From assembly GCF_013285155.1 (NCBI RefSeq), contig NZ_JABTEL010000001.1:310001-374000 (forward strand): DNA of 64,000 bases, written 5' to 3'. Shown here piece after piece: positions 1 through 64,000 of the stretch (the first letter of the stretch is position 1; every line of letters begins with the position of its first letter). The stretch comes from Winogradskyella undariae. Lineage in GTDB: Bacteria; Bacteroidota; Bacteroidia; Flavobacteriales; Flavobacteriaceae. The notes below the pieces were generated by a model. It worked only from the letters and a program-made list of their open reading frames with translations. It made no database searches and was not told where the DNA came from. The position numbers were made by a program, and so were the translations under genes.

Positions 1-342
1 TTCTCGGGTATCTCGCTCAAGACCTAAAGCGGTAATTACAACCTCATCTAAGGCAGCCAAATCTTCTTCCAATTCTATATTAATAATGGTGTTGTTACCA
101 ATAGTAACCGTTTGTGTTTTGTAGCTTAAAAAAGAAAAGGTGAGTTTATCTGTCTTAGAATTTACAGTAATAACATAAGTGCCTTCATCGTTAGAAGATG
201 TTCCCTGACCGTTATTTGCAGTAATGTTTACAAATGGTAAAGGGTTTTTTGAGCCGGCTTCTGTAACCGTACCTGTAATTATAATTTGAGCATTACTGAA
301 AAAGCAAAAGCATAGCAGTAAGCATAAGTAAATGTGCTTCAT
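1..342 (-). CDS. SusC/RagA-type TonB-linked outer membrane receptor, N-terminal part
   Basis: The gene is cut by the window edge; only its first 114 codons are present, read from an ATG at 342. The product starts with a signal peptide ending in SNAQ, followed by a carboxypeptidase-regulatory-like beta-sandwich (about residues 20-95) of the kind found at the N-terminus of SusC proteins. It then shows a TonB-box-like stretch, DEVVITALGLERDTRE, typical of this family. The full protein would be near 1000 residues and form a 22-strand barrel importing glycans or peptides with a SusD partner. Neither the barrel nor SusD is visible, so the substrate cannot be judged. Confidence 0.85.
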   Translation of the reverse strand, partial: MKHIYLCLLLCFCFFSNAQIIITGTVTEAGSKNPLPFVNITANNGQGTSSNDEGTYVITVNSKTDKLTFSFLSYKTQTVTIGNNTIINIELEEDLAALDEVVITALGLERDTRE

Positions 343-349
343 ATGTAGA

Positions 350-362
350 CCACAAAGTGTGG
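350..362. repeat. Small palindrome before the SusC-like start codon
   Basis: CCACA-AAG-TGTGG ends 7 bp upstream of the receptor's ATG (minus strand), and a run of six T follows it on the plus strand. It could be an operator, a 5'-UTR hairpin or a weak terminator. The rest of the 89-bp gap (343-431) shows nothing else I recognise. Confidence 0.3.
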
Positions 363-431
363 CGGTTTTTTAAAATGTTAGATTATTTGAAAGAAAAAAT
401 CCTTAGGAATTAATGAAATTAAAACCCAATT

Positions 432-1112
432 TTAAATATGAAGTAAAATAGGTGAGCCTTTATTGTATTGTTTTTTGAAAACTGTTTTACCATGAAAAAC
501 AGAGGCTACTATTACAATTGTTTTTACTGTTTTTAGAATTTTTAAAAGCAGTTTTCTAATGTTGAAATCTAAAGACTTAAAACTTTTTAAGATCAGTTCT
601 ATATCTGAAGTGTCATCAATATCTGTTAGCGTTTCTAAGTAAGAAATACTTTCGTTTTGTTGTTGTAATTCTTGATGTAAACAACGTCTTAATTTTGACG
701 TTTGCCAAGGTAAATTTTGGATTTCTGTTTTACTAAAATGTGCTTTTTTGAAACCCATTAAATAGAATCCTCCATCGGTTGAAGGTCCTAAAACATAATC
801 TGAATTCTCTAATTTATCTTTGGCTTTTACTATAAGATTAGCGGTAAGGTTGGGGATATCATTACCAAGTGTTATAACATTTTGAAACCCTTGGTTAAAA
901 ACGGTTTCAATAGCATTGGTAAAACGTTCTCCAAATGAATGTCCTTTTTGCGCTTTCTCAGAAATATGAAAATAAGGTAAACCCGCTTTTTTTACTGTTT
1001 TTACAGTATCAGAATCAAGCAAATTAAAGAAGTCAGAAGAAGCAACTGATTTTGACGTCAATTGTTTTTCTGCAGAATTTGCAAAGATTAATATGGCGGT
1101 TTTGTTATTCAT
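432..1112 (-). CDS. DUF2064 / TIGR04282-type glycosyltransferase, arsenosugar-associated
   Basis: A 226-residue protein with the GT-A-like fold expected of the DUF2064 family. Visible marks are the N-terminal strand AILIFAN, the nucleotide/metal-site segment LGNDIPNL (about residues 81-88) and GPSTDGGFYLMGF (about 108-120). Members found next to radical SAM ArsS are thought to work in arsenosugar assembly, moving a sugar onto or from the arsenic-bearing nucleoside; that role comes from gene context. It is the last gene of a minus-strand run, 71 bp after arsS. The C-terminal third is basic and hydrophobic (KLLLKILKTVKTIVIVASVF) and unlike the core domain, so it may touch the membrane. The exact substrate is unknown. 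Confidence 0.75.
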   Translation of the reverse strand: MNNKTAILIFANSAEKQLTSKSVASSDFFNLLDSDTVKTVKKAGLPYFHISEKAQKGHSFGERFTNAIETVFNQGFQNVITLGNDIPNLTANLIVKAKDKLENSDYVLGPSTDGGFYLMGFKKAHFSKTEIQNLPWQTSKLRRCLHQELQQQNESISYLETLTDIDDTSDIELILKSFKSLDFNIRKLLLKILKTVKTIVIVASVFHGKTVFKKQYNKGSPILLHI

Positions 1113-1117
1113 TGGTT

Positions 1118-1137
1118 ATTCCTGCTCAGGCAAGAAT
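1118..1137. repeat. Palindromic repeat, family C, copy 1
   Basis: ATTCCTGC-TCAG-GCAAGAAT, arms of 8 with one mismatch, lies 6 bp upstream of the start codon of the DUF2064 gene. A perfect relative (TTCCTGC-gaag-GCAGGAA) sits just before ilvA at 44552-44569. Confidence 0.6.
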
Positions 1138-1183
1138 GTAATTTTGTTTCTATTGTGATATTTCTACTTTTATCTGAATTTGT

Positions 1184-2239
1184 TTATGCTACAACACCTT
1201 GGCAACTACTTCCTGCTCCAGCAGTACAACCATAGCAATGTTGAGAAATAACGATGTTTCTTCCTTCTAATAATTCTTCGTTAAATTCTGAAATATGCCT
1301 AGACTTACTATTTACGGGTAATTCTAACATCTGATTAAAATCACAATCAAATAAATAGCCATCCCAACTAATAGATAGTGTATTAGTACACATTACGTTT
1401 TCAACAGCAGTAGGATTATAAGCTTCTACTAAAGAGTACATGTAATCTTCGTAGTTTTCGGAAGCGATTAAATAATCTAAAAATCTAGCAATTGGTAAGT
1501 TTGTAATCGCAAATAAATTGTGAAATTCAATACCAAAATCGTCCATCAATGCCTTTTTGAAATCTTTTTCCATAGCCGCTTGGTCTCCTGGTAAAAATGC
1601 ACCTGAAGGATTGTAAACCAAATCTAATCTTAGGTCGCTACCTGGCATTCCGTAGCCAACAGCATTTAATTCTTGTAACGCTTTTATAGATTTATCAAAA
1701 ACACCATCACCACGTTGTTTATCTGTTTTTCCACGTGTCCAGTGTGGCATGGAACTCACGACATGTACATTGTGTTTTTTAAAGAATTCTGGTAAATCGT
1801 AGTATTTTTTGTTAGCTCTAATAATAGTTAGGTTAGAACGTACTATAAAATCTGTAATACCAACTTTAGCCGCTTCTTCTACAAACCATCTAAAATCCGG
1901 ATTCATTTCTGGCGCTCCACCAGTTAAATCGAGTGTGTGTGCGCCAGAGTTTTTGATCACTTCAAGACATTGTCTCATGGTGTCTCTAGTCATTATCTCT
2001 TTTCGGTCCGGACCAGCATCAACATGGCAATGGTCGCAAACTTGGTTGCACATGTAGCCTACATTGATTTGTAAAATTTCTAGTTTTTTTGCTTTTATAG
2101 GAAATTGACTCGTTTTTGAAATCTTATCTTTAAAGGTTGGTAATTCACCATTTTTAAAAATGCCATTAGAGAGGATTTCTAATTGCTTATTGCTTTGCGC
2201 TAAATCGTTTCCGAGTTTTTTCAGGGACTTTGTTGCCAT
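1184..2239 (-). CDS. arsS: Radical SAM protein ArsS (arsenosugar biosynthesis)
   Basis: A 351-residue radical SAM enzyme. The cluster-binding motif is C64-x3-C68-x2-C71, inside NVGYMCNQVCDHCHVDAGP. The family C-terminal domain (DUF3641) ends in a Cys-rich tail with C335, C338 and C346 in HCYGCTAGAGSSCQG. Family knowledge: ArsS joins a 5'-deoxyadenosyl group to dimethylarsenic, giving the precursor of arsenosugars, and acts after the methyltransferase ArsM. Some family members are selenoproteins at the C-terminal tail; here the positions are ordinary Cys codons and there is no in-frame TGA. Neighbours are an AhpD-like protein (56 bp upstream) and the DUF2064 protein. No arsM is visible in the window. 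Confidence 0.88.
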   Translation of the reverse strand: MATKSLKKLGNDLAQSNKQLEILSNGIFKNGELPTFKDKISKTSQFPIKAKKLEILQINVGYMCNQVCDHCHVDAGPDRKEIMTRDTMRQCLEVIKNSGAHTLDLTGGAPEMNPDFRWFVEEAAKVGITDFIVRSNLTIIRANKKYYDLPEFFKKHNVHVVSSMPHWTRGKTDKQRGDGVFDKSIKALQELNAVGYGMPGSDLRLDLVYNPSGAFLPGDQAAMEKDFKKALMDDFGIEFHNLFAITNLPIARFLDYLIASENYEDYMYSLVEAYNPTAVENVMCTNTLSISWDGYLFDCDFNQMLELPVNSKSRHISEFNEELLEGRNIVISQHCYGCTAGAGSSCQGVVA

Positions 2240-2295
2240 TAATTATTGCTCTTTGTTGTAATTCTTACGAAAAAAAAGAGGTTAAGGTTTTATGC

Positions 2296-2631
2296 TTAAC
2301 CGTCTAATTTATTCACTTTATTCATCATTTGTACACCATGTACTAAAGTTGCGCCACTTTTTATTGCTGCACCAACATGTATGGCTTCCATCATTTGTTC
2401 TTTGGTAACACCACGTTGTAATGTGTCTTTTGTGTAAGCATCAATGCAATATGGACATTGTTCTGTGTGTGCTACAGCTAAGGCAATTAATGATTTTTCG
2501 CGCGCTGTTAGTGCGCCTTCTTCAAATACCTTACCGTAATAATCGAAGAATTTAGTTCCTAGTTCTTCATTCCATTCTGTGATTTTTCCGAATTTGCGTA
2601 AATCCGCAGCATCGTAATATGGTTTTGACAT
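2296..2631 (-). CDS. AhpD-like carboxymuconolactone decarboxylase-family protein, arsenosugar-associated
   Basis: A 111-residue all-helical protein of the AhpD/CMD family with the redox pair CPYC in the segment HTEQCPYCIDAY, followed by GVTKEQMMEAIHVGAAIKSG. In AhpD the CxxC plus a nearby His and Glu carry out thiol-based peroxide or disulfide reduction. The versions found beside arsS are annotated as peroxidase-like accessories of arsenosugar synthesis, with unknown exact function. I place the start at the ATG at 2631 (MSKPYYDAADLRKFG); the reading frame extends 9 codons further to a TTG at 2658, but that extension has no family-like sequence. It lies between guaD and arsS and is probably co-transcribed with arsS. 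Confidence 0.8.
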   Translation of the reverse strand: MSKPYYDAADLRKFGKITEWNEELGTKFFDYYGKVFEEGALTAREKSLIALAVAHTEQCPYCIDAYTKDTLQRGVTKEQMMEAIHVGAAIKSGATLVHGVQMMNKVNKLDG

Positions 2632-2720
2632 AATATTTTTTTGATTTAGAACAATCAATATACTGTATTATGTCGAAGTTAAATTGTAAAAATTACAGAA
2701 ATTTATGAAGAGAACTCATT

Positions 2721-3194
2721 TTAGTATTCTGTTTTGTCTATTTTTTTAGTCCATTCTTGAAATGGTTCTAAGGCTATTTCGCGTGCTAATTGCTGAAAAG
2801 GAATACTTCTTTTTTCGTAAGGAAGCGGGATTTCTTTGTAAATAAATTCGTCATCAAAACCAATATTTGCAGCATCTACTTGGTTACTTCCGTAGTAAAC
2901 TTTATCTGGTCTGGCCCAATAAATAGCACCTAAACACATTGGGCAAGGTTCGCAAGAGGTATAAATTTCGCAACCTTCTAATTGAAAAGAATCTAAGTTT
3001 TTGCAAGCATCTCTAATAGCTGTAACTTCGGCATGTGCTGTTGGGTCATTTGTAGAGGTCACTTTATTATTTCCGCGTCCTACAATTTTTCCATCCTTAA
3101 CAACAACGCAGCCAAAAGGTCCGCCTTCATTGTTATTCATTCCTTTTAAAGCTGCATTTACAGCTTCTTTCATAAATTGTTCTTTATCTGTCAT
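2721..3194 (-). CDS. guaD: Guanine deaminase, cytidine-deaminase fold
   Basis: A 157-residue cytoplasmic zinc deaminase. Zinc ligands are H54 (with the proton shuttle E56 in HAEVTAIR) and the PCxxC pair C84/C87 in TSCEPCPMCLGAIYWARP. Length and sequence closely resemble the Bacillus subtilis GuaD as I remember it, including the C-terminal swapped tail ending in EY that helps close the active site. It turns guanine into xanthine plus ammonia in purine salvage. A TadA tRNA adenosine deaminase is the main alternative, but the IYWARPDKVYYG and GFDDEFIYKEI segments favour GuaD. It is first in the minus-strand run leading to the arsenosugar genes; whether it shares their transcript is unclear. Confidence 0.88.
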   Translation of the reverse strand: MTDKEQFMKEAVNAALKGMNNNEGGPFGCVVVKDGKIVGRGNNKVTSTNDPTAHAEVTAIRDACKNLDSFQLEGCEIYTSCEPCPMCLGAIYWARPDKVYYGSNQVDAANIGFDDEFIYKEIPLPYEKRSIPFQQLAREIALEPFQEWTKKIDKTEY

Positions 3195-3245
3195 ATCTCA
3201 TTGTATCTGTTTATTGAAACTAATGCTTCAAAAAAATATAGATGT

Positions 3246-3253
3246 CAAAGATA
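3246..3253 (-). promoter_or_regulatory. Possible -7 box for guaD
   Basis: Read on the minus strand this is TATCTTTG, an exact match to the Bacteroidota -7 consensus TAnnTTTG, about 50 bp before the guaD start codon. I see only a weak -33 partner. Confidence 0.4.
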
Positions 3254-3293
3254 CTAGGTATTTATAAATGAAAGAATTTGATGAATAGAAGGG

Positions 3294-5579
3294 TTAAAAT
3301 GAATAACCAATTGCAAAATTTAAAACAGGCTCATCAACTTTAAAGTCCCATCGTTTTCCTTCTTCTACAGAAGGATCATGAAATGGTGCTGCTAAATCAA
3401 AACGTATTACAAAACCTTGTACGTCTATTCTAAGACCAATTCCGGTTCCCATTCCTAATTCATTTATAAAGTTAGAAGTGAATTTATCTTCACCATCAAA
3501 AGTAGGATTCTCTTTAGAGTTCCATACGTTTCCGGCATCTGCAAAAATGGCTCCTTTAAAGAAAGAAAATAAAGGAAAGCGGTATTCGGCGTTAGCTTCT
3601 AATCTAATGTTTCCGGTTTGGTCAAAATAACTGCTGCTGCTGTCATCGTCTGATTCTCCGTTATAAGTTCCTGGTCCTAATGAACGAATGCTAAAAGCTC
3701 TTACACTGTAAGGTCCGCCTGAGAAATATTGTTTTACGTAAGGGATAACTTCAGAGTTTCCATAGGGCAAGCCATAACCTGCAAAAAACCGTGTAGCGAT
3801 GGTTTGTTCCCTATTTTTTCCGAAGTTAAGATGAAATCTAAAATCTACATCAGCCTTTGCGTACTGCGCATATTGTAAACCTAAAAAAGTATCTGATTCT
3901 CCAGATTCTCCAGACTGGCCTAAAAGGCTAATGGAATTCCCCGCAACATCTAAAGTGGTATTTAAATAAAATTGATGAGGGTCGTTGCTGTCTATCATTT
4001 CATTATAGGTAAATGAAAATGTCATTCCTGAAATAAATTGCTGATCAAAACTAAGTTGCAGAAATGGGTTGTCGTCTAATATTTCTTCAAACTCCGTTGA
4101 GGTTTTGGCGAGTTGTGTATAGTTTACAGATATTGGATTAAACTCATATGTAATATATTTATTAGCATTCCATGAGTAACCAAAAAGGCCATTTCCTGAT
4201 ATTAAGGTGTATAACTCACTTCTACTTAAGTAACTTAAACCAAGACTTGTTTTTGTTTTAGGTACAGAATATTCAAAGAAATCTTCGTTGAATTTAATAG
4301 GGAATAAGACACGTGGAAATATAAGTTCTGCTTTAAGTCCTAGTTCAACACTACTTAAACCTGCATTGTCTCCGCTTCCAAATTGAGTTTCATAACCAAC
4401 ATTTGTGCTAAGGTTAAGTGTTTCTCCTCCTTTAAATAAATTTCTATTACTGTAAGTTAACGCTAAGTTTGGACCTGTAAAATTGTTAGATTTGGTAACC
4501 GCTTGCAGTTCTGCACGTACAGCTCTTTTTGTTAAAGGTGATAAGTATATGTTAGCTTCTAAGGCTGCTAAGCTATCGGTTAAGGAACTGTCGATTTCTT
4601 TATATTGAATGTTTACAAATTTATAAGCACCAATACTTGAAAGTCGTCTAGAGGTGTTTTTAGAAGTATTAGGATTGTATAATTCTCCTTCTTTTATGGT
4701 GATAAATTTATCGAGTCGTTTTGGGTCGAAAAATAAAGAATCTTGAAAATAATTTTTACTATTTACGCGTTCTACAGGAATTTGAGTTGAATCCGTGATT
4801 TTGTAATTAGGATAAATATTGACATTTTTTATATAATAAGGAACGGTTGATTTTTTTGGAACTTCAGCCTTTAGTTTAAGAAATAAATCAAACTTTTTAT
4901 TATCATATTGATTGGTATCAGCTTCAAAAACGAAAAATTCTGGATTAAGGTTATAATATCCTTTCTGTTTTAATGCTGCATCTATACGTTGCCTTTCTAA
5001 CTTCATATTAGATAAATCGAAACGCGAAGATTTTTTAAACGGGGATTTGTCAGTAACTTCTTTTACATCTTTATAGATGGTTGAAGGCATAGAGTCTACC
5101 TGAAAATTCTCCATGGCGTAAGGTGTCGTAACTTTTAAGTTATAAGTTACGGAAGCTTCTGTTTTCTTTTCTTCAAATGAAGAACTTGCGCTACTATAAA
5201 AAAAGCCTTTATTTTCTAGGCGGTTTTCTAAAATGTCTTCAACTTCAAAAGTTGAAACATTAGATTGATAAACGGGTTTTTCTCCTATTTGTTTATAAAG
5301 CCAGCGGTTAATAAAACCAGGCTTTTCTTTTTGCATTTTGTAATGAAAAAATAACCCAGGATGCATTCCTAAGAATTTTGAATTAGGCTCTGGACGTAAA
5401 ACACTGTTTAATTCCGTTTTTAATTCTGCTAAATTATCTACATTACTGTCTGATTCAATTTCTATTTTAGCACCTGTGTACAAACGGTCTCCTTCCGGAA
5501 TGTGTTTTGTTATACTACAAGAATAGACAAAGATTCCAAAGAATAAAAATGCGATTATATGTTTTAATTTATGATTCAA
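3294..5579 (-). CDS. tamL: TamL, BamA/TamA-family outer membrane lipoprotein
   Basis: A 761-residue protein with a lipoprotein signal peptide (lipobox near VYSC, Cys21) followed by SITKHIPEGDRLYTGA, the typical start of Bacteroidota TamL. POTRA-like repeats fill about residues 30-340 and a 16-strand Omp85 barrel fills the rest. The barrel includes the GPYSVRAF-like lid motif (GGPYSVRAFSIRSLGPG) and a closing strand ending in GYSF. TamL is the lipidated TamA counterpart of this phylum and works with TamB in outer-membrane protein assembly or lipid transport. It begins 3 bp after the tamB stop codon, so the two are translated from one message. Confidence 0.9.
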   Translation of the reverse strand: MNHKLKHIIAFLFFGIFVYSCSITKHIPEGDRLYTGAKIEIESDSNVDNLAELKTELNSVLRPEPNSKFLGMHPGLFFHYKMQKEKPGFINRWLYKQIGEKPVYQSNVSTFEVEDILENRLENKGFFYSSASSSFEEKKTEASVTYNLKVTTPYAMENFQVDSMPSTIYKDVKEVTDKSPFKKSSRFDLSNMKLERQRIDAALKQKGYYNLNPEFFVFEADTNQYDNKKFDLFLKLKAEVPKKSTVPYYIKNVNIYPNYKITDSTQIPVERVNSKNYFQDSLFFDPKRLDKFITIKEGELYNPNTSKNTSRRLSSIGAYKFVNIQYKEIDSSLTDSLAALEANIYLSPLTKRAVRAELQAVTKSNNFTGPNLALTYSNRNLFKGGETLNLSTNVGYETQFGSGDNAGLSSVELGLKAELIFPRVLFPIKFNEDFFEYSVPKTKTSLGLSYLSRSELYTLISGNGLFGYSWNANKYITYEFNPISVNYTQLAKTSTEFEEILDDNPFLQLSFDQQFISGMTFSFTYNEMIDSNDPHQFYLNTTLDVAGNSISLLGQSGESGESDTFLGLQYAQYAKADVDFRFHLNFGKNREQTIATRFFAGYGLPYGNSEVIPYVKQYFSGGPYSVRAFSIRSLGPGTYNGESDDDSSSSYFDQTGNIRLEANAEYRFPLFSFFKGAIFADAGNVWNSKENPTFDGEDKFTSNFINELGMGTGIGLRIDVQGFVIRFDLAAPFHDPSVEEGKRWDFKVDEPVLNFAIGYSF

Positions 5580-5582
5580 AGT

Positions 5583-8500
5583 CTAATTCTTTTTTGTTTC
5601 AACAGCTTTATCATTTACTTCTTCATTTGCTTTCTGTTCTTCCTCTTTAGCTTTTTGTTCTGCTTCTAGTTTAGCGTCATTTTTTTGTTTTTCTTTAAAA
5701 ATAGAATCCCAAAGTTCACTAAACTGATTAAATTCTTCTGTGAAAATTAACCCAATTCCACTAACAATAGTTTGTCCGTCAATAACGTTTTCAAATTCGC
5801 TTTTTCTAAAGCCTTTTAATCGATATCTACCATCTTCAGATAGAGTGTATTCTAAACTTACGTTGCCTATAATTGGGGTTTCTTCGCCTGAAGCACTGCT
5901 GCCTTGTAAATCAACTTCACTACCAACTCGTACGGTTAAACGATCGTTAAAAAGTTTCTTTTGAGCTGCAATATCTAATTGAGTTCTATCTGCTGGTGAG
6001 TCTCCTTGGTAATCGGTATAACTGTCTAGTCCAAAATCTAATTCTACACCTGTGTTGCCCATTATTTTATCAGAAAATGCATTTAATTGTTCAGAGACGG
6101 CATCATTTAAGTTATCTCTAGCAATAGTTGCAAATCCGCCATCACTACCATCACTACCTGATTCTGGGTAAAAACGATTTAAGACTAATAAAGAAAACAC
6201 TTGCTTGTTTAATTCGCTTTCTTGCTCATTGACTTGTTGTACTCTGGTGTAAACTTGACCTCCAATAGCGCCTTGATCTTCTTCGGGCATATCTAAACCA
6301 AATGAGATTTGAGGCTGTAATAATTCGCCTTCAATATTAAGGTAAACATTAAAAGGTAATACTTGTCTATACTTGCTTTGTACGGAAGGATCTGCACCCG
6401 AAATTTGAGAAGCCATAAGTGAGGACGCTGAGGTTTCTAAATTGTAAATAGCTCTAACATCTAGTTGGGCATCTAATGGATCTCCAGACCAAGTAACACG
6501 ACTGCCTGGTGCGATTAAGAATTTTCTATTGACTAAATTATAAAGGTTAAGTTCATAGTGACCATCAGTAATTTCGTAAGCACCAGAAAGTGTTATTCGA
6601 CCATTAGGAACCATGGTAAAAATAAAATCGCCTTCACCTGCAGCTTTAAAATTGTCGCCTGTTTCTTCATCGAGAATTACGGTAACCGAAGCTTTTTTGC
6701 CAACCTTAATTTGCGTTGAAATATCAAAGCCTTTAATAGTAGCCGTTTGTTTTTCTGTTTGGGTTAAAATAGCATCGGGATTTTCACGATTAACGAAGGT
6801 TACCACACCGTCTCGCTCTTCAATATTTGCTACAGAAGCAGGCATTACATATTTAAGATCTGTGTCTGATCCTAAAGTAAGTTTAGCGTTTAGTTTAGGA
6901 ATTTGTAAATCTCCAGTAAGTTTAGCATTAGCATCAAAAGTTACTTTGCCGTAAAAAGCTTCATTATCTTCTTTTGTGGCGTTTAATACTTGAAAATTAG
7001 TGGCTTTAACATCTAAATTAAACGTTGGGTTAATAAAACTTTCCGTTCCAACAGATCCAGAAATGACTAAATTATTATTGTTTTCATCTCGTATGGTGAA
7101 GTTTTTCATGGAAAGTCCATCATTATTCACATTTAGAGTTTCGTTAGCCATCGTAAACTTTGTATTCAGTTTAGTGGCGTTAAAGCCTGCGTTGTTAAAC
7201 GTTATAGAGCCACTATATTGCGGATTAGATGTTGTGCCTGTAACTTTAAAAGCACCAGAAAAACTTCCTTCAGTATCTTTAACTTCTCCTAATGATAGCG
7301 TATTAAGCGCTTTCATTTGAAATGAATTAATATCTAAGTTAAGATCTAAATTAGCGTCATTATTAGACACGGTATAATCGCCTTTAAGGTCAAAATCAAT
7401 ATCACCATCTTTAAGTCCGGCGTTAAAAGCATAACTGTTATTGTCTAATGAATTTCCTTTTAAACTAAAGGTTCCTAAGTCGGTTTTTAGCATTTCGAAT
7501 TTAGAAATACTTAAATCAGCAATAATCCCTGCGTTTGTAAACGGATCCTCGAGTATAAAATCTCCATTAAGTTGCCCATTAGCAATTTCAGTTTCAGGAT
7601 TTAGGTAATTAAAAAACTCATCGATATCAAAATTTTCAAAGATTACGGCTATGTGCTCTTTTGTGATTTCTGAGAGTTTATCTGTTAAAGCTATAGATTG
7701 ATTGTTTTTAGAAATCTTAAATTCATTAAAAGCGAGTTTATTATCACTTAAAATAGCTTCATTGTTTGATGGTATTGTCCATTGTTGACTATTAAGTAAA
7801 AGGCTATCTGGTTGTACGGTAAAAGTTAGTTTTTCTCGGTTACCAGTAATGTTAGTATTAACATTCATAATTTTCTTATCGTCATGATAACCAGAGAAAT
7901 TTAATGCTAATTCATTATTAGTTTGCTGGCCTGTAATTATTGTTTTAGGCATATTTATAGGACCTGCAGTAATGTTATCAAAGCCAAAATTAAAATTGAA
8001 GTCCGTTTTGTCAGTATTCATAGCAAAGGTCAAATTATCTAAAGTGTTTCCACTATAATTAATATGAGGTGCATCTATTTTCGCTTTTAAAATTCTTGCT
8101 TTTTCATTGAAATTCATAGAAATAGCAATGGTGTCTAAATCTTGTACGTTGACCAAAAAGACATCGTTAAGTAATGGGGATTGAGAAATTTTGCCTTTAA
8201 GATCTAACTTTACAAAATCGGTAATAGTATCTGATACTTGTTCATCTCTATAAAAATAACTGAGTATATGACGTTGTAGAGATTTGCTGAAAGTTTGTGG
8301 ATTGGCATTAGATTTTAGATTAAAATCGAGCATTTTATTAGATATAGAAACCGAAGTGGTGTCTTTATTTACGTAGGCTAAAGCGTTTAACTCCCCTAAA
8401 AGATATGTTTTATTATCATAAACAATGACTCCGTTTTCTATGGTTGCAGAAGCATCGTAAAATTCACTATTGCCTTTAAAGTTAGCATCGAGCGACAGTG

Positions 8501-10673
8501 CAGTTTTAACATTTCGGCTCATTAGGCCTAGGGATTGTAAGTTGGCTCCAATAACATCTAGTTTTATTTTTGCTTCAGGTGCTACGGAATCTAAAATCAT
8601 AAACACATCTAACGTTGCATTTAAGTTGTCGTCTTTATATTTTGAACTTAAATTTCCTTCACCATTTACAATATTTCCATTAAGATTAAGATCTGTAATA
8701 GCATAATTATTTAGCTCAAATTTTGAAACTGTCGCCTCTAAAGTTGCGTTTAGGTTATTTAGGTTTGTTCCGCTTCCTTTAGAATCGATGTTAAAGCTTA
8801 GTGCCCCAAATTGTGGATCGTTTAATAGTTCGTTAACCTTATAATCTTCAATCGTTACTTTGGCTTCAAAAGCAATAGTATCTGCATTTTTAAAGTTACC
8901 ATCAACGGTTGCGATTCCTTGCGTGGTATTTAATTTTGCTTTAGTAGAAATTGCTTCAGGATTACCATTTGCTTGCCCAATAAGTTTAATGTCTTTAGGT
9001 AAACTAATGCCTAAATCTGCTTCATTAACAAATTTTACGATATCTGTACGTGTTGTTTGCGCAGAAAAATTAGGAATGTTAAATTGAAGTGTTTCAGGGT
9101 TTGTAATATTTTGAAGTGTTCCGTTGGCAGAAATTTTGGTGGAATTTCCCCAATTAAGCTTCATGGTTGTTAAATTAATTGAAGCTAAACTTCCGGAAGC
9201 TTTCAAGATTCCTTTAAGTTGATTTTTACTTAAAGTATTGATGTATTCGTTATTTTTTAAGTCAGGTTGAAATTTTATAATTTCAGATAAAGATAAATTG
9301 ATTGAAGGTAGGTCTAAATTAACCGTTGTACTTTTAGGGTTTTCTAATAATGAAGAAAGTGAATTGTAGTTTAAATCTGCATAACCTGAAACCGAATTAT
9401 TATTTAACCTAAAATCTAAATCTTCTAAATTTAAGTTTTGGTCAGAGATTTTAAGATTGAAACTCAATTGGTTTAAATTCAATCCTGAAACTTCATTAAA
9501 ATGTAGTGTTTTTAATTGAAGCCCTGCATTTCTGTCTTTTAAAGTAATGTCTTTAGCTTGTAAAGTAAAGTTGTTTAATGAAATAGCATTCGCATTAAAA
9601 ATATCTTTTTGAGCTATGGCATCACCTACTTTATAGTCAATTTGATTGTTTTCAAAATCTATAGATGCAATATTAATTTTAATTTGTGGCCATTCAAAAG
9701 TGGTTGGTTCTGTTTCCGCTTTTATGTCTTCTGTTAAATCTGGTAGGCCATTAATTTTGGCTGCTGTATTTAAACTTATTCTAGAATTTTTAAGTGTAAT
9801 TTCTTTAAGATTAAAATTACTATCTGCTAAATTTATAACAGGATCTTCTGTTGAGAATTCTGAAATATTAACATCAGCAATCAGGCGATCGGGTTGAGAT
9901 TCGTAATAAGTCACAACATTATTTAAAGCAATTTTATCGAAAGATAGCTTTGGCAAAGTACTGTCGGTTGTTGTGGTGTCTATCGCTACAGGTTTTTGAA
10001 TAAATTTAATATTAGAGTTATTCAGTTCAATATCTGAAGCTTCAAAAATCATGGCTTCTAGATTTGTGGTTTCCATGTTAGCATTCAATTCACCAATTTT
10101 AAACCTAGAGTCAATTCCGGCAACGGCATCATCAAATACAATATCTAAATTCTTAAATTTTAAATTGCTAAGCACTAAGTTGAGTGGGGTAGAAATGGTA
10201 TCTGTTACAACTGTTGTTGTATCGGTTGTAGCAAAAGCATCTATTAAAAACTGAAAATTATAACCTTCAATACTATCTTTTCTAATCACATTAGCACGTA
10301 AGCCTTCCCAATCTAAAGCATCTACACCAACTGCTTCTCCTCTTATCATTTTAAAAAGTGGAACATTAGCTTCTAGTGATTTTGAATATACTAAAGTATC
10401 TCCTTTGGTATCTTCGAGATAAAGACCATCGAGTTGAACGTCTCCATCAAAAGTGATAAATAATTTTTCTATTTCAACTTTAGTATTTGTTTTACTTGAA
10501 ACATAATTAACCGCTTTAGTAACGATAATGTTCTGTCCCCAAGGGCTTCTAATAAATAGGATAACTAAAAATAAAAACACAAGAATTCCTAACAGAATAC
10601 GTAGTGTTCTGCGTAGCCAACGAAACTTTCGTTTTGTTGGGATTTTGGGTGGTGTATTTTCGGTATTATTCAA
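5583..10673 (-). CDS. tamB: TamB, AsmA-like/DUF490 translocation and assembly module protein
   Basis: A 1696-residue protein. A basic N-terminus and one membrane anchor (about residues 22-42, LRILLGILVFLFLVILF) precede a very long run of beta-strand repeats, expected to form a hydrophobic groove across the periplasm. The conserved C-terminal TamB/DUF490 domain is visible around residues 1250-1640, for example ITDGHYELNLYNLVNRKF, GELLQPQISFGLDMP and LDFGLDSYTDYQG. The last 40 residues are highly charged (Lys/Glu-rich). Family knowledge ties TamB-like proteins to phospholipid movement to the outer membrane and to barrel assembly. It is the first gene of the tamB-tamL pair. Confidence 0.9.
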   Translation of the reverse strand: MNNTENTPPKIPTKRKFRWLRRTLRILLGILVFLFLVILFIRSPWGQNIIVTKAVNYVSSKTNTKVEIEKLFITFDGDVQLDGLYLEDTKGDTLVYSKSLEANVPLFKMIRGEAVGVDALDWEGLRANVIRKDSIEGYNFQFLIDAFATTDTTTVVTDTISTPLNLVLSNLKFKNLDIVFDDAVAGIDSRFKIGELNANMETTNLEAMIFEASDIELNNSNIKFIQKPVAIDTTTTDSTLPKLSFDKIALNNVVTYYESQPDRLIADVNISEFSTEDPVINLADSNFNLKEITLKNSRISLNTAAKINGLPDLTEDIKAETEPTTFEWPQIKINIASIDFENNQIDYKVGDAIAQKDIFNANAISLNNFTLQAKDITLKDRNAGLQLKTLHFNEVSGLNLNQLSFNLKISDQNLNLEDLDFRLNNNSVSGYADLNYNSLSSLLENPKSTTVNLDLPSINLSLSEIIKFQPDLKNNEYINTLSKNQLKGILKASGSLASINLTTMKLNWGNSTKISANGTLQNITNPETLQFNIPNFSAQTTRTDIVKFVNEADLGISLPKDIKLIGQANGNPEAISTKAKLNTTQGIATVDGNFKNADTIAFEAKVTIEDYKVNELLNDPQFGALSFNIDSKGSGTNLNNLNATLEATVSKFELNNYAITDLNLNGNIVNGEGNLSSKYKDDNLNATLDVFMILDSVAPEAKIKLDVIGANLQSLGLMSRNVKTALSLDANFKGNSEFYDASATIENGVIVYDNKTYLLGELNALAYVNKDTTSVSISNKMLDFNLKSNANPQTFSKSLQRHILSYFYRDEQVSDTITDFVKLDLKGKISQSPLLNDVFLVNVQDLDTIAISMNFNEKARILKAKIDAPHINYSGNTLDNLTFAMNTDKTDFNFNFGFDNITAGPINMPKTIITGQQTNNELALNFSGYHDDKKIMNVNTNITGNREKLTFTVQPDSLLLNSQQWTIPSNNEAILSDNKLAFNEFKISKNNQSIALTDKLSEITKEHIAVIFENFDIDEFFNYLNPETEIANGQLNGDFILEDPFTNAGIIADLSISKFEMLKTDLGTFSLKGNSLDNNSYAFNAGLKDGDIDFDLKGDYTVSNNDANLDLNLDINSFQMKALNTLSLGEVKDTEGSFSGAFKVTGTTSNPQYSGSITFNNAGFNATKLNTKFTMANETLNVNNDGLSMKNFTIRDENNNNLVISGSVGTESFINPTFNLDVKATNFQVLNATKEDNEAFYGKVTFDANAKLTGDLQIPKLNAKLTLGSDTDLKYVMPASVANIEERDGVVTFVNRENPDAILTQTEKQTATIKGFDISTQIKVGKKASVTVILDEETGDNFKAAGEGDFIFTMVPNGRITLSGAYEITDGHYELNLYNLVNRKFLIAPGSRVTWSGDPLDAQLDVRAIYNLETSASSLMASQISGADPSVQSKYRQVLPFNVYLNIEGELLQPQISFGLDMPEEDQGAIGGQVYTRVQQVNEQESELNKQVFSLLVLNRFYPESGSDGSDGGFATIARDNLNDAVSEQLNAFSDKIMGNTGVELDFGLDSYTDYQGDSPADRTQLDIAAQKKLFNDRLTVRVGSEVDLQGSSASGEETPIIGNVSLEYTLSEDGRYRLKGFRKSEFENVIDGQTIVSGIGLIFTEEFNQFSELWDSIFKEKQKNDAKLEAEQKAKEEEQKANEEVNDKAVETKKN

Positions 10674-10835
10674 CAGTCAAATATATACGGTCAAAAGTAT
10701 TATAATTGTCGTTATTGCTAATAATATTAACGCTCTAGAGTTAAAAATTAACTAATTTTATTAAGGTTCTGTTATTAATATCGATGAAAAGATAAGAGAT
10801 GTCGTTTAGTTATAAAGTTCTGTAGATTCTTTGAA

Positions 10836-10864
10836 GCAAAAAAGCCAAACTTATAAGTTTGGCT
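10836..10864 (-). terminator. Intrinsic terminator after metX
   Basis: A perfect 10-bp stem AGCCAAACTT/AAGTTTGGCT (10843-10864) has a 2-nt centre and is followed on the minus strand by six T. It closes the metY-osmC-metX unit, 25 bp past the metX stop codon. Confidence 0.8.
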
Positions 10865-10888
10865 CTTTTTAATATTATATGCTAGTTT

Positions 10889-11899
10889 TTATGCAACTTG
10901 CTGCTCAAGTTTTTTTTTAACAGAAGTTACTTCTGCTTTAAAAATAGGTTTCAAAAAGCGTGCTAATTGATCAAATTCAATTAAAAAAGCATCGTGTCCG
11001 TGTATCGATTTTATTTCATGAATGTTAACATTTTCTTTCTTGCCTTTTAGTTCAACAAAGGTGTTCCAGTTTTCATCAGCTTTAAAAAATAAATCAGAAT
11101 TGATAGTGATGATATGAATGTCACTTTCAATTTTAGATGCGACATCTAAAAAATCATTTCGATCTCTAGTGATATCAATTGTTCTTAAAACCTGATTCAT
11201 TAATTTGTATGCAGCAACCTGAAAACGATCATTTAGAGCATTACCGTGATAACTAAGCCAGGATTCAATGTTAAAAAAGGATTCGTCTTTCTTAGTACGA
11301 TCAAATTTTTGTGTTAAAGATTCTGGTGTTCGGTATAACGTCATGGCATGCATTCTGGCATCTACCAATGGTTGAGAAGAGTTATTTAATAGCGCATCTT
11401 GAATATGGCAATTAGCAATAACCCAGTCTGTAGATTTCCAGTCGGTTGCAATAGGAATTAAATGTTTAATTAAACGCGGTTTTAATGCGGCTAATTCCCA
11501 TGCAATTCCACCTCCAACAGAACCTCCAATGACAGCAAATAAATGTTGAATTTTTAATTCTTCTATTGCTAAGGCAAAGAGTTTTGCAATATCTCTTGCT
11601 GTGAAATCTTTATAATTTTCTATGATGTTTTCAGCTTTATTATCGTAGCCATTACCAAGAATATTAAAAGATAAAATTGTGTATTCATTAGTGTCGATAC
11701 ATTTATTTTCTCCGATAATATCATTCCACCAACCATTTTCTCCGATAACATTAGAGTTTCCAGTTAGCGCATGATTCACTAAAATAATAGGTGCTGTATG
11801 TAGGGGTTTACCAAAAGTTTGGTAAGACAAGTTTAGTGAAGTTGTCTTACCACTTTCGGTTGCATAGTTAGCAATTGTAATATGTTTTAGATTTATCAT
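10889..11899 (-). CDS. metX: Homoserine O-acetyltransferase-type alpha/beta hydrolase
   Basis: A 336-residue alpha/beta-hydrolase of the MetX family. The nucleophile is S127 in VIGGSVGGGIAWEL, matching the MetX GGSxGG elbow. The oxyanion-side segment NHALTGNS (42-49), the acid in INSDLFF and the His in HGHDAFL complete the catalytic set. It acetylates (or succinylates) homoserine, giving the substrate for MetY. It is the third gene after metY and osmC, 12 bp behind osmC, so it is probably under the same SAM riboswitch. Acetyl rather than succinyl specificity is assumed from pairing with an O-acetylhomoserine sulfhydrylase and cannot be read from sequence. Confidence 0.88.
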   Translation of the reverse strand: MINLKHITIANYATESGKTTSLNLSYQTFGKPLHTAPIILVNHALTGNSNVIGENGWWNDIIGENKCIDTNEYTILSFNILGNGYDNKAENIIENYKDFTARDIAKLFALAIEELKIQHLFAVIGGSVGGGIAWELAALKPRLIKHLIPIATDWKSTDWVIANCHIQDALLNNSSQPLVDARMHAMTLYRTPESLTQKFDRTKKDESFFNIESWLSYHGNALNDRFQVAAYKLMNQVLRTIDITRDRNDFLDVASKIESDIHIITINSDLFFKADENWNTFVELKGKKENVNIHEIKSIHGHDAFLIEFDQLARFLKPIFKAEVTSVKKKLEQQVA

Positions 11900-11911
11900 C
11901 GCTAGTTTTTT

Positions 11912-12361
11912 TTAAACCGCAAATTCTTTTACTACGGATATTTTTAAAGGTGTTTTATTTTGAAGATTGTCTTTTACAGGGCATCGTTCTTCAACTAATT
12001 GAAGCCATTTAGATAAGGTTTCAATACTTGCGTCCGTTTCAGGAATAAGATTTAAACTTATAGATTTAAATCCAGCACGTTCTTTGTTGGAGTTACCTAA
12101 AAACCGATTTGGATTTAATTCGCCAGAGACTTCTATTTTTAAATTTTTTATAGTGAAACCTAACTCTTTGGCTACTATATGCCCAATAACATTAGCACAG
12201 CCCGCAAAACCAGCTAAAATATATTCTACCGGATTTGCATCCGTATCTGTACCTCCTAAATCAGAAGGTTCGTCTACGACTAAAGTAAATTGTCTTGTTT
12301 TTCCTATAAATTTTGTAGGTGAAGCACTAGCTCCTGCTACAGAAAATTTTATATCGCTCAT
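11912..12361 (-). CDS. OsmC/Ohr-family protein
   Basis: A 149-residue OsmC-fold protein with the two family cysteines, C55 (GFAGCANVIGHIV) and C127 (VEERCPVKDNL). These reduce organic hydroperoxides in characterised members. It lies between metY and metX on the same strand, which suggests a link to sulfur metabolism or protection of sulfur intermediates; that is inference. A long hairpin separates it from metY, so its expression may be lower than metY. A role beyond thiol peroxidase cannot be excluded. Confidence 0.85.
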   Translation of the reverse strand: MSDIKFSVAGASASPTKFIGKTRQFTLVVDEPSDLGGTDTDANPVEYILAGFAGCANVIGHIVAKELGFTIKNLKIEVSGELNPNRFLGNSNKERAGFKSISLNLIPETDASIETLSKWLQLVEERCPVKDNLQNKTPLKISVVKEFAV

Positions 12362-12407
12362 TTTGTTTTTTAATTTTGAAAATATTTTAATTTAAAATTT
12401 TAGAGTC

Positions 12408-12491
12408 ATCAAAATATCACATAAAGCACAGCTGCAAAAAAATAATTTTGCTATGTTTTTTACTGTGCTTAATGTGATAGTGACTTTTTGA
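12408..12491. repeat. Long nested inverted repeat between metY and osmC
   Basis: Arms 12415-12431 and 12463-12479 pair over 17 bp with one mismatch (TATCACATAAAGCACAG against its complement). An outer ATCAAAA/TTTTGAT pair extends the stem past a 5-nt bulge. An inner hairpin GCAAAA-AAATAA-TTTTGC sits in the loop. It begins right at the metY stop codon. No clean U-run follows on the minus strand, so it is either an imperfect terminator, an RNA-processing or stability element, or a small mobile palindrome. Confidence 0.6.
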
Positions 12492-13787
12492 TTAATGCTG
12501 AAGCGCTTTTTGTTTTACAACTGCAAAAGCTTCTTTTAAATCATTTTTCAAATCTTCTATATTTTCAATTCCTACAGATAAACGAATTAAGTCTTTGGTA
12601 ACTCCAGAGGTTAATTGCGCTTCATCGCTTAGTTGCTGATGTGTTGTGCTTGCAGGATGAATGATAAGAGATTTTGTGTCTCCAATATTTGCTAATAATG
12701 AGAACAACTTTGTAGTGTCAGAGATTGTTTTAGCAGCTTCGTAACCTCCATCAACGCCAAAAGTAACAACGCCACTCTGACCTTTTGGTAAGTATTTGTC
12801 TGCTAATTTTTTGTATTTACTAGTTTCTAAACCAGGGTAGTTTACCCAATTGACTTCCGGCTGTTCTTGTAGCCATTTTGCTAATTCTAAAGCATTTTCA
12901 CTATGTTTTTTAATACGTAATTCTAAAGTTTCTAAACCTTGAATGATTTGAAAAGCATTAAATGGACTTAAAGCACCACCATAATCCCGTAAGCCTTCAA
13001 CTCTAATTTTTGCAATAAAAGCAGCTGCTCCAATAGCTTCGCTATAAACTAAACCATGGTAACCAGCAGATGGTTCTGTGAATTCTGGGAATTTCCCATT
13101 AGTCCAATCAAAATTGCCACTATCAATTATAATACCTCCTAATGAAGTTCCATTTCCGGTGATGTATTTTGTTAAAGAGTGAATAACAATGTCTGCCCCG
13201 TACTCAATTGGTCTAAGTAAGTAAGGTGTTGCTACAGTATTATCTACGATTAATGGAACCTTAAAAGCTTTTGCTTCTTTAGAAATAGCTTCTAAGTCTA
13301 AAACATCTAATTTTGGGTTTCCTAAGGATTCTACAAAAAAGGCTCTTGTGTTTTCTTGAGTTGCTTTTTTGAATGAGTCAGGATCAGAAGGATCTACAAA
13401 AGTGGTTGTAATACCATGTCTAGGTAGTGTAACGCTTAATAAATTGTAGGTTCCTCCATATAAGCTACTCGATGCTACGATGTGATCGCCAGCTCTTAGT
13501 AATGTTAGTAATGTTGTAGAAATGGCTGAGGTTCCAGAAGCTGTTGCTACTGCGCCTATTCCGCCTTCTAAAGCTGCTAAACGCTGCTCTAAAATGTCGT
13601 TGGTTGGGTTGTTTAAACGGGTGTAAATGTAACCAGGAACCGAAAGGTTAAATCTTCCTGCTGCTTCATCTGAATCTTTAAAGACGTAAGATGATGTTTG
13701 GTAAATAGGAACAGCTCTTGTCCCTGATGTTTGACTTGCGTCGTGTCCTGCGTGCAACGCTTTGGTTGCGAATTTTTGTGTACTCAT
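12492..13787 (-). CDS. metY: O-acetylhomoserine sulfhydrylase (PLP enzyme)
   Basis: A 431-residue Cys/Met-metabolism PLP enzyme. The cofactor lysine is K207 in VIHSLTKYITGNG; the phosphate-binding ATASGTSAIS (81-90), the YTRLNNPT segment (55-62) and VDNTVATPY (181-189) are typical of MetY. The length (about 430) and the TSAI/SLTKY context separate it from the shorter MetB/MetC enzymes. It joins sulfide to O-acetylhomoserine to form homocysteine directly. It is first in the metY-osmC-metX unit and follows a SAM-I riboswitch, so methionine and SAM supply should repress it. Confidence 0.93.
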   Translation of the reverse strand: MSTQKFATKALHAGHDASQTSGTRAVPIYQTSSYVFKDSDEAAGRFNLSVPGYIYTRLNNPTNDILEQRLAALEGGIGAVATASGTSAISTTLLTLLRAGDHIVASSSLYGGTYNLLSVTLPRHGITTTFVDPSDPDSFKKATQENTRAFFVESLGNPKLDVLDLEAISKEAKAFKVPLIVDNTVATPYLLRPIEYGADIVIHSLTKYITGNGTSLGGIIIDSGNFDWTNGKFPEFTEPSAGYHGLVYSEAIGAAAFIAKIRVEGLRDYGGALSPFNAFQIIQGLETLELRIKKHSENALELAKWLQEQPEVNWVNYPGLETSKYKKLADKYLPKGQSGVVTFGVDGGYEAAKTISDTTKLFSLLANIGDTKSLIIHPASTTHQQLSDEAQLTSGVTKDLIRLSVGIENIEDLKNDLKEAFAVVKQKALQH

Positions 13788-13836
13788 TTTTCTAAGTTTT
13801 TGAGTTAATAAAAGATTAAACCAAAAGCCAAAATAA

Positions 13837-13928
13837 GCTTCATATATTTTCGATTTTAAATCGAAGTGTGAAGCATACTTAATAGAAAAATATTATGAAG
13901 AAAATGCTAATTACAGATGGGTAATTAG
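13837..13928 (-). promoter_or_regulatory. Expression-platform hairpins between SAM riboswitch and metY
   Basis: Two hairpins lie between the aptamer and metY. The first, 13907-13928, has a perfect 8-bp stem CTAATTAC/GTAATTAG with a 6-nt loop. The second, 13837-13874, has outer arms GCTTCA/TGAAGC and inner arms TTCGAT/ATCGAA. Neither is followed by a strong U-run, so the switch may use a weak terminator or act in another way. The remaining sequence to the metY ATG holds nothing else I recognise. Confidence 0.5.
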
Positions 13929-13932
13929 TCTT

Positions 13933-14056
13933 GAGTTATCTATCCAATTTTCCGATTAATGAATCGGATTATTAAGTAGAATTTAGCACCTTCTTAGTGA
14001 ATCTAAGGGTTGCTAAGGCTTCATAGGGTCATTCCCTCCGCCTTTCTTGATAACAT
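13933..14056 (-). ncRNA. SAM-I (S-box) riboswitch upstream of metY
   Basis: Read on the minus strand the conserved S-box blocks appear in order: TTATCAAGAAAGG, then CGGAGGGAATGACCC, then TATGAAGCCTTAGCAACC, then AAGGTGCTAAAT, then GATAGATAACTC. P1 closes as GTTATC with GATAAC, six perfect pairs. The variable P4 arm is AT-rich (CCGATTCATTAATCGG). The aptamer ends about 145 nt before the metY start. Binding of S-adenosylmethionine should lower metY-osmC-metX expression. Confidence 0.92.
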
Positions 14057-14084
14057 TTCAGTAAGTGTTTGAACTTTGTGAGCA

Positions 14085-14117
14085 CAAATATTGCAATACA
14101 AAAATCACAAATCCAAA
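14085..14117 (-). promoter_or_regulatory. Probable promoter of the SAM riboswitch-metY unit
   Basis: Minus-strand TTTG (14114-14117) and AATATTTG (14085-14092) are 21 bp apart, close to the Bacteroidota TTTG/TAnnTTTG promoter with one mismatch in the -7 box. The start would fall about 20 nt before the aptamer. Confidence 0.5.
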
Positions 14118-14155
14118 TAATTTGGCGATTTTATGAGTTTTTTATGAAAATCATA

Positions 14156-15709
14156 TTAAATTAAGTTATTCTTTGCTAAATATTTAATATGAATAATTTC
14201 AGAGACAGGTTTGTTTTCAATTTTACTTTCAAGCCATGAAATAACATCTAGGTATAAAAAGGCACGACGCTCGTAGGGATGATCTTCAAAAGTTTTTAAT
14301 GTTTTGTGTAATTCTTTAAATGCATTTTTAAGGTCATGAGGGTAAATATCTTGTAAACTTCTAATGAATTTTATCATTTCTTTTTGTACCTCATGAAGGT
14401 CGTTCATTTTAATTAAAAACTTGTAAGTGCTTCTTAGTAGTGTTTCTAGGTGGTAATCTAAGCCTGCTTCGTAATGAGCAACAAGATTTAAAACTCTGGA
14501 AAAACAGAGTAGGTCTTCTCGCATGGAAAGCGACTTGTTAGAAATGATTTTATCAAGATATTTTATGCATTCTTTATTGTTGCCTGCTCCAAATTGTAAG
14601 CTAGCAAACTTGTAATAAAAAATCATTTTATGGTGTGGGTCAATCTTTTCACCAAAAGGGATTAGTTCTTTTTCTATTGTCGGAATAATATCGAGTCCTT
14701 CTGCAAAACTACCGTCAATAAAATGTTGATTAATTTTGTGAAAGTTAGTGTAAAGGAAGACTAAAGAAGCAACATTTTCGTCTTTTGGAAAGCTTAATTT
14801 TTGAACTGTGGCTTCAAAGTCATTAAATTTTTCTACAAATTTTGTTTTGTTACCAATAAAAACCAAAGCCTCTAAAAGGTAGTTGTTTCCTTTTAAAAAG
14901 AATACCGGATTAAGATTAATCATGCTTGGGTTTTGATAAAATAAATCCACCCATTTTAAAGCATACTTAAAACAGTTTAAAAAATCTTGAAGTAAAAAGC
15001 TTTGCCATAAATTAGCTTTATATAGCCATAATTTTTCTCGAAACCCTAAGTCTTCAATTTTAACTTTGGGTAATTGCTTATTGAAATAATTGATGACCAT
15101 TTTGGCTTCATCTTCATTTTTTACATAACCTGTTTTTAGAATATTGCTGTAGAGTTGAAGTGATAGGTTGGAGAGCTTACTGGTTATAACGTTAAGTGTA
15201 CTTAATTCTTTAGCTTGCACAGCTAGTTCATCTGCGCGTGTGCTAATACTTCGTGTAATGTATTGTGATTCAATAACTTTTTCGAGTTCAACAATCTCGA
15301 AAGCCGAGTTTTTTTCTTCATTGACTATGGCTAGCTCTTTAGCTTTATCTAAAATTTTTAAACTTTGTTTATATAAACCTTTATGGTATAAAATTGAAGC
15401 AAAATCTAATTGTTCTCTAATTTGTAATCTTATGTTTTGATGTGAAGGATTCAGTTTTAAGCTGATTAAAATTTGCTTATATAAATGCGATTTTACATTT
15501 GCAAGCTGTTGTTTTTTAATAATATTACTTTTTAAAATTGAAGTTTCATTATAGGCTTTAGCCTTGTCTAAAAAATTAAAAAGATTCAAAAATTTAGAGT
15601 CAGAATTCACACCAAGCCGACCAACATACAGTTTAAACTGACGTTTTTCAGATTTAGTTAAAGACTTAACTAGTGAGAATAAATTATCTTTTTGGTCTTT
15701 AGTTATCAA
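14156..15709 (-). CDS. Unrecognised helical-repeat (TPR-like) protein
   Basis: A 517-residue protein that I do not recognise. It is almost entirely helical, with Lys/Leu-rich amphipathic helices spaced like tetratricopeptide repeats, for example LDFASILYHKGLYKQSLKIL (about 103-122). The first 70 residues (LVKSLTKSEKRQFKLYV) look like a separate helical cap. There is no signal peptide, membrane segment or catalytic motif, so it is probably a cytoplasmic scaffold or regulator. It is transcribed away from the leu operon across a 146-bp divergent gap and ends about 40 bp before the metY promoter. No function is proposed. Confidence 0.75.
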   Translation of the reverse strand: MITKDQKDNLFSLVKSLTKSEKRQFKLYVGRLGVNSDSKFLNLFNFLDKAKAYNETSILKSNIIKKQQLANVKSHLYKQILISLKLNPSHQNIRLQIREQLDFASILYHKGLYKQSLKILDKAKELAIVNEEKNSAFEIVELEKVIESQYITRSISTRADELAVQAKELSTLNVITSKLSNLSLQLYSNILKTGYVKNEDEAKMVINYFNKQLPKVKIEDLGFREKLWLYKANLWQSFLLQDFLNCFKYALKWVDLFYQNPSMINLNPVFFLKGNNYLLEALVFIGNKTKFVEKFNDFEATVQKLSFPKDENVASLVFLYTNFHKINQHFIDGSFAEGLDIIPTIEKELIPFGEKIDPHHKMIFYYKFASLQFGAGNNKECIKYLDKIISNKSLSMREDLLCFSRVLNLVAHYEAGLDYHLETLLRSTYKFLIKMNDLHEVQKEMIKFIRSLQDIYPHDLKNAFKELHKTLKTFEDHPYERRAFLYLDVISWLESKIENKPVSEIIHIKYLAKNNLI

Positions 15710-15855
15710 TTGAGAATAGATTTATCTGTCTGTTAATCAGTTAATTGAAATATATTTTAACGACTGGGCATCGTAAAGTTAAACTAAGATCGGTATTTTA
15801 AAGCAAAATCAAAATATATATTCGTAAGACAATACTATAAAATATATTTTGATAA

Positions 15856-17031
15856 ATGTCTAATAACCGTATTCAAATATTCGATACTACACTGCGAGAT
15901 GGAGAACAAGTGCCAGGTTGCAAGCTTAACTCAGAACAAAAAGTAATCATTGCAAAGCAATTAGATCTTTTGGGAGTTGATGTGATTGAAGCTGGATTTC
16001 CAGTGTCTAGTCCAGGAGACTTTAAGTCTGTAGAAGCAATTTCAAAAATTGTAAAAAATGCAACAGTTTGTGGTTTAACACGTGCTGTTGAAAATGATAT
16101 AAAAGTTGCTGCTGAGTCTTTAAAATATGCTAAATTACCGAGAATACATACAGGTATAGGTACGTCAGACTCTCATATTATTCATAAATTTAAATCAAAC
16201 AAAGAAGCTATTATTGAGCGTGCTTTTCAAGCTGTAAAATATGCGAAGTCTTTTGTTGAAGATGTAGAGTTTTATGCTGAAGATGCAGGAAGAACTGATA
16301 ATGAATATTTAGCAAGAGTATGTGAAGCTGCAATTAAAGCAGGTGCTACTGTGTTAAATATTCCAGATACAACTGGGTATTGTTTACCAAGTGAGTATGG
16401 AGCAAAAATAAAATACCTTAAAGAAAATGTAAAAGGTATTGAGGAGGCTATATTGTCTTGTCACTGTCATAACGATTTGGGTTTAGCTACAGCAAATTCT
16501 ATTGAGGGTGTGATTAATGGAGCACGACAGATAGAATGTACTATCAATGGTATTGGTGAGCGTGCTGGTAATACAGCATTGGAGGAAGTTGTTATGGTAT
16601 TGAAGCAACACCCTTATCTTAATTTAGATACTAATATTAATACGTCAATGTTGTATGGAATGAGTCAACTTGTTAGTGATAATATGGGGATTTATACGCA
16701 GCCAAATAAAGCGATTGTAGGTGCTAATGCTTTTGCTCACAGTTCTGGTATTCATCAAGATGGTGTGATAAAAAACAGAGAAACTTACGAAATTATTAAC
16801 CCAGCAGATGTTGGTGTTACTGAGTCTGCAATTGTTTTAACAGCAAGAAGTGGAAGAGCAGCTTTGGCATACAGAGCTAAAAATGTAGGTTACGAATTAA
16901 CAAAACTTCAGTTAGATGATGTATATTCTAATTTTTTAAGTTTTGCAGATCGTAAAAAAGAAATCAACGATAATGATATTCATCAAATTATAGAAACAAG
17001 TAGTGTCTATAAACAAATAATTTCAGCTTAA
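15856..17031 (+). CDS. leuA: 2-isopropylmalate synthase, short form without regulatory domain
   Basis: A 391-residue DRE-TIM metallolyase. The catalytic block DTTLRDGEQ is at 10-18, and the metal ligands H203 and H205 with N206 are in [10 protein letters not shown]. It condenses acetyl-CoA with 2-ketoisovalerate, the first step of leucine synthesis. Classical LeuA is about 510-520 residues with a C-terminal leucine-binding dimer domain. This protein stops after the accessory helical subdomain ([16 protein letters not shown], then about 70 residues) and has no regulatory domain. Its place before leuCDB makes isopropylmalate synthase more likely than homocitrate or citramalate synthase. It is the first gene of the operon, with leuC 4 bp later. 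Confidence 0.93.
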
Positions 17032-17035
17032 ATAC

Positions 17036-18418
17036 ATGGGGAAAACACTATTCGATAAAGTTTGGGACGCGCATGTGGTAGATGCGATAGATAATGGACC
17101 ACAGATACTTTATATAGATAAACATTTAATACACGAGGTAACAAGTCCGCAGGCTTTCAATGAATTGGAAGAACGCGGAATTCCTGTATATAGGCCCAAT
17201 CAAATTGTGGCTACGGCAGATCATAATACGCCAACATTAAATCAAGATCAACCAATAAAAGATGAACTCTCTAGAAAACAATTAGAGCAGTTGTCTAAAA
17301 ATTGTAAAAAAAACAATATCACATTATACCAATTAGGTCATAAATACAATGGTATTGTGCATGTAATGGCTCCTGAGTTGGGAGTGACTCAACCAGGCTT
17401 AACGATGGTTTGCGGTGATAGTCATACCTCAACACATGGTGCGTTCGGAGCTATTGCTTTTGGTATAGGAACAAGTCAGGTTGCGCAGGTTTTTGCGAGT
17501 CAATGTTTGTTGCTTACTAAGCCTAAAAGTTTAAGGGTGTCGGTTAATGGAAAATTGAAAGCAGGAGTTCTACCAAAAGATGTTATTCTTTATATTATTT
17601 CAAAATTAGGAACCAATTCTGGTACAGGTTATTTCTGTGAATATGCAGGAAATGTTTTTGAAGATATGAGTATGGAAGGTCGTATGACGGTTTGTAATAT
17701 GAGTATTGAAATGGGAGCAAGAGGAGGCATGATTGCTCCAGACGAAACGACTTTTAGTTATGTGAAAGGAAGAGAATTTGCGCCTAAAGGTGAAGATTTT
17801 GATAAAAAAGTAGCCTATTGGAAAACCCTTCCTACGGATGAAGATGCTGTTTTTGATCAAGAATATAGTTTTGCTGCAGAGGATATTGAGCCAATGATTA
17901 CTTATGGTACAAATCCAGGTATGGGAATTAAAATTTCAGAAACGATTCCTGTAAATGATAATCCTTCGTTTAAAAAGTCATTAGCTTATATGAATTTTGA
18001 AGCTGGTGAAAGTTTAATAAATAAACCTATTAATTTTGTTTTTATAGGAAGTTGTACCAATTCTAGAATTGAAGATTTTAGGGTTGCTGCTAAATATATA
18101 AAAGGAAAGAAAAAGGCAGATAATGTAACGGCTTGGTTGGTTCCAGGAAGTAAGCAGGTAGAACATCAGATTATTGAAGAAGGTTTGAAAACTATTTTTG
18201 ATGATGCTGGTTTTGAATTGCGTCAACCGGGGTGTTCGGCATGTTTAGCCATGAATGATGATAAAATTCCACAAGGAGAATATTGTGTGTCTACTTCAAA
18301 TAGAAATTTTGAGGGTAGGCAAGGACAAGGTTCAAGAACAATTTTAGCAAGTCCATTAGTTGCAGCGGCAACAGCAGTAGAAGGAAAAATTATAGATATA
18401 ACAAAGCATTTAAATTAA
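17036..18418 (+). CDS. leuC: 3-isopropylmalate dehydratase large subunit
   Basis: A 460-residue aconitase-family large subunit. Its [4Fe-4S] ligands are the Cys in [14 protein letters not shown] and the pair in [13 protein letters not shown]. The [21 protein letters not shown] block is typical of LeuC. With LeuD it isomerises 2- to 3-isopropylmalate. Its TAA overlaps the leuD ATG by one base (TAATG), so translation is coupled. Cytoplasmic, and oxygen-sensitive like all such clusters. Confidence 0.96.
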
Positions 18419-19008
18419 TGGAAAAATTTACAACCTTAAAATCAAAAGCCATTCCTTTAAATATTGAGAATGTCGATACCGATCAAATTATACCTGCGCG
18501 TTTTTTAAAAGCAACAGACAGAAAAGGGTTTGGTGATAATTTATTTAGAGACTGGAGATATCATAAAGACGGTTCCGTTAATATAGATTTTATACTTAAC
18601 GATGCTCAATATTCAGGTAAAATTTTAGTTGCTGGAGATAATTTTGGATGCGGATCAAGTAGGGAACATGCGGCTTGGGCAATTACAGATTTTGGATTTA
18701 AAGTGGTTGTCTCTAGTTTTTTTGCAGATATTTTTAAAGGGAATGCCTTAAATAATGGATTATTACCGGTTCAGGTTTCTAAAGCGTTTTTAAGTGACTT
18801 ACTTCAGATTATTGCGTCTAATTCAGAGACAGAGTTACTTGTTGATTTAGAAAATCAGACCATTTCTGTAAAAGATTCTGATTTATCAGAAAAATTTGAA
18901 ATAGATGCCTATAAAAAGACGTGTATGATCAATGGTTACGATGATATTGATTACCTTGTGAATAATAAAAAATTAATTGAAGCTTTTGAAGCTCAGAAAA
19001 TATATTAG
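18418..19008 (+). CDS. leuD: 3-isopropylmalate dehydratase small subunit
   Basis: A 196-residue swivel-domain subunit partner of LeuC. Family marks are [14 protein letters not shown] near the start and [17 protein letters not shown], which contributes to the active site. Its length matches the usual 190-200 residues. It starts on the last base of leuC and is followed 9 bp later by leuB. In some relatives, as I recall, a protein with a LeuA regulatory domain lies between leuD and leuB; here the spacing leaves no room for one. Confidence 0.95.
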
Positions 19009-19017
19009 TCCATACAA

Positions 19018-20136
19018 ATGAAATTAAATATAGCAGTTTTACCAGGGGATGGTATTGGTCCAGAAGTAACTAATCAGGCTATTAAGGCGTTAAAAGCAAT
19101 TGCTTCAGAATTTAATCATAATTTTAAGTTTACAACGGCAGATGTTGGTGCTATTGCTATCGATAAGCACAATGATGCTTTGCCAGATGAAACGTTAGAA
19201 TTATGTAAAAATAGTGATGCTATTTTGTTTGGTGCTATTGGTGATCCTAAATATGATAACGACCCTACTGCTAAAGTTCGTCCAGAACAAGGCTTGCTTA
19301 AGCTGCGTAAAGAACTAGGTTTATTTGCGAACATTAGACCTGTAAAAGCATATGAAACGCTATTAGATAAATCTCCTTTAAAGAAACATATCATTGAAGG
19401 GACAGATATATCTATTTATAGAGAATTAACTGGAGGTATTTATTTTGGTGAAAAACAGCTGTCTGAAGATGGAAATTATGCTTCGGATTTATGTGGTTAT
19501 TCTCGTGAAGAAATTGAGCGTATTGCGCATTTAGCTTTTGTTGCAGCAGAAAATAGAAGTCATAAAGTTACCTTGGTAGATAAAGCAAATGTTTTAGAAT
19601 CTTCTAGACTTTGGAGGAAAGTAGTAAAAGAAGTTGCGGAGCAGTATCCAGATGTTGAACTCGATTTCTTATTTGTAGATAATGCTGCTATGCAAATGAT
19701 TTTAAATCCTAAGCAATTCGATGTTATTTTAACTGAAAATATGTTTGGTGATATTATTAGTGATGAAGCTAGTGTAATTGGTGGTTCTATTGGTTTATTA
19801 GCATCGGCTTCGGTTGGTGATAAATATGCGATGTTCGAGCCTATTCATGGGTCATATCCTCAAGGTGCAAACAAAGGAATTGCAAATCCTATCGCTTCAA
19901 TTTTATCGGCGGCTATGTTGTTGAGTCATTTTGAATTACATAATGAAGCCGAATTAATTAGGTTAGCTGTAGAAAAATCATTAAAATTAAACATAACAAC
20001 TCCGGATATAAATTCGGTAGTAAATACGGTGACAACGTCTAATGTTGGTGATTTTATTGAAGATTTTCTTTATCATCCTAAAGATTCAAATATCAATTTT
20101 AAGAATATCCACTTAGGACAATCCACTATAATTTAA
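19018..20136 (+). CDS. leuB: 3-isopropylmalate dehydrogenase
   Basis: A 372-residue beta-decarboxylating dehydrogenase. Start LPGDGIGPEVT, Arg-rich substrate loop (RPEQGLLKLRKELGLFANIRP), metal-binding aspartates in NMFGDIISDEASVIGGSIGLL and the NAD-side GSAPDIAGK-equivalent GSYPQGANKGIANP are all present. It oxidises 3-isopropylmalate to 2-ketoisocaproate using NAD. Operon position between leuD (9 bp) and ppc (14 bp) fits. The final transaminase of the pathway (ilvE) is not in the window. Confidence 0.95.
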   Translation: MKLNIAVLPGDGIGPEVTNQAIKALKAIASEFNHNFKFTTADVGAIAIDKHNDALPDETLELCKNSDAILFGAIGDPKYDNDPTAKVRPEQGLLKLRKELGLFANIRPVKAYETLLDKSPLKKHIIEGTDISIYRELTGGIYFGEKQLSEDGNYASDLCGYSREEIERIAHLAFVAAENRSHKVTLVDKANVLESSRLWRKVVKEVAEQYPDVELDFLFVDNAAMQMILNPKQFDVILTENMFGDIISDEASVIGGSIGLLASASVGDKYAMFEPIHGSYPQGANKGIANPIASILSAAMLLSHFELHNEAELIRLAVEKSLKLNITTPDINSVVNTVTTSNVGDFIEDFLYHPKDSNINFKNIHLGQSTII

Positions 20137-20150
20137 TTTTAAAAAATATA

Positions 20151-22730
20151 ATGTCCACACAACCAAAATTAACACGTTTTAATCAAAACGTATTGTCTAA
20201 ATATCAGATATACAATAGTATATTTATGACATTGCCTTTTGATTCGGTTACGAAAACAGGAGCGCTTTTGCCTTTGTTTCATGAAACTTGCCATAATGGT
20301 TTTGAGAATCATGAGGATCCAACAACTATCGTGGATTCTTTTTTCGATAAATATCAAGCGAGGCGTTCTTCAGAAAGTCAAATCAACTTATTATTTCGAT
20401 TTATTCAATATATAGAGCGACAAGTCGTTTTGTTTGATGCAATTGAAGATGCTGCATTTCCTGTGGTTAACAATATGGATGGTATTGGTACTTTAAGGAG
20501 TTTAAAAGAAACAGCTACAGCAGATAATAAATTAGAAACTTTAAAAAAATATTTAGAAGAGTTTAAAGTTCGAATCGTATTAACTGCTCACCCAACACAG
20601 TTTTACCCAGGTTCAGTTTTAGGTATTATTACAGATTTAACGGCGGCAATTCGTGAAAATGATTTGCTTAAAATTAATGATCTTTTAGCGCAATTAGGGA
20701 AAACACCTTTCTTTAAGCATGAAAAACCAACGCCTTACGACGAGGCAATAAGTTTAATATGGTATCTTCAAAATGTATTTTATGAATCATTTGGGGGTAT
20801 TTACGATTATATTCAACAGAATATTTTTGATGGAGAGCATATCGATAATAATATTATCAATGTTGGTTTTTGGCCAGGTGGAGATAGAGATGGAAACCCT
20901 TTTGTAACGCCAGAAATAACTTTAAAAGTAGCGGGTAGATTAAGAAATTCAATTGTAAAAAGTTACTATGGAAACTTAAGACAATTGAAAAGGAAATTAA
21001 CATTTCAGGGGGTTGAAGAAAGAATAGCATATTTAGAGCAAGAATTATATAATTTAGTTACAGATAAAGAGTCAGATTTAACTTTAGAATTTTTTGTTTC
21101 AGAATTAAAAGCTATTAAGCAGATTGTTATAGATAAACATCAGTCATTATATGTTGATGAGTTAAATAGCTTTATCAACAAAACGCATTTATTCGGGTTT
21201 CATTTTGCTAGTTTAGATATTAGACAAGATAGTCGTAAGCATGAGCAGTTTTTTAATAATATGGTTAATGCTTTAATAGAAAGTGGTACTGCTATTTTCC
21301 CTAAAGATTATCAAGATTTATCAGAAGAAGAGCAGGTTAAGATTTTATCTAAAATTGAAGGTTCAATAGATTTATCTTTAATAAAAGATGAAGAAACTTT
21401 AATGGCTTTACAAACGATGAAGGCGATTAAAACTATTCAGGAAACGAATGGTGAGCAGGCTGCAAATAGATACATTATTAGTAATAATCAAAGTACTTTA
21501 CATGTCATGCAATTGTTTGCGATGTTAAAGTTAGTTGCATTTCAAGATAAGTTAACCGTAGATGTTGGTCCTTTGTTTGAAACGATTACAGATTTAGAGA
21601 ATGCACCTCAAATAATGACGGAATTATATACTAATCCAGAATATGCTGCGCATTTAAAATCAAGAGGTAATAAGCAAACTATTATGCTTGGTTTTAGTGA
21701 TGGAACAAAAGATGGTGGTTACTTAATGGCGAATTGGGCAATCTTTGAAGCTAAAGAAAACTTAACTAGAGTTTCTAGAGAGTATGGTGTAAAAGTAATT
21801 TTCTTTGATGGGCGTGGGGGACCACCTGCTCGTGGAGGAGGAAAAACACATGATTTTTATGCGTCTTTAGGATCTACAATAGAAGATAATGAAGTTCAGT
21901 TAACGATACAAGGGCAGACTATTAGTTCTAATTTTGGGACTTTAGATTCTTCTCAATATAATTTAGAACAATTAATAAGTTCTGGTATTGGTAATAGTCT
22001 AAGTGATGTCGATTTAACAATGCGTTCTGAAGATAGAGTTGTAATGACTAATTTGGCAGAGCGTAGTTATGAAGCTTATTCGGCTTTTAAAGCGCATCCA
22101 AAATTTATTCCTTATTTAGAGAATATGAGTACGCTTAAGTACTATGCGAAAACAAATATTGGTAGTCGTCCGTCTAAACGAGGGAAATCTGATGCATTGG
22201 TTTTTGAAGATTTAAGAGCGATACCTTTTGTTGGTTCTTGGAGTCAGTTAAAACAAAATGTGCCAGGGTTTTTTGGAGTTGGGACAGCTTTAAAGCATTA
22301 TGAAGATATTGGTGAATTTGATAAAGTTAAAGAGTTATTTAAAACTTCAAACTTCTTTAAAACTTTAATTGAAAACAGTATGATGTCTTTGTCTAAGTCG
22401 TTTTTCGATTTAACACGTTATATGGCAGAAGATGAAGAGTACGGTGAATTCTGGAGTCTTATAAATGAAGAGTATGAAACTTCTAAACGTTTAATCTTGA
22501 AACTTACAGGTTATAAAGATTTAATGCAAGAAGAGCCTTCAGGAAAAGCATCAATTGCGGTTAGAGAATCAATTGTATTACCTTTAATAACAATACAGCA
22601 ATATGCTTTAAAGCAAATACAAGAGCTTGAGAAAGCAGAAGTAAGAGACGAGGAGTTGATTAAAACCTTTGAAAAAATGGTGACGCGATCATTGTTTGGT
22701 AATATTAATGCAAGTCGTAATTCAGCTTAA
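20151..22730 (+). CDS. ppc: Phosphoenolpyruvate carboxylase
   Basis: An 859-residue enzyme with the family landmarks: catalytic H147 in VLTAHPTQF, the PEP-site WPGGDRDGNPFVT, and the flexible Gly loop as GRGGPPARGGG instead of the commoner GRGGxxGRGGxP. It carboxylates PEP to oxaloacetate, refilling the TCA cycle and feeding aspartate, threonine and isoleucine. The protein ends NASRNSA rather than the common NTG-type terminus seen in many bacterial and plant enzymes, which may alter allosteric control. It starts 14 bp after leuB on the same strand, so it appears to be the last gene of the leucine operon, and a strong terminator follows. Confidence 0.95.
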   Translation: MSTQPKLTRFNQNVLSKYQIYNSIFMTLPFDSVTKTGALLPLFHETCHNGFENHEDPTTIVDSFFDKYQARRSSESQINLLFRFIQYIERQVVLFDAIEDAAFPVVNNMDGIGTLRSLKETATADNKLETLKKYLEEFKVRIVLTAHPTQFYPGSVLGIITDLTAAIRENDLLKINDLLAQLGKTPFFKHEKPTPYDEAISLIWYLQNVFYESFGGIYDYIQQNIFDGEHIDNNIINVGFWPGGDRDGNPFVTPEITLKVAGRLRNSIVKSYYGNLRQLKRKLTFQGVEERIAYLEQELYNLVTDKESDLTLEFFVSELKAIKQIVIDKHQSLYVDELNSFINKTHLFGFHFASLDIRQDSRKHEQFFNNMVNALIESGTAIFPKDYQDLSEEEQVKILSKIEGSIDLSLIKDEETLMALQTMKAIKTIQETNGEQAANRYIISNNQSTLHVMQLFAMLKLVAFQDKLTVDVGPLFETITDLENAPQIMTELYTNPEYAAHLKSRGNKQTIMLGFSDGTKDGGYLMANWAIFEAKENLTRVSREYGVKVIFFDGRGGPPARGGGKTHDFYASLGSTIEDNEVQLTIQGQTISSNFGTLDSSQYNLEQLISSGIGNSLSDVDLTMRSEDRVVMTNLAERSYEAYSAFKAHPKFIPYLENMSTLKYYAKTNIGSRPSKRGKSDALVFEDLRAIPFVGSWSQLKQNVPGFFGVGTALKHYEDIGEFDKVKELFKTSNFFKTLIENSMMSLSKSFFDLTRYMAEDEEYGEFWSLINEEYETSKRLILKLTGYKDLMQEEPSGKASIAVRESIVLPLITIQQYALKQIQELEKAEVRDEELIKTFEKMVTRSLFGNINASRNSA

Positions 22731-22757
22731 AAATTAATAATTTAGAGTAAATAAAAA

Positions 22758-22795
22758 AACCTTAGAAGTGATAAAAGCTTCTAAGGTTTTTTTTA
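22758..22795 (+). terminator. Bidirectional terminator after ppc
   Basis: An 11-bp stem AACCTTAGAAG/CTTCTAAGGTT (22758-22768, 22778-22788) has a 9-nt loop, a run of T downstream and a run of A upstream, so it can work in both directions. Confidence 0.88.
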
Positions 22796-22824
22796 TGCAT
22801 TAGTTCTAAAACAAAAGGTAATAG

Positions 22825-22857
22825 AAAACCCTCGAAATAAAATACTTCGAGGGTTTT
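22825..22857 (-). terminator. Terminator after amt
   Basis: A 12-bp stem AAAACCCTCGAA/TTCGAGGGTTTT with a 9-nt loop lies about 45 bp beyond the amt stop codon on the minus strand, convergent with the ppc terminator. Confidence 0.8.
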
Positions 22858-22903
22858 CACTTTAACAACTAAATTAATTATCGATTTAAACTAATAAATG
22901 ATT

Positions 22904-24202
22904 TTATCTTTCTCTCTTCCCTGGGTATGCAATTTCTCCATGCTCAGAAAGGTCAAGACCAACAAGTTCTTCTTCTTCACTTACACGTAGACCCATTGTA
23001 GATTTTAATATTTTAAGAATAATAAATGATAGTGTAACAGACCAAGCTGCGTATGCTAAAACTCCAATTGCCTGAGTTCCTAGTTGAGAGAATCCACCAC
23101 CATTAAGTAGTCCAATAGCTTCGTCTCCGTTAACGCCCCAAAGTCCAATAACTAATGTTCCCCAAGCTCCGGCAACACCGTGAACTGAAGCAGCACCAAT
23201 AGCATCATCAATTTTAAGTTTTTTCTCAATAATTTCTATAGAGAAAACAACGATAACACCACCAATTAATCCTGCCATTACGGCTCCTATTGGGGTCATG
23301 TTTCCACAGCCAGCAGTAATACTAACTAAGCCGGCTAAAACACCATTTAAAGTTTGTGGTAAATTTGGTTTACCGTACCATATCCATGTTGTGATTAATG
23401 CGCCTAAACCACCAGCGCCCGCTGCTAAGTTTGTAACTAATACAACATTTGAAGCTGCGATTGAATCGGCACCACCCCAAGCAAGTTGAGAACCACCGTT
23501 AAATCCAAACCAACCCATCCAAAGTACAAATACTCCTAAGGTTGCAAGAATTTGGTTATGTCCAGGTATTGGCATTACTTTTCCATCTACGTATTTTCCA
23601 ATTCTTGGTCCAACCATAAAAGCGGCAACTAATGCAGCCCATCCACCAACAGAGTGTACAATTGAAGATCCTGCAAAGTCAATAAATCCAAGTTCGGTTA
23701 ACCAACCAGAACCTTGCCATTGCCATCCACCTGCTATAGGGTAGATTAAAGCAGTCATTACAATTGAAAATATAGCGTAAGTAGAATATTTTGTACGTCC
23801 AGCAATTGCTCCAGATACAATAGTTGCAGCTGTTGCAGCAAACATTGTTTGGAAAAGTAAATCAGCTCCTTCTCCTTGCATTATGCCGCTCCAAAAAAAC
23901 CATCCGTTAGAAGTGTCACCATACATTAAAGAGTAACCAACAAACCAGTAGGTTAATGATCCAACGCAAATGTCAAGTAAGTTTTTCATTGCAATATTGG
24001 CTGCGTTCTTCGATCTCGTCATACCAGTTTCAACGAGTGTAAATCCGGCTTGCATAAAAAATACTAAGATTGCTGAAATTAGCATCCAAAGCATTCCCAT
24101 GTCTCCGTTTATGGCGCTAACTGCAGCTTCTATGTCTGCAGATGTAGCGGCATCTTGCGCTGCAATTAAACTAGGAATAAATGTTAAAAAAATGTTTGTC
24201 AT
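22904..24202 (-). CDS. amt: Ammonium transporter
   Basis: A 432-residue Amt/Mep/Rh channel with about 11 membrane helices. The two pore histidines are seen in SSIVHSVGGWAALVAA and AASVHGVAGAWGTLV, and the entry segment QAGFTLVETGMTRSKNAANI is typical. A short hydrophobic leader (IFLTFIPSLIAAQ) precedes the first core helix. It brings ammonium into the cell for GltBD. No glnB/glnK PII gene follows, although amt and PII are usually neighbours in bacteria; a terminator closes the unit instead. It lies 27 bp after the porin gene, which suggests one transcript. Confidence 0.94.
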   Translation of the reverse strand: MTNIFLTFIPSLIAAQDAATSADIEAAVSAINGDMGMLWMLISAILVFFMQAGFTLVETGMTRSKNAANIAMKNLLDICVGSLTYWFVGYSLMYGDTSNGWFFWSGIMQGEGADLLFQTMFAATAATIVSGAIAGRTKYSTYAIFSIVMTALIYPIAGGWQWQGSGWLTELGFIDFAGSSIVHSVGGWAALVAAFMVGPRIGKYVDGKVMPIPGHNQILATLGVFVLWMGWFGFNGGSQLAWGGADSIAASNVVLVTNLAAGAGGLGALITTWIWYGKPNLPQTLNGVLAGLVSITAGCGNMTPIGAVMAGLIGGVIVVFSIEIIEKKLKIDDAIGAASVHGVAGAWGTLVIGLWGVNGDEAIGLLNGGGFSQLGTQAIGVLAYAAWSVTLSFIILKILKSTMGLRVSEEEELVGLDLSEHGEIAYPGKRER

Positions 24203-24229
24203 AATGTATATGTTAGTTAGTGTATTTAT

Positions 24230-25249
24230 TTAAAAAGTATAGATTGCTGCAAGTGTAAAAGCTTCTAAACTACTTGAGTTTTCTCCATCTGCATCAAAAT
24301 AAACTGCATCGTTATTGCTCCAAGAATCTAGTCTTATTTCTGGTTTAATAATTAAGTTGCTATCTACTATGTAACTACCTGTAACAGTTAATCCTATTAC
24401 GCTAGGTAAATCATCAAGCTCATCATCATGCAATGAAAAATATTCGCCTCTTAATCCAAGTGCGAAATCATCAGAAAGCGAGTATTGTGGGTAAAGTGCG
24501 GCTCCGTAAAAACCACTTCCATCATTGTCATTATAAGCAGCGTTGATACCTAAGAATAAACTATCGTTAAGATCGAATCCGCCAGTATAATCAACTTCAA
24601 AACCTAACCCGCCGTTATTACCACTATCGTAGTATAAATTTAAATATTGACCAGAATATCCTAATTGAGCTCCGAATGAATATTCACCTGTGGTCGAAGT
24701 GTCATTAGTATCCCAAGGATTCATAACAGCTAACATTAAGCTGAAATCATCAGATAGAGCAAAATCAGCTTTTAAACCTACATGAGAGAAAGGTCCGCTA
24801 GAAAATAAATAAGATGTGCTGTAATTAAAGTTTGCAGCTGGTGCAATTACTTCGTATCCTAAAAACGTATTAAAACGTCCCATTGTTAACGTGGTGCTTT
24901 CTGAAACATTCCAGTAAACGTATGCTTGATTTACAATACCGTCAACAATGTCATTGCTAAATGTGGCGCTACCACCTCTTGGTCCTGTTACTAAATCAAG
25001 GACAGCACCTACTTTTCCACTTTCGTAGCTGGCAATAATGTTACCCATTCCTAGAGCAAATCCAGTTTGATCTGCAAAAGCAGTTCCAAAAGATTGTCCG
25101 GAATCATCTGAAGCTGTTAAATAAGTTTGGTAATAAGCATCTACACTACCGCTAATGGTAAATGACTTTTTAGTTGTGGTCTCTTCAGTGTCCTGAGCGC
25201 TTAAAACTATAGTTGATAATAGTAAAGTTAAAGAGAGTAATTTTTTCAT
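24230..25249 (-). CDS. Outer-membrane beta-barrel porin (bbp2/OmpL-like), nitrogen-linked
   Basis: A 339-residue protein with a signal peptide (KKLLSLTLLLSTIVLSAQ) and alternating beta-strand pattern throughout, ending in a terminal Phe strand (LAAIYTF) as outer-membrane barrels do. Features such as MGRFNTFLGYEVI and GPFSHVGLKADF resemble the putative beta-barrel porin-2 family. Its place directly before amt suggests it passes ammonium or small nitrogen compounds across the outer membrane; that is inference from context. Its promoter region carries two matching palindromes. Confidence 0.78.
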   Translation of the reverse strand: MKKLLSLTLLLSTIVLSAQDTEETTTKKSFTISGSVDAYYQTYLTASDDSGQSFGTAFADQTGFALGMGNIIASYESGKVGAVLDLVTGPRGGSATFSNDIVDGIVNQAYVYWNVSESTTLTMGRFNTFLGYEVIAPAANFNYSTSYLFSSGPFSHVGLKADFALSDDFSLMLAVMNPWDTNDTSTTGEYSFGAQLGYSGQYLNLYYDSGNNGGLGFEVDYTGGFDLNDSLFLGINAAYNDNDGSGFYGAALYPQYSLSDDFALGLRGEYFSLHDDELDDLPSVIGLTVTGSYIVDSNLIIKPEIRLDSWSNNDAVYFDADGENSSSLEAFTLAAIYTF

Positions 25250-25280
25250 AATTAAGTGTTTATAAATAGTTAGTGTCTCT

Positions 25281-25288
25281 CAAATCTA
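25281..25288 (-). promoter_or_regulatory. -7 box for porin-amt
   Basis: Minus-strand TAGATTTG matches TAnnTTTG exactly, about 32 bp before the porin ATG. No TTTG -33 box is present; the place where it should lie is filled by palindrome 1, as expected for an activator-dependent promoter. Confidence 0.6.
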
Positions 25289-25304
25289 TGCAATATTTAA
25301 TTAC

Positions 25305-25323
25305 ACCCTAAAAAAAATAGGGG
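25305..25323. promoter_or_regulatory. Operator-like palindrome 1, porin-amt
   Basis: ACCCTA-N7-TAGGGG, a dyad with a 7-nt spacer of A. Its centre (25314) lies about 38 bp before the predicted transcription start, so a bound protein would overlap the -33 position. Confidence 0.6.
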
Positions 25324-25357
25324 TTAAATGATGATTTTTGCGAATATATAATTTTAT

Positions 25358-25376
25358 ACCCTATAAATTTTAGGGT
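25358..25376. promoter_or_regulatory. Operator-like palindrome 2, porin-amt/gltB
   Basis: ACCCTA-N7-TAGGGT, a perfect 6-bp dyad with the same 7-nt spacer length. Its centre (25367) is 53 bp from that of palindrome 1, very close to five helical turns, so two dimers would sit on the same face of the DNA. Confidence 0.6.
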
Positions 25377-25692
25377 TAATTTTTTTTTTTGCTGTTTTTA
25401 TTGATATATCAATAATTTACAATCTGTAATTTTTTGTTAAAATTCACGATTTAGTGTGTTATTTTTACTTTTCACTCGCTTAAACAGTGGATTTAATAAT
25501 TTTTTTTGAAAAATATTAAATATTACATATTAGCTAATTCCTAGTCTAAACTGTTATATTTTGAAAAATGTTTAGTTTCGGTGCTCTAAACTATCGATTT
25601 GAGAAAAGTGTTTCAACTATTTTTTTTATAAAATTATTGCATATATATTAGGGGAGTAATGAGGTGTTAAAACCTTTAAAATTTTTTGAATT
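25377..25692. other. AT-rich control region before gltB
   Basis: No gene fits here. TCTAAACT occurs twice exactly 40 bp apart (25545-25552 and 25585-25592), each starting a 29-bp imperfect direct repeat (about 21 of 29 identical). A half-site TTAGGGG lies at 25648-25654, 38 bp before the gltB ATG, resembling one arm of the two palindromes. I could not find an exact TAnnTTTG box for gltB. Confidence 0.4.
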
Positions 25693-28600
25693 ATGCTGAA
25701 GAAACAAGGCCTTTATTTACCAGAATTTGAACACGAAAATTGTGGTGCGGGTTTTATATGTAATCTCAAAGGAGAGAAGACCAATCAAATTATACATGAT
25801 GCTCTAGAAATACTAGTAAAATTAGAGCATAGGGGAGGTGTGAGCTCTGATGGAAAAACGGGTGATGGTGCAGGTTTATTAATAGATATTCCTCATGCTT
25901 ATTTTAAACGCGTTTGTGGATTTAAAATCCCTGTTCGTGGCAAATATGCGATAGGAATGGTGTTTTTGCCTAAAAATAGAAATCAATATAAATTTTGTAA
26001 AGATACTTTTGAAAAAGAGGTGATTGCTCAAGGGCTTTCAATTATTGGCTGGCGAGAAGTGCCTGTAGATTCTACCCAATTAGGTCCAATAGCTTTAGCA
26101 TCAGAGCCGAATATTGAGCAGCTGTTTATTGGGAAATCTAATGAGGTTTCAGAAGAAGTTTTTAAAGCTAAATTATATGCCGCAAGGAAAATAACTGAGC
26201 ATACGATTGCGAATTCTAAAATGTCTCAAAGTTCTTATTTTTATGTTTCTAGTTTGTCTGTTAATACGCTTATTTATAAAGGGATTATTATGCCCGAAGA
26301 TATTGGAACTTACTATAAAGATTTACAAGAATCAGATTTGGTAACACGCTTAGCATTAGTGCATCAGCGTTTTTCTACAAATACAATGCCTACTTGGGAA
26401 TTAGCTCAACCCTTCCGATTTATGTGTCAAAACGGAGAGATTAATACCCTTCGTGGAAATGTAAGTAGAATGCGTGTGCGAGAAGAGATTATGAAAAGTG
26501 ATGTTTTTGGACCTCAAATAGATAAATTATTTCCAATTATTTTACCCGGAAAATCAGATTCTGCTTCTATGGATATGGTGGTAGAATTATTAACGCATAC
26601 AGGAAGATCGTTGCCAGAAGTCATGATGATGATGATTCCTGAGGCTTGGGAAAAGCACAAAACAATGTCACCTGAACGTAAAGCATTTTACGATTATAAT
26701 GCATGTATTATGGAACCTTGGGACGGACCGGCTTCTGTGCCTTTTACAGATGGAAATTATATTGGTGCATTATTGGATAGAAATGGATTAAGACCTTCTA
26801 GATATACGGTTACAAAGAGTGGTAAGCTTATTATGTCTTCAGAAATTGGTGTGGTAGATATTGCTCCAGAAGATGTAGAAAGTCATGGTCGTTTAGAGCC
26901 TGGGAAAATGTTTCTTGTAGATATGAACCAGGGTCGTATTATAAATGACGAAGAAATAAAAAGTAAAATTGTTAGAGAAAGACCTTATCAAGAATGGTTA
27001 GATAAAACAAGATTACATCTTAAAGATATTCCATATACAGGGCAGACTTGTCCGATTGAGGCTATAGATATGAAGACTAGAGAACGTCTATTCAACTATA
27101 CCTTTGAGGATATTCAAGAGGTTATCACTCCAATGGCTCAAAAAGGAAAAGAGGCTTTGGGTTCTATGGGAATTGATACTCCATTAGCGGTTCTTTCAAA
27201 TAAACCTCAAATCATTTCAAATTATTTCAAACAATTATTTGCGCAAGTCACAAATCCGCCTTTAGATGGAATTAGAGAGGAAATTGTAACGGATATTAGT
27301 TTATCTCTGGGTGAGGATAGAAATATTTTTAACATTACAGAACGTCAATGTAGGAAACTTAAAATTCAGAATCCAGTAATTTCTAACGACGATTTAGATA
27401 AAATAAGAAATATTAAAGTTGAAGGTTTTAAGGCAGAAACAATTGAAATGCTTTATCAAAAAGATAAAGGATTAAATGGTTTAGAAGATGCATTAGATAA
27501 TATTATAGTGCAGATTGAAAAAGCACTTGAAAGAAAAACGAATATTATTATCTTGTCTGATAGAGGGGTTAATAAAGAATTTGCTCCGATTCCTTCATTG
27601 TTAGCTTGTTCTTATGTGAATCATCAAATGAACCGTTTACGTAAGCGTTCTTATTTTGATATTATTATAGAATCGGCAGAGCCAAGAGAGCCTCATCACT
27701 TTGCGACTCTATTTGGTTATGGTGCCAGTGCTGTAAATCCGTATATGGTAAATGAAATTATCAGAATACAAGTTAAAGATGGTTTTATTACCGGAATGGA
27801 TGAGCAACAGGCTGTAGATAATTTTAATCAAGCCATAGGAAAAGGAATTCTTAAGGTGATGAACAAAATAGGGATCTCTACATTACATTCATACAGAGGT
27901 TCTCAGATATTCGAAATTGTTGGTTTTAATTCTCAATTTGTAGAAAAATATTTCCCATATACAGCGTCAAGAATTGAAGGTATTGGCTTATATGAAATTG
28001 AAAAAGAAATTAACCAGCGTTATAAATATGCTTATCCAGATAATTTATCAGACACACGATTAAGTTTAAATATTGGAGGAGATTACAGATGGAGACGAAA
28101 TGGTGAGAAGCATTTATTTAATCCAACAACCGTTGCTAAATTACAACAAGCGGTAAGGTTAAGTGATCAGGCGAGTTATGATGTTTATGCAAAAACGATT
28201 AATGAACAGTCTGAAAATTTAATGACCATCCGTGGTTTATTTGAGTTTAATAATATCGATCCGATTTCTTTAGATGAAGTGGAGCCATGGACAGAAATCG
28301 TTAAGCGTTTTAAAACGGGAGCGATGTCTTACGGATCTATTTCTCGTGAGGCTCATGAAAATTTAGCCATTGCTATGAATAGAATTGGAGGAAAATCTAA
28401 TTCAGGTGAAGGAGGTGAAGATAGAAGACGTTTTCAGCCCGATGTAAATGGCGATAGTCGTAATTCTGCAATAAAGCAAGTGGCTTCAGGACGTTTTGGA
28501 GTTACGTCTCATTATTTAGCAAATGCTAGAGAGATTCAAATAAAAATGGCTCAAGGTGCAAAACCTGGAGAAGGTGGTCAATTACCTGGTGAAAAAGTTT

Positions 28601-30207
28601 TACCATGGATTGCTGCGGCTAGGAATTCAACACCTTTTGTAGGTTTAATTTCACCGCCACCACATCATGATATTTATTCAATTGAAGATTTAGCACAATT
28701 AATTTATGATTTAAAAAATGCGAATCGCGAAGCCAGAATTAATGTGAAACTAGTTTCTGAAGTTGGTGTAGGTACTATTGCAGCAGGTGTTGCTAAAGCA
28801 AAAGCAGATGTTGTTCTTATTTCGGGTTACGATGGTGGTACAGGTGCTTCGCCTTTAACATCATTAAAGCATGCGGGTTTACCTTGGGAACTTGGTTTGG
28901 CAGAAGCGCAACAAACTTTAGTGCTTAATAATTTAAGAAGTAGAATAGTTGTTGAGTGTGATGGTCAATTAAAAACAGGACGAGATGTTGCAATTGCAGC
29001 ATTGCTAGGAGCTGAAGAATTTGGGTTTGCAACAGCGCCTTTAGTAGCTTCGGGTTGTATAATGATGCGTAAATGTCATTTAAATACTTGTCCGGTTGGT
29101 ATTGCAACACAAGATAAAGAGTTGAGAAAAAACTTTAAAGGAACACCAGAACATGTAATTAATTTCTTCTATTATATAGCTGAAGAGTTAAGATCAATTA
29201 TGGCAGAATTAGGGTTTAGAACGATGGCTGAAATGATTGGTCAGACTCATAAAATAAATGCTAATAAAGCGATTAAGCATTATAAAGCTAAAGGTTTAGA
29301 TTTATCTTCAATCTTACATCGACCAGAATCTTACGGTAAAATGGTGGTTAAGAATACGGAGAAACAAGATCATAATTTAGATAATGTCTTAGATTTTCAA
29401 ATACTAAAAGATTCGCATCGTGCTTTATATCGAAAAGAGAAAATGGCTTTAGCGTATCCTATTAAAAATACAAATAGAACTGTTGGGGCAATTGTAAGTA
29501 ATGAGATTTCTAAGATTTATGGTCATTTAGGATTGCCAGAAGATACTTTAAATATCAATTTCACAGGTTCGGCAGGGCAAAGTTTTGGTGCATTTAGTGC
29601 ACACGGACTTACATTTACTTTAGAAGGAAATACAAATGATTATTTAGGTAAAGGTTTGTCGGGGGCAAAACTTATTATTAAAAAGCCTGCAAAAGCAGAT
29701 TTTATAGCTGCAGACAATATTATTGTAGGTAATGTTTGTTTATTCGGAGCCGTAGAAGGTGAAGCTTATATTAACGGAATTGCAGGAGAACGTTTTGCGG
29801 TAAGAAACTCAGGAGCAACAGCTGTGGTAGAAGGTGTTGGTGATCACTGCTGTGAGTACATGACGGGTGGTAAAGTAATAGTGCTTGGTAAAACAGGAAG
29901 AAACTTTGCAGCCGGAATGAGTGGAGGTATCGCTTACGTTTACGACCCTGAAAGTAAATTTATAAACGGTTTGTGTAATACCGAAACTATAGAGTTTGAA
30001 AAAATTCTCAAAAAAGATGGACTTGAGTTAAAGGCCATTATAGAGAAGCATGTAAAATATACAAATAGCCAAAGAGGTGCTGATTTATTAGCAGATTGGG
30101 ATGTGAGTTTACGTCATTTTGTTAGGGTAATGCCAACAGAATACAAACGTGCTTTAAAGCGTTTGGCGACAGAAGAACAAATGGTTGAAGAATTAGAAAC
30201 AGTATAG
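25693..30207 (+). CDS. gltB: Glutamate synthase, large subunit
   Basis: A 1504-residue enzyme. The N-terminal class-II glutaminase domain begins at C17 in [12 protein letters not shown], so 16 residues should be removed to expose the catalytic cysteine. The central and FMN-binding synthase domains follow ([25 protein letters not shown]), then the 3Fe-4S ligands C-x5-C-x4-C in [15 protein letters not shown] and the C-terminal beta-helix domain. It turns glutamine plus 2-oxoglutarate into two glutamates with electrons from GltD. It is transcribed divergently from porin-amt and leads gltD by 4 bp. Confidence 0.96.
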
Positions 30208-30211
30208 GACA

Positions 30212-31675
30212 ATGGGAAAAGTAACAGGTTTTAAGGAATTCGAAAGAAAAGATGAGACATATAAACCAGTAAAGGATCGTGTAAAAAACTATAATGAGTT
30301 TACGGTGCCTTTAAGTGATAAAGGTATGACAGAGCAAGGTTCTCGTTGTATGGATTGTGGTATTCCGTTTTGTCATAGTGGTTGTCCGTTAGGGAATTTA
30401 ATCCCGGATTTTAACCATATGGTACACCAAGGAGAGTGGCAAAAAGCATCTTGGATATTACATGCTACAAATAATTTTCCTGAATTTACAGGTCGCTTAT
30501 GTCCTGCGCCATGTGAGCAAGCATGTGTTTTAGGTATTATTGAAGATCCGGTTTCTATAGAGAATATTGAAAAAAATATTGTTGAACGCGCCTTTAAAGA
30601 AGGTTGGATTAAGCCACAACCGCCAAAGGTAAGAACAGGAAAAACAATTGCTGTTGTTGGTTCTGGGCCTGCAGGTTTAGCTGCAGCTCAACAATTAAAC
30701 AGAGCAGGTCATACGGTTACTGTTTTTGAGCGCGATGATGCTATTGGTGGCTTATTACGCTATGGAATTCCTAATTTTAAAATGGAAAAAGGAATTATTG
30801 ATCGTCGTATAGCGATTTTAGAAGCTGAAGGAATTATATTTAAAACCAATGTCAATGTTGGTGTAAATTACGATATTAAAGAATTGAAAAAGTTTGATGC
30901 TGTAGTACTTTGCGGTGGGTCAACGGAACGTAGAAGTTTACCAACACCAGGTATTGAAGCTGATGGTGTTGTGCAAGCTATGGATTTCTTAACGCAGCAA
31001 ACTAAAGTTGTATTTGGTCAAAAAGTAAAAAATCAAGTATTAGCTACAGGAAAAAATGTGATTGTTATCGGTGGTGGTGATACAGGTTCAGATTGTATTG
31101 GTACATCGAATCGTCAAGGTGCAAAATCGGTTGTTAATTTTGAAATTATGCCAAAGCCACCAGGGCATCGTTCACCTTCTACACCATGGCCATATTGGCC
31201 GTTACAGTTAAAAACATCTACCTCTCATAAAGAAGGTGTGGAGAGAAACTGGTTGATTAATACAAAAGAATTTGTTACTAATAGTAAAGGAGAACTTACG
31301 GCATTAAAAACCGTAAATGTAGAATGGGAAATGGTTCCGGGAGAAAAACCTAAATTAATTGAGGTTCCTGGAACTGAAAAAACTTGGAAATGTGATTTAG
31401 CATTACTTGCACTTGGTTTTACTGGTCCTGAAGCTACAATAGCTGATCAATTAGGGATTCACAGAGATGTACGTTCTAATTATAAGGCTGAATATGGTAA
31501 ATATCAAACTAATGTACCAAAAGTGTTTACTGCTGGAGATATGCGTCGTGGACAATCGTTAATTGTTTGGGCTATTTCTGAGGGACGAGAAGCAGCTCGT
31601 CAGGTAGATATTTTCTTAATGGGAACATCTGATTTAGCAACTAAAAATGAAGAAGGAGATTTGATTGGTTTATAA
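30212..31675 (+). CDS. gltD: Glutamate synthase, small subunit
   Basis: A 487-residue NADPH- or NADH-oxidising flavoprotein. N-terminal cluster cysteines are in CMDCGIPFCHSGCPLGN and CPAPCEQACVLG; the FAD site is VVGSGPAGLAAAQQL; the pyridine nucleotide site is VIGGGDTGSDCIG; and a second FAD contact is FTAGDMRRGQSL near the end. It passes electrons to GltB. A terminator follows about 75 bp later, and the next gene (argH) is convergent. Confidence 0.96.
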   Translation: MGKVTGFKEFERKDETYKPVKDRVKNYNEFTVPLSDKGMTEQGSRCMDCGIPFCHSGCPLGNLIPDFNHMVHQGEWQKASWILHATNNFPEFTGRLCPAPCEQACVLGIIEDPVSIENIEKNIVERAFKEGWIKPQPPKVRTGKTIAVVGSGPAGLAAAQQLNRAGHTVTVFERDDAIGGLLRYGIPNFKMEKGIIDRRIAILEAEGIIFKTNVNVGVNYDIKELKKFDAVVLCGGSTERRSLPTPGIEADGVVQAMDFLTQQTKVVFGQKVKNQVLATGKNVIVIGGGDTGSDCIGTSNRQGAKSVVNFEIMPKPPGHRSPSTPWPYWPLQLKTSTSHKEGVERNWLINTKEFVTNSKGELTALKTVNVEWEMVPGEKPKLIEVPGTEKTWKCDLALLALGFTGPEATIADQLGIHRDVRSNYKAEYGKYQTNVPKVFTAGDMRRGQSLIVWAISEGREAARQVDIFLMGTSDLATKNEEGDLIGL

Positions 31676-31745
31676 TCAAATCAATTTTAAAAATATTTCT
31701 ACTACTATAAAATCTAGGGGTAGTCTTTTTGTTAGAGTAGAAACT

Positions 31746-31775
31746 AAAAAGCATCTGATTTCAGATGCTTTTTTT
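31746..31775. terminator. Terminator between gltD and argH
   Basis: A perfect 8-bp stem GCATCTGA/TCAGATGC with a 2-nt loop is flanked by A-runs and T-runs on both sides, so it can end both gltBD and the arg operon. Confidence 0.85.
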
Positions 31776-31804
31776 GTTTAAACTATTTTATATTTTAATT
31801 GTAT

Positions 31805-33079
31805 TTATTTTGGGTATTTAGCTTTAATGTCTTCTAAGCATAAATTATGAATACTTCCAATATGAGAATGTTTTTTACCTAAATCTGGTTTATAAGTACC
31901 AGCTTGGACTTGTCCTCCAATTTTTTGATAAGCTTCTCTAAAACTCATGCCATCCACCACTAAATTATTGATGCTATCTACTGTAAATAAGTATTGGTAT
32001 TTTTCATCCTTCAAATCAATATCTTTTACAATGATTTGTTGAATAGCATAATTAAAGATATCTAAAATGTCTTTTACGTCTTCAAAAGCATTAATGATGT
32101 TCTCTTTTAATAATTGAAAATCTCTGTGATAACCACTTGGTAAATTATTGGTGATAAGTAACATTTCAGAATGTAAAGCTTGAATTTTATTACACTTTCC
32201 TCTAATCAGTTCAAATACATCAGGATTCTTTTTGTGTGGCATAATACTGCTTCCTGTTGTTAATTCATCAGGGAACGTTACAAAACCAAAATTCTGACTC
32301 ATATACAGGCAAATATCCATAGCAAAACGAGACATCGTGTTACAAAGTCCGCCTAAAGCACTTGCAATAGCACGTTCACTTTTTCCTCTACTCAATTGTG
32401 CAGCAACAACGTTATATTTTAAAGTAGAAAAACCAAGTTCTTTGGTGGTGATATTTCTATCAATAGGAAATGAACTTCCGTAACCAGCAGCTGAACCTAA
32501 AGGGTTTTGATCTGCTATTTTTGAAACCGCATTTAAAACGTAAACATCATCGATTAATAATTCCGCATAAGCAGAGAACCATAATCCAAAAGAGGAAGGC
32601 ATTGCAACTTGTAAATGTGTGTAACCAGGTATTAATTTGGTTTTATAGGTGTCGGCTAAGCCTAAAAGGGTATCAAAAAATGTTTTTGTTTTGTTATTAA
32701 TAATTTCTAGATTCTCTTTGTAATAGAGTTGAAGTGCGACTAAAACTTGATCATTTCTAGAACGAGCAGTGTGAATTTTCTTTCCAACTTCACCTAAGGT
32801 TTTGGTCAATTCGTGTTCAATTTTAGAATGTACATCTTCAAACGAATCTTCAATAATAAAAGTACCTTCTTTAATAGATGTTGCTAATATTTCTAATCCT
32901 GATTTAAGTTGTGTTAATTCTTCAGAAGTTATAATTCCTATTGATTCTAACATTATAGCATGTGCTAAAGATGCTTGGACATCATATTTTGCAATATGCA
33001 TGTCTATTTCTCGGTCGTTACCAACGGTGAATAATTCTATTTTTTTATCGATTGAAAATCCTTTGTCCCACAATTTCAT
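31805..33079 (-). CDS. argH: Argininosuccinate lyase
   Basis: A 424-residue fumarase/aspartase-superfamily enzyme. The signature loop GSSIMPHKKNPDVFELIRGK holds the catalytic serine; TARSRNDQV and GYTHLQVAMPSS are the other two conserved blocks. It is somewhat shorter than the 450-470 residues common elsewhere, with the C-terminal part reduced. It splits argininosuccinate into arginine and fumarate, the last pathway step, and is the last gene of the operon. A 111-bp gap with a repeat-like element separates it from argE. Confidence 0.95.
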   Translation of the reverse strand: MKLWDKGFSIDKKIELFTVGNDREIDMHIAKYDVQASLAHAIMLESIGIITSEELTQLKSGLEILATSIKEGTFIIEDSFEDVHSKIEHELTKTLGEVGKKIHTARSRNDQVLVALQLYYKENLEIINNKTKTFFDTLLGLADTYKTKLIPGYTHLQVAMPSSFGLWFSAYAELLIDDVYVLNAVSKIADQNPLGSAAGYGSSFPIDRNITTKELGFSTLKYNVVAAQLSRGKSERAIASALGGLCNTMSRFAMDICLYMSQNFGFVTFPDELTTGSSIMPHKKNPDVFELIRGKCNKIQALHSEMLLITNNLPSGYHRDFQLLKENIINAFEDVKDILDIFNYAIQQIIVKDIDLKDEKYQYLFTVDSINNLVVDGMSFREAYQKIGGQVQAGTYKPDLGKKHSHIGSIHNLCLEDIKAKYPK

Positions 33080-33112
33080 AATATAAATTTTAATTCTTAA
33101 AATTTAGAACCA

Positions 33113-33183
33113 AGAAGCAAGACCGCTTCACTGTTAGAACACGGACTCTTTATTCATGCGATAAAGCATATGATCTTGATTCT
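33113..33183. repeat. Repeat-like element with terminal inverted repeats, argE-argH gap
   Basis: AGAAGCAAGA (33113-33122) and TCTTGATTCT (33174-33183) are inverted with one mismatch and enclose about 50 bp of sequence (ACCGCTTCACTGTTAGAAC and on) that is less AT-rich than its surroundings. It resembles small intergenic elements I associate with flavobacterial genomes, from memory only. Confidence 0.4.
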
Positions 33184-33190
33184 TCTGTTT

Positions 33191-34252
33191 TTACAATACT
33201 TTTTCTAATAATTTAATATAAATATCAATTCCTTCTTCAATTTCAGCTAAATAAATAAATTCATCTGCTGTATGCGAGCGTGTGCTGTCGCCAGGGCCTA
33301 ATTTTAAGGAAGGACAGCTTAAAACTGCTTGATCTGATAGGGTAGGTGAACCATAGGTTTCTCTTTCTAGTTCAATTCCGGCTTCTACTAATTCGTGATT
33401 TATAGGGATTGAAGAAGAATTTAATCGTAAGCTCCTTGGTATGATGCTAGTACAGGGTGATTTTCTTTTTAAGATTTCAGCAATTTGCTCGTTGGTATAT
33501 TTATCATTTACACGAACATCAATCACTAAATCTACTTCTGATGGTATTGCATTGTGTTGTTTGCCTGCATTGATTTGTGTTACCGTCATTTTTACATCAC
33601 CTAAAGTGGGTGATTTTTTGGTGAACTCATAATCTTTAAACCATTTTAAAACCTCTATTGTATTGTAAATAGAATTGTCTTCATTTGGGTGTGCGGCATG
33701 TCCAGCAGTACCTTTTACTTTAGCATCAAAAACCACTAATCCTTTTTCTGCAATAGCAAGATTCATTAATGTTGGTTCGCCTACAATAGCAACGTCTATA
33801 TTTGGAATAATAGATAGCATGCTATTTAGTCCATTTGGACCGCTGCTTTCTTCTTCTGCAGAAGCTACAATAACTAAGTTATAGTTGAGGTTTTTCTTGT
33901 TGTAATAGTAAGTAAAAGTAGCTATTAAAGATACTAAGCAACCACCTGCATCATTACTGCCTAAACCGTATAGTTTACCATCTTCTACAATGGCTTTTAG
34001 TGGATCTTTAGTGTAGCCGTTGTTTGGTTTTACGGTATCGTGATGTGAGTTTAATAATAGAGTAGGCATACTCTCATCAAAATATTTATTGGTCGCCCAA
34101 ATATTGTTTTGATTCCTGTTAAAAGGAATTTTTTGTGTTTTAAACCAATCTTCAATTAATAAAGCAGTTTGGTCTTCTTCGGAAGAAAATGATTGCGTTT
34201 CTATAAGTTGTTTTAGTAACGCTATGGCTTCTGTTGTAAGTCTTTCTATCAT
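33191..34252 (-). CDS. argE: M20-family N-acyl-ornithine/citrulline deacylase
   Basis: A 353-residue zinc peptidase-fold enzyme. Metal and catalytic residues are seen in NSHHDTVKP (His, Asp), GLGSNDAGGCL (bridging Asp), SAEEESSGPNG (Glu pair) and a late His in TRSHTADEFI. In this operon it should remove the acyl group from acetyl- or succinylcitrulline, since the carbamoyltransferase acts on acylated ornithine; this is inferred from the ArgF' type. Its ATG overlaps the argB stop by 4 bp, so the two are coupled. Confidence 0.9.
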   Translation of the reverse strand: MIERLTTEAIALLKQLIETQSFSSEEDQTALLIEDWFKTQKIPFNRNQNNIWATNKYFDESMPTLLLNSHHDTVKPNNGYTKDPLKAIVEDGKLYGLGSNDAGGCLVSLIATFTYYYNKKNLNYNLVIVASAEEESSGPNGLNSMLSIIPNIDVAIVGEPTLMNLAIAEKGLVVFDAKVKGTAGHAAHPNEDNSIYNTIEVLKWFKDYEFTKKSPTLGDVKMTVTQINAGKQHNAIPSEVDLVIDVRVNDKYTNEQIAEILKRKSPCTSIIPRSLRLNSSSIPINHELVEAGIELERETYGSPTLSDQAVLSCPSLKLGPGDSTRSHTADEFIYLAEIEEGIDIYIKLLEKVL

Positions 34253-35025
34253 TTTGTGATTGTTGTGTGTTTAGCATTGGTATGGAAAAGCATATCTGAT
34301 TTTCCAATACAAACCTTTTTAACGTTATGATTAATGGCATAAAAACAATTATTTAGTTTAGGTAACATACCTTCATAAATAATGCCGTTTTCAATTAGTG
34401 TTTTGTATGTTTTGGTATTAATTTCTTCTATAACAGAATCATCATTTTCTACATTTTCTAAAACTCCATTTTTCTCAAAACAATAATACAATTTTGTAAG
34501 ATAACTTGTTGCGAAACCTATAGCTAATTCTGAAGCAATAGTATCTGCATTCGTATTTAGTAATTGCCCTTTTTTATCATGAGTTATGGCGCAAAAAACA
34601 GGTGTGATATTGTTTTGTAGAAGTATTTTTAGAGTTTCAGTATTAACTTGTTTTACATCTCCAGCAAACCCATAGTTAATAGGTTCTGTTGGTCTTTTTA
34701 TAGAGACAATAGAATTGCCATCGGCACCAGAAAAACCAATTGAATTACATTGATGAGATTGTAATTGTGCTACAATATTTTTATTGATCTTACCGGCGTA
34801 AACCATTGTGATAATATCTAAAGTTTCATTGTTGGTAACACGTCTGCCTTCAATCATAGTTACAGGAATATTCATTTGTGTAGCTAGTTTTGAAGCTAAT
34901 TTTCCACCACCATGAACGAGGATTTTAGGGCCTTTTAATTTTGAGAAATCTTTTAGAAAAGATGATAACGCAACGTCGTTATCAATGATGTTTCCTCCGA
35001 TTTTTATGACTTTTAGTGTTTCCAT
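34249..35025 (-). CDS. argB: N-acylglutamate kinase
   Basis: A 258-residue amino-acid-kinase-fold enzyme with the ATP-site start KIGGNIIDND, the substrate loop LVHGGGKLASKLA, GFSGADGNSI and the late NTNADTIASELA segment. It phosphorylates the N-acylated glutamate, the second step of the pathway. It is a short form, close to the feedback-insensitive E. coli length, with no N-terminal helix of the arginine-sensitive hexameric type. It follows argF' after a 154-bp gap holding two repeat elements, and overlaps argE. Confidence 0.93.
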   Translation of the reverse strand: METLKVIKIGGNIIDNDVALSSFLKDFSKLKGPKILVHGGGKLASKLATQMNIPVTMIEGRRVTNNETLDIITMVYAGKINKNIVAQLQSHQCNSIGFSGADGNSIVSIKRPTEPINYGFAGDVKQVNTETLKILLQNNITPVFCAITHDKKGQLLNTNADTIASELAIGFATSYLTKLYYCFEKNGVLENVENDDSVIEEINTKTYKTLIENGIIYEGMLPKLNNCFYAINHNVKKVCIGKSDMLFHTNAKHTTITK

Positions 35026-35068
35026 GTTATGCTCGATAAAGCGAGTATCTTTTGATTTCTATTTTTTT

Positions 35069-35101
35069 AGACCTGCTAGGTTTTTGAAACCTGCAAGGTC
35101 T
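35069..35101. repeat. Palindromic repeat, family A, copy 1
   Basis: A 33-bp imperfect palindrome with arms starting AGACCTGCTAGGTTT and ending AAACCTGCAAGGTCT. It is 29 of 33 identical to the copy at 38249-38281. Confidence 0.7.
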
Positions 35102-35126
35102 TCTATAATTCTATTTTACGATGTCA

Positions 35127-35176
35127 GTCACCTCGAGCGCAGTCGAGAGGTATATGAGGTCTCGACTGCGCTCGAA
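35127..35176. repeat. Inverted repeat, family B, copy 1
   Basis: Arms 35132-35148 and 35160-35176 (CTCGAGCGCAGTCGAGA and its complement) pair at 16 of 17 positions around an 11-nt loop. The left unit 35127-35150 is 22 of 24 identical to the reverse complement of 38198-38221. It starts 3 bp after the argF' stop codon and is GC-rich against its surroundings. Confidence 0.75.
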
Positions 35177-35179
35177 GAG

Positions 35180-36115
35180 CTATATTTTTTCCAAAATCTG
35201 CTTCAAAACGACTTGTGCTGCAAAAGTTCTGTTATTAGCTTCTTTAATGACTACGGATTGATCGCTGTCTAAAACCGCATCTTCTACAACTACATTTCGT
35301 CGTACAGGTAAACAATGCATAAATTTTGCATGACCTAATTTTGCTTTGGTCATCATCCATTTTTCATCTTGATGAAGTACTTTTCCATAGTCTTTATAGC
35401 TACTCCAGTTTTTTACGTAAACAAAATCAGCATCTTTTAAGGCTTCTTCTTGATTGTAATTTATAGGGGTGTCTTTGGTGATTTCTTCATTTAATTCATA
35501 ACCTTCAGGATGTGTAATGGTTAAATCAACTTCCATTTCTTGCATCATTTCTATAAACGAATTTGCAACGGCTTGTGGTAATGCTTTTGGGTGTGGTGCC
35601 CAAGATATAACGACCTTTGGTTTTGCTTTTTCTGTCAATTCTGTGATGGTAATAGCATCTGCTAAGGCTTGTAAAGGATGCGCTGTAGCGCTTTCCATGT
35701 TTACAATAGGAACCGTTGCGTGTTTTTTGAAGCTATTCAGAATTAATTCAGATTCATCTTTTGCTTTATCCGTTAAACTCGGAAAAGCTCTTACGGCAAT
35801 AATGTCTGCATATTGTGAAATGACTTGTGCTGCATCTTTAACGTGTTCAGATTTGTCCATGTTCATGATAGCTCCATCTTCAAACTCTAAATTCCAAGCA
35901 TCATTAACATTTAAAATGGTCACATTCATACCTAAGTTTTTTGCTGCTTTTTCGGTGCTTAATCGCGTTCTTAAGCTCGAGTTAAAAAATAGCATAACCA
36001 AGGTTTTATTTTTCCCTAATTCTGAAAATTCAAAAGGGTTCATTTTTAATAAAATGGCTTCCTTTATTGTTTCTGATAAGTTTTGAATGTCTTTAATTTT
36101 GGTGTAATTTCTCAT
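35180..36115 (-). CDS. argF': N-succinylornithine (acylornithine) carbamoyltransferase
   Basis: A 311-residue transcarbamylase. The carbamoyl-phosphate loop is SSLRTR (46-51) and the second-substrate loop is FMHCLPVRRN. Sequence and length match the Bacteroides fragilis succinylornithine enzyme type rather than classical ornithine ArgF: there is no ornithine-binding SMG-type loop, and the HPLQALAD and WAPHPKALPQAV blocks are of the acylornithine type. The residue that separates succinyl- from acetylornithine enzymes (Pro90 in B. fragilis, Glu92 in Xanthomonas) is Ser89 here, in MDKSEHV. Ser at that place gives succinylornithine activity in the mutated Xanthomonas enzyme as I recall. The GNAT at the operon start would then make N-succinylglutamate. 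Confidence 0.9.
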   Translation of the reverse strand: MRNYTKIKDIQNLSETIKEAILLKMNPFEFSELGKNKTLVMLFFNSSLRTRLSTEKAAKNLGMNVTILNVNDAWNLEFEDGAIMNMDKSEHVKDAAQVISQYADIIAVRAFPSLTDKAKDESELILNSFKKHATVPIVNMESATAHPLQALADAITITELTEKAKPKVVISWAPHPKALPQAVANSFIEMMQEMEVDLTITHPEGYELNEEITKDTPINYNQEEALKDADFVYVKNWSSYKDYGKVLHQDEKWMMTKAKLGHAKFMHCLPVRRNVVVEDAVLDSDQSVVIKEANNRTFAAQVVLKQILEKI

Positions 36116-36154
36116 GTATAATAAATCTTGATAGCTATCAAAATAGGCGTTTTG

Positions 36155-37285
36155 TTATGCTTTTAATTCTTTTTCTAAGGCTTTAAAAAAGACATCGATG
36201 TGTTTTTTCTGAATAGTTAACGGTGGAAGTATTCTGATTAGGTTAGGGTTTTTTGCACTTCCTGTAAATATGTGATGATTGAAAATTAACTTTTTTCGTA
36301 AATCAGCAATTGGAAAATTGAACTCTAAACCAAGCATCAATCCACGGCCTTTAATGGTTTTTAAATTTGGAAGCGCTTTTGCTTTGTCTAAGAAATAGGC
36401 TTCCATTTCTTTTGCATTTTGCATTAAATTCTGTGCTTCTATCACTTCTAAAACAGAAAGTGAAGCAGCACAAGCCAAATGGTTACCACCAAAAGTGGTT
36501 CCTAATAAACCAAAAGAGGCTTTAATTGAAGGGTGAATTAATATACCTCCGATTGGAAATCCATTTCCCATCCCTTTAGCTAATGAAATAATATCTGGTG
36601 TGATATTATGTTTCTGAAAAGCAAAAAAGTCACCAGTTCTACCAAAACCAGATTGAACTTCGTCTGCAATTAAAGTTGTGTTGTAATGTTTACATAGTTT
36701 TTCTAATCCTTGATAGAATTCAGTAGTGCTTTGGTCTAATCCTCCAACACCTTGAATAAACTCTACAATAACCGCACAAGTTTCATTTTGTTTTAAAATA
36801 TTTTCAACGGCATCTAAATCTCCTAATTCAACAAAATCGACTTGTTGTTGTGCGTTTATTGGGGCAACAATTTTGGGGTTGTCAGTTGCTGCAACTGCTG
36901 CAGATGTTCTTCCGTGAAAGGAATTTTTAAATGCTAAAATTTTCTTTTTTCCATTGTGAAAAGAAGCTAGTTTTAAAGCGTTTTCATTGGCCTCAGCACC
37001 AGAATTACATAAAAACAGCTGATAATCTTTACAGTTAGATAAGGCTTCAAGTTTATCGGCTAATTCTACTTGCAATGGATTTTGAATAGCATTACTGTAA
37101 AAACCTAGTTTTTCAACTTGATTAGTGATTGCAGATACATACTTTGGGTGTGAATGCCCAATAGAAATCACAGCGTGTCCTCCGTAAAGGTCTAAATATT
37201 CCACGTTTTTATCATCATAAACATAAACGTCTTTTGCGCTTACAGGTGTGATGTCGAATAATGGATATACATTAAATAAACTCAT
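36155..37285 (-). CDS. argD: N-acylornithine aminotransferase
   Basis: A 376-residue class-III PLP aminotransferase. The cofactor lysine lies in SLAKGMGNGFPIGGI; LFLCNSGAEANENALK and IADEVQSGFGRTG are typical of the family. It transfers an amino group from glutamate to the N-acylglutamate semialdehyde. The ATG overlaps the proC stop codon by 4 bp. Acyl-group preference (acetyl or succinyl) cannot be read directly but should follow the ArgF' type. Confidence 0.93.
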   Translation of the reverse strand: MSLFNVYPLFDITPVSAKDVYVYDDKNVEYLDLYGGHAVISIGHSHPKYVSAITNQVEKLGFYSNAIQNPLQVELADKLEALSNCKDYQLFLCNSGAEANENALKLASFHNGKKKILAFKNSFHGRTSAAVAATDNPKIVAPINAQQQVDFVELGDLDAVENILKQNETCAVIVEFIQGVGGLDQSTTEFYQGLEKLCKHYNTTLIADEVQSGFGRTGDFFAFQKHNITPDIISLAKGMGNGFPIGGILIHPSIKASFGLLGTTFGGNHLACAASLSVLEVIEAQNLMQNAKEMEAYFLDKAKALPNLKTIKGRGLMLGLEFNFPIADLRKKLIFNHHIFTGSAKNPNLIRILPPLTIQKKHIDVFFKALEKELKA

Positions 37286-38082
37286 ATTTGCTCTTTTTTA
37301 ATGTTGCTAATTTTATTGTATGAAGCGATCATACCTTGTATTAAAGATGAACTCAAACCTTTGTGCTCCATTTCGTTTAAACCTTCAATAGTACAGCCTT
37401 TTGGTGTTGTTACTCTGTCTATTTCTTCTTCAGGATGATGTCCGTTAGTAATTAATAAACTCGCTGCACCTTCGCTTGTGTACATAGCTAATTCTTGTGC
37501 TTCTTTGGCATCAAAACCTAATTGAATAGCTGCTTGAGTGGTTGCTCTAATTAATCGCATCCAGAAAGCAACTCCGCTTGCACAAACGACTGTTGCAGCT
37601 TGCATTTGAGATTCTGGTATTGCTAATGAATGTCCTAATCGATTAAAAATAGCTTCAGCAATTTTAATGCGCTTTTGTCCTTTTTCATTACTACATAAAC
37701 AGGTCATTGATTTTCCAACAGCAATAGCTGTATTTGGCATAGCTCTTATTATAAATTGATCTTCGCCGACAATACTTTCAATCTTTGGAATTAAAAAACC
37801 TGTTATAGTTGAAATTAAAACATGTTTTTCTGTTAAATGAGGTTTTATGTCATTTAAGATTTTTTCAAAATGAGTGGGTTGTATAGCAAATATTAAAATA
37901 TCAGATTGCTTTACAGCTTCAATATTATCGGTTGTTAAAGTCACATTTTTATAACCCTCTAAATCTTGAATATCATCGAGGTTTCGTTTTGTTAAATATA
38001 ATGTGGTGATAGCATTGTTAGTGATTAATCCTTTGGCTATGGATTTTCCTAAATTTCCTGTTCCTATGATTGCTATTTTCAT
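37282..38082 (-). CDS. proC: Pyrroline-5-carboxylate reductase
   Basis: A 266-residue Rossmann enzyme. The N-terminal NADP site is IIGTGNLGKSIAKG, and the family signature appears late in the chain (ATVVCASGVAFWMRLIRATTQAA and the TPKGCTIEGLNEMEHKG end). It makes proline from pyrroline-5-carboxylate. Its place inside the arginine operon, overlapping argD, links proline and arginine synthesis at the glutamate-semialdehyde/ornithine branch. proB and proA are not in the window. Confidence 0.92.
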   Translation of the reverse strand: MKIAIIGTGNLGKSIAKGLITNNAITTLYLTKRNLDDIQDLEGYKNVTLTTDNIEAVKQSDILIFAIQPTHFEKILNDIKPHLTEKHVLISTITGFLIPKIESIVGEDQFIIRAMPNTAIAVGKSMTCLCSNEKGQKRIKIAEAIFNRLGHSLAIPESQMQAATVVCASGVAFWMRLIRATTQAAIQLGFDAKEAQELAMYTSEGAASLLITNGHHPEEEIDRVTTPKGCTIEGLNEMEHKGLSSSLIQGMIASYNKISNIKKEQI

Positions 38083-38197
38083 TTTGCTTTTCTATTGTTT
38101 TTTAATGGTAAAATGTGTTCGCATTAAAAAATGCTCGGTTCATGTTAATGACCGCGAAAGCGGTTATCTCTTTAAGTTAAACTTTATTTTATCTAAA

Positions 38198-38281
38198 CCT
38201 TTCGACTGCGCTCAAGGTGACAGTTTAGGCGATTTTCAATTTGGTTTTAGACCTACTAGGTTTATAAAACCTGCTAGGTCT
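38198..38281. repeat. Repeat families B (copy 2) and A (copy 2), proC-argC gap
   Basis: 38198-38221 is a single family B unit in inverse orientation to copy 1, with the core TTTCGACTGCGCTCAAGG. 38249-38281 is a family A palindrome (AGACCTACTAGGTTT and AAACCTGCTAGGTCT arms). Read on the minus strand, the order A then B with about 27 bp between them is the same as at 35069-35176, where the gap is 25 bp. Confidence 0.7.
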
Positions 38282-38292
38282 TAATATGTTTG

Positions 38293-39276
38293 TTAAAAAT
38301 AATTAGCTTTCAATTGTAAACCTTCAGTTTCTTCAAAACCATACATTAGATTCATATTCTGAACAGCTTGTCCGGAAGCTCCTTTTAATAAGTTGTCTAT
38401 AATGCTAGTAACTAATAATTTATTTTCATGTTTATGTAAATGAAGAATACATTTATTAGTGTTAACCACTTGTTTTAAATGAATGTCTTCATCCGAAATA
38501 AAGGTATAAGCAGCATCTTTATAAAATTCAGAATACAATGTTTTTGCTTCTTCAAGTGTCCCTTCAAATTTTGTGTAAAGTGTTGCGAAAATTCCTCTTG
38601 AAAAATCGCCGCGATTTGGCATAAAGTTGATTTCTGAATTAAAATCTGACTGTAATATATTAACTGTTTGATTTATTTCGCCTAAATGCTGATGTGTAAA
38701 TGCTTTGTAATGCGAGAAATTATTATCTCTCCACGTAAAATGTGTGGTTGCTGATAGTGAAGTTCCTGCGCCTGTGGCACCTGTTACGGCATTAATATGA
38801 ATATCGTTAGTTATAACTCCCGCTTTAGCAAGTGGTAATAAAGCTAGCTGAATTGCAGTAGCAAAACAACCAGGGTTCGCAATGAAACTCGCTTTTTTAA
38901 TGTCGCCTTTATTTAGTTCAGGTAAACCATAAATAAATGCTTTACCGTTAAAATTAGCATCAGCTTCGAGTCTGAAATCATTACTTAAATCAATAATTTT
39001 AATCGTTTTAGAAAAGGTGTTTTTTTCTAAAAAAGCTTTTGAATTTCCATGACCTAAGCATAAAAATAAAATATCAATATCTGGATTTATAGTGTCTGAA
39101 AATACTAATTCTGTGGTTCCTAATAAATCTTGATGTACTTTACTTATTTTATTTCCAGCATTTGAGGTGCTGAAAATGAAATCGATATCTACATGAGCAT
39201 GATGCATTAATAAACGTATTAATTCACCAGCCGTATAACCTGCACCTCCAATGATTCCTGCTTTTATTTTTTTCAT
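38293..39276 (-). CDS. argC: N-acyl-gamma-glutamyl-phosphate reductase
   Basis: A 327-residue semialdehyde dehydrogenase-type enzyme. The NADP site is IIGGAGYTAGELIRLL, and the catalytic Cys lies in ANPGCFATAIQLALLPL. A substrate-site His is likely in the FTHQHLGEI region. It reduces the N-acylglutamyl phosphate to the semialdehyde. In the mRNA sense the start is preceded by GGAGGAAATAGAT, an unusually strong Shine-Dalgarno-like run for this phylum, overlapping a degenerate family C palindrome. Confidence 0.94.
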   Translation of the reverse strand: MKKIKAGIIGGAGYTAGELIRLLMHHAHVDIDFIFSTSNAGNKISKVHQDLLGTTELVFSDTINPDIDILFLCLGHGNSKAFLEKNTFSKTIKIIDLSNDFRLEADANFNGKAFIYGLPELNKGDIKKASFIANPGCFATAIQLALLPLAKAGVITNDIHINAVTGATGAGTSLSATTHFTWRDNNFSHYKAFTHQHLGEINQTVNILQSDFNSEINFMPNRGDFSRGIFATLYTKFEGTLEEAKTLYSEFYKDAAYTFISDEDIHLKQVVNTNKCILHLHKHENKLLVTSIIDNLLKGASGQAVQNMNLMYGFEETEGLQLKANYF

Positions 39277-39324
39277 ATCTATTTCCTCCGAATGTGGGAA
39301 TGTTTTTATTTCAACTTTATGTTG

Positions 39325-39356
39325 AGACCTGTCAGTTTTTAAAATCAGACAGGTTT
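39325..39356. repeat. Palindromic repeat, family A-like, copy 3
   Basis: AGACCTGTCAG ... CAGACAGGTTT, an imperfect palindrome in the 83-bp argG-argC gap, ending 4 bp beyond the argG stop codon. It belongs to a TCAGG variant of family A, as does 44590-44616. Confidence 0.55.
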
Positions 39357-39359
39357 AGA

Positions 39360-40538
39360 TTAATTGTTTACTTGTTGATAAATCTTATTCTGATTCCCAA
39401 AAATTTTGATAAATCCTTTAGCTTCATCAGCGGTCCAACCTTTATTTTCTTCACCATAACTTCCGAATTTTGCACTCATTAAATCGTGTTTGGAAGCAAT
39501 ACCATCTAGTGAAAAATGATAAGGTCTTAAGGTTACAAATACATCGCCTGTTACGTTTTCTTGACTACTTTGTAAAAAAGCTTCCATGTTTCTCATTACA
39601 GGATCTAAATATTGCCCTTCATGTAAATGCATACCGTAGAAGTTAGACAGGTAATCTTTATGTTGTAATTGCCATTTCGTTAAGGTGTGTTTTTCTAACA
39701 AATGGTGCGCTTTTATAATGATTAAAGCTGCTGCGGCTTCAAAACCAACACGTCCTTTGATGCCAATAATGGTATCTCCAACATGAATATCTCTACCGAT
39801 TGCATAACCCGATGCAAGTGTATTTAAGACTTCTATATTTACTTCAGGATTGTTTTTAACACCATTTACGGCAACTAATTCTCCTTCAAAAAATGTTAAG
39901 GCTACCTTTTCTGGTTCCGTATGTTTTAATTGTGAAGGATAAGCAGATTCCGGTAGCGGTTTTTCTGAAGTTAACGTTTCTTCTCCTCCAACACTCGTTC
40001 CCCAAAGGCCTTTGTTAACAGAGTATTTGGCTTTGTTCCAAGACATATCGATTCCGTTTTCAATTAAGTAATCAATTTCGTGTTGTCTTGTTAATTTTTG
40101 GTCTCTTATAGGTGTAATAATTTCAATTTCTGGAGCTAATGTTTGAAAAATCATATCAAAACGAACTTGGTCATTTCCTGCTCCAGTACTTCCGTGTGCA
40201 ATATATTTTGCGTCAATACTTTTGGCGTATTGTACAATTTCAATAGCTTGAATAATACGTTCTGCACTTACAGATAGAGGGTAGGTATTGTTTTTAAGTA
40301 CATTTCCAAAGATTAAGAACTTAATCACTTTATCATAATAAGATGCAACAGCATCAATATTTTTATAAGTAGAAACACCCATTTTATAAGCGTTACTTTC
40401 TATGCTTTTAATTTCTTCAGGTGTGAAACCACCTGTATTTACGCTTACGGCATGAACATCGTATCCTGCTTTGCTTAAACTTACTGCGCAGTAAGACGTG
40501 TCTAATCCGCCACTATATGCTATAACTAACTTTTTCAT
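39360..40538 (-). CDS. argG: Argininosuccinate synthase
   Basis: A 392-residue ATP-pyrophosphatase-type ligase. The PP-loop is AYSGGLDTSYCAVSL near the N-terminus; YIAHGSTGAGNDQVRFD and NGVKNNPEVNIEVLN are family blocks. It joins citrulline and aspartate with ATP. It follows the GNAT gene by 4 bp, so it is the second gene of the operon, which is an uncommon position for a late-pathway enzyme. Confidence 0.95.
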   Translation of the reverse strand: MKKLVIAYSGGLDTSYCAVSLSKAGYDVHAVSVNTGGFTPEEIKSIESNAYKMGVSTYKNIDAVASYYDKVIKFLIFGNVLKNNTYPLSVSAERIIQAIEIVQYAKSIDAKYIAHGSTGAGNDQVRFDMIFQTLAPEIEIITPIRDQKLTRQHEIDYLIENGIDMSWNKAKYSVNKGLWGTSVGGEETLTSEKPLPESAYPSQLKHTEPEKVALTFFEGELVAVNGVKNNPEVNIEVLNTLASGYAIGRDIHVGDTIIGIKGRVGFEAAAALIIIKAHHLLEKHTLTKWQLQHKDYLSNFYGMHLHEGQYLDPVMRNMEAFLQSSQENVTGDVFVTLRPYHFSLDGIASKHDLMSAKFGSYGEENKGWTADEAKGFIKIFGNQNKIYQQVNN

Positions 40539-40542
40539 ATGC

Positions 40543-41172
40543 TTAATCTTGTTTTTTGTCCTTTTTAAGAAACATGTTGTGTTTTATGAGTTTTAATCTT
40601 GTCCAAACTTTTTTATCGTAATTCCGCTTTTCATGTTTTGGAGTTTCGGTTTTAGCAGGATCATAAAGCATACCAGTACATAAGCACATTTTTTGCTCTG
40701 TTCTTGTTAAGACATCAAAGTTTTTACAGGTTTGGCAACCTTTCCAAAAGGATTGGTCATCTGTTAATTCTGAAAATGTAACTGGTTTATAGCCTAATTC
40801 ACTATTCATTTTTAAAACCGCCAACCCTGTAGTAATACTAAAGATTTTAGCATTAGGAAATTTGGTTCTTGAATGGTTAAAAACTACTTTTTTGATTTGT
40901 TTGGCTAGCCCAATATTTCTGAAATCTGGATGCACAATTAGACCAGAGTTAGCTACAAACTTACCATGACCCCATTGTTCAATATAACAGAAACCAGCAA
41001 ATTTATCCCCTTCTAAAGCGATAACAGCATTGCCATTTTGTAGTTTAGTTATAATGTATTCAGGCTCTCGTTTGGCAATTCCTGTTCCTCTTACTTTAGC
41101 AGCTTCAGCAATAGTTTTACAAATAATTTCGGCGTAAACACTATGTGATTTATCAGCAATAACAATTTCCAT
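40543..41172 (-). CDS. GNAT acyltransferase, candidate N-acyl(succinyl)glutamate synthase
   Basis: A 209-residue GNAT-fold protein. The acyl-CoA loop is RNIGLAKQ (85-92) and strand 4 lies before it (SGLIVHPDF). A Cys-rich tail follows with C146, C149, C163 and C165 in CQTCKNF and KMCLCTG, which could bind metal. It is the first gene of the arginine operon, and no classical argA or argJ is present in the window, so it is the natural candidate for the first pathway step. Related GNATs in Bacteroidota arginine loci have been proposed for N-acylglutamate synthesis from fitness data, as I recall. Which acyl donor it uses is unknown. Confidence 0.72.
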   Translation of the reverse strand: MEIVIADKSHSVYAEIICKTIAEAAKVRGTGIAKREPEYIITKLQNGNAVIALEGDKFAGFCYIEQWGHGKFVANSGLIVHPDFRNIGLAKQIKKVVFNHSRTKFPNAKIFSITTGLAVLKMNSELGYKPVTFSELTDDQSFWKGCQTCKNFDVLTRTEQKMCLCTGMLYDPAKTETPKHEKRNYDKKVWTRLKLIKHNMFLKKDKKQD

Positions 41173-41301
41173 TGTAATTGATATTTAATTATAAAAATGT
41201 TTGATTTTTGTTTTGAAAGTAGAACCGGACTCACCTAAGTTCTGTAAAATAGAAATGTACCCTTACGGGCGGCGAATAAAAAAGCGGCGTACAATACTAT
41301 G

Positions 41302-41319
41302 ACTATCTAATAAGATAGT
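41302..41319. other. Small hairpin in the arg leader
   Basis: ACTATCT-AATA-AGATAGT, a perfect 7-bp stem between the leader peptide and the GNAT gene. A GC-rich patch with two GCGGCG-type blocks around six A/T (41270-41289) follows it in the direction of transcription. Confidence 0.4.
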
Positions 41320-41392
41320 TAAAGACTGAAAATATAATTTGATATTTGAGTAGTACACAAGTATGATGAATAAAATGACTATAGAATTTGTT

Positions 41393-41411
41393 GCTAATTA
41401 GAAGAATTAGC
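41393..41411. other. Hairpin overlapping the arg leader-peptide stop codon
   Basis: GCTAATT-AGAAG-AATTAGC, a perfect 7-bp stem. The stop codon of the Arg-rich leader peptide lies inside one arm, so ribosome position would decide whether it can form. Confidence 0.5.
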
Positions 41412-41478
41412 GACAGCGTTTTGTTAGGTCTAGACCTGTTGGTCTGGGAGTTCTATATTTGTGTCTTAGTGTAAACAT
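41407..41478 (-). CDS. Candidate Arg-rich leader peptide of the arginine operon
   Basis: A 23-codon reading frame from ATG at 41478 to TAA at 41407-41409, about 235 bp before the first arg gene on the same strand. Arg occurs at 5, 9, 12, 21 and 23 (three AGA and two CGC codons), and it ends Lys-Arg-Cys-Arg. The RNA around it can form competing stems: AGACC with GGTCT inside the frame, the palindrome AGGTCTAGACCT, and a stop-codon hairpin. This is how amino-acid leader peptides look, but I see no clear intrinsic terminator after it. The remainder of the 428-bp gap (41173-41600) is otherwise empty. Confidence 0.5.
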   Translation of the reverse strand: MFTLRHKYRTPRPTGLDLTKRCR

Positions 41479-41519
41479 AGGTCTAATTTACATATTATAT
41501 TTTATATGACAATTAATTT

Positions 41520-41566
41520 GAAAGTGAATTAATGAATTAATGTGAAATTCGAAATAATTCACTCTC
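41520..41566. repeat. AT-rich inverted repeat after the GapN-like gene
   Basis: Arms GAAAGTGAATTA and TAATTCACTCTC (one mismatch) surround a 23-nt loop, 35 bp beyond the dehydrogenase stop codon. There is no U-run, so termination here is uncertain. Confidence 0.4.
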
Positions 41567-41600
41567 AAATTATAAATATCATATTATTAGGGTCTTTTGT

Positions 41601-43193
41601 TTAAAGAATGTAATCTGTGCTTACAAAATTTGAAGCTTTAGAATCCATTAAGTCCTTCAGTATCGCATTGTTATAGTCGTTGTCTTTTGATGCAACAAAG
41701 GTTCTAATTGAAAAAGAACGTAAAGCATCATGCACACTTAAAGTAGAAACAGCAGAATCTTTTCGACCTGTAAAAGGATAAACATCTGGTCCACGTTGAC
41801 AAGAACTGTTTAAGTTTACACGACAAACTAAATTTACAAGCGTATCAATTAGTGGTGCTAATGTTTTTACATCTTTACCAAAAAGACTTACTTGTTGTCC
41901 GTAATTAGATTCGGCCATGTCATCTAAAGGTTCTTCGATATCACTAAATGGGACGATTGGAATAACAGGTCCAAATTGTTCTTCTTGAAAAACACGCATA
42001 TCTTTTGAAACCGGAAATAAAACGGCAGGGAAAATATAATTTTCTGTAGTTTCTCCTCCTTTTTTATTAATCACTTTAGCACCTTTAGATGTAGCATCAT
42101 CAATTAACTCTTGAATATACGTCGGTTTTTCAGGTTCTGGTAATGGTGTTAATTTAGAACCATCTTCCCAAGGATTACCAAATTTTAAAGCATCTACTTT
42201 TGCAGAAAAACGTTTATTAAATTCGTCTACAATGGTTTCATGTACGTATAATACTTTCAATGCTGTACAACGTTGTCCGTTAAAAGAAGTAGAGCCTGCA
42301 ATGCATTCGTCTATGGCCAAATCTAAATCGGCATCTGGTAATACAATAGCTGGGTTTTTAGCTTCTAAGCCAAGTACTAAACGTAATCTGTTACTTTTTG
42401 GGTGTTGATTTTGTAAAGCGTTTGCAGATTTACTATTTCCTATTAAGGCTAATACATCTACTTTGCCTGTTTGCATAATTGGTGCAGCAACAGTTCTTCC
42501 TCTTCCATAAATAATATTTACAACACCTTCTGGAAAACTATTTCTAAAAGCTTCTAATAAAGGTGTGATTAATAAAACACCATGTTTAGCAGGTTTAAAA
42601 ATCGTTGTATTTCCCATAATTATGGCAGGGATTAACAATGCGAAAGTTTCATTTAAAGGATAGTTGTAAGGGCCTAAACAAAGTACAACGCCTAATGGTC
42701 CTCTTCTTATATGTGCATTAACGCCAGAGTTTTTTTCAAATTTAGCGCTATCACGATCCATTTGTTTGTAATCTTCAATAGTATCGTATATGTATTCTAC
42801 AGTTCTATCAAACTCTTTTTGAGAATCAGGTAAGCTTTTACCAATTTCCCACATTAAAAGTTTAACGATTTCTTCTCGCTTGGTTTTCATTTGCTCTACA
42901 AACTTCTCCATACAAGCAATACGGTTTTCAACTTTCATTGTTGGCCATAATCCTTGTCCTTTATTGTAAGCTGTACATGCAGCGTCGAGTGCGCTTAAAG
43001 CTTCTGTTTCTCCTAATGTTGGTATGGTTCCTAGAAGTGTAGGTTTATAATCTTTTGTTGAAGAAATAGTGGAATATACTTCCGAAGTTTCTCCTGTCCA
43101 TGGCAGTAATTTTCCGCCGACTAAATACGTGTCTTGCTGGACTAAATTGTTGATTTTAAATTGTTCAGGTATATCTTGATATGTTGATTTCAT
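41601..43193 (-). CDS. gapN: GapN-like NADP-dependent glyceraldehyde-3-phosphate dehydrogenase
   Basis: An aldehyde-dehydrogenase-superfamily protein of 530 residues from the ATG at 43193; a GTG two codons further upstream (43199) is less likely. The catalytic Cys lies in [10 protein letters not shown] (Cys309) with the activating Glu in [16 protein letters not shown] and [15 protein letters not shown] resemble non-phosphorylating glyceraldehyde-3-phosphate dehydrogenases, which make 3-phosphoglycerate and NADPH. NADPH so made would serve the reductive steps of IlvC and GltBD; that link is inference. It lies 80 bp after ilvA on the same strand and may be the last gene of the ilv transcript. 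Other ALDH substrates cannot be excluded. Confidence 0.78.
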
Positions 43194-43273
43194 AATCACC
43201 TATTTTTAACTATTAATACAGTTAATAAAGGTACGAAAAAAGCAACTTTTAATACGGTTAAATCTATGTTAAG

Positions 43274-44545
43274 CTATACTAAGAATTGAAATAAATCTTG
43301 CTTATCATTTAAGTAGTCTCCGAAGAAATTATGAAGTTTCATTTTAGAGATTAAAGGTTCTAGGTCTGATGGTGATTTTAGTTGCAATCCTACAATGGCA
43401 ACATCATTTTCTCTATTGGCTTTCTTGGTGTATTCAAAATGTGTAATATCATCAGTTGGGCCTAATATATCTACTACAAAATCTCTTAAAGCTCCTGCAC
43501 GTTGCGGGAATTTTATAATAAAGTAATGTTTAAGATTGGCATAAACTAAAGCGCGTTCTTTTATTTCTGCCATTCTTGTAATATCGTTGTTACTTCCGCT
43601 AATAACACAAACAACATTTTTACCTTTTATTTCGTCTGCATATTGATCTAAAGCCGAAATGCTTAAAGCTCCAGCAGGTTCAACAACGATAGCGTCTTTG
43701 TTATAAAGGTCTAAAATAGTTTGGCATATTTTGCCTTCGTCTACCGTAATGACATTAGATAAGTTTTCTTTACAAATTGCAAAGTTTAAGTCACCTACAC
43801 GTTTTACAGCAGCTCCATCTACAAAACTTTCTATGGTTTCTAACGTTGTGTTTTTATTGTTTTTTATTGAAGTAAGCATCGATGGCGCACCTTTAGGTTC
43901 TACACCAATAATTTTTGTTTGTGGTGATAGAATTTTAAAAACAGACGATAATCCTGAAGATAATCCGCCACCTCCAATTGGTACAAATACATAATGTATA
44001 GGGTGCACTTTGGCTTGGTCTATAATTTCTAAACCTACCGTTGCTTGACCTTCAATAACTTTTTCGTCATTAAAAGGATGGATAAATGTTTTGTTTGAAC
44101 GTTGGCATTCTTCCATGGCGGCATGACTTGCGTCATCAAAAGTGTCACCAACTAAAACCACGGTGACGTAATCTTCACCAAACATTTTTACCTGCTCAAT
44201 TTTTTGATTAGGTGTTGGTGAAGGCATAAAAATAGTACCTTTTATTTTTAATAATTTACATGAAATAGCAACACCTTGCGCATGGTTTCCTGCACTTGCA
44301 CATACAATTTCGTTTTCAGTTTGAATAGGGCTTAAAGATGAAATTTTATTATAAGCTCCACGGATTTTATAAGAGCGAACTTCTTGTAAATCTTCTCTTT
44401 TAAAATACACATTAGCATCAAACAGTTTTGAGTACTGCGCATTTTTTATTAATGGTGTAACGTGAGCAATGCCTCTAAGTCTTTCGGCTGCAGCTTCAAC
44501 AGCTTTAAGTGTAGGCTTGTATATGTTTGTTGTGGTTTCTTCCAT
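43274..44545 (-). CDS. ilvA: Threonine ammonia-lyase (biosynthetic, short form)
   Basis: A 423-residue fold-II PLP enzyme. The cofactor lysine is K60 in VRSYKIRGAY; the Gly-rich phosphate loop is PIGGGGLSSGL. The last 90 residues (HYFIIKFPQRAGALRDFVVDILGP) form one ACT-like domain, so isoleucine feedback is expected. Length matches the Bacillus-type enzyme with a single regulatory domain rather than the 514-residue E. coli form. It turns threonine into 2-oxobutyrate, the entry to isoleucine synthesis. It follows ilvC by 81 bp; the gap has two small palindromic repeats. Confidence 0.94.
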   Translation of the reverse strand: MEETTTNIYKPTLKAVEAAAERLRGIAHVTPLIKNAQYSKLFDANVYFKREDLQEVRSYKIRGAYNKISSLSPIQTENEIVCASAGNHAQGVAISCKLLKIKGTIFMPSPTPNQKIEQVKMFGEDYVTVVLVGDTFDDASHAAMEECQRSNKTFIHPFNDEKVIEGQATVGLEIIDQAKVHPIHYVFVPIGGGGLSSGLSSVFKILSPQTKIIGVEPKGAPSMLTSIKNNKNTTLETIESFVDGAAVKRVGDLNFAICKENLSNVITVDEGKICQTILDLYNKDAIVVEPAGALSISALDQYADEIKGKNVVCVISGSNNDITRMAEIKERALVYANLKHYFIIKFPQRAGALRDFVVDILGPTDDITHFEYTKKANRENDVAIVGLQLKSPSDLEPLISKMKLHNFFGDYLNDKQDLFQFLV

Positions 44546-44551
44546 GTTTGC

Positions 44552-44569
44552 TTCCTGCGAAGGCAGGAA
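44552..44569. repeat. Palindromic repeat, family C, copy 2
   Basis: TTCCTGC-gaag-GCAGGAA, perfect 7-bp arms, ending 6 bp before the ilvA ATG. In the mRNA sense the second arm gives GCAGGAAGC, a Shine-Dalgarno-like run at the right distance from the start. Confidence 0.65.
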
Positions 44570-44589
44570 CCTCTTTAATTAAAAAAATA

Positions 44590-44616
44590 CCTATCAGATT
44601 TTTAAAACCTGACAGG
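44590..44616. repeat. Palindromic repeat, family A-like, copy 4
   Basis: CCTATCAG ... CTGACAGG arms around TTTTTAAAAC, one mismatch, in the ilvC-ilvA gap 10 bp after the ilvC stop codon. Confidence 0.55.
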
Positions 44617-44626
44617 ATTATAATAG

Positions 44627-46132
44627 TTAAGCTAAGACAGATTCTTCAGCTTTTACATCTTCAGTTTTTATAACTTTCATTGCCGTCATAGCAGCACGTA
44701 AACGTTGACCAACAGATTCTATAGGGTGATTTCTAATAGCATCGTTAACCGCAATTAATTCTTTATTATCAACACCTGTTGTTTTAGAGAATGATTTTCC
44801 GATGATAGAAGTATCTACCGTTTTCATGAAATCGGTTAATAATGGTTTACATGCGTGATCGAATAAATAACAACCATATTCTGCTGTATCAGAAATGACA
44901 CGGTTCATTTCAAATAATTTCTTTCTAGCAATAGTGTTAGCTATTAATGGTAATTCATGTAAAGATTCATAATAAGCAGAATCTTCAATAATACCTGCGC
45001 TTACCATAGTTTCAAATGCGAGTTCAACACCAGATTTCACAAATGCAATTAATAATACACCATGATCAAAATATTCTTGTTCTGTAATAGGATCAGAAGT
45101 TAATGCTGTTTTTTCAAAAGCAGTTTCACCAGTTTGCGCTCTCCAAGTTAATAGATTTACATCATCATTTTCCCAATCTTCCATCATAGTTTTAGAAAAA
45201 TGACCAGAGATAATATCATCCATATGTTTTTCAAATAATGGACGCATAATACCTTTTAATTCTTCAGATAATTGAAAAGCTTTTATTTTAGCAGGATTAG
45301 AAAGTCTATCCATCATGTTGGTGATTCCACCATGTTTTAAAGCTTCTGTGATAGTTTCCCATCCATATTGAATTAATTTAGCAGCATAACCTGGTTCAAT
45401 GCCTTCTTCAACCATTTTATCAAAAGATAAAATAGCTCCTGTTTGTAATAAACCACAAAGTATGGTTTGTTCTCCCATTAAATCAGATTTTACTTCCGCA
45501 ATAAAAGACGATTGTAAAACACCAGCTTTATCTCCACCTGTAGCAGCAGCATAAGCTTTGGCTTGCGCCCAACCTTTTCCTTCTGGATCATTTTCTGGAT
45601 GTACCGCAATTAAAGTAGGTACACCAAAACCACGTTTATATTCTTCTCTTACTTCTGTACCAGGGCATTTTGGTGCCACCATAATTACAGTAATATCTTC
45701 ACGAACAACAGTACCTTCTTCTACAATATTAAAACCATGAGAATAACTTAAAGTTGCCCCTTTCTTCATAAGAGGCATAATTGCTTTTACAACATTGGTG
45801 TGTTGCTTGTCTGGTGTTAAGTTTAACACTAAATCAGCAGTAGGAATTAACTCATCATAAGTCCCAACAGTAAACCCGTTAGAAGTTGCATTTTTATAAG
45901 ATTCACGTTTTTGGTCAATAGCAACCTGACGTAAAGTGTATGAGATATCTAACCCAGAGTCTCTCATGTTTAAACCTTGGTTAAGACCTTGCGCTCCACA
46001 TCCCACAATAACGATTTTCTTTCCTTTTAATGCGTTTACACCATCTTCAAATTCTGAAGCATCCATAAAACGACATTTTCCTAATTGATCTAATTGATTT
46101 CTTAATGCTAATGTGTTGAAATAATTTGACAT
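44627..46132 (-). CDS. ilvC: Ketol-acid reductoisomerase, class II
   Basis: A 501-residue long-form enzyme, close in length to the E. coli class II protein, with the knotted C-terminal domain duplicated. The Rossmann site is [13 protein letters not shown]. The cofactor-specificity loop [12 protein letters not shown] keeps the Arg, Arg and Ser that mark NADPH use, with Gln where E. coli has Lys. It isomerises and reduces acetolactate and acetohydroxybutyrate. It lies 69 bp after ilvN. Confidence 0.96.
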
Positions 46133-46201
46133 TGTTTTTTGTTTTTAGTTCAGAAAAGAGAAACAGGATTTTAATTTATAGTTTCTTTTTTCTTTATTTT
46201 T

Positions 46202-46732
46202 TTAATCTTGAAATGCTTCAAGTAATGTTGATATTTTCATTTTATCTTTGGTTACCGCAACACGACCAGAGCGTGTAAATTGCATAATGCCAAAGACATT
46301 TAATTCTCTATATAATAAATCTATTTCTTCTTTTCTGCCTGATTTTTCTAACACGAAGAATTCTTTGTTTACCGTTACAATTCTGGCATTGCTTTCTCTG
46401 ATTATATTTTGAATTTGACGTTCATCGAATAATAATTCAGATTTAATTTTGAATAAACAAGACTCTTGGTAAATGATTTCATCTTCGGTGTGATAGTAAG
46501 CTTTTATAACTTCGACTTGTTTTTCTATCTGCCCTTGAATTTTTTTCATTTGAGCCTCTGTAATATTTACAACAATTGTGAATCTAGAAACTCCTTCAAT
46601 TTCTGAAGGTGATGTGTTAAGACTCTCAATATTCATATGTCTTCTTTGGAATATTGCTGAAATCCTATTCAACAATCCTATATTGTTTTCCGTATAAATA
46701 GAAACGGTAAATTGTCTGTTTTCGTTTTCCAT
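46202..46732 (-). CDS. ilvN: Acetolactate synthase small (regulatory) subunit
   Basis: A 176-residue ACT-domain protein. The N-terminal ACT domain (FTVSIYTENNIGLLNRISAIF, about 8-28, through residue 80) should bind valine or another branched-chain amino acid. A C-terminal domain (SELLFDERQIQNIIRE to the end) activates the large subunit. The two-domain length matches the IlvH/IlvN type. It starts 2 bp after ilvB ends, so the subunits are made in step. Confidence 0.94.
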   Translation of the reverse strand: MENENRQFTVSIYTENNIGLLNRISAIFQRRHMNIESLNTSPSEIEGVSRFTIVVNITEAQMKKIQGQIEKQVEVIKAYYHTEDEIIYQESCLFKIKSELLFDERQIQNIIRESNARIVTVNKEFFVLEKSGRKEEIDLLYRELNVFGIMQFTRSGRVAVTKDKMKISTLLEAFQD

Positions 46733-46734
46733 AA

Positions 46735-48468
46735 TTACTCTAATCTTATATCTGAAACACTTGCACCTGTAGGTATCATAGGAAATACATTACCTTCCTT
46801 TTCTACTCTAACTTCCAAGAAATATGGACCTTCACAATCGATCATTTCTTTTACAGCTGCTTTTAAATCTTTTCTTTCGGTTACTTTTTGAGCTTCAATA
46901 TGATAACCTTTTGCAATCGCTACAAAATCGGGATTTGTCATTTCTGTTGACGCATAACGTTTATCGAAAAATAGTTGTTGCCATTGCCTTACCATCCCAA
47001 GGAACTCGTTATTTAAAACCACAATTTTTACGGGTACTTTTTGTTGAAAAATAGTACCTAATTCTTGAATCGTCATTTGATAACCTCCATCTCCTGCAAT
47101 CATTACAACTTCTCTGTTTGGTGCAGCCATTTTAGCTCCAATAGCAGCAGGTAATGCAAAACCCATAGTTCCTAAGCCTCCAGAGGTAATATTACTTTTT
47201 GATTTATTGAATTCAGCATAACGACATGCAATCATTTGATGTTGGCCAACATCACTAACAATAGCAGCATCACCTTTGGTTTGTATGTTGATTTCTTTCA
47301 ACACTTCTGCCATTGTTATCCCTTCTTTTGTGGGATGTAAATCATTTTTAATAACTTTTTCGTACTCTATTTTGTATAAATCTTTGAATTTTTGATGCCA
47401 TTCTTTATGTGAATTCGGGTTTAATAAAGGCAATAAGTTTTTTAAGCTTGCTTTAGAATCTCCAAGAACCGCGACATCTGTTTTTACATTTTTATCAATT
47501 TCAGCAGGATCAATATCGAAGTGAATCACCTTAGCTTGTTTTGCATATGAAGCTAAATTTCCTGTAACACGATCGTCAAAACGCATACCAATAGCAATTA
47601 AAACATCGCATTGGTTGGTTAAAACATTTGGTGCATAATTACCATGCATACCAACCATTCCTACATTTAAAGGGTGTGAAGTTGGTATTGCAGAAGCTCC
47701 TAAAATAGTCCAAGCAGAAGGAATTCCTGCTTTTTCAATAACGGCTTTAAATTCTTCTTCTGCTTTACCTAAAATAACACCTTGTCCCCAAACGATTAAA
47801 GGTTGTTTTGCGTTATTAATGAGTTCTGCTGCTGCTTTAAGAGAATTTTCATCCGTATCAGGTACAGGTTTGTAACTTCTTACACCTTTACACTTTTTGT
47901 ATTCAAAATCAAATTCTTCAAATTGAGCATCTTTAGTGATGTCTACTAATACAGGTCCTGGTCTACCGCTTTTTGCGATATAAAATGCTTTTGCTAACAT
48001 TTCAGGAATCTGTGAAGCTTTAGTGATTTGACAATTCCATTTTGTTACTGGTGTAGAAATACCTACGATATCAGTTTCCTGAAAGGCATCACTTCCTAAT
48101 AAATGAGATCCCACCTGGCCCGTAATACAAACCATTGGTGTAGAGTCTATTTGTGCATCTGCAATCCCGGTAACAAGATTGGTAGCACCAGGACCTGAAG
48201 TCGCGATACAAACACCAACTTTACCGGAAATACGAGCGTAACCTTGTGCAGAATGCGTTGCTCCTTGTTCGTGGCGTGTTAAAACATGATGAATTTTATC
48301 TTGATACTTGTATAATTCATCATAAACAGGCATAATTGCACCACCTGGATATCCGTAAAGTATGTCGACACCTTCAGCTAATAAACATTTTATTATAGCT
48401 TCACTACCAGAAATACGTTCTGTAGTTGATGTCTTTTTTGGGTTGTTTTGTTCTGTTTTTACTTCCAT
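46735..48468 (-). CDS. ilvB: Acetolactate synthase large subunit
   Basis: A 577-residue thiamine-diphosphate enzyme. The activating Glu is E67 in VLTRHEQGATH; the cofactor motif runs from AGDGGYQMTIQEL to VVLNNEFLGMVRQWQ. The quinone/FAD middle domain is present. It condenses pyruvate with pyruvate or 2-oxobutyrate, the first shared step of valine, leucine and isoleucine synthesis. It follows ilvD by 73 bp and precedes ilvN. Confidence 0.95.
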   Translation of the reverse strand: MEVKTEQNNPKKTSTTERISGSEAIIKCLLAEGVDILYGYPGGAIMPVYDELYKYQDKIHHVLTRHEQGATHSAQGYARISGKVGVCIATSGPGATNLVTGIADAQIDSTPMVCITGQVGSHLLGSDAFQETDIVGISTPVTKWNCQITKASQIPEMLAKAFYIAKSGRPGPVLVDITKDAQFEEFDFEYKKCKGVRSYKPVPDTDENSLKAAAELINNAKQPLIVWGQGVILGKAEEEFKAVIEKAGIPSAWTILGASAIPTSHPLNVGMVGMHGNYAPNVLTNQCDVLIAIGMRFDDRVTGNLASYAKQAKVIHFDIDPAEIDKNVKTDVAVLGDSKASLKNLLPLLNPNSHKEWHQKFKDLYKIEYEKVIKNDLHPTKEGITMAEVLKEINIQTKGDAAIVSDVGQHQMIACRYAEFNKSKSNITSGGLGTMGFALPAAIGAKMAAPNREVVMIAGDGGYQMTIQELGTIFQQKVPVKIVVLNNEFLGMVRQWQQLFFDKRYASTEMTNPDFVAIAKGYHIEAQKVTERKDLKAAVKEMIDCEGPYFLEVRVEKEGNVFPMIPTGASVSDIRLE

Positions 48469-48541
48469 AGTATAAAATGGATTATTGAGAATAGATTAAA
48501 AACTATTATGGTTTTATTCGTTTTCTCTTGACTCTTTCTTT

Positions 48542-50221
48542 TTAAAATTCATCCGTTACACATCCTTTAGATGCGGATGATACTGTTTTTGCATATTTAT
48601 ATAAAACACCACGTTCAAACTTTAATTCTGGTGCTTTCCATTTTTGACGTCTTTTTTGAAGTTCTACTTCAGAGACTTCAAGTGATATAGAATTTGTTTC
48701 AGCATCAATAGTAATAATATCTCCGTCTTTTACAACGGCAATAGTTCCTCCTTCTTGTGCTTCAGGTGTAATGTGTCCTACAACAAAACCATGTGTTCCT
48801 CCAGAGAATCTTCCGTCGGTAATTAAAGCCACATCTTTTCCTAAACCAGCTCCCATAATAGCAGCTGTAGGCTTTAACATTTCTGGCATACCTGGTCCGC
48901 CTTTTGGTCCTTCGTATCTAATGACAATAACATCGCCTTTTTCAACTTTACCATCTCTAATACCATCATTTGCTGCATATTCTCCTTCAAAAACTTTAGC
49001 TTTTCCTCTAAAGCATAAGCCTTCTTTTCCTGTGATTTTTGCAACACTTCCTTCTGTAGCTAAATTTCCGTAAAGCATTCTTAAATGTCCTGAAATTTTA
49101 ATAGGTTTTTCAATAGGGTGTATAACATCTTGACCTTCTTTTAAGTCAGGAACATCTAATAAATTCTCTGCAATTGTTTTTCCTGTAACAGTTAAACAAT
49201 CACCATGAATTAATCCTTTTTTAAGTAAATATTTTAATACTGCAGGTATTCCGCCAACAGCATGTATGTCTTCCATTAAATATTTTCCACTTGGTTTTAA
49301 GTCGGCCAAAAATGGTGTATTGTCACTAATATCTTGAAAATCTTTTAAGGTGAAATCAATTTGAGCAGCTCTTGCAATGGCTAAAAAGTGTAATACAGCA
49401 TTGGTAGAACCACCTAATATTGTAACGAGTCTTACTGCGTTTTCTAAAGATTTTCTAGTAATTATATCAGACGGTTTAATATCTTTTTCTAATAATAAAC
49501 GTAGGGCTTCACCAGCTCTTACAGATTCTTCTTTTTTAGCATCACTTAATGCTGGGTTAGAAGAGTTAAAAGGCAAAGTCATTCCTAAGGCTTCAATTGC
49601 AGAAGCCATTGTGTTTGCAGTGTACATTCCGCCGCAAGCACCAGCACCTGGACAAGCTTTTTCAACAATATTTTGATATTCTGTTTCGTCCATGGTTCCG
49701 GCAACTTTACTTCCCCATGCTTCAAAAGCAGAAACGACATCTAGTTTTTTACCATTATGGCAACCTGAATCAATCGTTCCTCCATAAACCAAAATACTTG
49801 GTCGGTCTAAACGAATCATTGCCATTAATGCACCTGGCATATTTTTATCACATCCTACTACGGTAATTAATCCGTCATAACTCATAGCTTGCACTACAGT
49901 TTCCATAGAATCTGCAATAATATCTCTAGAAGGTAATGAGTAACGCATTCCTGGTGTTCCCATAGAAATACCGTCACTAACACCAATGGTGTTGAATATT
50001 AATCCTACAACATCTTCGTTCTTCGTTCCTTCTTTTACATGTTTTGCTAAATCGTTTAGATGCATATTACAAGGGTTACCTTCGTAACCTGTACTAGCGA
50101 TTCCAACGATTGGTTTGAGGAAATCTTCTTTTGTTAATCCAATAGCGTGCAACATAGCTTGAGCAGCCGGTTGTGTTGCGTCTTGAGTAACTGTTTTACT
50201 GTATTTATTTAATTCGCTCAT
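48542..50221 (-). CDS. ilvD: Dihydroxy-acid dehydratase
   Basis: A 559-residue IlvD/Edd-family iron-sulfur enzyme. Cluster and Mg-site residues are in [29 protein letters not shown] and SDGRFSGG-type [17 protein letters not shown]. It dehydrates dihydroxy acids to 2-keto acids in the third step of the pathway. It is the first gene of the ilv operon and is preceded on the same strand by a leader peptide and attenuator-like terminator. Confidence 0.96.
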
Positions 50222-50396
50222 AGTTTATTAAAGGCAAAATTTATTTAATGAATCTAAATTACTTTATATGTGCTGTTTTAGTGAAAGAGTTCTTATTTTT
50301 TAGCTAAATTCAATTGTTCTACACTTGGTTTAAATTATTGTTAATCAATTATTTAGGCGTTTTTAATTATGATGTTCAAATATTTATTTTTTTTGC

Positions 50397-50430
50397 ATAA
50401 AAAAAGCCTTCCGTTTAAAAGGAAGGCTTT
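50397..50430 (-). terminator. Attenuator terminator of the ilv operon
   Basis: On the minus strand AAAGCCTTCC-TTTTAAAC-GGAAGGCTTT forms a 10-bp stem followed by seven T, 26 nt after the leader-peptide stop codon and about 180 bp before ilvD. The top of its first arm (TTCCTT, 50419-50424) is complementary to AAGGAA at the end of the leader frame (50464-50469), which would break the stem. Confidence 0.85.
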
Positions 50431-50455
50431 AAAATAAATATATGTTTTATTTTGA

Positions 50456-50530
50456 TTATAGCATTCCTTGGCTTTGAGAAATAATCTCAATGCGAATAAT
50501 AGAAATGATATTAATGACTTGTTTTTTCAT
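50456..50530 (-). CDS. Ile-rich leader peptide of the ilv operon
   Basis: A 24-residue frame from ATG at 50530 to TAA at 50456-50458. Ile is at 6, 8, 9, 11, 12, 14, 16 and 17, Val at 5 and Leu at 24. In the RNA the Ile codons hold a hairpin (GCATT pairing with AATGC around TTGAGA/TCTCAA, 50461-50493). Stalling at Ile codons would open it and free AAGGAA to pair with the terminator arm downstream. All parts of a classical translation-coupled attenuator are here. The frame is too short for routine gene finding. Confidence 0.82.
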   Translation of the reverse strand: MKKQVINIISIIRIEIISQSQGML

Positions 50531-50539
50531 AAGTGTTGT

Positions 50540-50547
50540 CAAATATT
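50540..50547 (-). promoter_or_regulatory. Possible -7 box for the ilv leader
   Basis: Minus-strand AATATTTG differs from TAnnTTTG at one position and is identical to the box before the SAM riboswitch. It would start the RNA only a few bases before the leader-peptide ATG, so the leader could be translated from a nearly leaderless message. Confidence 0.4.
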
Positions 50548-50656
50548 GTGAATTATTTTTTGAAATAAAAATTTATAGAACTTAATTTTTTGTTTTTTTA
50601 TATGCGGCCTATTTTTAACCTTATTATTTAATGATTTTTTTGTAATTCTTATATTT

Positions 50657-50664
50657 TATATTTG
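50657..50664 (+). promoter_or_regulatory. -7 box for the PUL sensor-regulator
   Basis: TATATTTG matches TAnnTTTG exactly, 76 bp before the regulator's ATG. A TTTG at 50639-50642 is closer than usual for a -33 box (14 bp). I see nothing else in 50548-50739. Confidence 0.45.
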
Positions 50665-50739
50665 TGTTAGATGTAACGGAGGTTAATTTTACATTAGTAA
50701 GTCATAGCTTCTATCATAAATTTTTGGTATTTTAATAAA

Positions 50740-53532
50740 ATGAATAAGCTATCTTTTTTTTTTATTTTCTTTTTTTTATTCTCTACGCACTGTTATAGTC
50801 AATTTACACCAAGCATACATAATTATACTTTAGCAGAGTATAAGGCTGGTAATCAAAATTGGGATATTACTAGGGCAAATGACGGTAAGGTGTATGTTGC
50901 TAATAATAGTGGCTTGTTGGAGTATGATGGTCTAGTATGGAAATTTCATCAATTACCTAATAAAACAATTGTGCGGTCTGTATTGTCGGTAAATAATATT
51001 GTTTATACTGGCTCTTATGAGGAATTTGGTTACTGGAAGCGTAATGAGTTTGGATTTCTAAAATACTATTCTTTAAGTGATACTATACTTGATATTATTT
51101 CTCCTAATGAAGAAATATGGGAAATAGTGAATTTTGATGATAAGATTATCTTTAGATCTTTCTCTAATATATATGTTTACGATTTTGAGACAGTCAGGCA
51201 ATTGCACACAAATTCAGTTATTATATCGTGTAATGTTATAAATGATAATTTGTATATCAGTACATTAAATGAAGGTGTGTTTTTGTTGAAAGATAAAGAT
51301 TTAGAGCTTTTTTATTTTAATGAGCTATTAAAAGACACTAAGATTATTTCGGTTAGTAATTATGGAGGGAAACTTTTATTAATGACTTCACTTAAAGGAA
51401 GTTTCTTTTTAGATGAGCACAATTTAAAACCAACTAATTTTGAAATTAATGAACAAATAAAATTACATCAACTAAACCATTTTTCTGTTTTAAGCAATGG
51501 AGATATGGTATTTGGAACAATAAAAGACGGTGTTTTTTTAAGTGATAAGAGTGGAAATTTAAAATATCATATAAGTAAAGAAAATGGGTTACTCAATAAT
51601 ACTGTTTTAGCTCAATCTATAGATTCTACAGATAACCTTTGGTTAGGTTTAGATAATGGAATAGCGCATATACAGCTTAGTAGTAGTAATTATTTTTTTA
51701 ATGATGTTTCAGGTAAGTTAGGTGCTGTTTATGATATTGTGGAGTTTAAGGATACAATTTATATAGGGACTAATACAGGATTGTTTTTGTTAGACGAATT
51801 TGATAAATTACAATTTGTAGAAGGTTCTCAGGGGCAAGTTTGGGATTTAAAGATTATTGATGATGAACTTTTTTGTGGACATAATGAAGGTACTTTTTTA
51901 GTGAATAAAAAAACTATTAATTTTATTTCTAGATATACAGGTGGATACACCATAAGAAAAGTACCTGAAAAAGAAAATACTTATATACAAGGAACATACT
52001 CTGGCTTAGTTAAGTTTGAGAAAATAGATGGTAAATGGGAAGTTAAACATTTAGGAAAAACGACTATTCCTTCTAAGTCTCTAGTTTTCGAAAATGCTAA
52101 TACCGCTTGGGTTGCACATGCTACAAAAGGAATTTATAGAGTAATATTTGATAAAAATTATGATTCCGTAACTTCTATAATCGATTATCGTGAAAAAGGG
52201 ATACATTCAGATTATAATGTTAGGTTGTATAATATTAAAAATGCTATTTGTTTTAAGACGAATGAAGGATGGCAGAAATATGAACCTATTATAGATTCTA
52301 TTACGCCTTACAATCTGCTTAATGATAAATTAGGAAAGGGCAGTTATATCATTTCAGGAGTAAGTAAAGATCTGTTTGCTTTAAAAGATAAAAGTGGATA
52401 TATTAAATTTAAGTCCTTTTCTGATGATGAAGACAGGTTATTTTTAAACGATAGATCTTTAAAGAATAGATATATTATTGGTTACGAAAATATGTCTACA
52501 ATTAGAGATTCTGTTTATGCTTTGAGTTTAGATAATGGATTTATGATGATTAATAATACTTCTGCCAATACTACAAATTTATATCGGCCTAATATAGAGA
52601 GTATAGCTGTTAATGGAGTATCAATAAGTCTTTCTAATATTTATAAAGAAGGTGTGCGTTTTAATTTTAATGAGAATATTGCAATTGAATTAACGTCATC
52701 GAAATCTACAAATTATTTTTTAGAATATAATATTCCTGAAACGGATGATATATGGTATAAAATTGAAGGTAGTACAGTAGAGTTTTCAAATCTAATAGAT
52801 GGTGAATATACATTTGCTTTTAGAATAAATGATAATTCAGGTAAAGTCTCACCTGTTACAAGTATAAAAATAGATGTTCTTCCTCCTTGGTATAGAGATA
52901 CAATAGGTTTTGTGCTTTATAATCTTTTGGCAGCTATGATTGTTGTAATCTTCTATACGATGCATAATAGAAAAGTAGCTAAAGAGCAACATCTTATTAA
53001 AATTAAATATCAAAAGGAGCAGGAAAAATTATTAAGAGAGCAAACCTTAGAGAATGAGAAACAAATGGTTCAGCTTAAAAATGAATCGTTACAAAACGAA
53101 ATTAAACTTAAAAGCAAGCAATTAGCTAATAATGCAATGGCTTTAGTAAAAAAGAATGAGACATTACAAGATATTAAAAATGAACTACAAGTTAATAAAG
53201 ATGGTTTTAGTAATTATTATTCTTATAAAAAGTTAGTAAAGAAACTTGATAACTCAATTGTTTTAAAAGATGAATGGGAGGTTTTTGAAAATAACTTTAG
53301 TCAAGTTCATGATGAGTTTTTTGAAATACTAAAAGCAAAACATTCTAGTCTTAAACCAAAAGATTTAAAAATGTGTGCCTACATCAAAATGAATCTTTCG
53401 TCTAAAGAAATAGCTCCACTTATGAATATCTCGGTTAGAGGGGTCGAAACACATAGATATCGATTAAAAAAGAAGTTAGATTTAGAAAATGATATTTCTT
53501 TGGTGGATTATTTATTAAATATTAAAAATTAA
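50740..53532 (+). CDS. Membrane-tethered PUL regulator: beta-propeller sensor, Y_Y_Y domain, LuxR-type HTH
   Basis: A 930-residue one-component sensor. A signal peptide (FFFIFFFLFSTHCYSQ) leads into a periplasmic two-fold beta-propeller (about 22-620) with repeats such as NLWLGLDNGIAHI, then a Y_Y_Y domain (about 645-715). One membrane helix follows (about 725-748, FVLYNLLAAMIVVIFY), then a Lys/Glu-rich coiled coil (750-830) and a C-terminal LuxR/GerE-like helix-turn-helix (about 865-930; NLSSKEIAPLMNISVRGVETHRYRLKKKL). There is no histidine-kinase or receiver domain, so unlike hybrid two-component PUL regulators it must carry a glycan signal straight to DNA while in the membrane. It lies 248 bp before susC on the same strand. 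Confidence 0.88.
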   Translation: MNKLSFFFIFFFLFSTHCYSQFTPSIHNYTLAEYKAGNQNWDITRANDGKVYVANNSGLLEYDGLVWKFHQLPNKTIVRSVLSVNNIVYTGSYEEFGYWKRNEFGFLKYYSLSDTILDIISPNEEIWEIVNFDDKIIFRSFSNIYVYDFETVRQLHTNSVIISCNVINDNLYISTLNEGVFLLKDKDLELFYFNELLKDTKIISVSNYGGKLLLMTSLKGSFFLDEHNLKPTNFEINEQIKLHQLNHFSVLSNGDMVFGTIKDGVFLSDKSGNLKYHISKENGLLNNTVLAQSIDSTDNLWLGLDNGIAHIQLSSSNYFFNDVSGKLGAVYDIVEFKDTIYIGTNTGLFLLDEFDKLQFVEGSQGQVWDLKIIDDELFCGHNEGTFLVNKKTINFISRYTGGYTIRKVPEKENTYIQGTYSGLVKFEKIDGKWEVKHLGKTTIPSKSLVFENANTAWVAHATKGIYRVIFDKNYDSVTSIIDYREKGIHSDYNVRLYNIKNAICFKTNEGWQKYEPIIDSITPYNLLNDKLGKGSYIISGVSKDLFALKDKSGYIKFKSFSDDEDRLFLNDRSLKNRYIIGYENMSTIRDSVYALSLDNGFMMINNTSANTTNLYRPNIESIAVNGVSISLSNIYKEGVRFNFNENIAIELTSSKSTNYFLEYNIPETDDIWYKIEGSTVEFSNLIDGEYTFAFRINDNSGKVSPVTSIKIDVLPPWYRDTIGFVLYNLLAAMIVVIFYTMHNRKVAKEQHLIKIKYQKEQEKLLREQTLENEKQMVQLKNESLQNEIKLKSKQLANNAMALVKKNETLQDIKNELQVNKDGFSNYYSYKKLVKKLDNSIVLKDEWEVFENNFSQVHDEFFEILKAKHSSLKPKDLKMCAYIKMNLSSKEIAPLMNISVRGVETHRYRLKKKLDLENDISLVDYLLNIKN

Positions 53533-53564
53533 GCTTCAATATCTGTTTTATCACAGCGATTTGA

Positions 53565-53686
53565 TACGTCAATACTACGTCATTTTAGGTTTTATTATTC
53601 TACTACAACGTTTTTCTAATTGGTTTATGCTACGTCACGTATAGTTTTTTTAGTAGAAACGGCTCTTCTTCATCATGCATGACGTA
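53565..53686. promoter_or_regulatory. Cluster of TACGTCA boxes before susC
   Basis: TACGTCA occurs at 53565-53571, 53576-53582 and 53631-53637, and inverted (TGACGTA) at 53680-53686. The first two are 11 bp apart and the third is 55 bp further, multiples of one helical turn. The third is part of the palindrome TACGTCACGTA. They fill the gap between the regulator gene and susC, so they are the best candidates for its binding sites. Confidence 0.55.
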
Positions 53687-53780
53687 TTTAAAATGTAAAA
53701 AGAGATTAACATAGTTTAACATTAGATTATAACTTCGTATTAAATAAACTAACTCTATAATTTAATATTAAACAATCTAT

Positions 53781-56700
53781 ATGAAAACAAAAATTAGTCT
53801 ATTGTTGATGTTGTTTTTTTCAATCTGTTCTTTTGCACAACAGATAGAAATTAATGGAACGGTAACAAGTGAGAGTGACGGTATGCCTTTGCCAGGGACT
53901 AGCGTCATTATTAAAGGAACAGATAGGGGAGTCACTACAGATTTTGATGGGAAGTACATGATTATGGCAGAAGTAGGTGAGCAATTAGAGTTCAGCTATA
54001 TTGGTTTTGTGCCTCAAGTAATTACTGTAGGTTATGAAAATCAATTGAATATTACTTTAATTGACGATGTTGCTTCTCTAAATGAAGTGGTTGTCGTTGG
54101 TTATGGTACTCAGAAAAAAGCTGATTTAACGAGTGCTATTTCAACGATTAAACCAGAGGAATTACAAAAAACACCTTCTGCTCAAGTTGCTCAGAGTTTT
54201 CAGGGTAAAGTTGCAGGTGTACAGGTAAGTAGTATGGGATCTCCTGGAGAAACACCAGAAATTATTATTAGAGGTACCAATTCATTATATGGTAACTCTT
54301 CGCCATTGTTTGTTGTTGATGGTGCTTTTTTTGATAACGTAGATTTCTTAAACTCTAGTGAGATTGAAAGTGTATCAATATTAAAAGATGCTTCAGCTTC
54401 TGCTATATACGGTGTAAGAGCTGCAAATGGTGTTGTTTTAATAACAACTAAAGGAGGTAGACTTAATAAGAAAGCAGAGATTACATTTTCTACTTATTAT
54501 GGTATGCAAATAGCTCAGAATGTTTTAAAAATGGCAAACACAGAACAGTTTGTAACTTTTGCACAAGAATCTGGTTCTGCAGCAGAAATTTCAAGTGTTA
54601 ATCAAGCGATGCAAAGATTTGGTCGTAGTAGAGTAAATCCTAATATACCTGATGTAAATACAGATTGGTATGATGAGGTTCTTAGAGTTGCTTCTATTGA
54701 GAATCATGATTTTCAAGTTAATGGAGGAGGAGCAGATATTTCTTATTCTGTTGGTGGTAACTTTTTTGCTCAAGATGGTATTCTTGATATGAAAAATAGT
54801 TACGAACGTTTTAATGTTAGAGCCAAAGTAGATGCAAAAGTTAATGATTGGCTTAAAGTTGGTGGAAATATGTTATACAGTAATGCTGTAAAATATGACG
54901 ATGAAGCTTCTGCATGGCAAGAAACTTATTTTGCAGTGCCAATTTTACCAGTATATGATAGTAATTTTACTGATGCAGATCCTTTACCATACTCAGATGC
55001 AAGAGAAATAGGATATAGAAATTCTCAAAATCCATTTACATTATTAGATAATTCTGATAGAAGAGGAGAAAGAAGAAGAACTGTAGCTAATTTTTATGCG
55101 GATTTTAAATTGATTCCTGAACAATTAAGTTTTAAAAGTAGTTTGTCTTATAACTATTTAGGTGTAAATGAGCGTATTGTTTCTCTTCCATATTATGTTA
55201 CGGATGATTATCAAAGAAGTGTTAATCAGTCTTCAATAACTCGAAACAATGCCGTTACAGAAAACTACATTTGGGATAATACATTGACATATACAAATAC
55301 CTTTGGAGAGCATGATATTACCGTTTTAGCAGGTATGTCTTTTAGGGATGATTATGCTAGTAACTTTGGAGCTTCTGGTAATTTTGATCCTAATGGTGCT
55401 TTTATTAGAAATAACGATAAAACTTGGTATTTAACAAATACTTCTGAAGATAGTAGAACAGCATATGATGGCGGAAGTCGTTCTTATGGCTTCTCTTATT
55501 TTACTAGAGCACAATATAAATTTAATGATAAGTACTTAGCTTATGCAACATTTCGTGCAGAAGGAAGTAATAAGTACGATGAAACTTATGTGTATTTACC
55601 TGCATTTGGTTTAGGTTGGGAATTATCTAAAGAATCTTTCATGGAAAATGTAGGATTTATAGATTATTTAAAACTTAGAGCGGGTTGGGGTAGATTAGCA
55701 AATGATGCTGTGCCAGCTAGTATTCCTCAAAGTGCTTCAACTATTTCTACAGTTTTTGATGATACTTTAGTAAATGGATTTCAATTCTCTACATCATCTG
55801 ATGATTTAGATTGGGAATATACAGAAGAGTTAAATTTAGGTTTGTCTTCTAACTTCTTTAATAATCGTTTGTCTCTAGAAGCTGATTATTTTATAAAAGA
55901 TACAGAGAATTTAGCAATCCCAGTTTTACCATTAATAGGTACAGATGTTAGTTACCAAAATGTTGGGTCACTTAGAAATAAAGGACTAGAATTAGCGGCG
56001 ACTTGGAATGGTAGAATATCAGATGACTGGAGTTATTCTATCTCAGGAAACTTTAGTACTCTAGATAATGAAATTACAAGTCTTGAAGGTCAGCCATATA
56101 TTGATACAGGAACAGCAGAAGCACGTCAGCGTTTAGTTGTTGGTCAGCCAATAAATGTGTTTTATGGTTGGGAAATAGAAGGAGTATACCAAAATCAAGC
56201 AGAGATTGATGCAGATCCAGTAGCTCAAGCAGCAATTGCAGATGGTACGGATATTAAACCAGGTTATTTTAAGTATAAAGACAACAATTCAAGTGGTACT
56301 TTAGATAGTGAAGATAGAGAGTACTTAGGATCACCAGTTCCAGATTATTATTACGGAGGTAGCTTAGGTCTTAATTATAAGAATTTCGAATTAAATGTTG
56401 CTTTTTACGGCCAAGGAGGAAACGTAATTTTAAATACAAACCGTATGGAAGTTATTCGAACTCAGGGACGTAATATAGATGCACAATTAGCAGTTAATCG
56501 CTGGCATGGTGAGGGGACTACAAATGAATTTCCATCATCAGAAGGTTATAGAAATGTTTGGAATCAGAGATTATCTAAATTCTTTTTACAAGAAGGTGAT
56601 TTCTTCAGAATTCAAAACATTCAATTAGCATACACTTTGAGAGAAGAGAATTTACCTGAAATGCGTTTTACTTTAACTGCAGATAGACCTTTTCTTTCAA

Positions 56701-56807
56701 CTAAAAGTTATGACGGTTTTAATCCAGAAGTGGGGTTTGATGGTAGAGATACTCAAACATATCCAACACCTTCAGTTTATACATTTGGTGTAACAGTAAA
56801 ACTTTAA
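53781..56807 (+). CDS. susC: SusC-like TonB-dependent glycan receptor
   Basis: A 1008-residue outer-membrane transporter. Order: signal peptide ending SFAQ, carboxypeptidase-regulatory-like domain (about 23-105), TonB-box region NEVVVVGYGTQKKADLTSAI (about 108-127), plug domain with the PLFVVDGAFFDNVDFLN and SASAIYGVRAANGVVLI hallmarks, then a 22-strand barrel. It is paired with the SusD gene 11 bp later and should import the oligosaccharides released at the cell surface. As first gene of the catabolic unit it is the likely target of the upstream regulator. Confidence 0.95.
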   Translation: MKTKISLLLMLFFSICSFAQQIEINGTVTSESDGMPLPGTSVIIKGTDRGVTTDFDGKYMIMAEVGEQLEFSYIGFVPQVITVGYENQLNITLIDDVASLNEVVVVGYGTQKKADLTSAISTIKPEELQKTPSAQVAQSFQGKVAGVQVSSMGSPGETPEIIIRGTNSLYGNSSPLFVVDGAFFDNVDFLNSSEIESVSILKDASASAIYGVRAANGVVLITTKGGRLNKKAEITFSTYYGMQIAQNVLKMANTEQFVTFAQESGSAAEISSVNQAMQRFGRSRVNPNIPDVNTDWYDEVLRVASIENHDFQVNGGGADISYSVGGNFFAQDGILDMKNSYERFNVRAKVDAKVNDWLKVGGNMLYSNAVKYDDEASAWQETYFAVPILPVYDSNFTDADPLPYSDAREIGYRNSQNPFTLLDNSDRRGERRRTVANFYADFKLIPEQLSFKSSLSYNYLGVNERIVSLPYYVTDDYQRSVNQSSITRNNAVTENYIWDNTLTYTNTFGEHDITVLAGMSFRDDYASNFGASGNFDPNGAFIRNNDKTWYLTNTSEDSRTAYDGGSRSYGFSYFTRAQYKFNDKYLAYATFRAEGSNKYDETYVYLPAFGLGWELSKESFMENVGFIDYLKLRAGWGRLANDAVPASIPQSASTISTVFDDTLVNGFQFSTSSDDLDWEYTEELNLGLSSNFFNNRLSLEADYFIKDTENLAIPVLPLIGTDVSYQNVGSLRNKGLELAATWNGRISDDWSYSISGNFSTLDNEITSLEGQPYIDTGTAEARQRLVVGQPINVFYGWEIEGVYQNQAEIDADPVAQAAIADGTDIKPGYFKYKDNNSSGTLDSEDREYLGSPVPDYYYGGSLGLNYKNFELNVAFYGQGGNVILNTNRMEVIRTQGRNIDAQLAVNRWHGEGTTNEFPSSEGYRNVWNQRLSKFFLQEGDFFRIQNIQLAYTLREENLPEMRFTLTADRPFLSTKSYDGFNPEVGFDGRDTQTYPTPSVYTFGVTVKL

Positions 56808-56818
56808 AAAATTAAAAG

Positions 56819-58354
56819 ATGAAAAAAATATTTAATATAAGATTGATTTTATTCATACTACCTGTTTTCATGTTTACATGTGATGATCAGTTAGATGAAC
56901 AACAAGAACTAGTCGTTGTTGTAGATGATATTGATTACACTAGTGAAGACGGTGCCTTAGGTGCATTAGTTGGTGCCTATCAAAAATTTAATGACATAGG
57001 GTGGGAGCAAATACCTTTATTATCTGTAAGGGGAGATGATGTAAATGCAGGAGGTCTTGGAGATCAGCAGGGTTTTGCAGATACGGATAATTATGTTTAC
57101 GATAATAATTTCTGGATGTATAATGTGTTTTTTGAAAACTGGGCACAAGATATACTTCAAATTACAGCTCAAATAGAACAATTAGAGAAATTTAGAGCAG
57201 CAGGTGTAGATTCAGATTTAATAGATCAATACGTTGCAGAATGTAGAGTGTTAAGAGGTTTTGTAACTCTAGAGCTTTCTAGAATGTTTGGAGATGTATA
57301 TAAAATTGAGACTACAGATCAGACACAAATAGAAGTGCTTCCTAAAGATGAATTAATGGTTTGGATTTCAGATGAAATGGATCAGTCAATTCCATATTTA
57401 TTAGATACAGCTCCAAATCAAAGAGTAGATTTACCAGGAGGGATTACTAAATACACCGGTTTAACAGTTAAGGCAATGGCTAATTTAGAAGTTGGTAATT
57501 ACCAAAACGTTGCAGATGCAACAGGTGAAATTATTAATTCTAATCGTTTTCAGCTTTTTGATGATTATTACCACCTATTTAAAACAGATGGGAAATTAGC
57601 TAATGAAAATATTATGGAAATTCAATATTCAGATTTTGGTCAGGCATCAGGAGAAAATGTAAGTCATTTGTTTGAATTTTATGGACCAGAAAATTGGACA
57701 GCTGCTGTGCCAGAAGCTGGTAGCGGTTGGGGATTTTATGAGCCAAGTTTCAAGTTTGTTAAATTCATGTTAGATAGAGGAGAAACAGTTCGTTTAGAAA
57801 CTAGTGTGTTATTTACAGATAGAGGTATTGCAGAATTGCAAACTGACCCTAATTACGCAACGTTACCAAGTTGGATATCTAATACAACAAGAGATGGAGA
57901 TGTTATTAACGATTTCACAAGAGCGTATTTTTCTAGTGGTAAACATTATTTACCTTCTATAGAGTTAACTCCTGGTAGAACTACTTACGGAACTAATAAA
58001 AACTATACAGTTATTCGTTATTCTGAAGTGTTACTAATGTATGCAGAGGCATTAACAAGAGGTGCTTCTGGTTCAGCGGGTACTGCAGATAGTGCTGTTA
58101 ACTTAATTAGAAACCGTGCAGGATTAGATAATTTAAGTGGTGTTACTAGTGATCAAGTTATGGACGAGAAATTTGCAGAATTAGGAATGGAATGGGGAAT
58201 TAGATTCTATGACATGGTTAGACTTGGAGAAACTGAAGAGTTGAGCTACGATGGAAGAAATTTCACCATGGAAAAAGCCTTTTTGCCTTATCCACAAGCG
58301 CAATTAGATCAGAGTTATATTCTTAATGCTTATAATCAAAACCAAAACGACTAA
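56819..58354 (+). CDS. susD: SusD-like surface glycan-binding lipoprotein
   Basis: A 511-residue RagB/SusD-family protein. Lipoprotein signal with lipobox FTC, and acidic residues directly after the Cys (DD), which favour export to the cell surface in this phylum. TPR-like helices and the family end segment RYSEVLLMYAEALTRG, then NLIRNRAGL and ELGMEWGIRFYDMVRLG, are all visible. It closes over SusC as the lid of the uptake pair. It is 11 bp after susC and 6 bp before the next lipoprotein gene. Confidence 0.94.
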   Translation: MKKIFNIRLILFILPVFMFTCDDQLDEQQELVVVVDDIDYTSEDGALGALVGAYQKFNDIGWEQIPLLSVRGDDVNAGGLGDQQGFADTDNYVYDNNFWMYNVFFENWAQDILQITAQIEQLEKFRAAGVDSDLIDQYVAECRVLRGFVTLELSRMFGDVYKIETTDQTQIEVLPKDELMVWISDEMDQSIPYLLDTAPNQRVDLPGGITKYTGLTVKAMANLEVGNYQNVADATGEIINSNRFQLFDDYYHLFKTDGKLANENIMEIQYSDFGQASGENVSHLFEFYGPENWTAAVPEAGSGWGFYEPSFKFVKFMLDRGETVRLETSVLFTDRGIAELQTDPNYATLPSWISNTTRDGDVINDFTRAYFSSGKHYLPSIELTPGRTTYGTNKNYTVIRYSEVLLMYAEALTRGASGSAGTADSAVNLIRNRAGLDNLSGVTSDQVMDEKFAELGMEWGIRFYDMVRLGETEELSYDGRNFTMEKAFLPYPQAQLDQSYILNAYNQNQND

Positions 58355-58360
58355 GAAATT

Positions 58361-59428
58361 ATGAAAAATATAGTATTAAAAATAGCAGTAGTTTTTACGG
58401 TGCTTTTCTTAGCATCATGTGATGACGGTATAGATCCAATAACTCAAGTTAATTCAGGACCAGATCTAGAAGATCCAACAGCTCAAATTGTGAGTCCTAA
58501 TGGAAATGTGTTAATTCCATTTACAGATACGGAAATAAATTTAGATATCGAGGTTTTAGTCGAAGATGATATAGAAATTAGCAATGTAACTGTCATTTTA
58601 GACGGTAATACCATTAGAACCTTTGATAGTTTTTTAGATTACCGAATATTCATGGATTCATTTCAATATGAAAACTTGCAATTAGGAAGTCATACTATTG
58701 TTGTGGAGGCAACGGATATGAGTGGCAAAACAGCATCCGATAGCTTAACTTTTAATCTTGATAACTCTTACCTACCTAGTGTGGAGGGAGAAACTTTTTA
58801 TATGCCATTTTTTGAAGGGTTGTATACTGAGTTAATTAGTGAATCGGATCCTATAGAGGTTGGAACACCAAATATCGTTTCTGGTGGTTATTCTGGTAGT
58901 ACTTATGAAGGAACTACAGATTCATATTTAACATTTCCAATTGATGGTTTGTTTGGTGAAGACGCTTTTAGTGCAACATTCTGGTATAAGGTAAATAGTA
59001 CGCCGGATCGTGCAGGGATTTTAGTTGTAGGAAATGATACTCCAGAAAATAGAAATCAAGGTTTTAGATTGTTTAGAGAAGGCAATGAAACGGAACAAAC
59101 TATTAAAGCAAACATAGGTGTTGGTGCAGCAGAAAGTTGGAATGATGGTGGGATGATTGATGTTACTGCAGGCGAATGGGTTCATGTAGCTTTAACTGTT
59201 TCTGCAACAGAAAGTAAAATCTACTTAAACGGTAATTTACAAAATACGACTGTTCTAGATTCTAGTATTGATTGGACAGATTGTACAGATATAACAATTG
59301 GTGCTGGTGGAGAAACTTTTAGTTACTGGGGACATTTATCTGATTTAAGTTTAATAGATGAATTAAAATTATATAATAAAGCTTTGTCTCAGGTAGAAAT
59401 AAGTTCTATGCAGCCACAAGAAGAATAA
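58361..59428 (+). CDS. Surface lipoprotein with Ig-like and LamG/concanavalin A-like domains
   Basis: A 355-residue lipoprotein: lipobox LASC (Cys20) followed by DDG, an Ig-like domain (about 40-135, ending ATDMSGKTASDSLTFNLD), then a LamG-type jelly-roll (about 145-350; FSATFWYKVN, GEWVHVALTVSATESKIYLNG, IDELKLYNKALSQVEI). The combination and position after SusD mark it as a surface glycan-binding protein of the PUL. No catalytic residues are apparent, so binding rather than cleavage is expected. Confidence 0.85.
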   Translation: MKNIVLKIAVVFTVLFLASCDDGIDPITQVNSGPDLEDPTAQIVSPNGNVLIPFTDTEINLDIEVLVEDDIEISNVTVILDGNTIRTFDSFLDYRIFMDSFQYENLQLGSHTIVVEATDMSGKTASDSLTFNLDNSYLPSVEGETFYMPFFEGLYTELISESDPIEVGTPNIVSGGYSGSTYEGTTDSYLTFPIDGLFGEDAFSATFWYKVNSTPDRAGILVVGNDTPENRNQGFRLFREGNETEQTIKANIGVGAAESWNDGGMIDVTAGEWVHVALTVSATESKIYLNGNLQNTTVLDSSIDWTDCTDITIGAGGETFSYWGHLSDLSLIDELKLYNKALSQVEISSMQPQEE

Positions 59429-59462
59429 AGTTTAGTCTAATAATTACCCCTAGTTTTTTTTA

Positions 59463-59490
59463 GCGGCATTTTTAATTATTGAAATGCCGC
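59463..59490 (+). terminator. Terminator-like hairpin inside the PUL
   Basis: A 9-bp stem GCGGCATTT/AAATGCCGC with a 10-nt loop and a T-rich but broken tail. It divides transporter and binding genes from the enzyme genes and may set a lower level for the latter. The surrounding 178-bp gap has no clear promoter box. Confidence 0.6.
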
Positions 59491-59606
59491 TTATTCTTAC
59501 CTGTCTTTTAGTTTGAAAATAGAAATTAAATGTTTTTTTTGATTTAGTAAGAAGTACAATAAAATGTAAGAATGTCAACGCAATTCTTTGTTTAGAATAT
59601 TAGAAA

Positions 59607-60974
59607 ATGAGTAACATAAAAAAAATTAAATTATTAATAATCACTTTACTGTGTTTAAGCTGTGGTTCAGACAATGGGCCTGGTTATCAGGAGCCATATA
59701 ATCCAGGTGGTGATGATCCTATAGTTGAAGACTTAACAGACGAAGAATTATTAGATCTAACCCAAGAAACGACTTTTAAATATTTCTGGGATTATGCAGA
59801 GTCTAACTCTGGTGCAGCTAGAGAACGTTACCATGTAAATGATCCTTCAGATAGTGAAAATGTAGTCACAACAGGAGGTAGTGGTTTTGGTCTTATGGCA
59901 ATTTTAGTAGGTGTTGAAAGAGGTTATATTTCAAGAAGTGAAGGTTATGATAGATTAAGTCAGATTTTAAATTTCTTTGAAAACGCAGATCGTTTTCATG
60001 GCGCTTGGCCACATTGGATTAATGGAGTAAATGGTAACGTTATTCCTTTCAGCGATCAAGATAATGGTGGTGATTTAGTTGAAACTGCACTTTTTGCACA
60101 AGGATTAATTTGTGTAAAAGAATATTTTAAGGACGGATCTGAAGAAGAAGCCATTTTAGCGACTCAAGCAGATGTGTTATGGAAAGGTGTAGAATGGAAT
60201 TGGTATACTCAAAACCAAAATGCTTTGTATTGGCATTGGAGTCCAGATAATGGATTTACAATGAATCTAGAATTAAAAGGTTACAACGAAACATTAATCG
60301 CTTTTGTTTTAGGAGCAGCATCAACAGATTACGCTATTGCACCAGAGGTATATAACGAAGGTTGGGCTAGTAATGGAAGTATTGTTTCTTCGGAAAGTCA
60401 ATACAATATTCCGTTGATTTTAGATCATGCAGGCTCGGGATCAGGTCCTTTATTTTGGGCGCATTATTCATATTTAGGGTTAAACCCAACCAACTTAACG
60501 GATCAGTATGCGAATTACTGGGATTTAAATGTGAATCATACCAATATCAATTATCAGCATTGTGTTAATAACCCAAATAACTATGTGGATTATGGTTCAG
60601 ATTGTTGGGGTTTAACAGCAAGTTATTCTAGAAATTCAGATGGTTCTATAGGGTATTCTGCTCATAGTCCTGAAAATGATTTAGGTGTTATTTCACCTAC
60701 GGCAGCAATTAGTTCTATGCCTTACACACCAGAGAAATCACTTGCAGCTTTACATTATTTTTATAGTAAGAAAGATATATTATTAGGACCTGCAGGATTT
60801 TATGATGCCTTTAGTCCGCAATATAATGATTGGGTTACAGAAAGATATTTAGCAATAGATCAAGGGCCAGAAATTATTATGATAGAGAATTATAGAACCG
60901 GACTTTTGTGGAATTATTTTATGCAAAATGAAGATGTTCAAAATGGTTTAAATGCATTAGGCTTCTCCTATTAA
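59607..60974 (+). CDS. GH144-type glucanase (glycoamylase-domain lipoprotein)
   Basis: A 455-residue lipoprotein (lipobox LSC in LLCLSCGSDN) with one (alpha/alpha)6-type domain of the PF10091 glycoamylase family. Landmarks are TTGGSGFGLMAILVGVERG, RFHGAWPHWING, NGGDLVETALFAQGLI, LDHAGSGSGPLFWAHYSY and GVISPTAAISSMPYTPEKS. Characterised members of this kind in GH144 are endo-beta-1,2-glucanases. It probably cuts the polymer at the cell surface before SusCD uptake. Placement in GH144 is from memory of family motifs, and related families share the domain, so the linkage cut is not certain. Confidence 0.78.
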   Translation: MSNIKKIKLLIITLLCLSCGSDNGPGYQEPYNPGGDDPIVEDLTDEELLDLTQETTFKYFWDYAESNSGAARERYHVNDPSDSENVVTTGGSGFGLMAILVGVERGYISRSEGYDRLSQILNFFENADRFHGAWPHWINGVNGNVIPFSDQDNGGDLVETALFAQGLICVKEYFKDGSEEEAILATQADVLWKGVEWNWYTQNQNALYWHWSPDNGFTMNLELKGYNETLIAFVLGAASTDYAIAPEVYNEGWASNGSIVSSESQYNIPLILDHAGSGSGPLFWAHYSYLGLNPTNLTDQYANYWDLNVNHTNINYQHCVNNPNNYVDYGSDCWGLTASYSRNSDGSIGYSAHSPENDLGVISPTAAISSMPYTPEKSLAALHYFYSKKDILLGPAGFYDAFSPQYNDWVTERYLAIDQGPEIIMIENYRTGLLWNYFMQNEDVQNGLNALGFSY

Positions 60975-60992
60975 ATTTCAAATAAAAGAATC

Positions 60993-61796
60993 ATGAAACA
61001 TTTATTTTTAGTCTTAATTTTTGGTGTCACATTTTTGAATTCAGTTAGTGTAATCGCACAGAAAACCGAATCGTCAAAAGATTTGTTCTCGTATGAACAT
61101 CATATGGTTAATGGCGATACGCTAAATTATAGAATGCTTCTGCCAAAAGATTTTGATGCCTCTAAAAAGTATCCATTAGTATTGATGCTTCATGGAGCTG
61201 GAGAACGTGGTAGCGATAATAAAAAGCAACTGAATAATGGCGCTAGCTTGTTTCTGAATAAAAAACACCGAGATTCTTTTCCTGCAATTGTGATTTTTCC
61301 ACAATGTCCACAAAATGATTATTGGTCTAAACTAGATGCCGATCGCTCTACAAAGCCAATTACATTTAATTATAAATACAATGAGGCACCAACTAAAGCT
61401 ATGGCTTTGGTAACAGATTTAATGACAGAGATGGTCGCTAAACCGTACGTGAAAACTAATCAGGTTTACGCCATGGGATTATCTATGGGAGGTATGGGAA
61501 CTTTTGAGATTATCTACCGTAATCCTGAAATGTTTGCAGCTGCAATTCCTATTTGTGGTGGTGGAGATCCAGAATATGTAACAGCTTATGCGAAAATGAT
61601 TCCACTTTGGATTTTTCACGGAGCTAAAGATGATGTTGTAGATCCAAAATTATCACTAAGCATGGCATCAGCAATAATAAGTGCAGGCGGATTTCCTAAA
61701 CTTACTTTATACGATTTTGCAAATCATAATAGTTGGGATCCAGCTTTTGCAGAACCAGAACTTTTAAAATGGCTTTTTTCAAATACTAAATTATAA
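60993..61796 (+). CDS. Secreted alpha/beta-hydrolase, esterase-like
   Basis: A 267-residue alpha/beta-hydrolase with a signal peptide (FLVLIFGVTFLNSVSVIAQ). The nucleophile is S164 in AMGLSMGGMGTF; the acid is in WIFHGAKDDVV and the His in ANHNSWDPAF. LMLHGAGERGSDN is the oxyanion strand. It resembles the phospholipase/carboxylesterase and feruloyl- or acetyl-esterase-like proteins seen in PULs and may remove acyl groups from the glycan. No lipobox, so periplasmic or released. It is 18 bp after the glucanase and 2 bp before the GH3 gene. Confidence 0.8.
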   Translation: MKHLFLVLIFGVTFLNSVSVIAQKTESSKDLFSYEHHMVNGDTLNYRMLLPKDFDASKKYPLVLMLHGAGERGSDNKKQLNNGASLFLNKKHRDSFPAIVIFPQCPQNDYWSKLDADRSTKPITFNYKYNEAPTKAMALVTDLMTEMVAKPYVKTNQVYAMGLSMGGMGTFEIIYRNPEMFAAAIPICGGGDPEYVTAYAKMIPLWIFHGAKDDVVDPKLSLSMASAIISAGGFPKLTLYDFANHNSWDPAFAEPELLKWLFSNTKL

Positions 61797-61798
61797 TA

Positions 61799-64000
61799 AT
61801 GAAGAGATTAATTAGCATAAAAACTATCGCAATTGCCGTTATGGCAATGACCCTAGCAAACTGTAATTCTAATACGACTACAGAGATTAAATCGACATCA
61901 GATACAGAAAATCCTTTTGCTTCAAAAGTAGATTCTATTTTAGAATTAATGACTATTGATGAAAAAATAGGGCAACTTAATCTGCCAACTTCAGGTGATA
62001 TTACAACAGGAGCTGCTAAAGGTTCTGATGTAGGAGAACGTATAAAACAAGGTAAAGTAGGTGGTTTATTCAATATTAAAACAGCAGAAAAGATTTATGA
62101 AGTTCAAAAGATTGCTGTAGAACAAAGCCGATTAGGTATTCCTTTAATTTTCGGTATGGATGTTATTCATGGTTATAAAACAACGTTTCCAATTCCTCTA
62201 GGTTTGTCTAGTTCATGGGATATGGAAATGATAGAAAAAACAGCAAGAGTAGCTGCGATAGAAGCAAGTGCAGATGGTATAAACTGGACGTTTTCACCTA
62301 TGGTAGATATCTCTAGAGATCCACGTTGGGGGCGCGTTTCTGAAGGAAATGGTGAAGATCCTTTTCTAGGAAGTAGAATTGCAGAAGCAATGGTAAAAGG
62401 ATACCAACAAGATGATCTAAGTGAGAATAATACTTTAATGGCATGTGTAAAACATTTTGCATTATATGGAGCGCCAGAAGCTGGGAGAGATTATAATACG
62501 GTAGATATGAGCCGAATTAGAATGTATAATGAATATTTAGAACCTTATAAAGCAGCTATTGATGCAGGTGTTGGTTCTGTAATGGCATCATTTAACGAAA
62601 TAGATGGTGTGCCAGCAACAGGAAATAAATGGTTACTTACAGATTTGTTACGTGATGATTGGGGTTTTAATGGTTTTGTTGTAACGGATTATACTGGGAT
62701 TTACGAAATGACAGAACACGGAATTGGAGATAAATACCAAGTGTCTGAGCAAGCTTTAAAAGCAGGAGTAGATATGGATATGGCAGGGGATTCTCCTTCA
62801 ATACCTGTTGCTTTTGTAAAAACATTAAAGGAATCTTATGAGAATGGTAAGGTTTCTATGAATGATATTGATACCGCTGTGAGACGAATGCTAACGGCTA
62901 AGTTTCAGTTAGGTTTATTTGATGATCCATACAAATATTGTGATGTTAATAGAGCAAAAACAGAAATTTTTACACCAGAAAACAAAGCATTTGCACGTAA
63001 GGTAGCTGCCGAATCTATGGTTTTACTTAAAAATGAAGATCAATTATTACCTATTAAAAAATCGGGAACTATTGGTTTAATTGGGCCATTAGCTAAAGCG
63101 ACAAATAATATGGCTGGTACTTGGAGTGTGGCTACAGATCAAGAGAAATCTAATTCTGTTTTCGATGGATTAACAGAAGTTGTTGGTGATAAAGCGACTT
63201 TGTTATATGCTAAAGGAAGTAATATAGATTATGATTTAGGATTAGAACAAAGAGCAACTATGTTTGGTAAAGATATTCCAAGAGATGGTCGTACGGATAA
63301 ACAATTGTTAGACGAGGCGCTTCAAGTCGCTGCCAGATCTGATGTTATTGTAGCGACTATTGGTGAGTCAGCAGAGTTAAGTGGAGAGAGTAGTAGTAGA
63401 ACCGATTTGGGTATTCCGCAAGTACAAAAGGATTTATTAAATGCCTTGTTAAAAACAGGAAAGCCTGTAGTTTTAGTTCTGTTTACGGGGAGACCTTTGG
63501 TTTTAGTAGAAGAAAACGAAAATGTGCCAGCAATACTTAATGTTTGGTTTCCTGGTAGTGAAGCAGGTTTAGCTATTTCAGATGTATTATTTGGTGATGT
63601 TAACCCTTCTGGGAAATTAACAGCAACCTTCCCGAGAAATGTAGGGCAGGTGCCAATTTTTTATAATCATAAAAATACAGGAAGACCTTTAGGTAACGAC
63701 CAAGGTAAATTTGAGAAGTTTAAAAGTAATTACATCGATGTTCGTAACGAGCCTTTATATCCTTTTGGTTATGGTTTAAGTTATACAAAATTCGATTATT
63801 CTAACTTAGCAATTAATACAGCTACAATTGACATGAATGGTTCTGTTGAGGTTTCTGTAGATGTTACTAATTCGGGTGATTACGACGGTAAAGAAGTAGT
63901 GCAACTCTATGTTAGAGATCTTGTTGGTACAGTCACAAGACCGGTTAAAGAATTAAAAGGTTTTCAAAAAGTTGAAATTAAAAAAGGAGAAACTAAAACA
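61799..64000 (+). CDS. GH3 beta-glucosidase, 3' end cut by window
   Basis: The frame from ATG at 61799 stays open to the window end (734 codons), so probably only the last 20-40 residues are missing. It is a lipoprotein (LANC, Cys22). The GH3 TIM-barrel domain has the nucleophile D297 in GFVVTDYTGIYEM, with KHFALYG and GRVSEGNGEDPFLG as substrate-site blocks. The alpha/beta sandwich and the fibronectin III-like domain follow (LYPFGYGLSYTKF, GKEVVQLYVRD). It should release glucose from the oligosaccharides made by the glucanase. Confidence 0.93.
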   Translation, partial: MKRLISIKTIAIAVMAMTLANCNSNTTTEIKSTSDTENPFASKVDSILELMTIDEKIGQLNLPTSGDITTGAAKGSDVGERIKQGKVGGLFNIKTAEKIYEVQKIAVEQSRLGIPLIFGMDVIHGYKTTFPIPLGLSSSWDMEMIEKTARVAAIEASADGINWTFSPMVDISRDPRWGRVSEGNGEDPFLGSRIAEAMVKGYQQDDLSENNTLMACVKHFALYGAPEAGRDYNTVDMSRIRMYNEYLEPYKAAIDAGVGSVMASFNEIDGVPATGNKWLLTDLLRDDWGFNGFVVTDYTGIYEMTEHGIGDKYQVSEQALKAGVDMDMAGDSPSIPVAFVKTLKESYENGKVSMNDIDTAVRRMLTAKFQLGLFDDPYKYCDVNRAKTEIFTPENKAFARKVAAESMVLLKNEDQLLPIKKSGTIGLIGPLAKATNNMAGTWSVATDQEKSNSVFDGLTEVVGDKATLLYAKGSNIDYDLGLEQRATMFGKDIPRDGRTDKQLLDEALQVAARSDVIVATIGESAELSGESSSRTDLGIPQVQKDLLNALLKTGKPVVLVLFTGRPLVLVEENENVPAILNVWFPGSEAGLAISDVLFGDVNPSGKLTATFPRNVGQVPIFYNHKNTGRPLGNDQGKFEKFKSNYIDVRNEPLYPFGYGLSYTKFDYSNLAINTATIDMNGSVEVSVDVTNSGDYDGKEVVQLYVRDLVGTVTRPVKELKGFQKVEIKKGETKT

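Follow-up and report, generated by a model that had tools for sequence, protein, structure and literature searches.

In enterobacteria, the ilvGMEDA and ilvBN operons are preceded by leader-peptide attenuators. The accessible part of PMC10272879 names both of them, describes ilv upstream open reading frames (uORFs) in Corynebacterium and other groups, and cites a title on leader peptide formation in C. glutamicum without a ribosome binding site. In 2010, according to the accessible part of PMC2965389, no leader peptide system was known beyond the Proteobacteria and the Actinobacteria except that paper's own Firmicutes case. As for the Bacteroidota, which initiate translation without a Shine-Dalgarno sequence and use an unusual sigma factor (PMC9723704, accessible text), the portion of PMC7366714 open to us describes long 5' UTRs in B. 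thetaiotaomicron carrying short ORFs reminiscent of leader peptides, and that of PMC9723704 (2021) reports, in F. psychrophilum, strong clues for leader-peptide attenuation before amino-acid operons and names pheA and hisG as genes with a conserved 5' element. The sequence-only reading with which this work began knew of no experimental example in Flavobacteriia; the suspicion of such attenuation in a Flavobacterium is older (PMC9723704, same text). The literature search, with most subscription papers lying outside it, recognised no ilv attenuator in Bacteroidota. A comparative attenuation study by Lopatovskaya in 2010 may already list Bacteroidota cases. The kind of mechanism is already known, and the ilv attenuator described here appears well supported by comparison of sequences.

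The DNA analysed (the window) spans 64 kb of a genome of 4.2 Mb that is assembled into 59 contigs. Its minus strand carries an operon with the gene order ilvD-ilvB-ilvN-ilvC-ilvA, confirmed by NCBIfam models that all score above cut-off: ilvD, the first gene, for dihydroxy-acid dehydratase (48542-50221, TIGR00110), ilvB and ilvN for the large and small subunits of acetolactate synthase (46735-48468, TIGR00118, and 46202-46732, TIGR00119), ilvC for ketol-acid reductoisomerase (44627-46132, TIGR00465 and NF003557) and ilvA for threonine ammonia-lyase, the Ile-specific step (43274-44545, TIGR02079). This ilvD shares 97% identity with that of Winogradskyella psychrotolerans (L003), and another locus of the same genus (L095) has a leader and a profile score identical to those of L003, so that the genus is most probably Winogradskyella. 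Elsewhere in the window, a SAM riboswitch (RF00162, 81 bits; 13933-14056, minus strand) stands ahead of an ORF at 12492-13787 on the same strand.

Upstream of ilvD, the minus-strand frame pointed out by the sequence-only reading is indeed an ORF of 24 residues, MKKQVINIISIIRIEIISQSQGML (50530-50456), with relatives at other loci, and its control region (50515-50480) has eight Ile codons in 12 (I-N-I-I-S-I-I-R-I-E-I-I). It is the sole ATG ORF of 13-45 codons with at least seven Ile in 12 within the 64-kb window, and its run of Ile codons corresponds to an end product of the operon downstream (ilvDBNC and ilvA), as expected of a short leader ORF. Between this leader and the first structural gene lies an intrinsic terminator (50430-50399, minus strand; -15.2 kcal/mol), the 3:4 stem of which (50430-50403) has 10 pairs, five of them GC, a loop of 8 and a T run that follows it to 50399. 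The 10-bp stem is as first described, but the gap separating it from the leader is 25 nt rather than 26 nt, and three of the seven T attributed to the run lie in the stem. Because the upstream neighbour of ilvD is divergent (50740-53532, plus strand, with a GerE, LuxR-family domain), the terminator serves no long upstream minus-strand gene, and no long minus-strand ORF that it could serve was found upstream.

Three minus-strand segments have the arrangement of competing helices. Segment 1, AUAUCAUUUCU (50511-50501), placed by alignment and fold, lies inside the Ile codons. Segment 2, AAGGAAUGCUAU (50469-50458), closes the leader ORF, its final base being the first of the stop codon (50458-50456), and has segment 1 or segment 3 as its predicted partner; a terminating ribosome would cover it. 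Segment 3, AGCCUUCCUU (50428-50419), spans the first arm of the terminator and the start of its loop, and is the predicted antiterminator partner of segment 2. An inner hairpin, TTGAGA-TTATT-TCTCAA (50490-50474), which covaries in relatives, lies over the last Ile codons. The 2:3 helix is mutually exclusive with 3:4, and the 1:2 helix, a protector, overlaps the control codons. The pairing of AAGGAA (50469-50464) with TTCCTT (50424-50419), proposed by the sequence-only reading, is found in the fold of the antiterminator piece 50500-50419 (-18.4 kcal/mol, z -4.6, none of 200 shuffles as good), and the 139-nt RNA that it had suggested folding reaches -28.9 kcal/mol with a z of -4.4. Its 1:2 partner fared less well: GCATT is present at 50493-50489 and could pair with AATGC, but the conserved, predicted 1:2 helix is instead AUAUCAUUUCU:AGGAAUGCUAU. 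Judged from the window's own sequence, apart from its relatives, the 1:2 duplex fails to reach significance (z -1.1, p 0.15), and the 2:3 duplex is marginal (p 0.05).

Relatives were compared over as much as 900 nt of sequence ahead of ilvD in 170 regions: the window, 80 loci from named records (the best 80 of 595 relatives, L041 and L072 being labelled with other phyla), 46 more from the same genus and 43 from the same family (chosen in order of falling identity, for the most part one to a genus, among the 202 genomes out of 249 that had a match). A unit was scored when an ORF of 10-45 aa, starting with ATG, GTG or TTG, had at least six I/L/V in 12 and a terminator -10 to 60 nt from its stop. 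Such units precede ilvD in 69 of the 170 regions (32 of those best 80 of 595 relatives, 15 of 47 in the genus and 22 of 43 in the family), a figure that includes cases judged false (L008, L025, L029, L059, L079, L118) and misses clear ones (L006, L085, L140). Shuffled sequences, ten sets per group, gave 0 or 1 of 80, 0 of 47 and 0 or 1 of 43, and the reverse strand 4, 2 and 2, respectively. With other residue groups under the same criterion, the 170 regions yielded four matches for KNE, three for FYW, two for STA and none for DEQ, RHK or PGC; with single residues, at least five in 12, they yielded 46 for Ile, eight for Val, four for Leu and 0-1 for F, K, N, S and T. The I/L/V criterion found nothing in 30 leuA regions. 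Among the matches are loci labelled Saprospiraceae (L032, L039, L077, L078), Segetibacter (L051) and Ignavibacteriae (L031). Restriction to ATG starts leaves 67 units in 61 loci, L025 and L059 still among them, with the terminator 16-39 nt past the leader stop. Leaders are 13-25 residues long, and their sequence drifts between genera while the I/V content, partly built into the criterion, stays; between close species, much of the peptide is retained. The comparison upstream of ilvD that the sequence-only reading had proposed has gone in its favour: further species and genera have the control codons, the terminator and the competing helices as well.

Conservation of the helices was scored on 33 of 36 leaders tried, three being dropped for want of a recognised terminator in range; these form a chosen class and not all 67 units, and the helices were picked by scanning the same alignment in which they were later scored. 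There, the terminator is paired in 93.6% of cells. The 1:2 helix taken together with the inner hairpin is paired in 87.1% of cells; both sides have changed in 10 of its 17 pairs, and none of 500 shuffles attains its covariation score; taken separately, 1:2 (AUAUCAUUUCU:AGGAAUGCUAU, 11 pairs) is paired in 85.6% of cells with six pairs changed on both sides, and the inner hairpin in 90.1% with four of six. The 2:3 helix is paired in 86.6% of cells, versus 41-72% when slid, and within this aligned class its covariation does not exceed that of shuffles, of which 116 in 500 attain its score. Its duplex energy, compared with shuffled segment 2, has a mean z of -2.3 in the class and of -2.1 over the 67 units, with p<=0.05 in 38 of the 67. 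Between lineages, segments 2 and 3 are replaced jointly, as AAGGAAUGCU/AGCCUUCCUU, GAUACAG/CUGUAUC, GAAGGGAUA/AAUCCCUUU and GAAUGG/CCAUUC; the support for 2:3 lies in these joint replacements and in the duplex energies. Of the 1:2, 2:3 and 3:4 stems and their expected covariation, the competing helices themselves and the covariation of 1:2 are borne out, but not covariation of 2:3 within the class.

The leader also seems to have its own promoter very close by. On the minus strand, a presumed promoter, P1, has its -7 box, AATATTTG (50547-50540), 9 nt before the leader ATG, matching five of the six fixed positions of TAnnTTTG, the consensus given in the accessible parts of PMC7366714 and PMC9723704. 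Boxes with at least 5/6 matches that end 5-13 nt before the ATG occur in 38 of the 67 leaders (6/6 in two), where 200 random-anchor controls average 7.6 and never exceed 15, and TTTG lies 32-38 nt before the ATG, roughly the position of a -33 element, in 19 of 67, versus 1-7 in 20 controls. If transcription starts a few bases after the box, this suggests a leader message almost without a 5' untranslated region, as the sequence-only reading had surmised from the single box; the position of the box in so many units lends support to its view. A near-leaderless leader would be unusual, since in F. psychrophilum the median 5' UTR is 24 and leaderless messages make up 5.5% (PMC9723704, accessible text).

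Comparable leaders stand before other amino-acid genes of the same genome. A His leader, MTLIQFHHHFHTSNQAR, precedes hisG (L185:1913-1966), a Trp leader, MKINTNHTWWWNFSNLRS, precedes trpE (L186:3143-3199) and a Phe/Tyr leader, MNISRAYYNWFYFFFS, precedes the prephenate dehydratase gene (L187:4335-4385), each with a terminator 27-41 nt past its stop codon; the trp leader has TTTG-N19-TATATTTG 8 nt ahead of its ATG. No leader with terminator was found before leuA or thrA in this genome. A Leu leader before leuA had been considered as a candidate and was dropped (0 of 30 leuA loci).

These features are very probably those of a classical ribosome-mediated transcription attenuator tuned to charged tRNA-Ile, a switch that probably turns the ilv genes on when isoleucine is short. 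RNA polymerase would start only a few bases ahead of the leader ATG, and a ribosome would load near the 5' end and translate the leader. With ample Ile-tRNA, the ribosome at the stop codon would cover segment 2, the 3:4 stem would form and transcription would end near 50399. With scarce Ile-tRNA, a ribosome stalled in the eight Ile codons would cover segment 1 and leave segment 2 to pair with segment 3 (AAGGAAUGCU:AGCCUUCCUU, one mismatch), which would block the terminator and let RNA polymerase read through, so that ilvDBNCA would be transcribed. An untranslated RNA would fold into 1:2 and 3:4, and terminate.

The unit is variable within the genus. An intact one precedes ilvD in 15 of 47 loci (the 15 found by the criterion, minus the doubtful L118, plus the missed L085), and a profile made with 14 loci, 13 of them from the genus, picks out 17 of the 47, including L086, which has lost its ATG, and L096, where only the terminator is left. 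Counting six operons in which ilvE comes first (L111, L225-L229), a unit stands before 21 of 47 genus ilv operons. In 11 further ilvE-first operons, a leader and terminator precede ilvE in seven by criterion; an eighth leader (L226) is seen by eye, the scripted ilvE start being too early and hiding it from the criterion, and none was found before ilvE in L223, L224 and L231. For nine of these 11, the identity of ilvE was checked by NCBIfam: seven score above the TIGR01122 cut-off and two, cut fragments, just below. In L111, the leader and terminator before ilvE are followed by a second Ile-rich ORF with a terminator-like repeat (by eye), and then by box 1, described below. Tandem Ile/Val units before one ilv operon occur in L111, L229 and L233 (ilvE) and in L015, L031, L033, L146, L152 and L153 (ilvD), and at several tandem loci the second unit has a CCTGTATC-type terminator arm. 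Some attenuators appear to be decaying: besides the leader without ATG of L086 and the lone terminator of L096, L128 has a leader with poor 2:3 pairing.

Between the terminator and ilvD lies a second conserved element, recognised in alignments and separate from the attenuator. On the minus strand it comprises box 1, TTGAACATCATAA (50379-50367), the stretches TTGATTAACAATAATTTAA (50348-50330) and TTGAATTTAG (50313-50304), and GTAATTTAG (50262-50254), where TAATTTAG, a 5/6 match to TAnnTTTG, may be the -7 box of a promoter P2; across loci the layout is TTGAACATCATA, then YTGAT..., TTGAATTTAG and TAATTTAG, at similar spacing. Box 1 is found in 38 of 47 genus ilvD loci, with or without an attenuator, eight of the nine loci that lack it having ilvE before ilvD, and in 21 of 43 loci of other genera, in some as TTGAATATGATA. 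Genome-wide, YTGRRCATCRTAA has four matches, as many as its backwards control pattern; two are in long ORFs and two are intergenic, one before ilvD and the other, CTGGGCATCGTAA (15764-15776, plus strand), upstream of leuA (15856-17031). The leuA form of the element is present in all of the 30 leuA loci that were fetched from among 40 full-length matches in the genus. Before ilvE, a strict box 1 occurs only in L111 and L232 (1 of the 11 further operons); inspection by eye shows diverged versions in L223, L224, L231 and L233 and no box 1 before ilvE in L225-L230, the attenuator there being close to ilvE. L117 has a leader and no box 1. In the element region, RNAalifold gave no consensus RNA structure on 63 sequences, and no Rfam family reached its gathering score. 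Two ideas about box 1 were discarded: a structured RNA, as RNAalifold found none in those 63 sequences and a CTAAAT:ATTTAG pairing is without covariation by eye, and a third tiny leader ORF (TTG AAC ATC ATA ...), which has exactly eight codons in 39 of 73 rows, but stops after four in 11 and after six in 10, with some CTG, GTG or ATG starts.

The pattern hints that the element, YTGAACATCRTAA, is DNA with a second, attenuation-independent promoter. The sequence-only reading had counted a transcription start downstream of 50397 against itself; judging from the conserved element, an additional start there may exist. One might go further and suppose that the attenuator works, but that much ilvD expression comes from P2 under a DNA-binding regulator common to leuA through YTGAACATCRTAA, attenuation being a species-specific extra layer. 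The presence of box 1 at ilvD loci without an attenuator, its leuA form in every leuA locus fetched, the place of the two intergenic YTGRRCATCRTAA matches (with the reservation about the control given above) and the lack of RNA structure in the element by RNAalifold would all fit, whereas the candidate -7 box is only a 5/6 match, strict box 1 stands before ilvE in L111 and L232 only, L117 has the leader without it, and only about half of the other-genus loci have it; we regard this alternative as possible, though doubtful. In a broader reading, which we would place only a little short of probable, branched-chain amino-acid synthesis in the Flavobacteriaceae has two separable layers of control: nearly leaderless attenuators, sometimes in tandem, before ilvD or ilvE, whichever leads, and variable between species; and the ilvD/leuA element, YTGAACATCRTAA with its flanking boxes, marking a second promoter controlled by a putative regulator. 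Its probability is lowered because most operons headed by ilvE lack the element there.

Explanations that dispense with attenuation fare much worse. An Ile-rich ORF might arise by chance in AT-rich DNA beside a terminator, and when the 518-base intergenic region is dinucleotide-shuffled 5000 times, 61 of the shuffles do contain an ATG ORF with at least six Ile in 12; only one, however, has at least eight, none combines at least six with a terminator, and the recurrence of the unit in 69 of 170 regions, together with the residue-group controls, refutes this explanation, the probability of which we take as negligible. That the ORF encodes a functional small protein, the terminator merely ending its gene, would agree with the peptide being largely kept in close species, but is highly unlikely given a length of 13-25 residues, a sequence that drifts between genera at constant I/V content, RNA pairing that covaries inside the ORF, and the location of the units before ilvD or ilvE (in a search confined to ilv regions). 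A T-box, a riboswitch or some other ligand- or tRNA-binding leader RNA, with the leader untranslated, could account for the strong folding (z -4.4). In the window, however, only the SAM riboswitch at 13933-14056 reaches an Rfam gathering score, the leader locus matches no known aptamer or T-box family, and the best matches at relaxed thresholds, Ref55 with 28.6 of 43 bits and Phe_leader with 27.8 of 55, fall far short of their cut-offs and owe their scores to the terminator hairpin. The composition of the ORF is, moreover, kept while its sequence drifts, and we consider such an RNA very improbable.

Ribosome-mediated attenuation at ilvD would have consequences beyond this operon. If the leader is nearly leaderless, a mechanism that needs prompt ribosome loading on a nascent leader would have to work in Bacteroidota on messages nearly devoid of a 5' untranslated region. 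Together, the leaders would offer conserved test cases for transcription-translation coupling in the phylum, and a route to further leader genes. The ilvD/leuA element, which may serve a branched-chain amino-acid regulon as operator or as second promoter, is a lead to a possible common regulator.

The locus resembles the enterobacterial ilvGMEDA and ilvBN attenuators in having a branched-chain-rich leader ORF, an intrinsic terminator, competing helices and an ilv operon downstream; it differs from them in control codons that, in the window, are almost only Ile, and in a Bacteroidota -7 box a few bases from the ATG. With the Corynebacterium ilvB-II motif and ilvBNC uORF, as described in the accessible part of PMC10272879, it would share attenuation by an ilv uORF outside the Proteobacteria, but phylum, first gene and sequence are other. 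The ilvB-OMG and ilvB motifs of the same text likewise place ahead of ilv genes a uORF in which branched-chain codons abound, whereas the window locus is below every Rfam gathering score. With the attenuation suspected in F. psychrophilum (PMC9723704), it has in common the bacterial family and a position before amino-acid biosynthesis operons, and would share the kind of mechanism; as far as the accessible text of that paper goes, "ilv" is absent from the main text and section 19 is without leader sequences or pairings.
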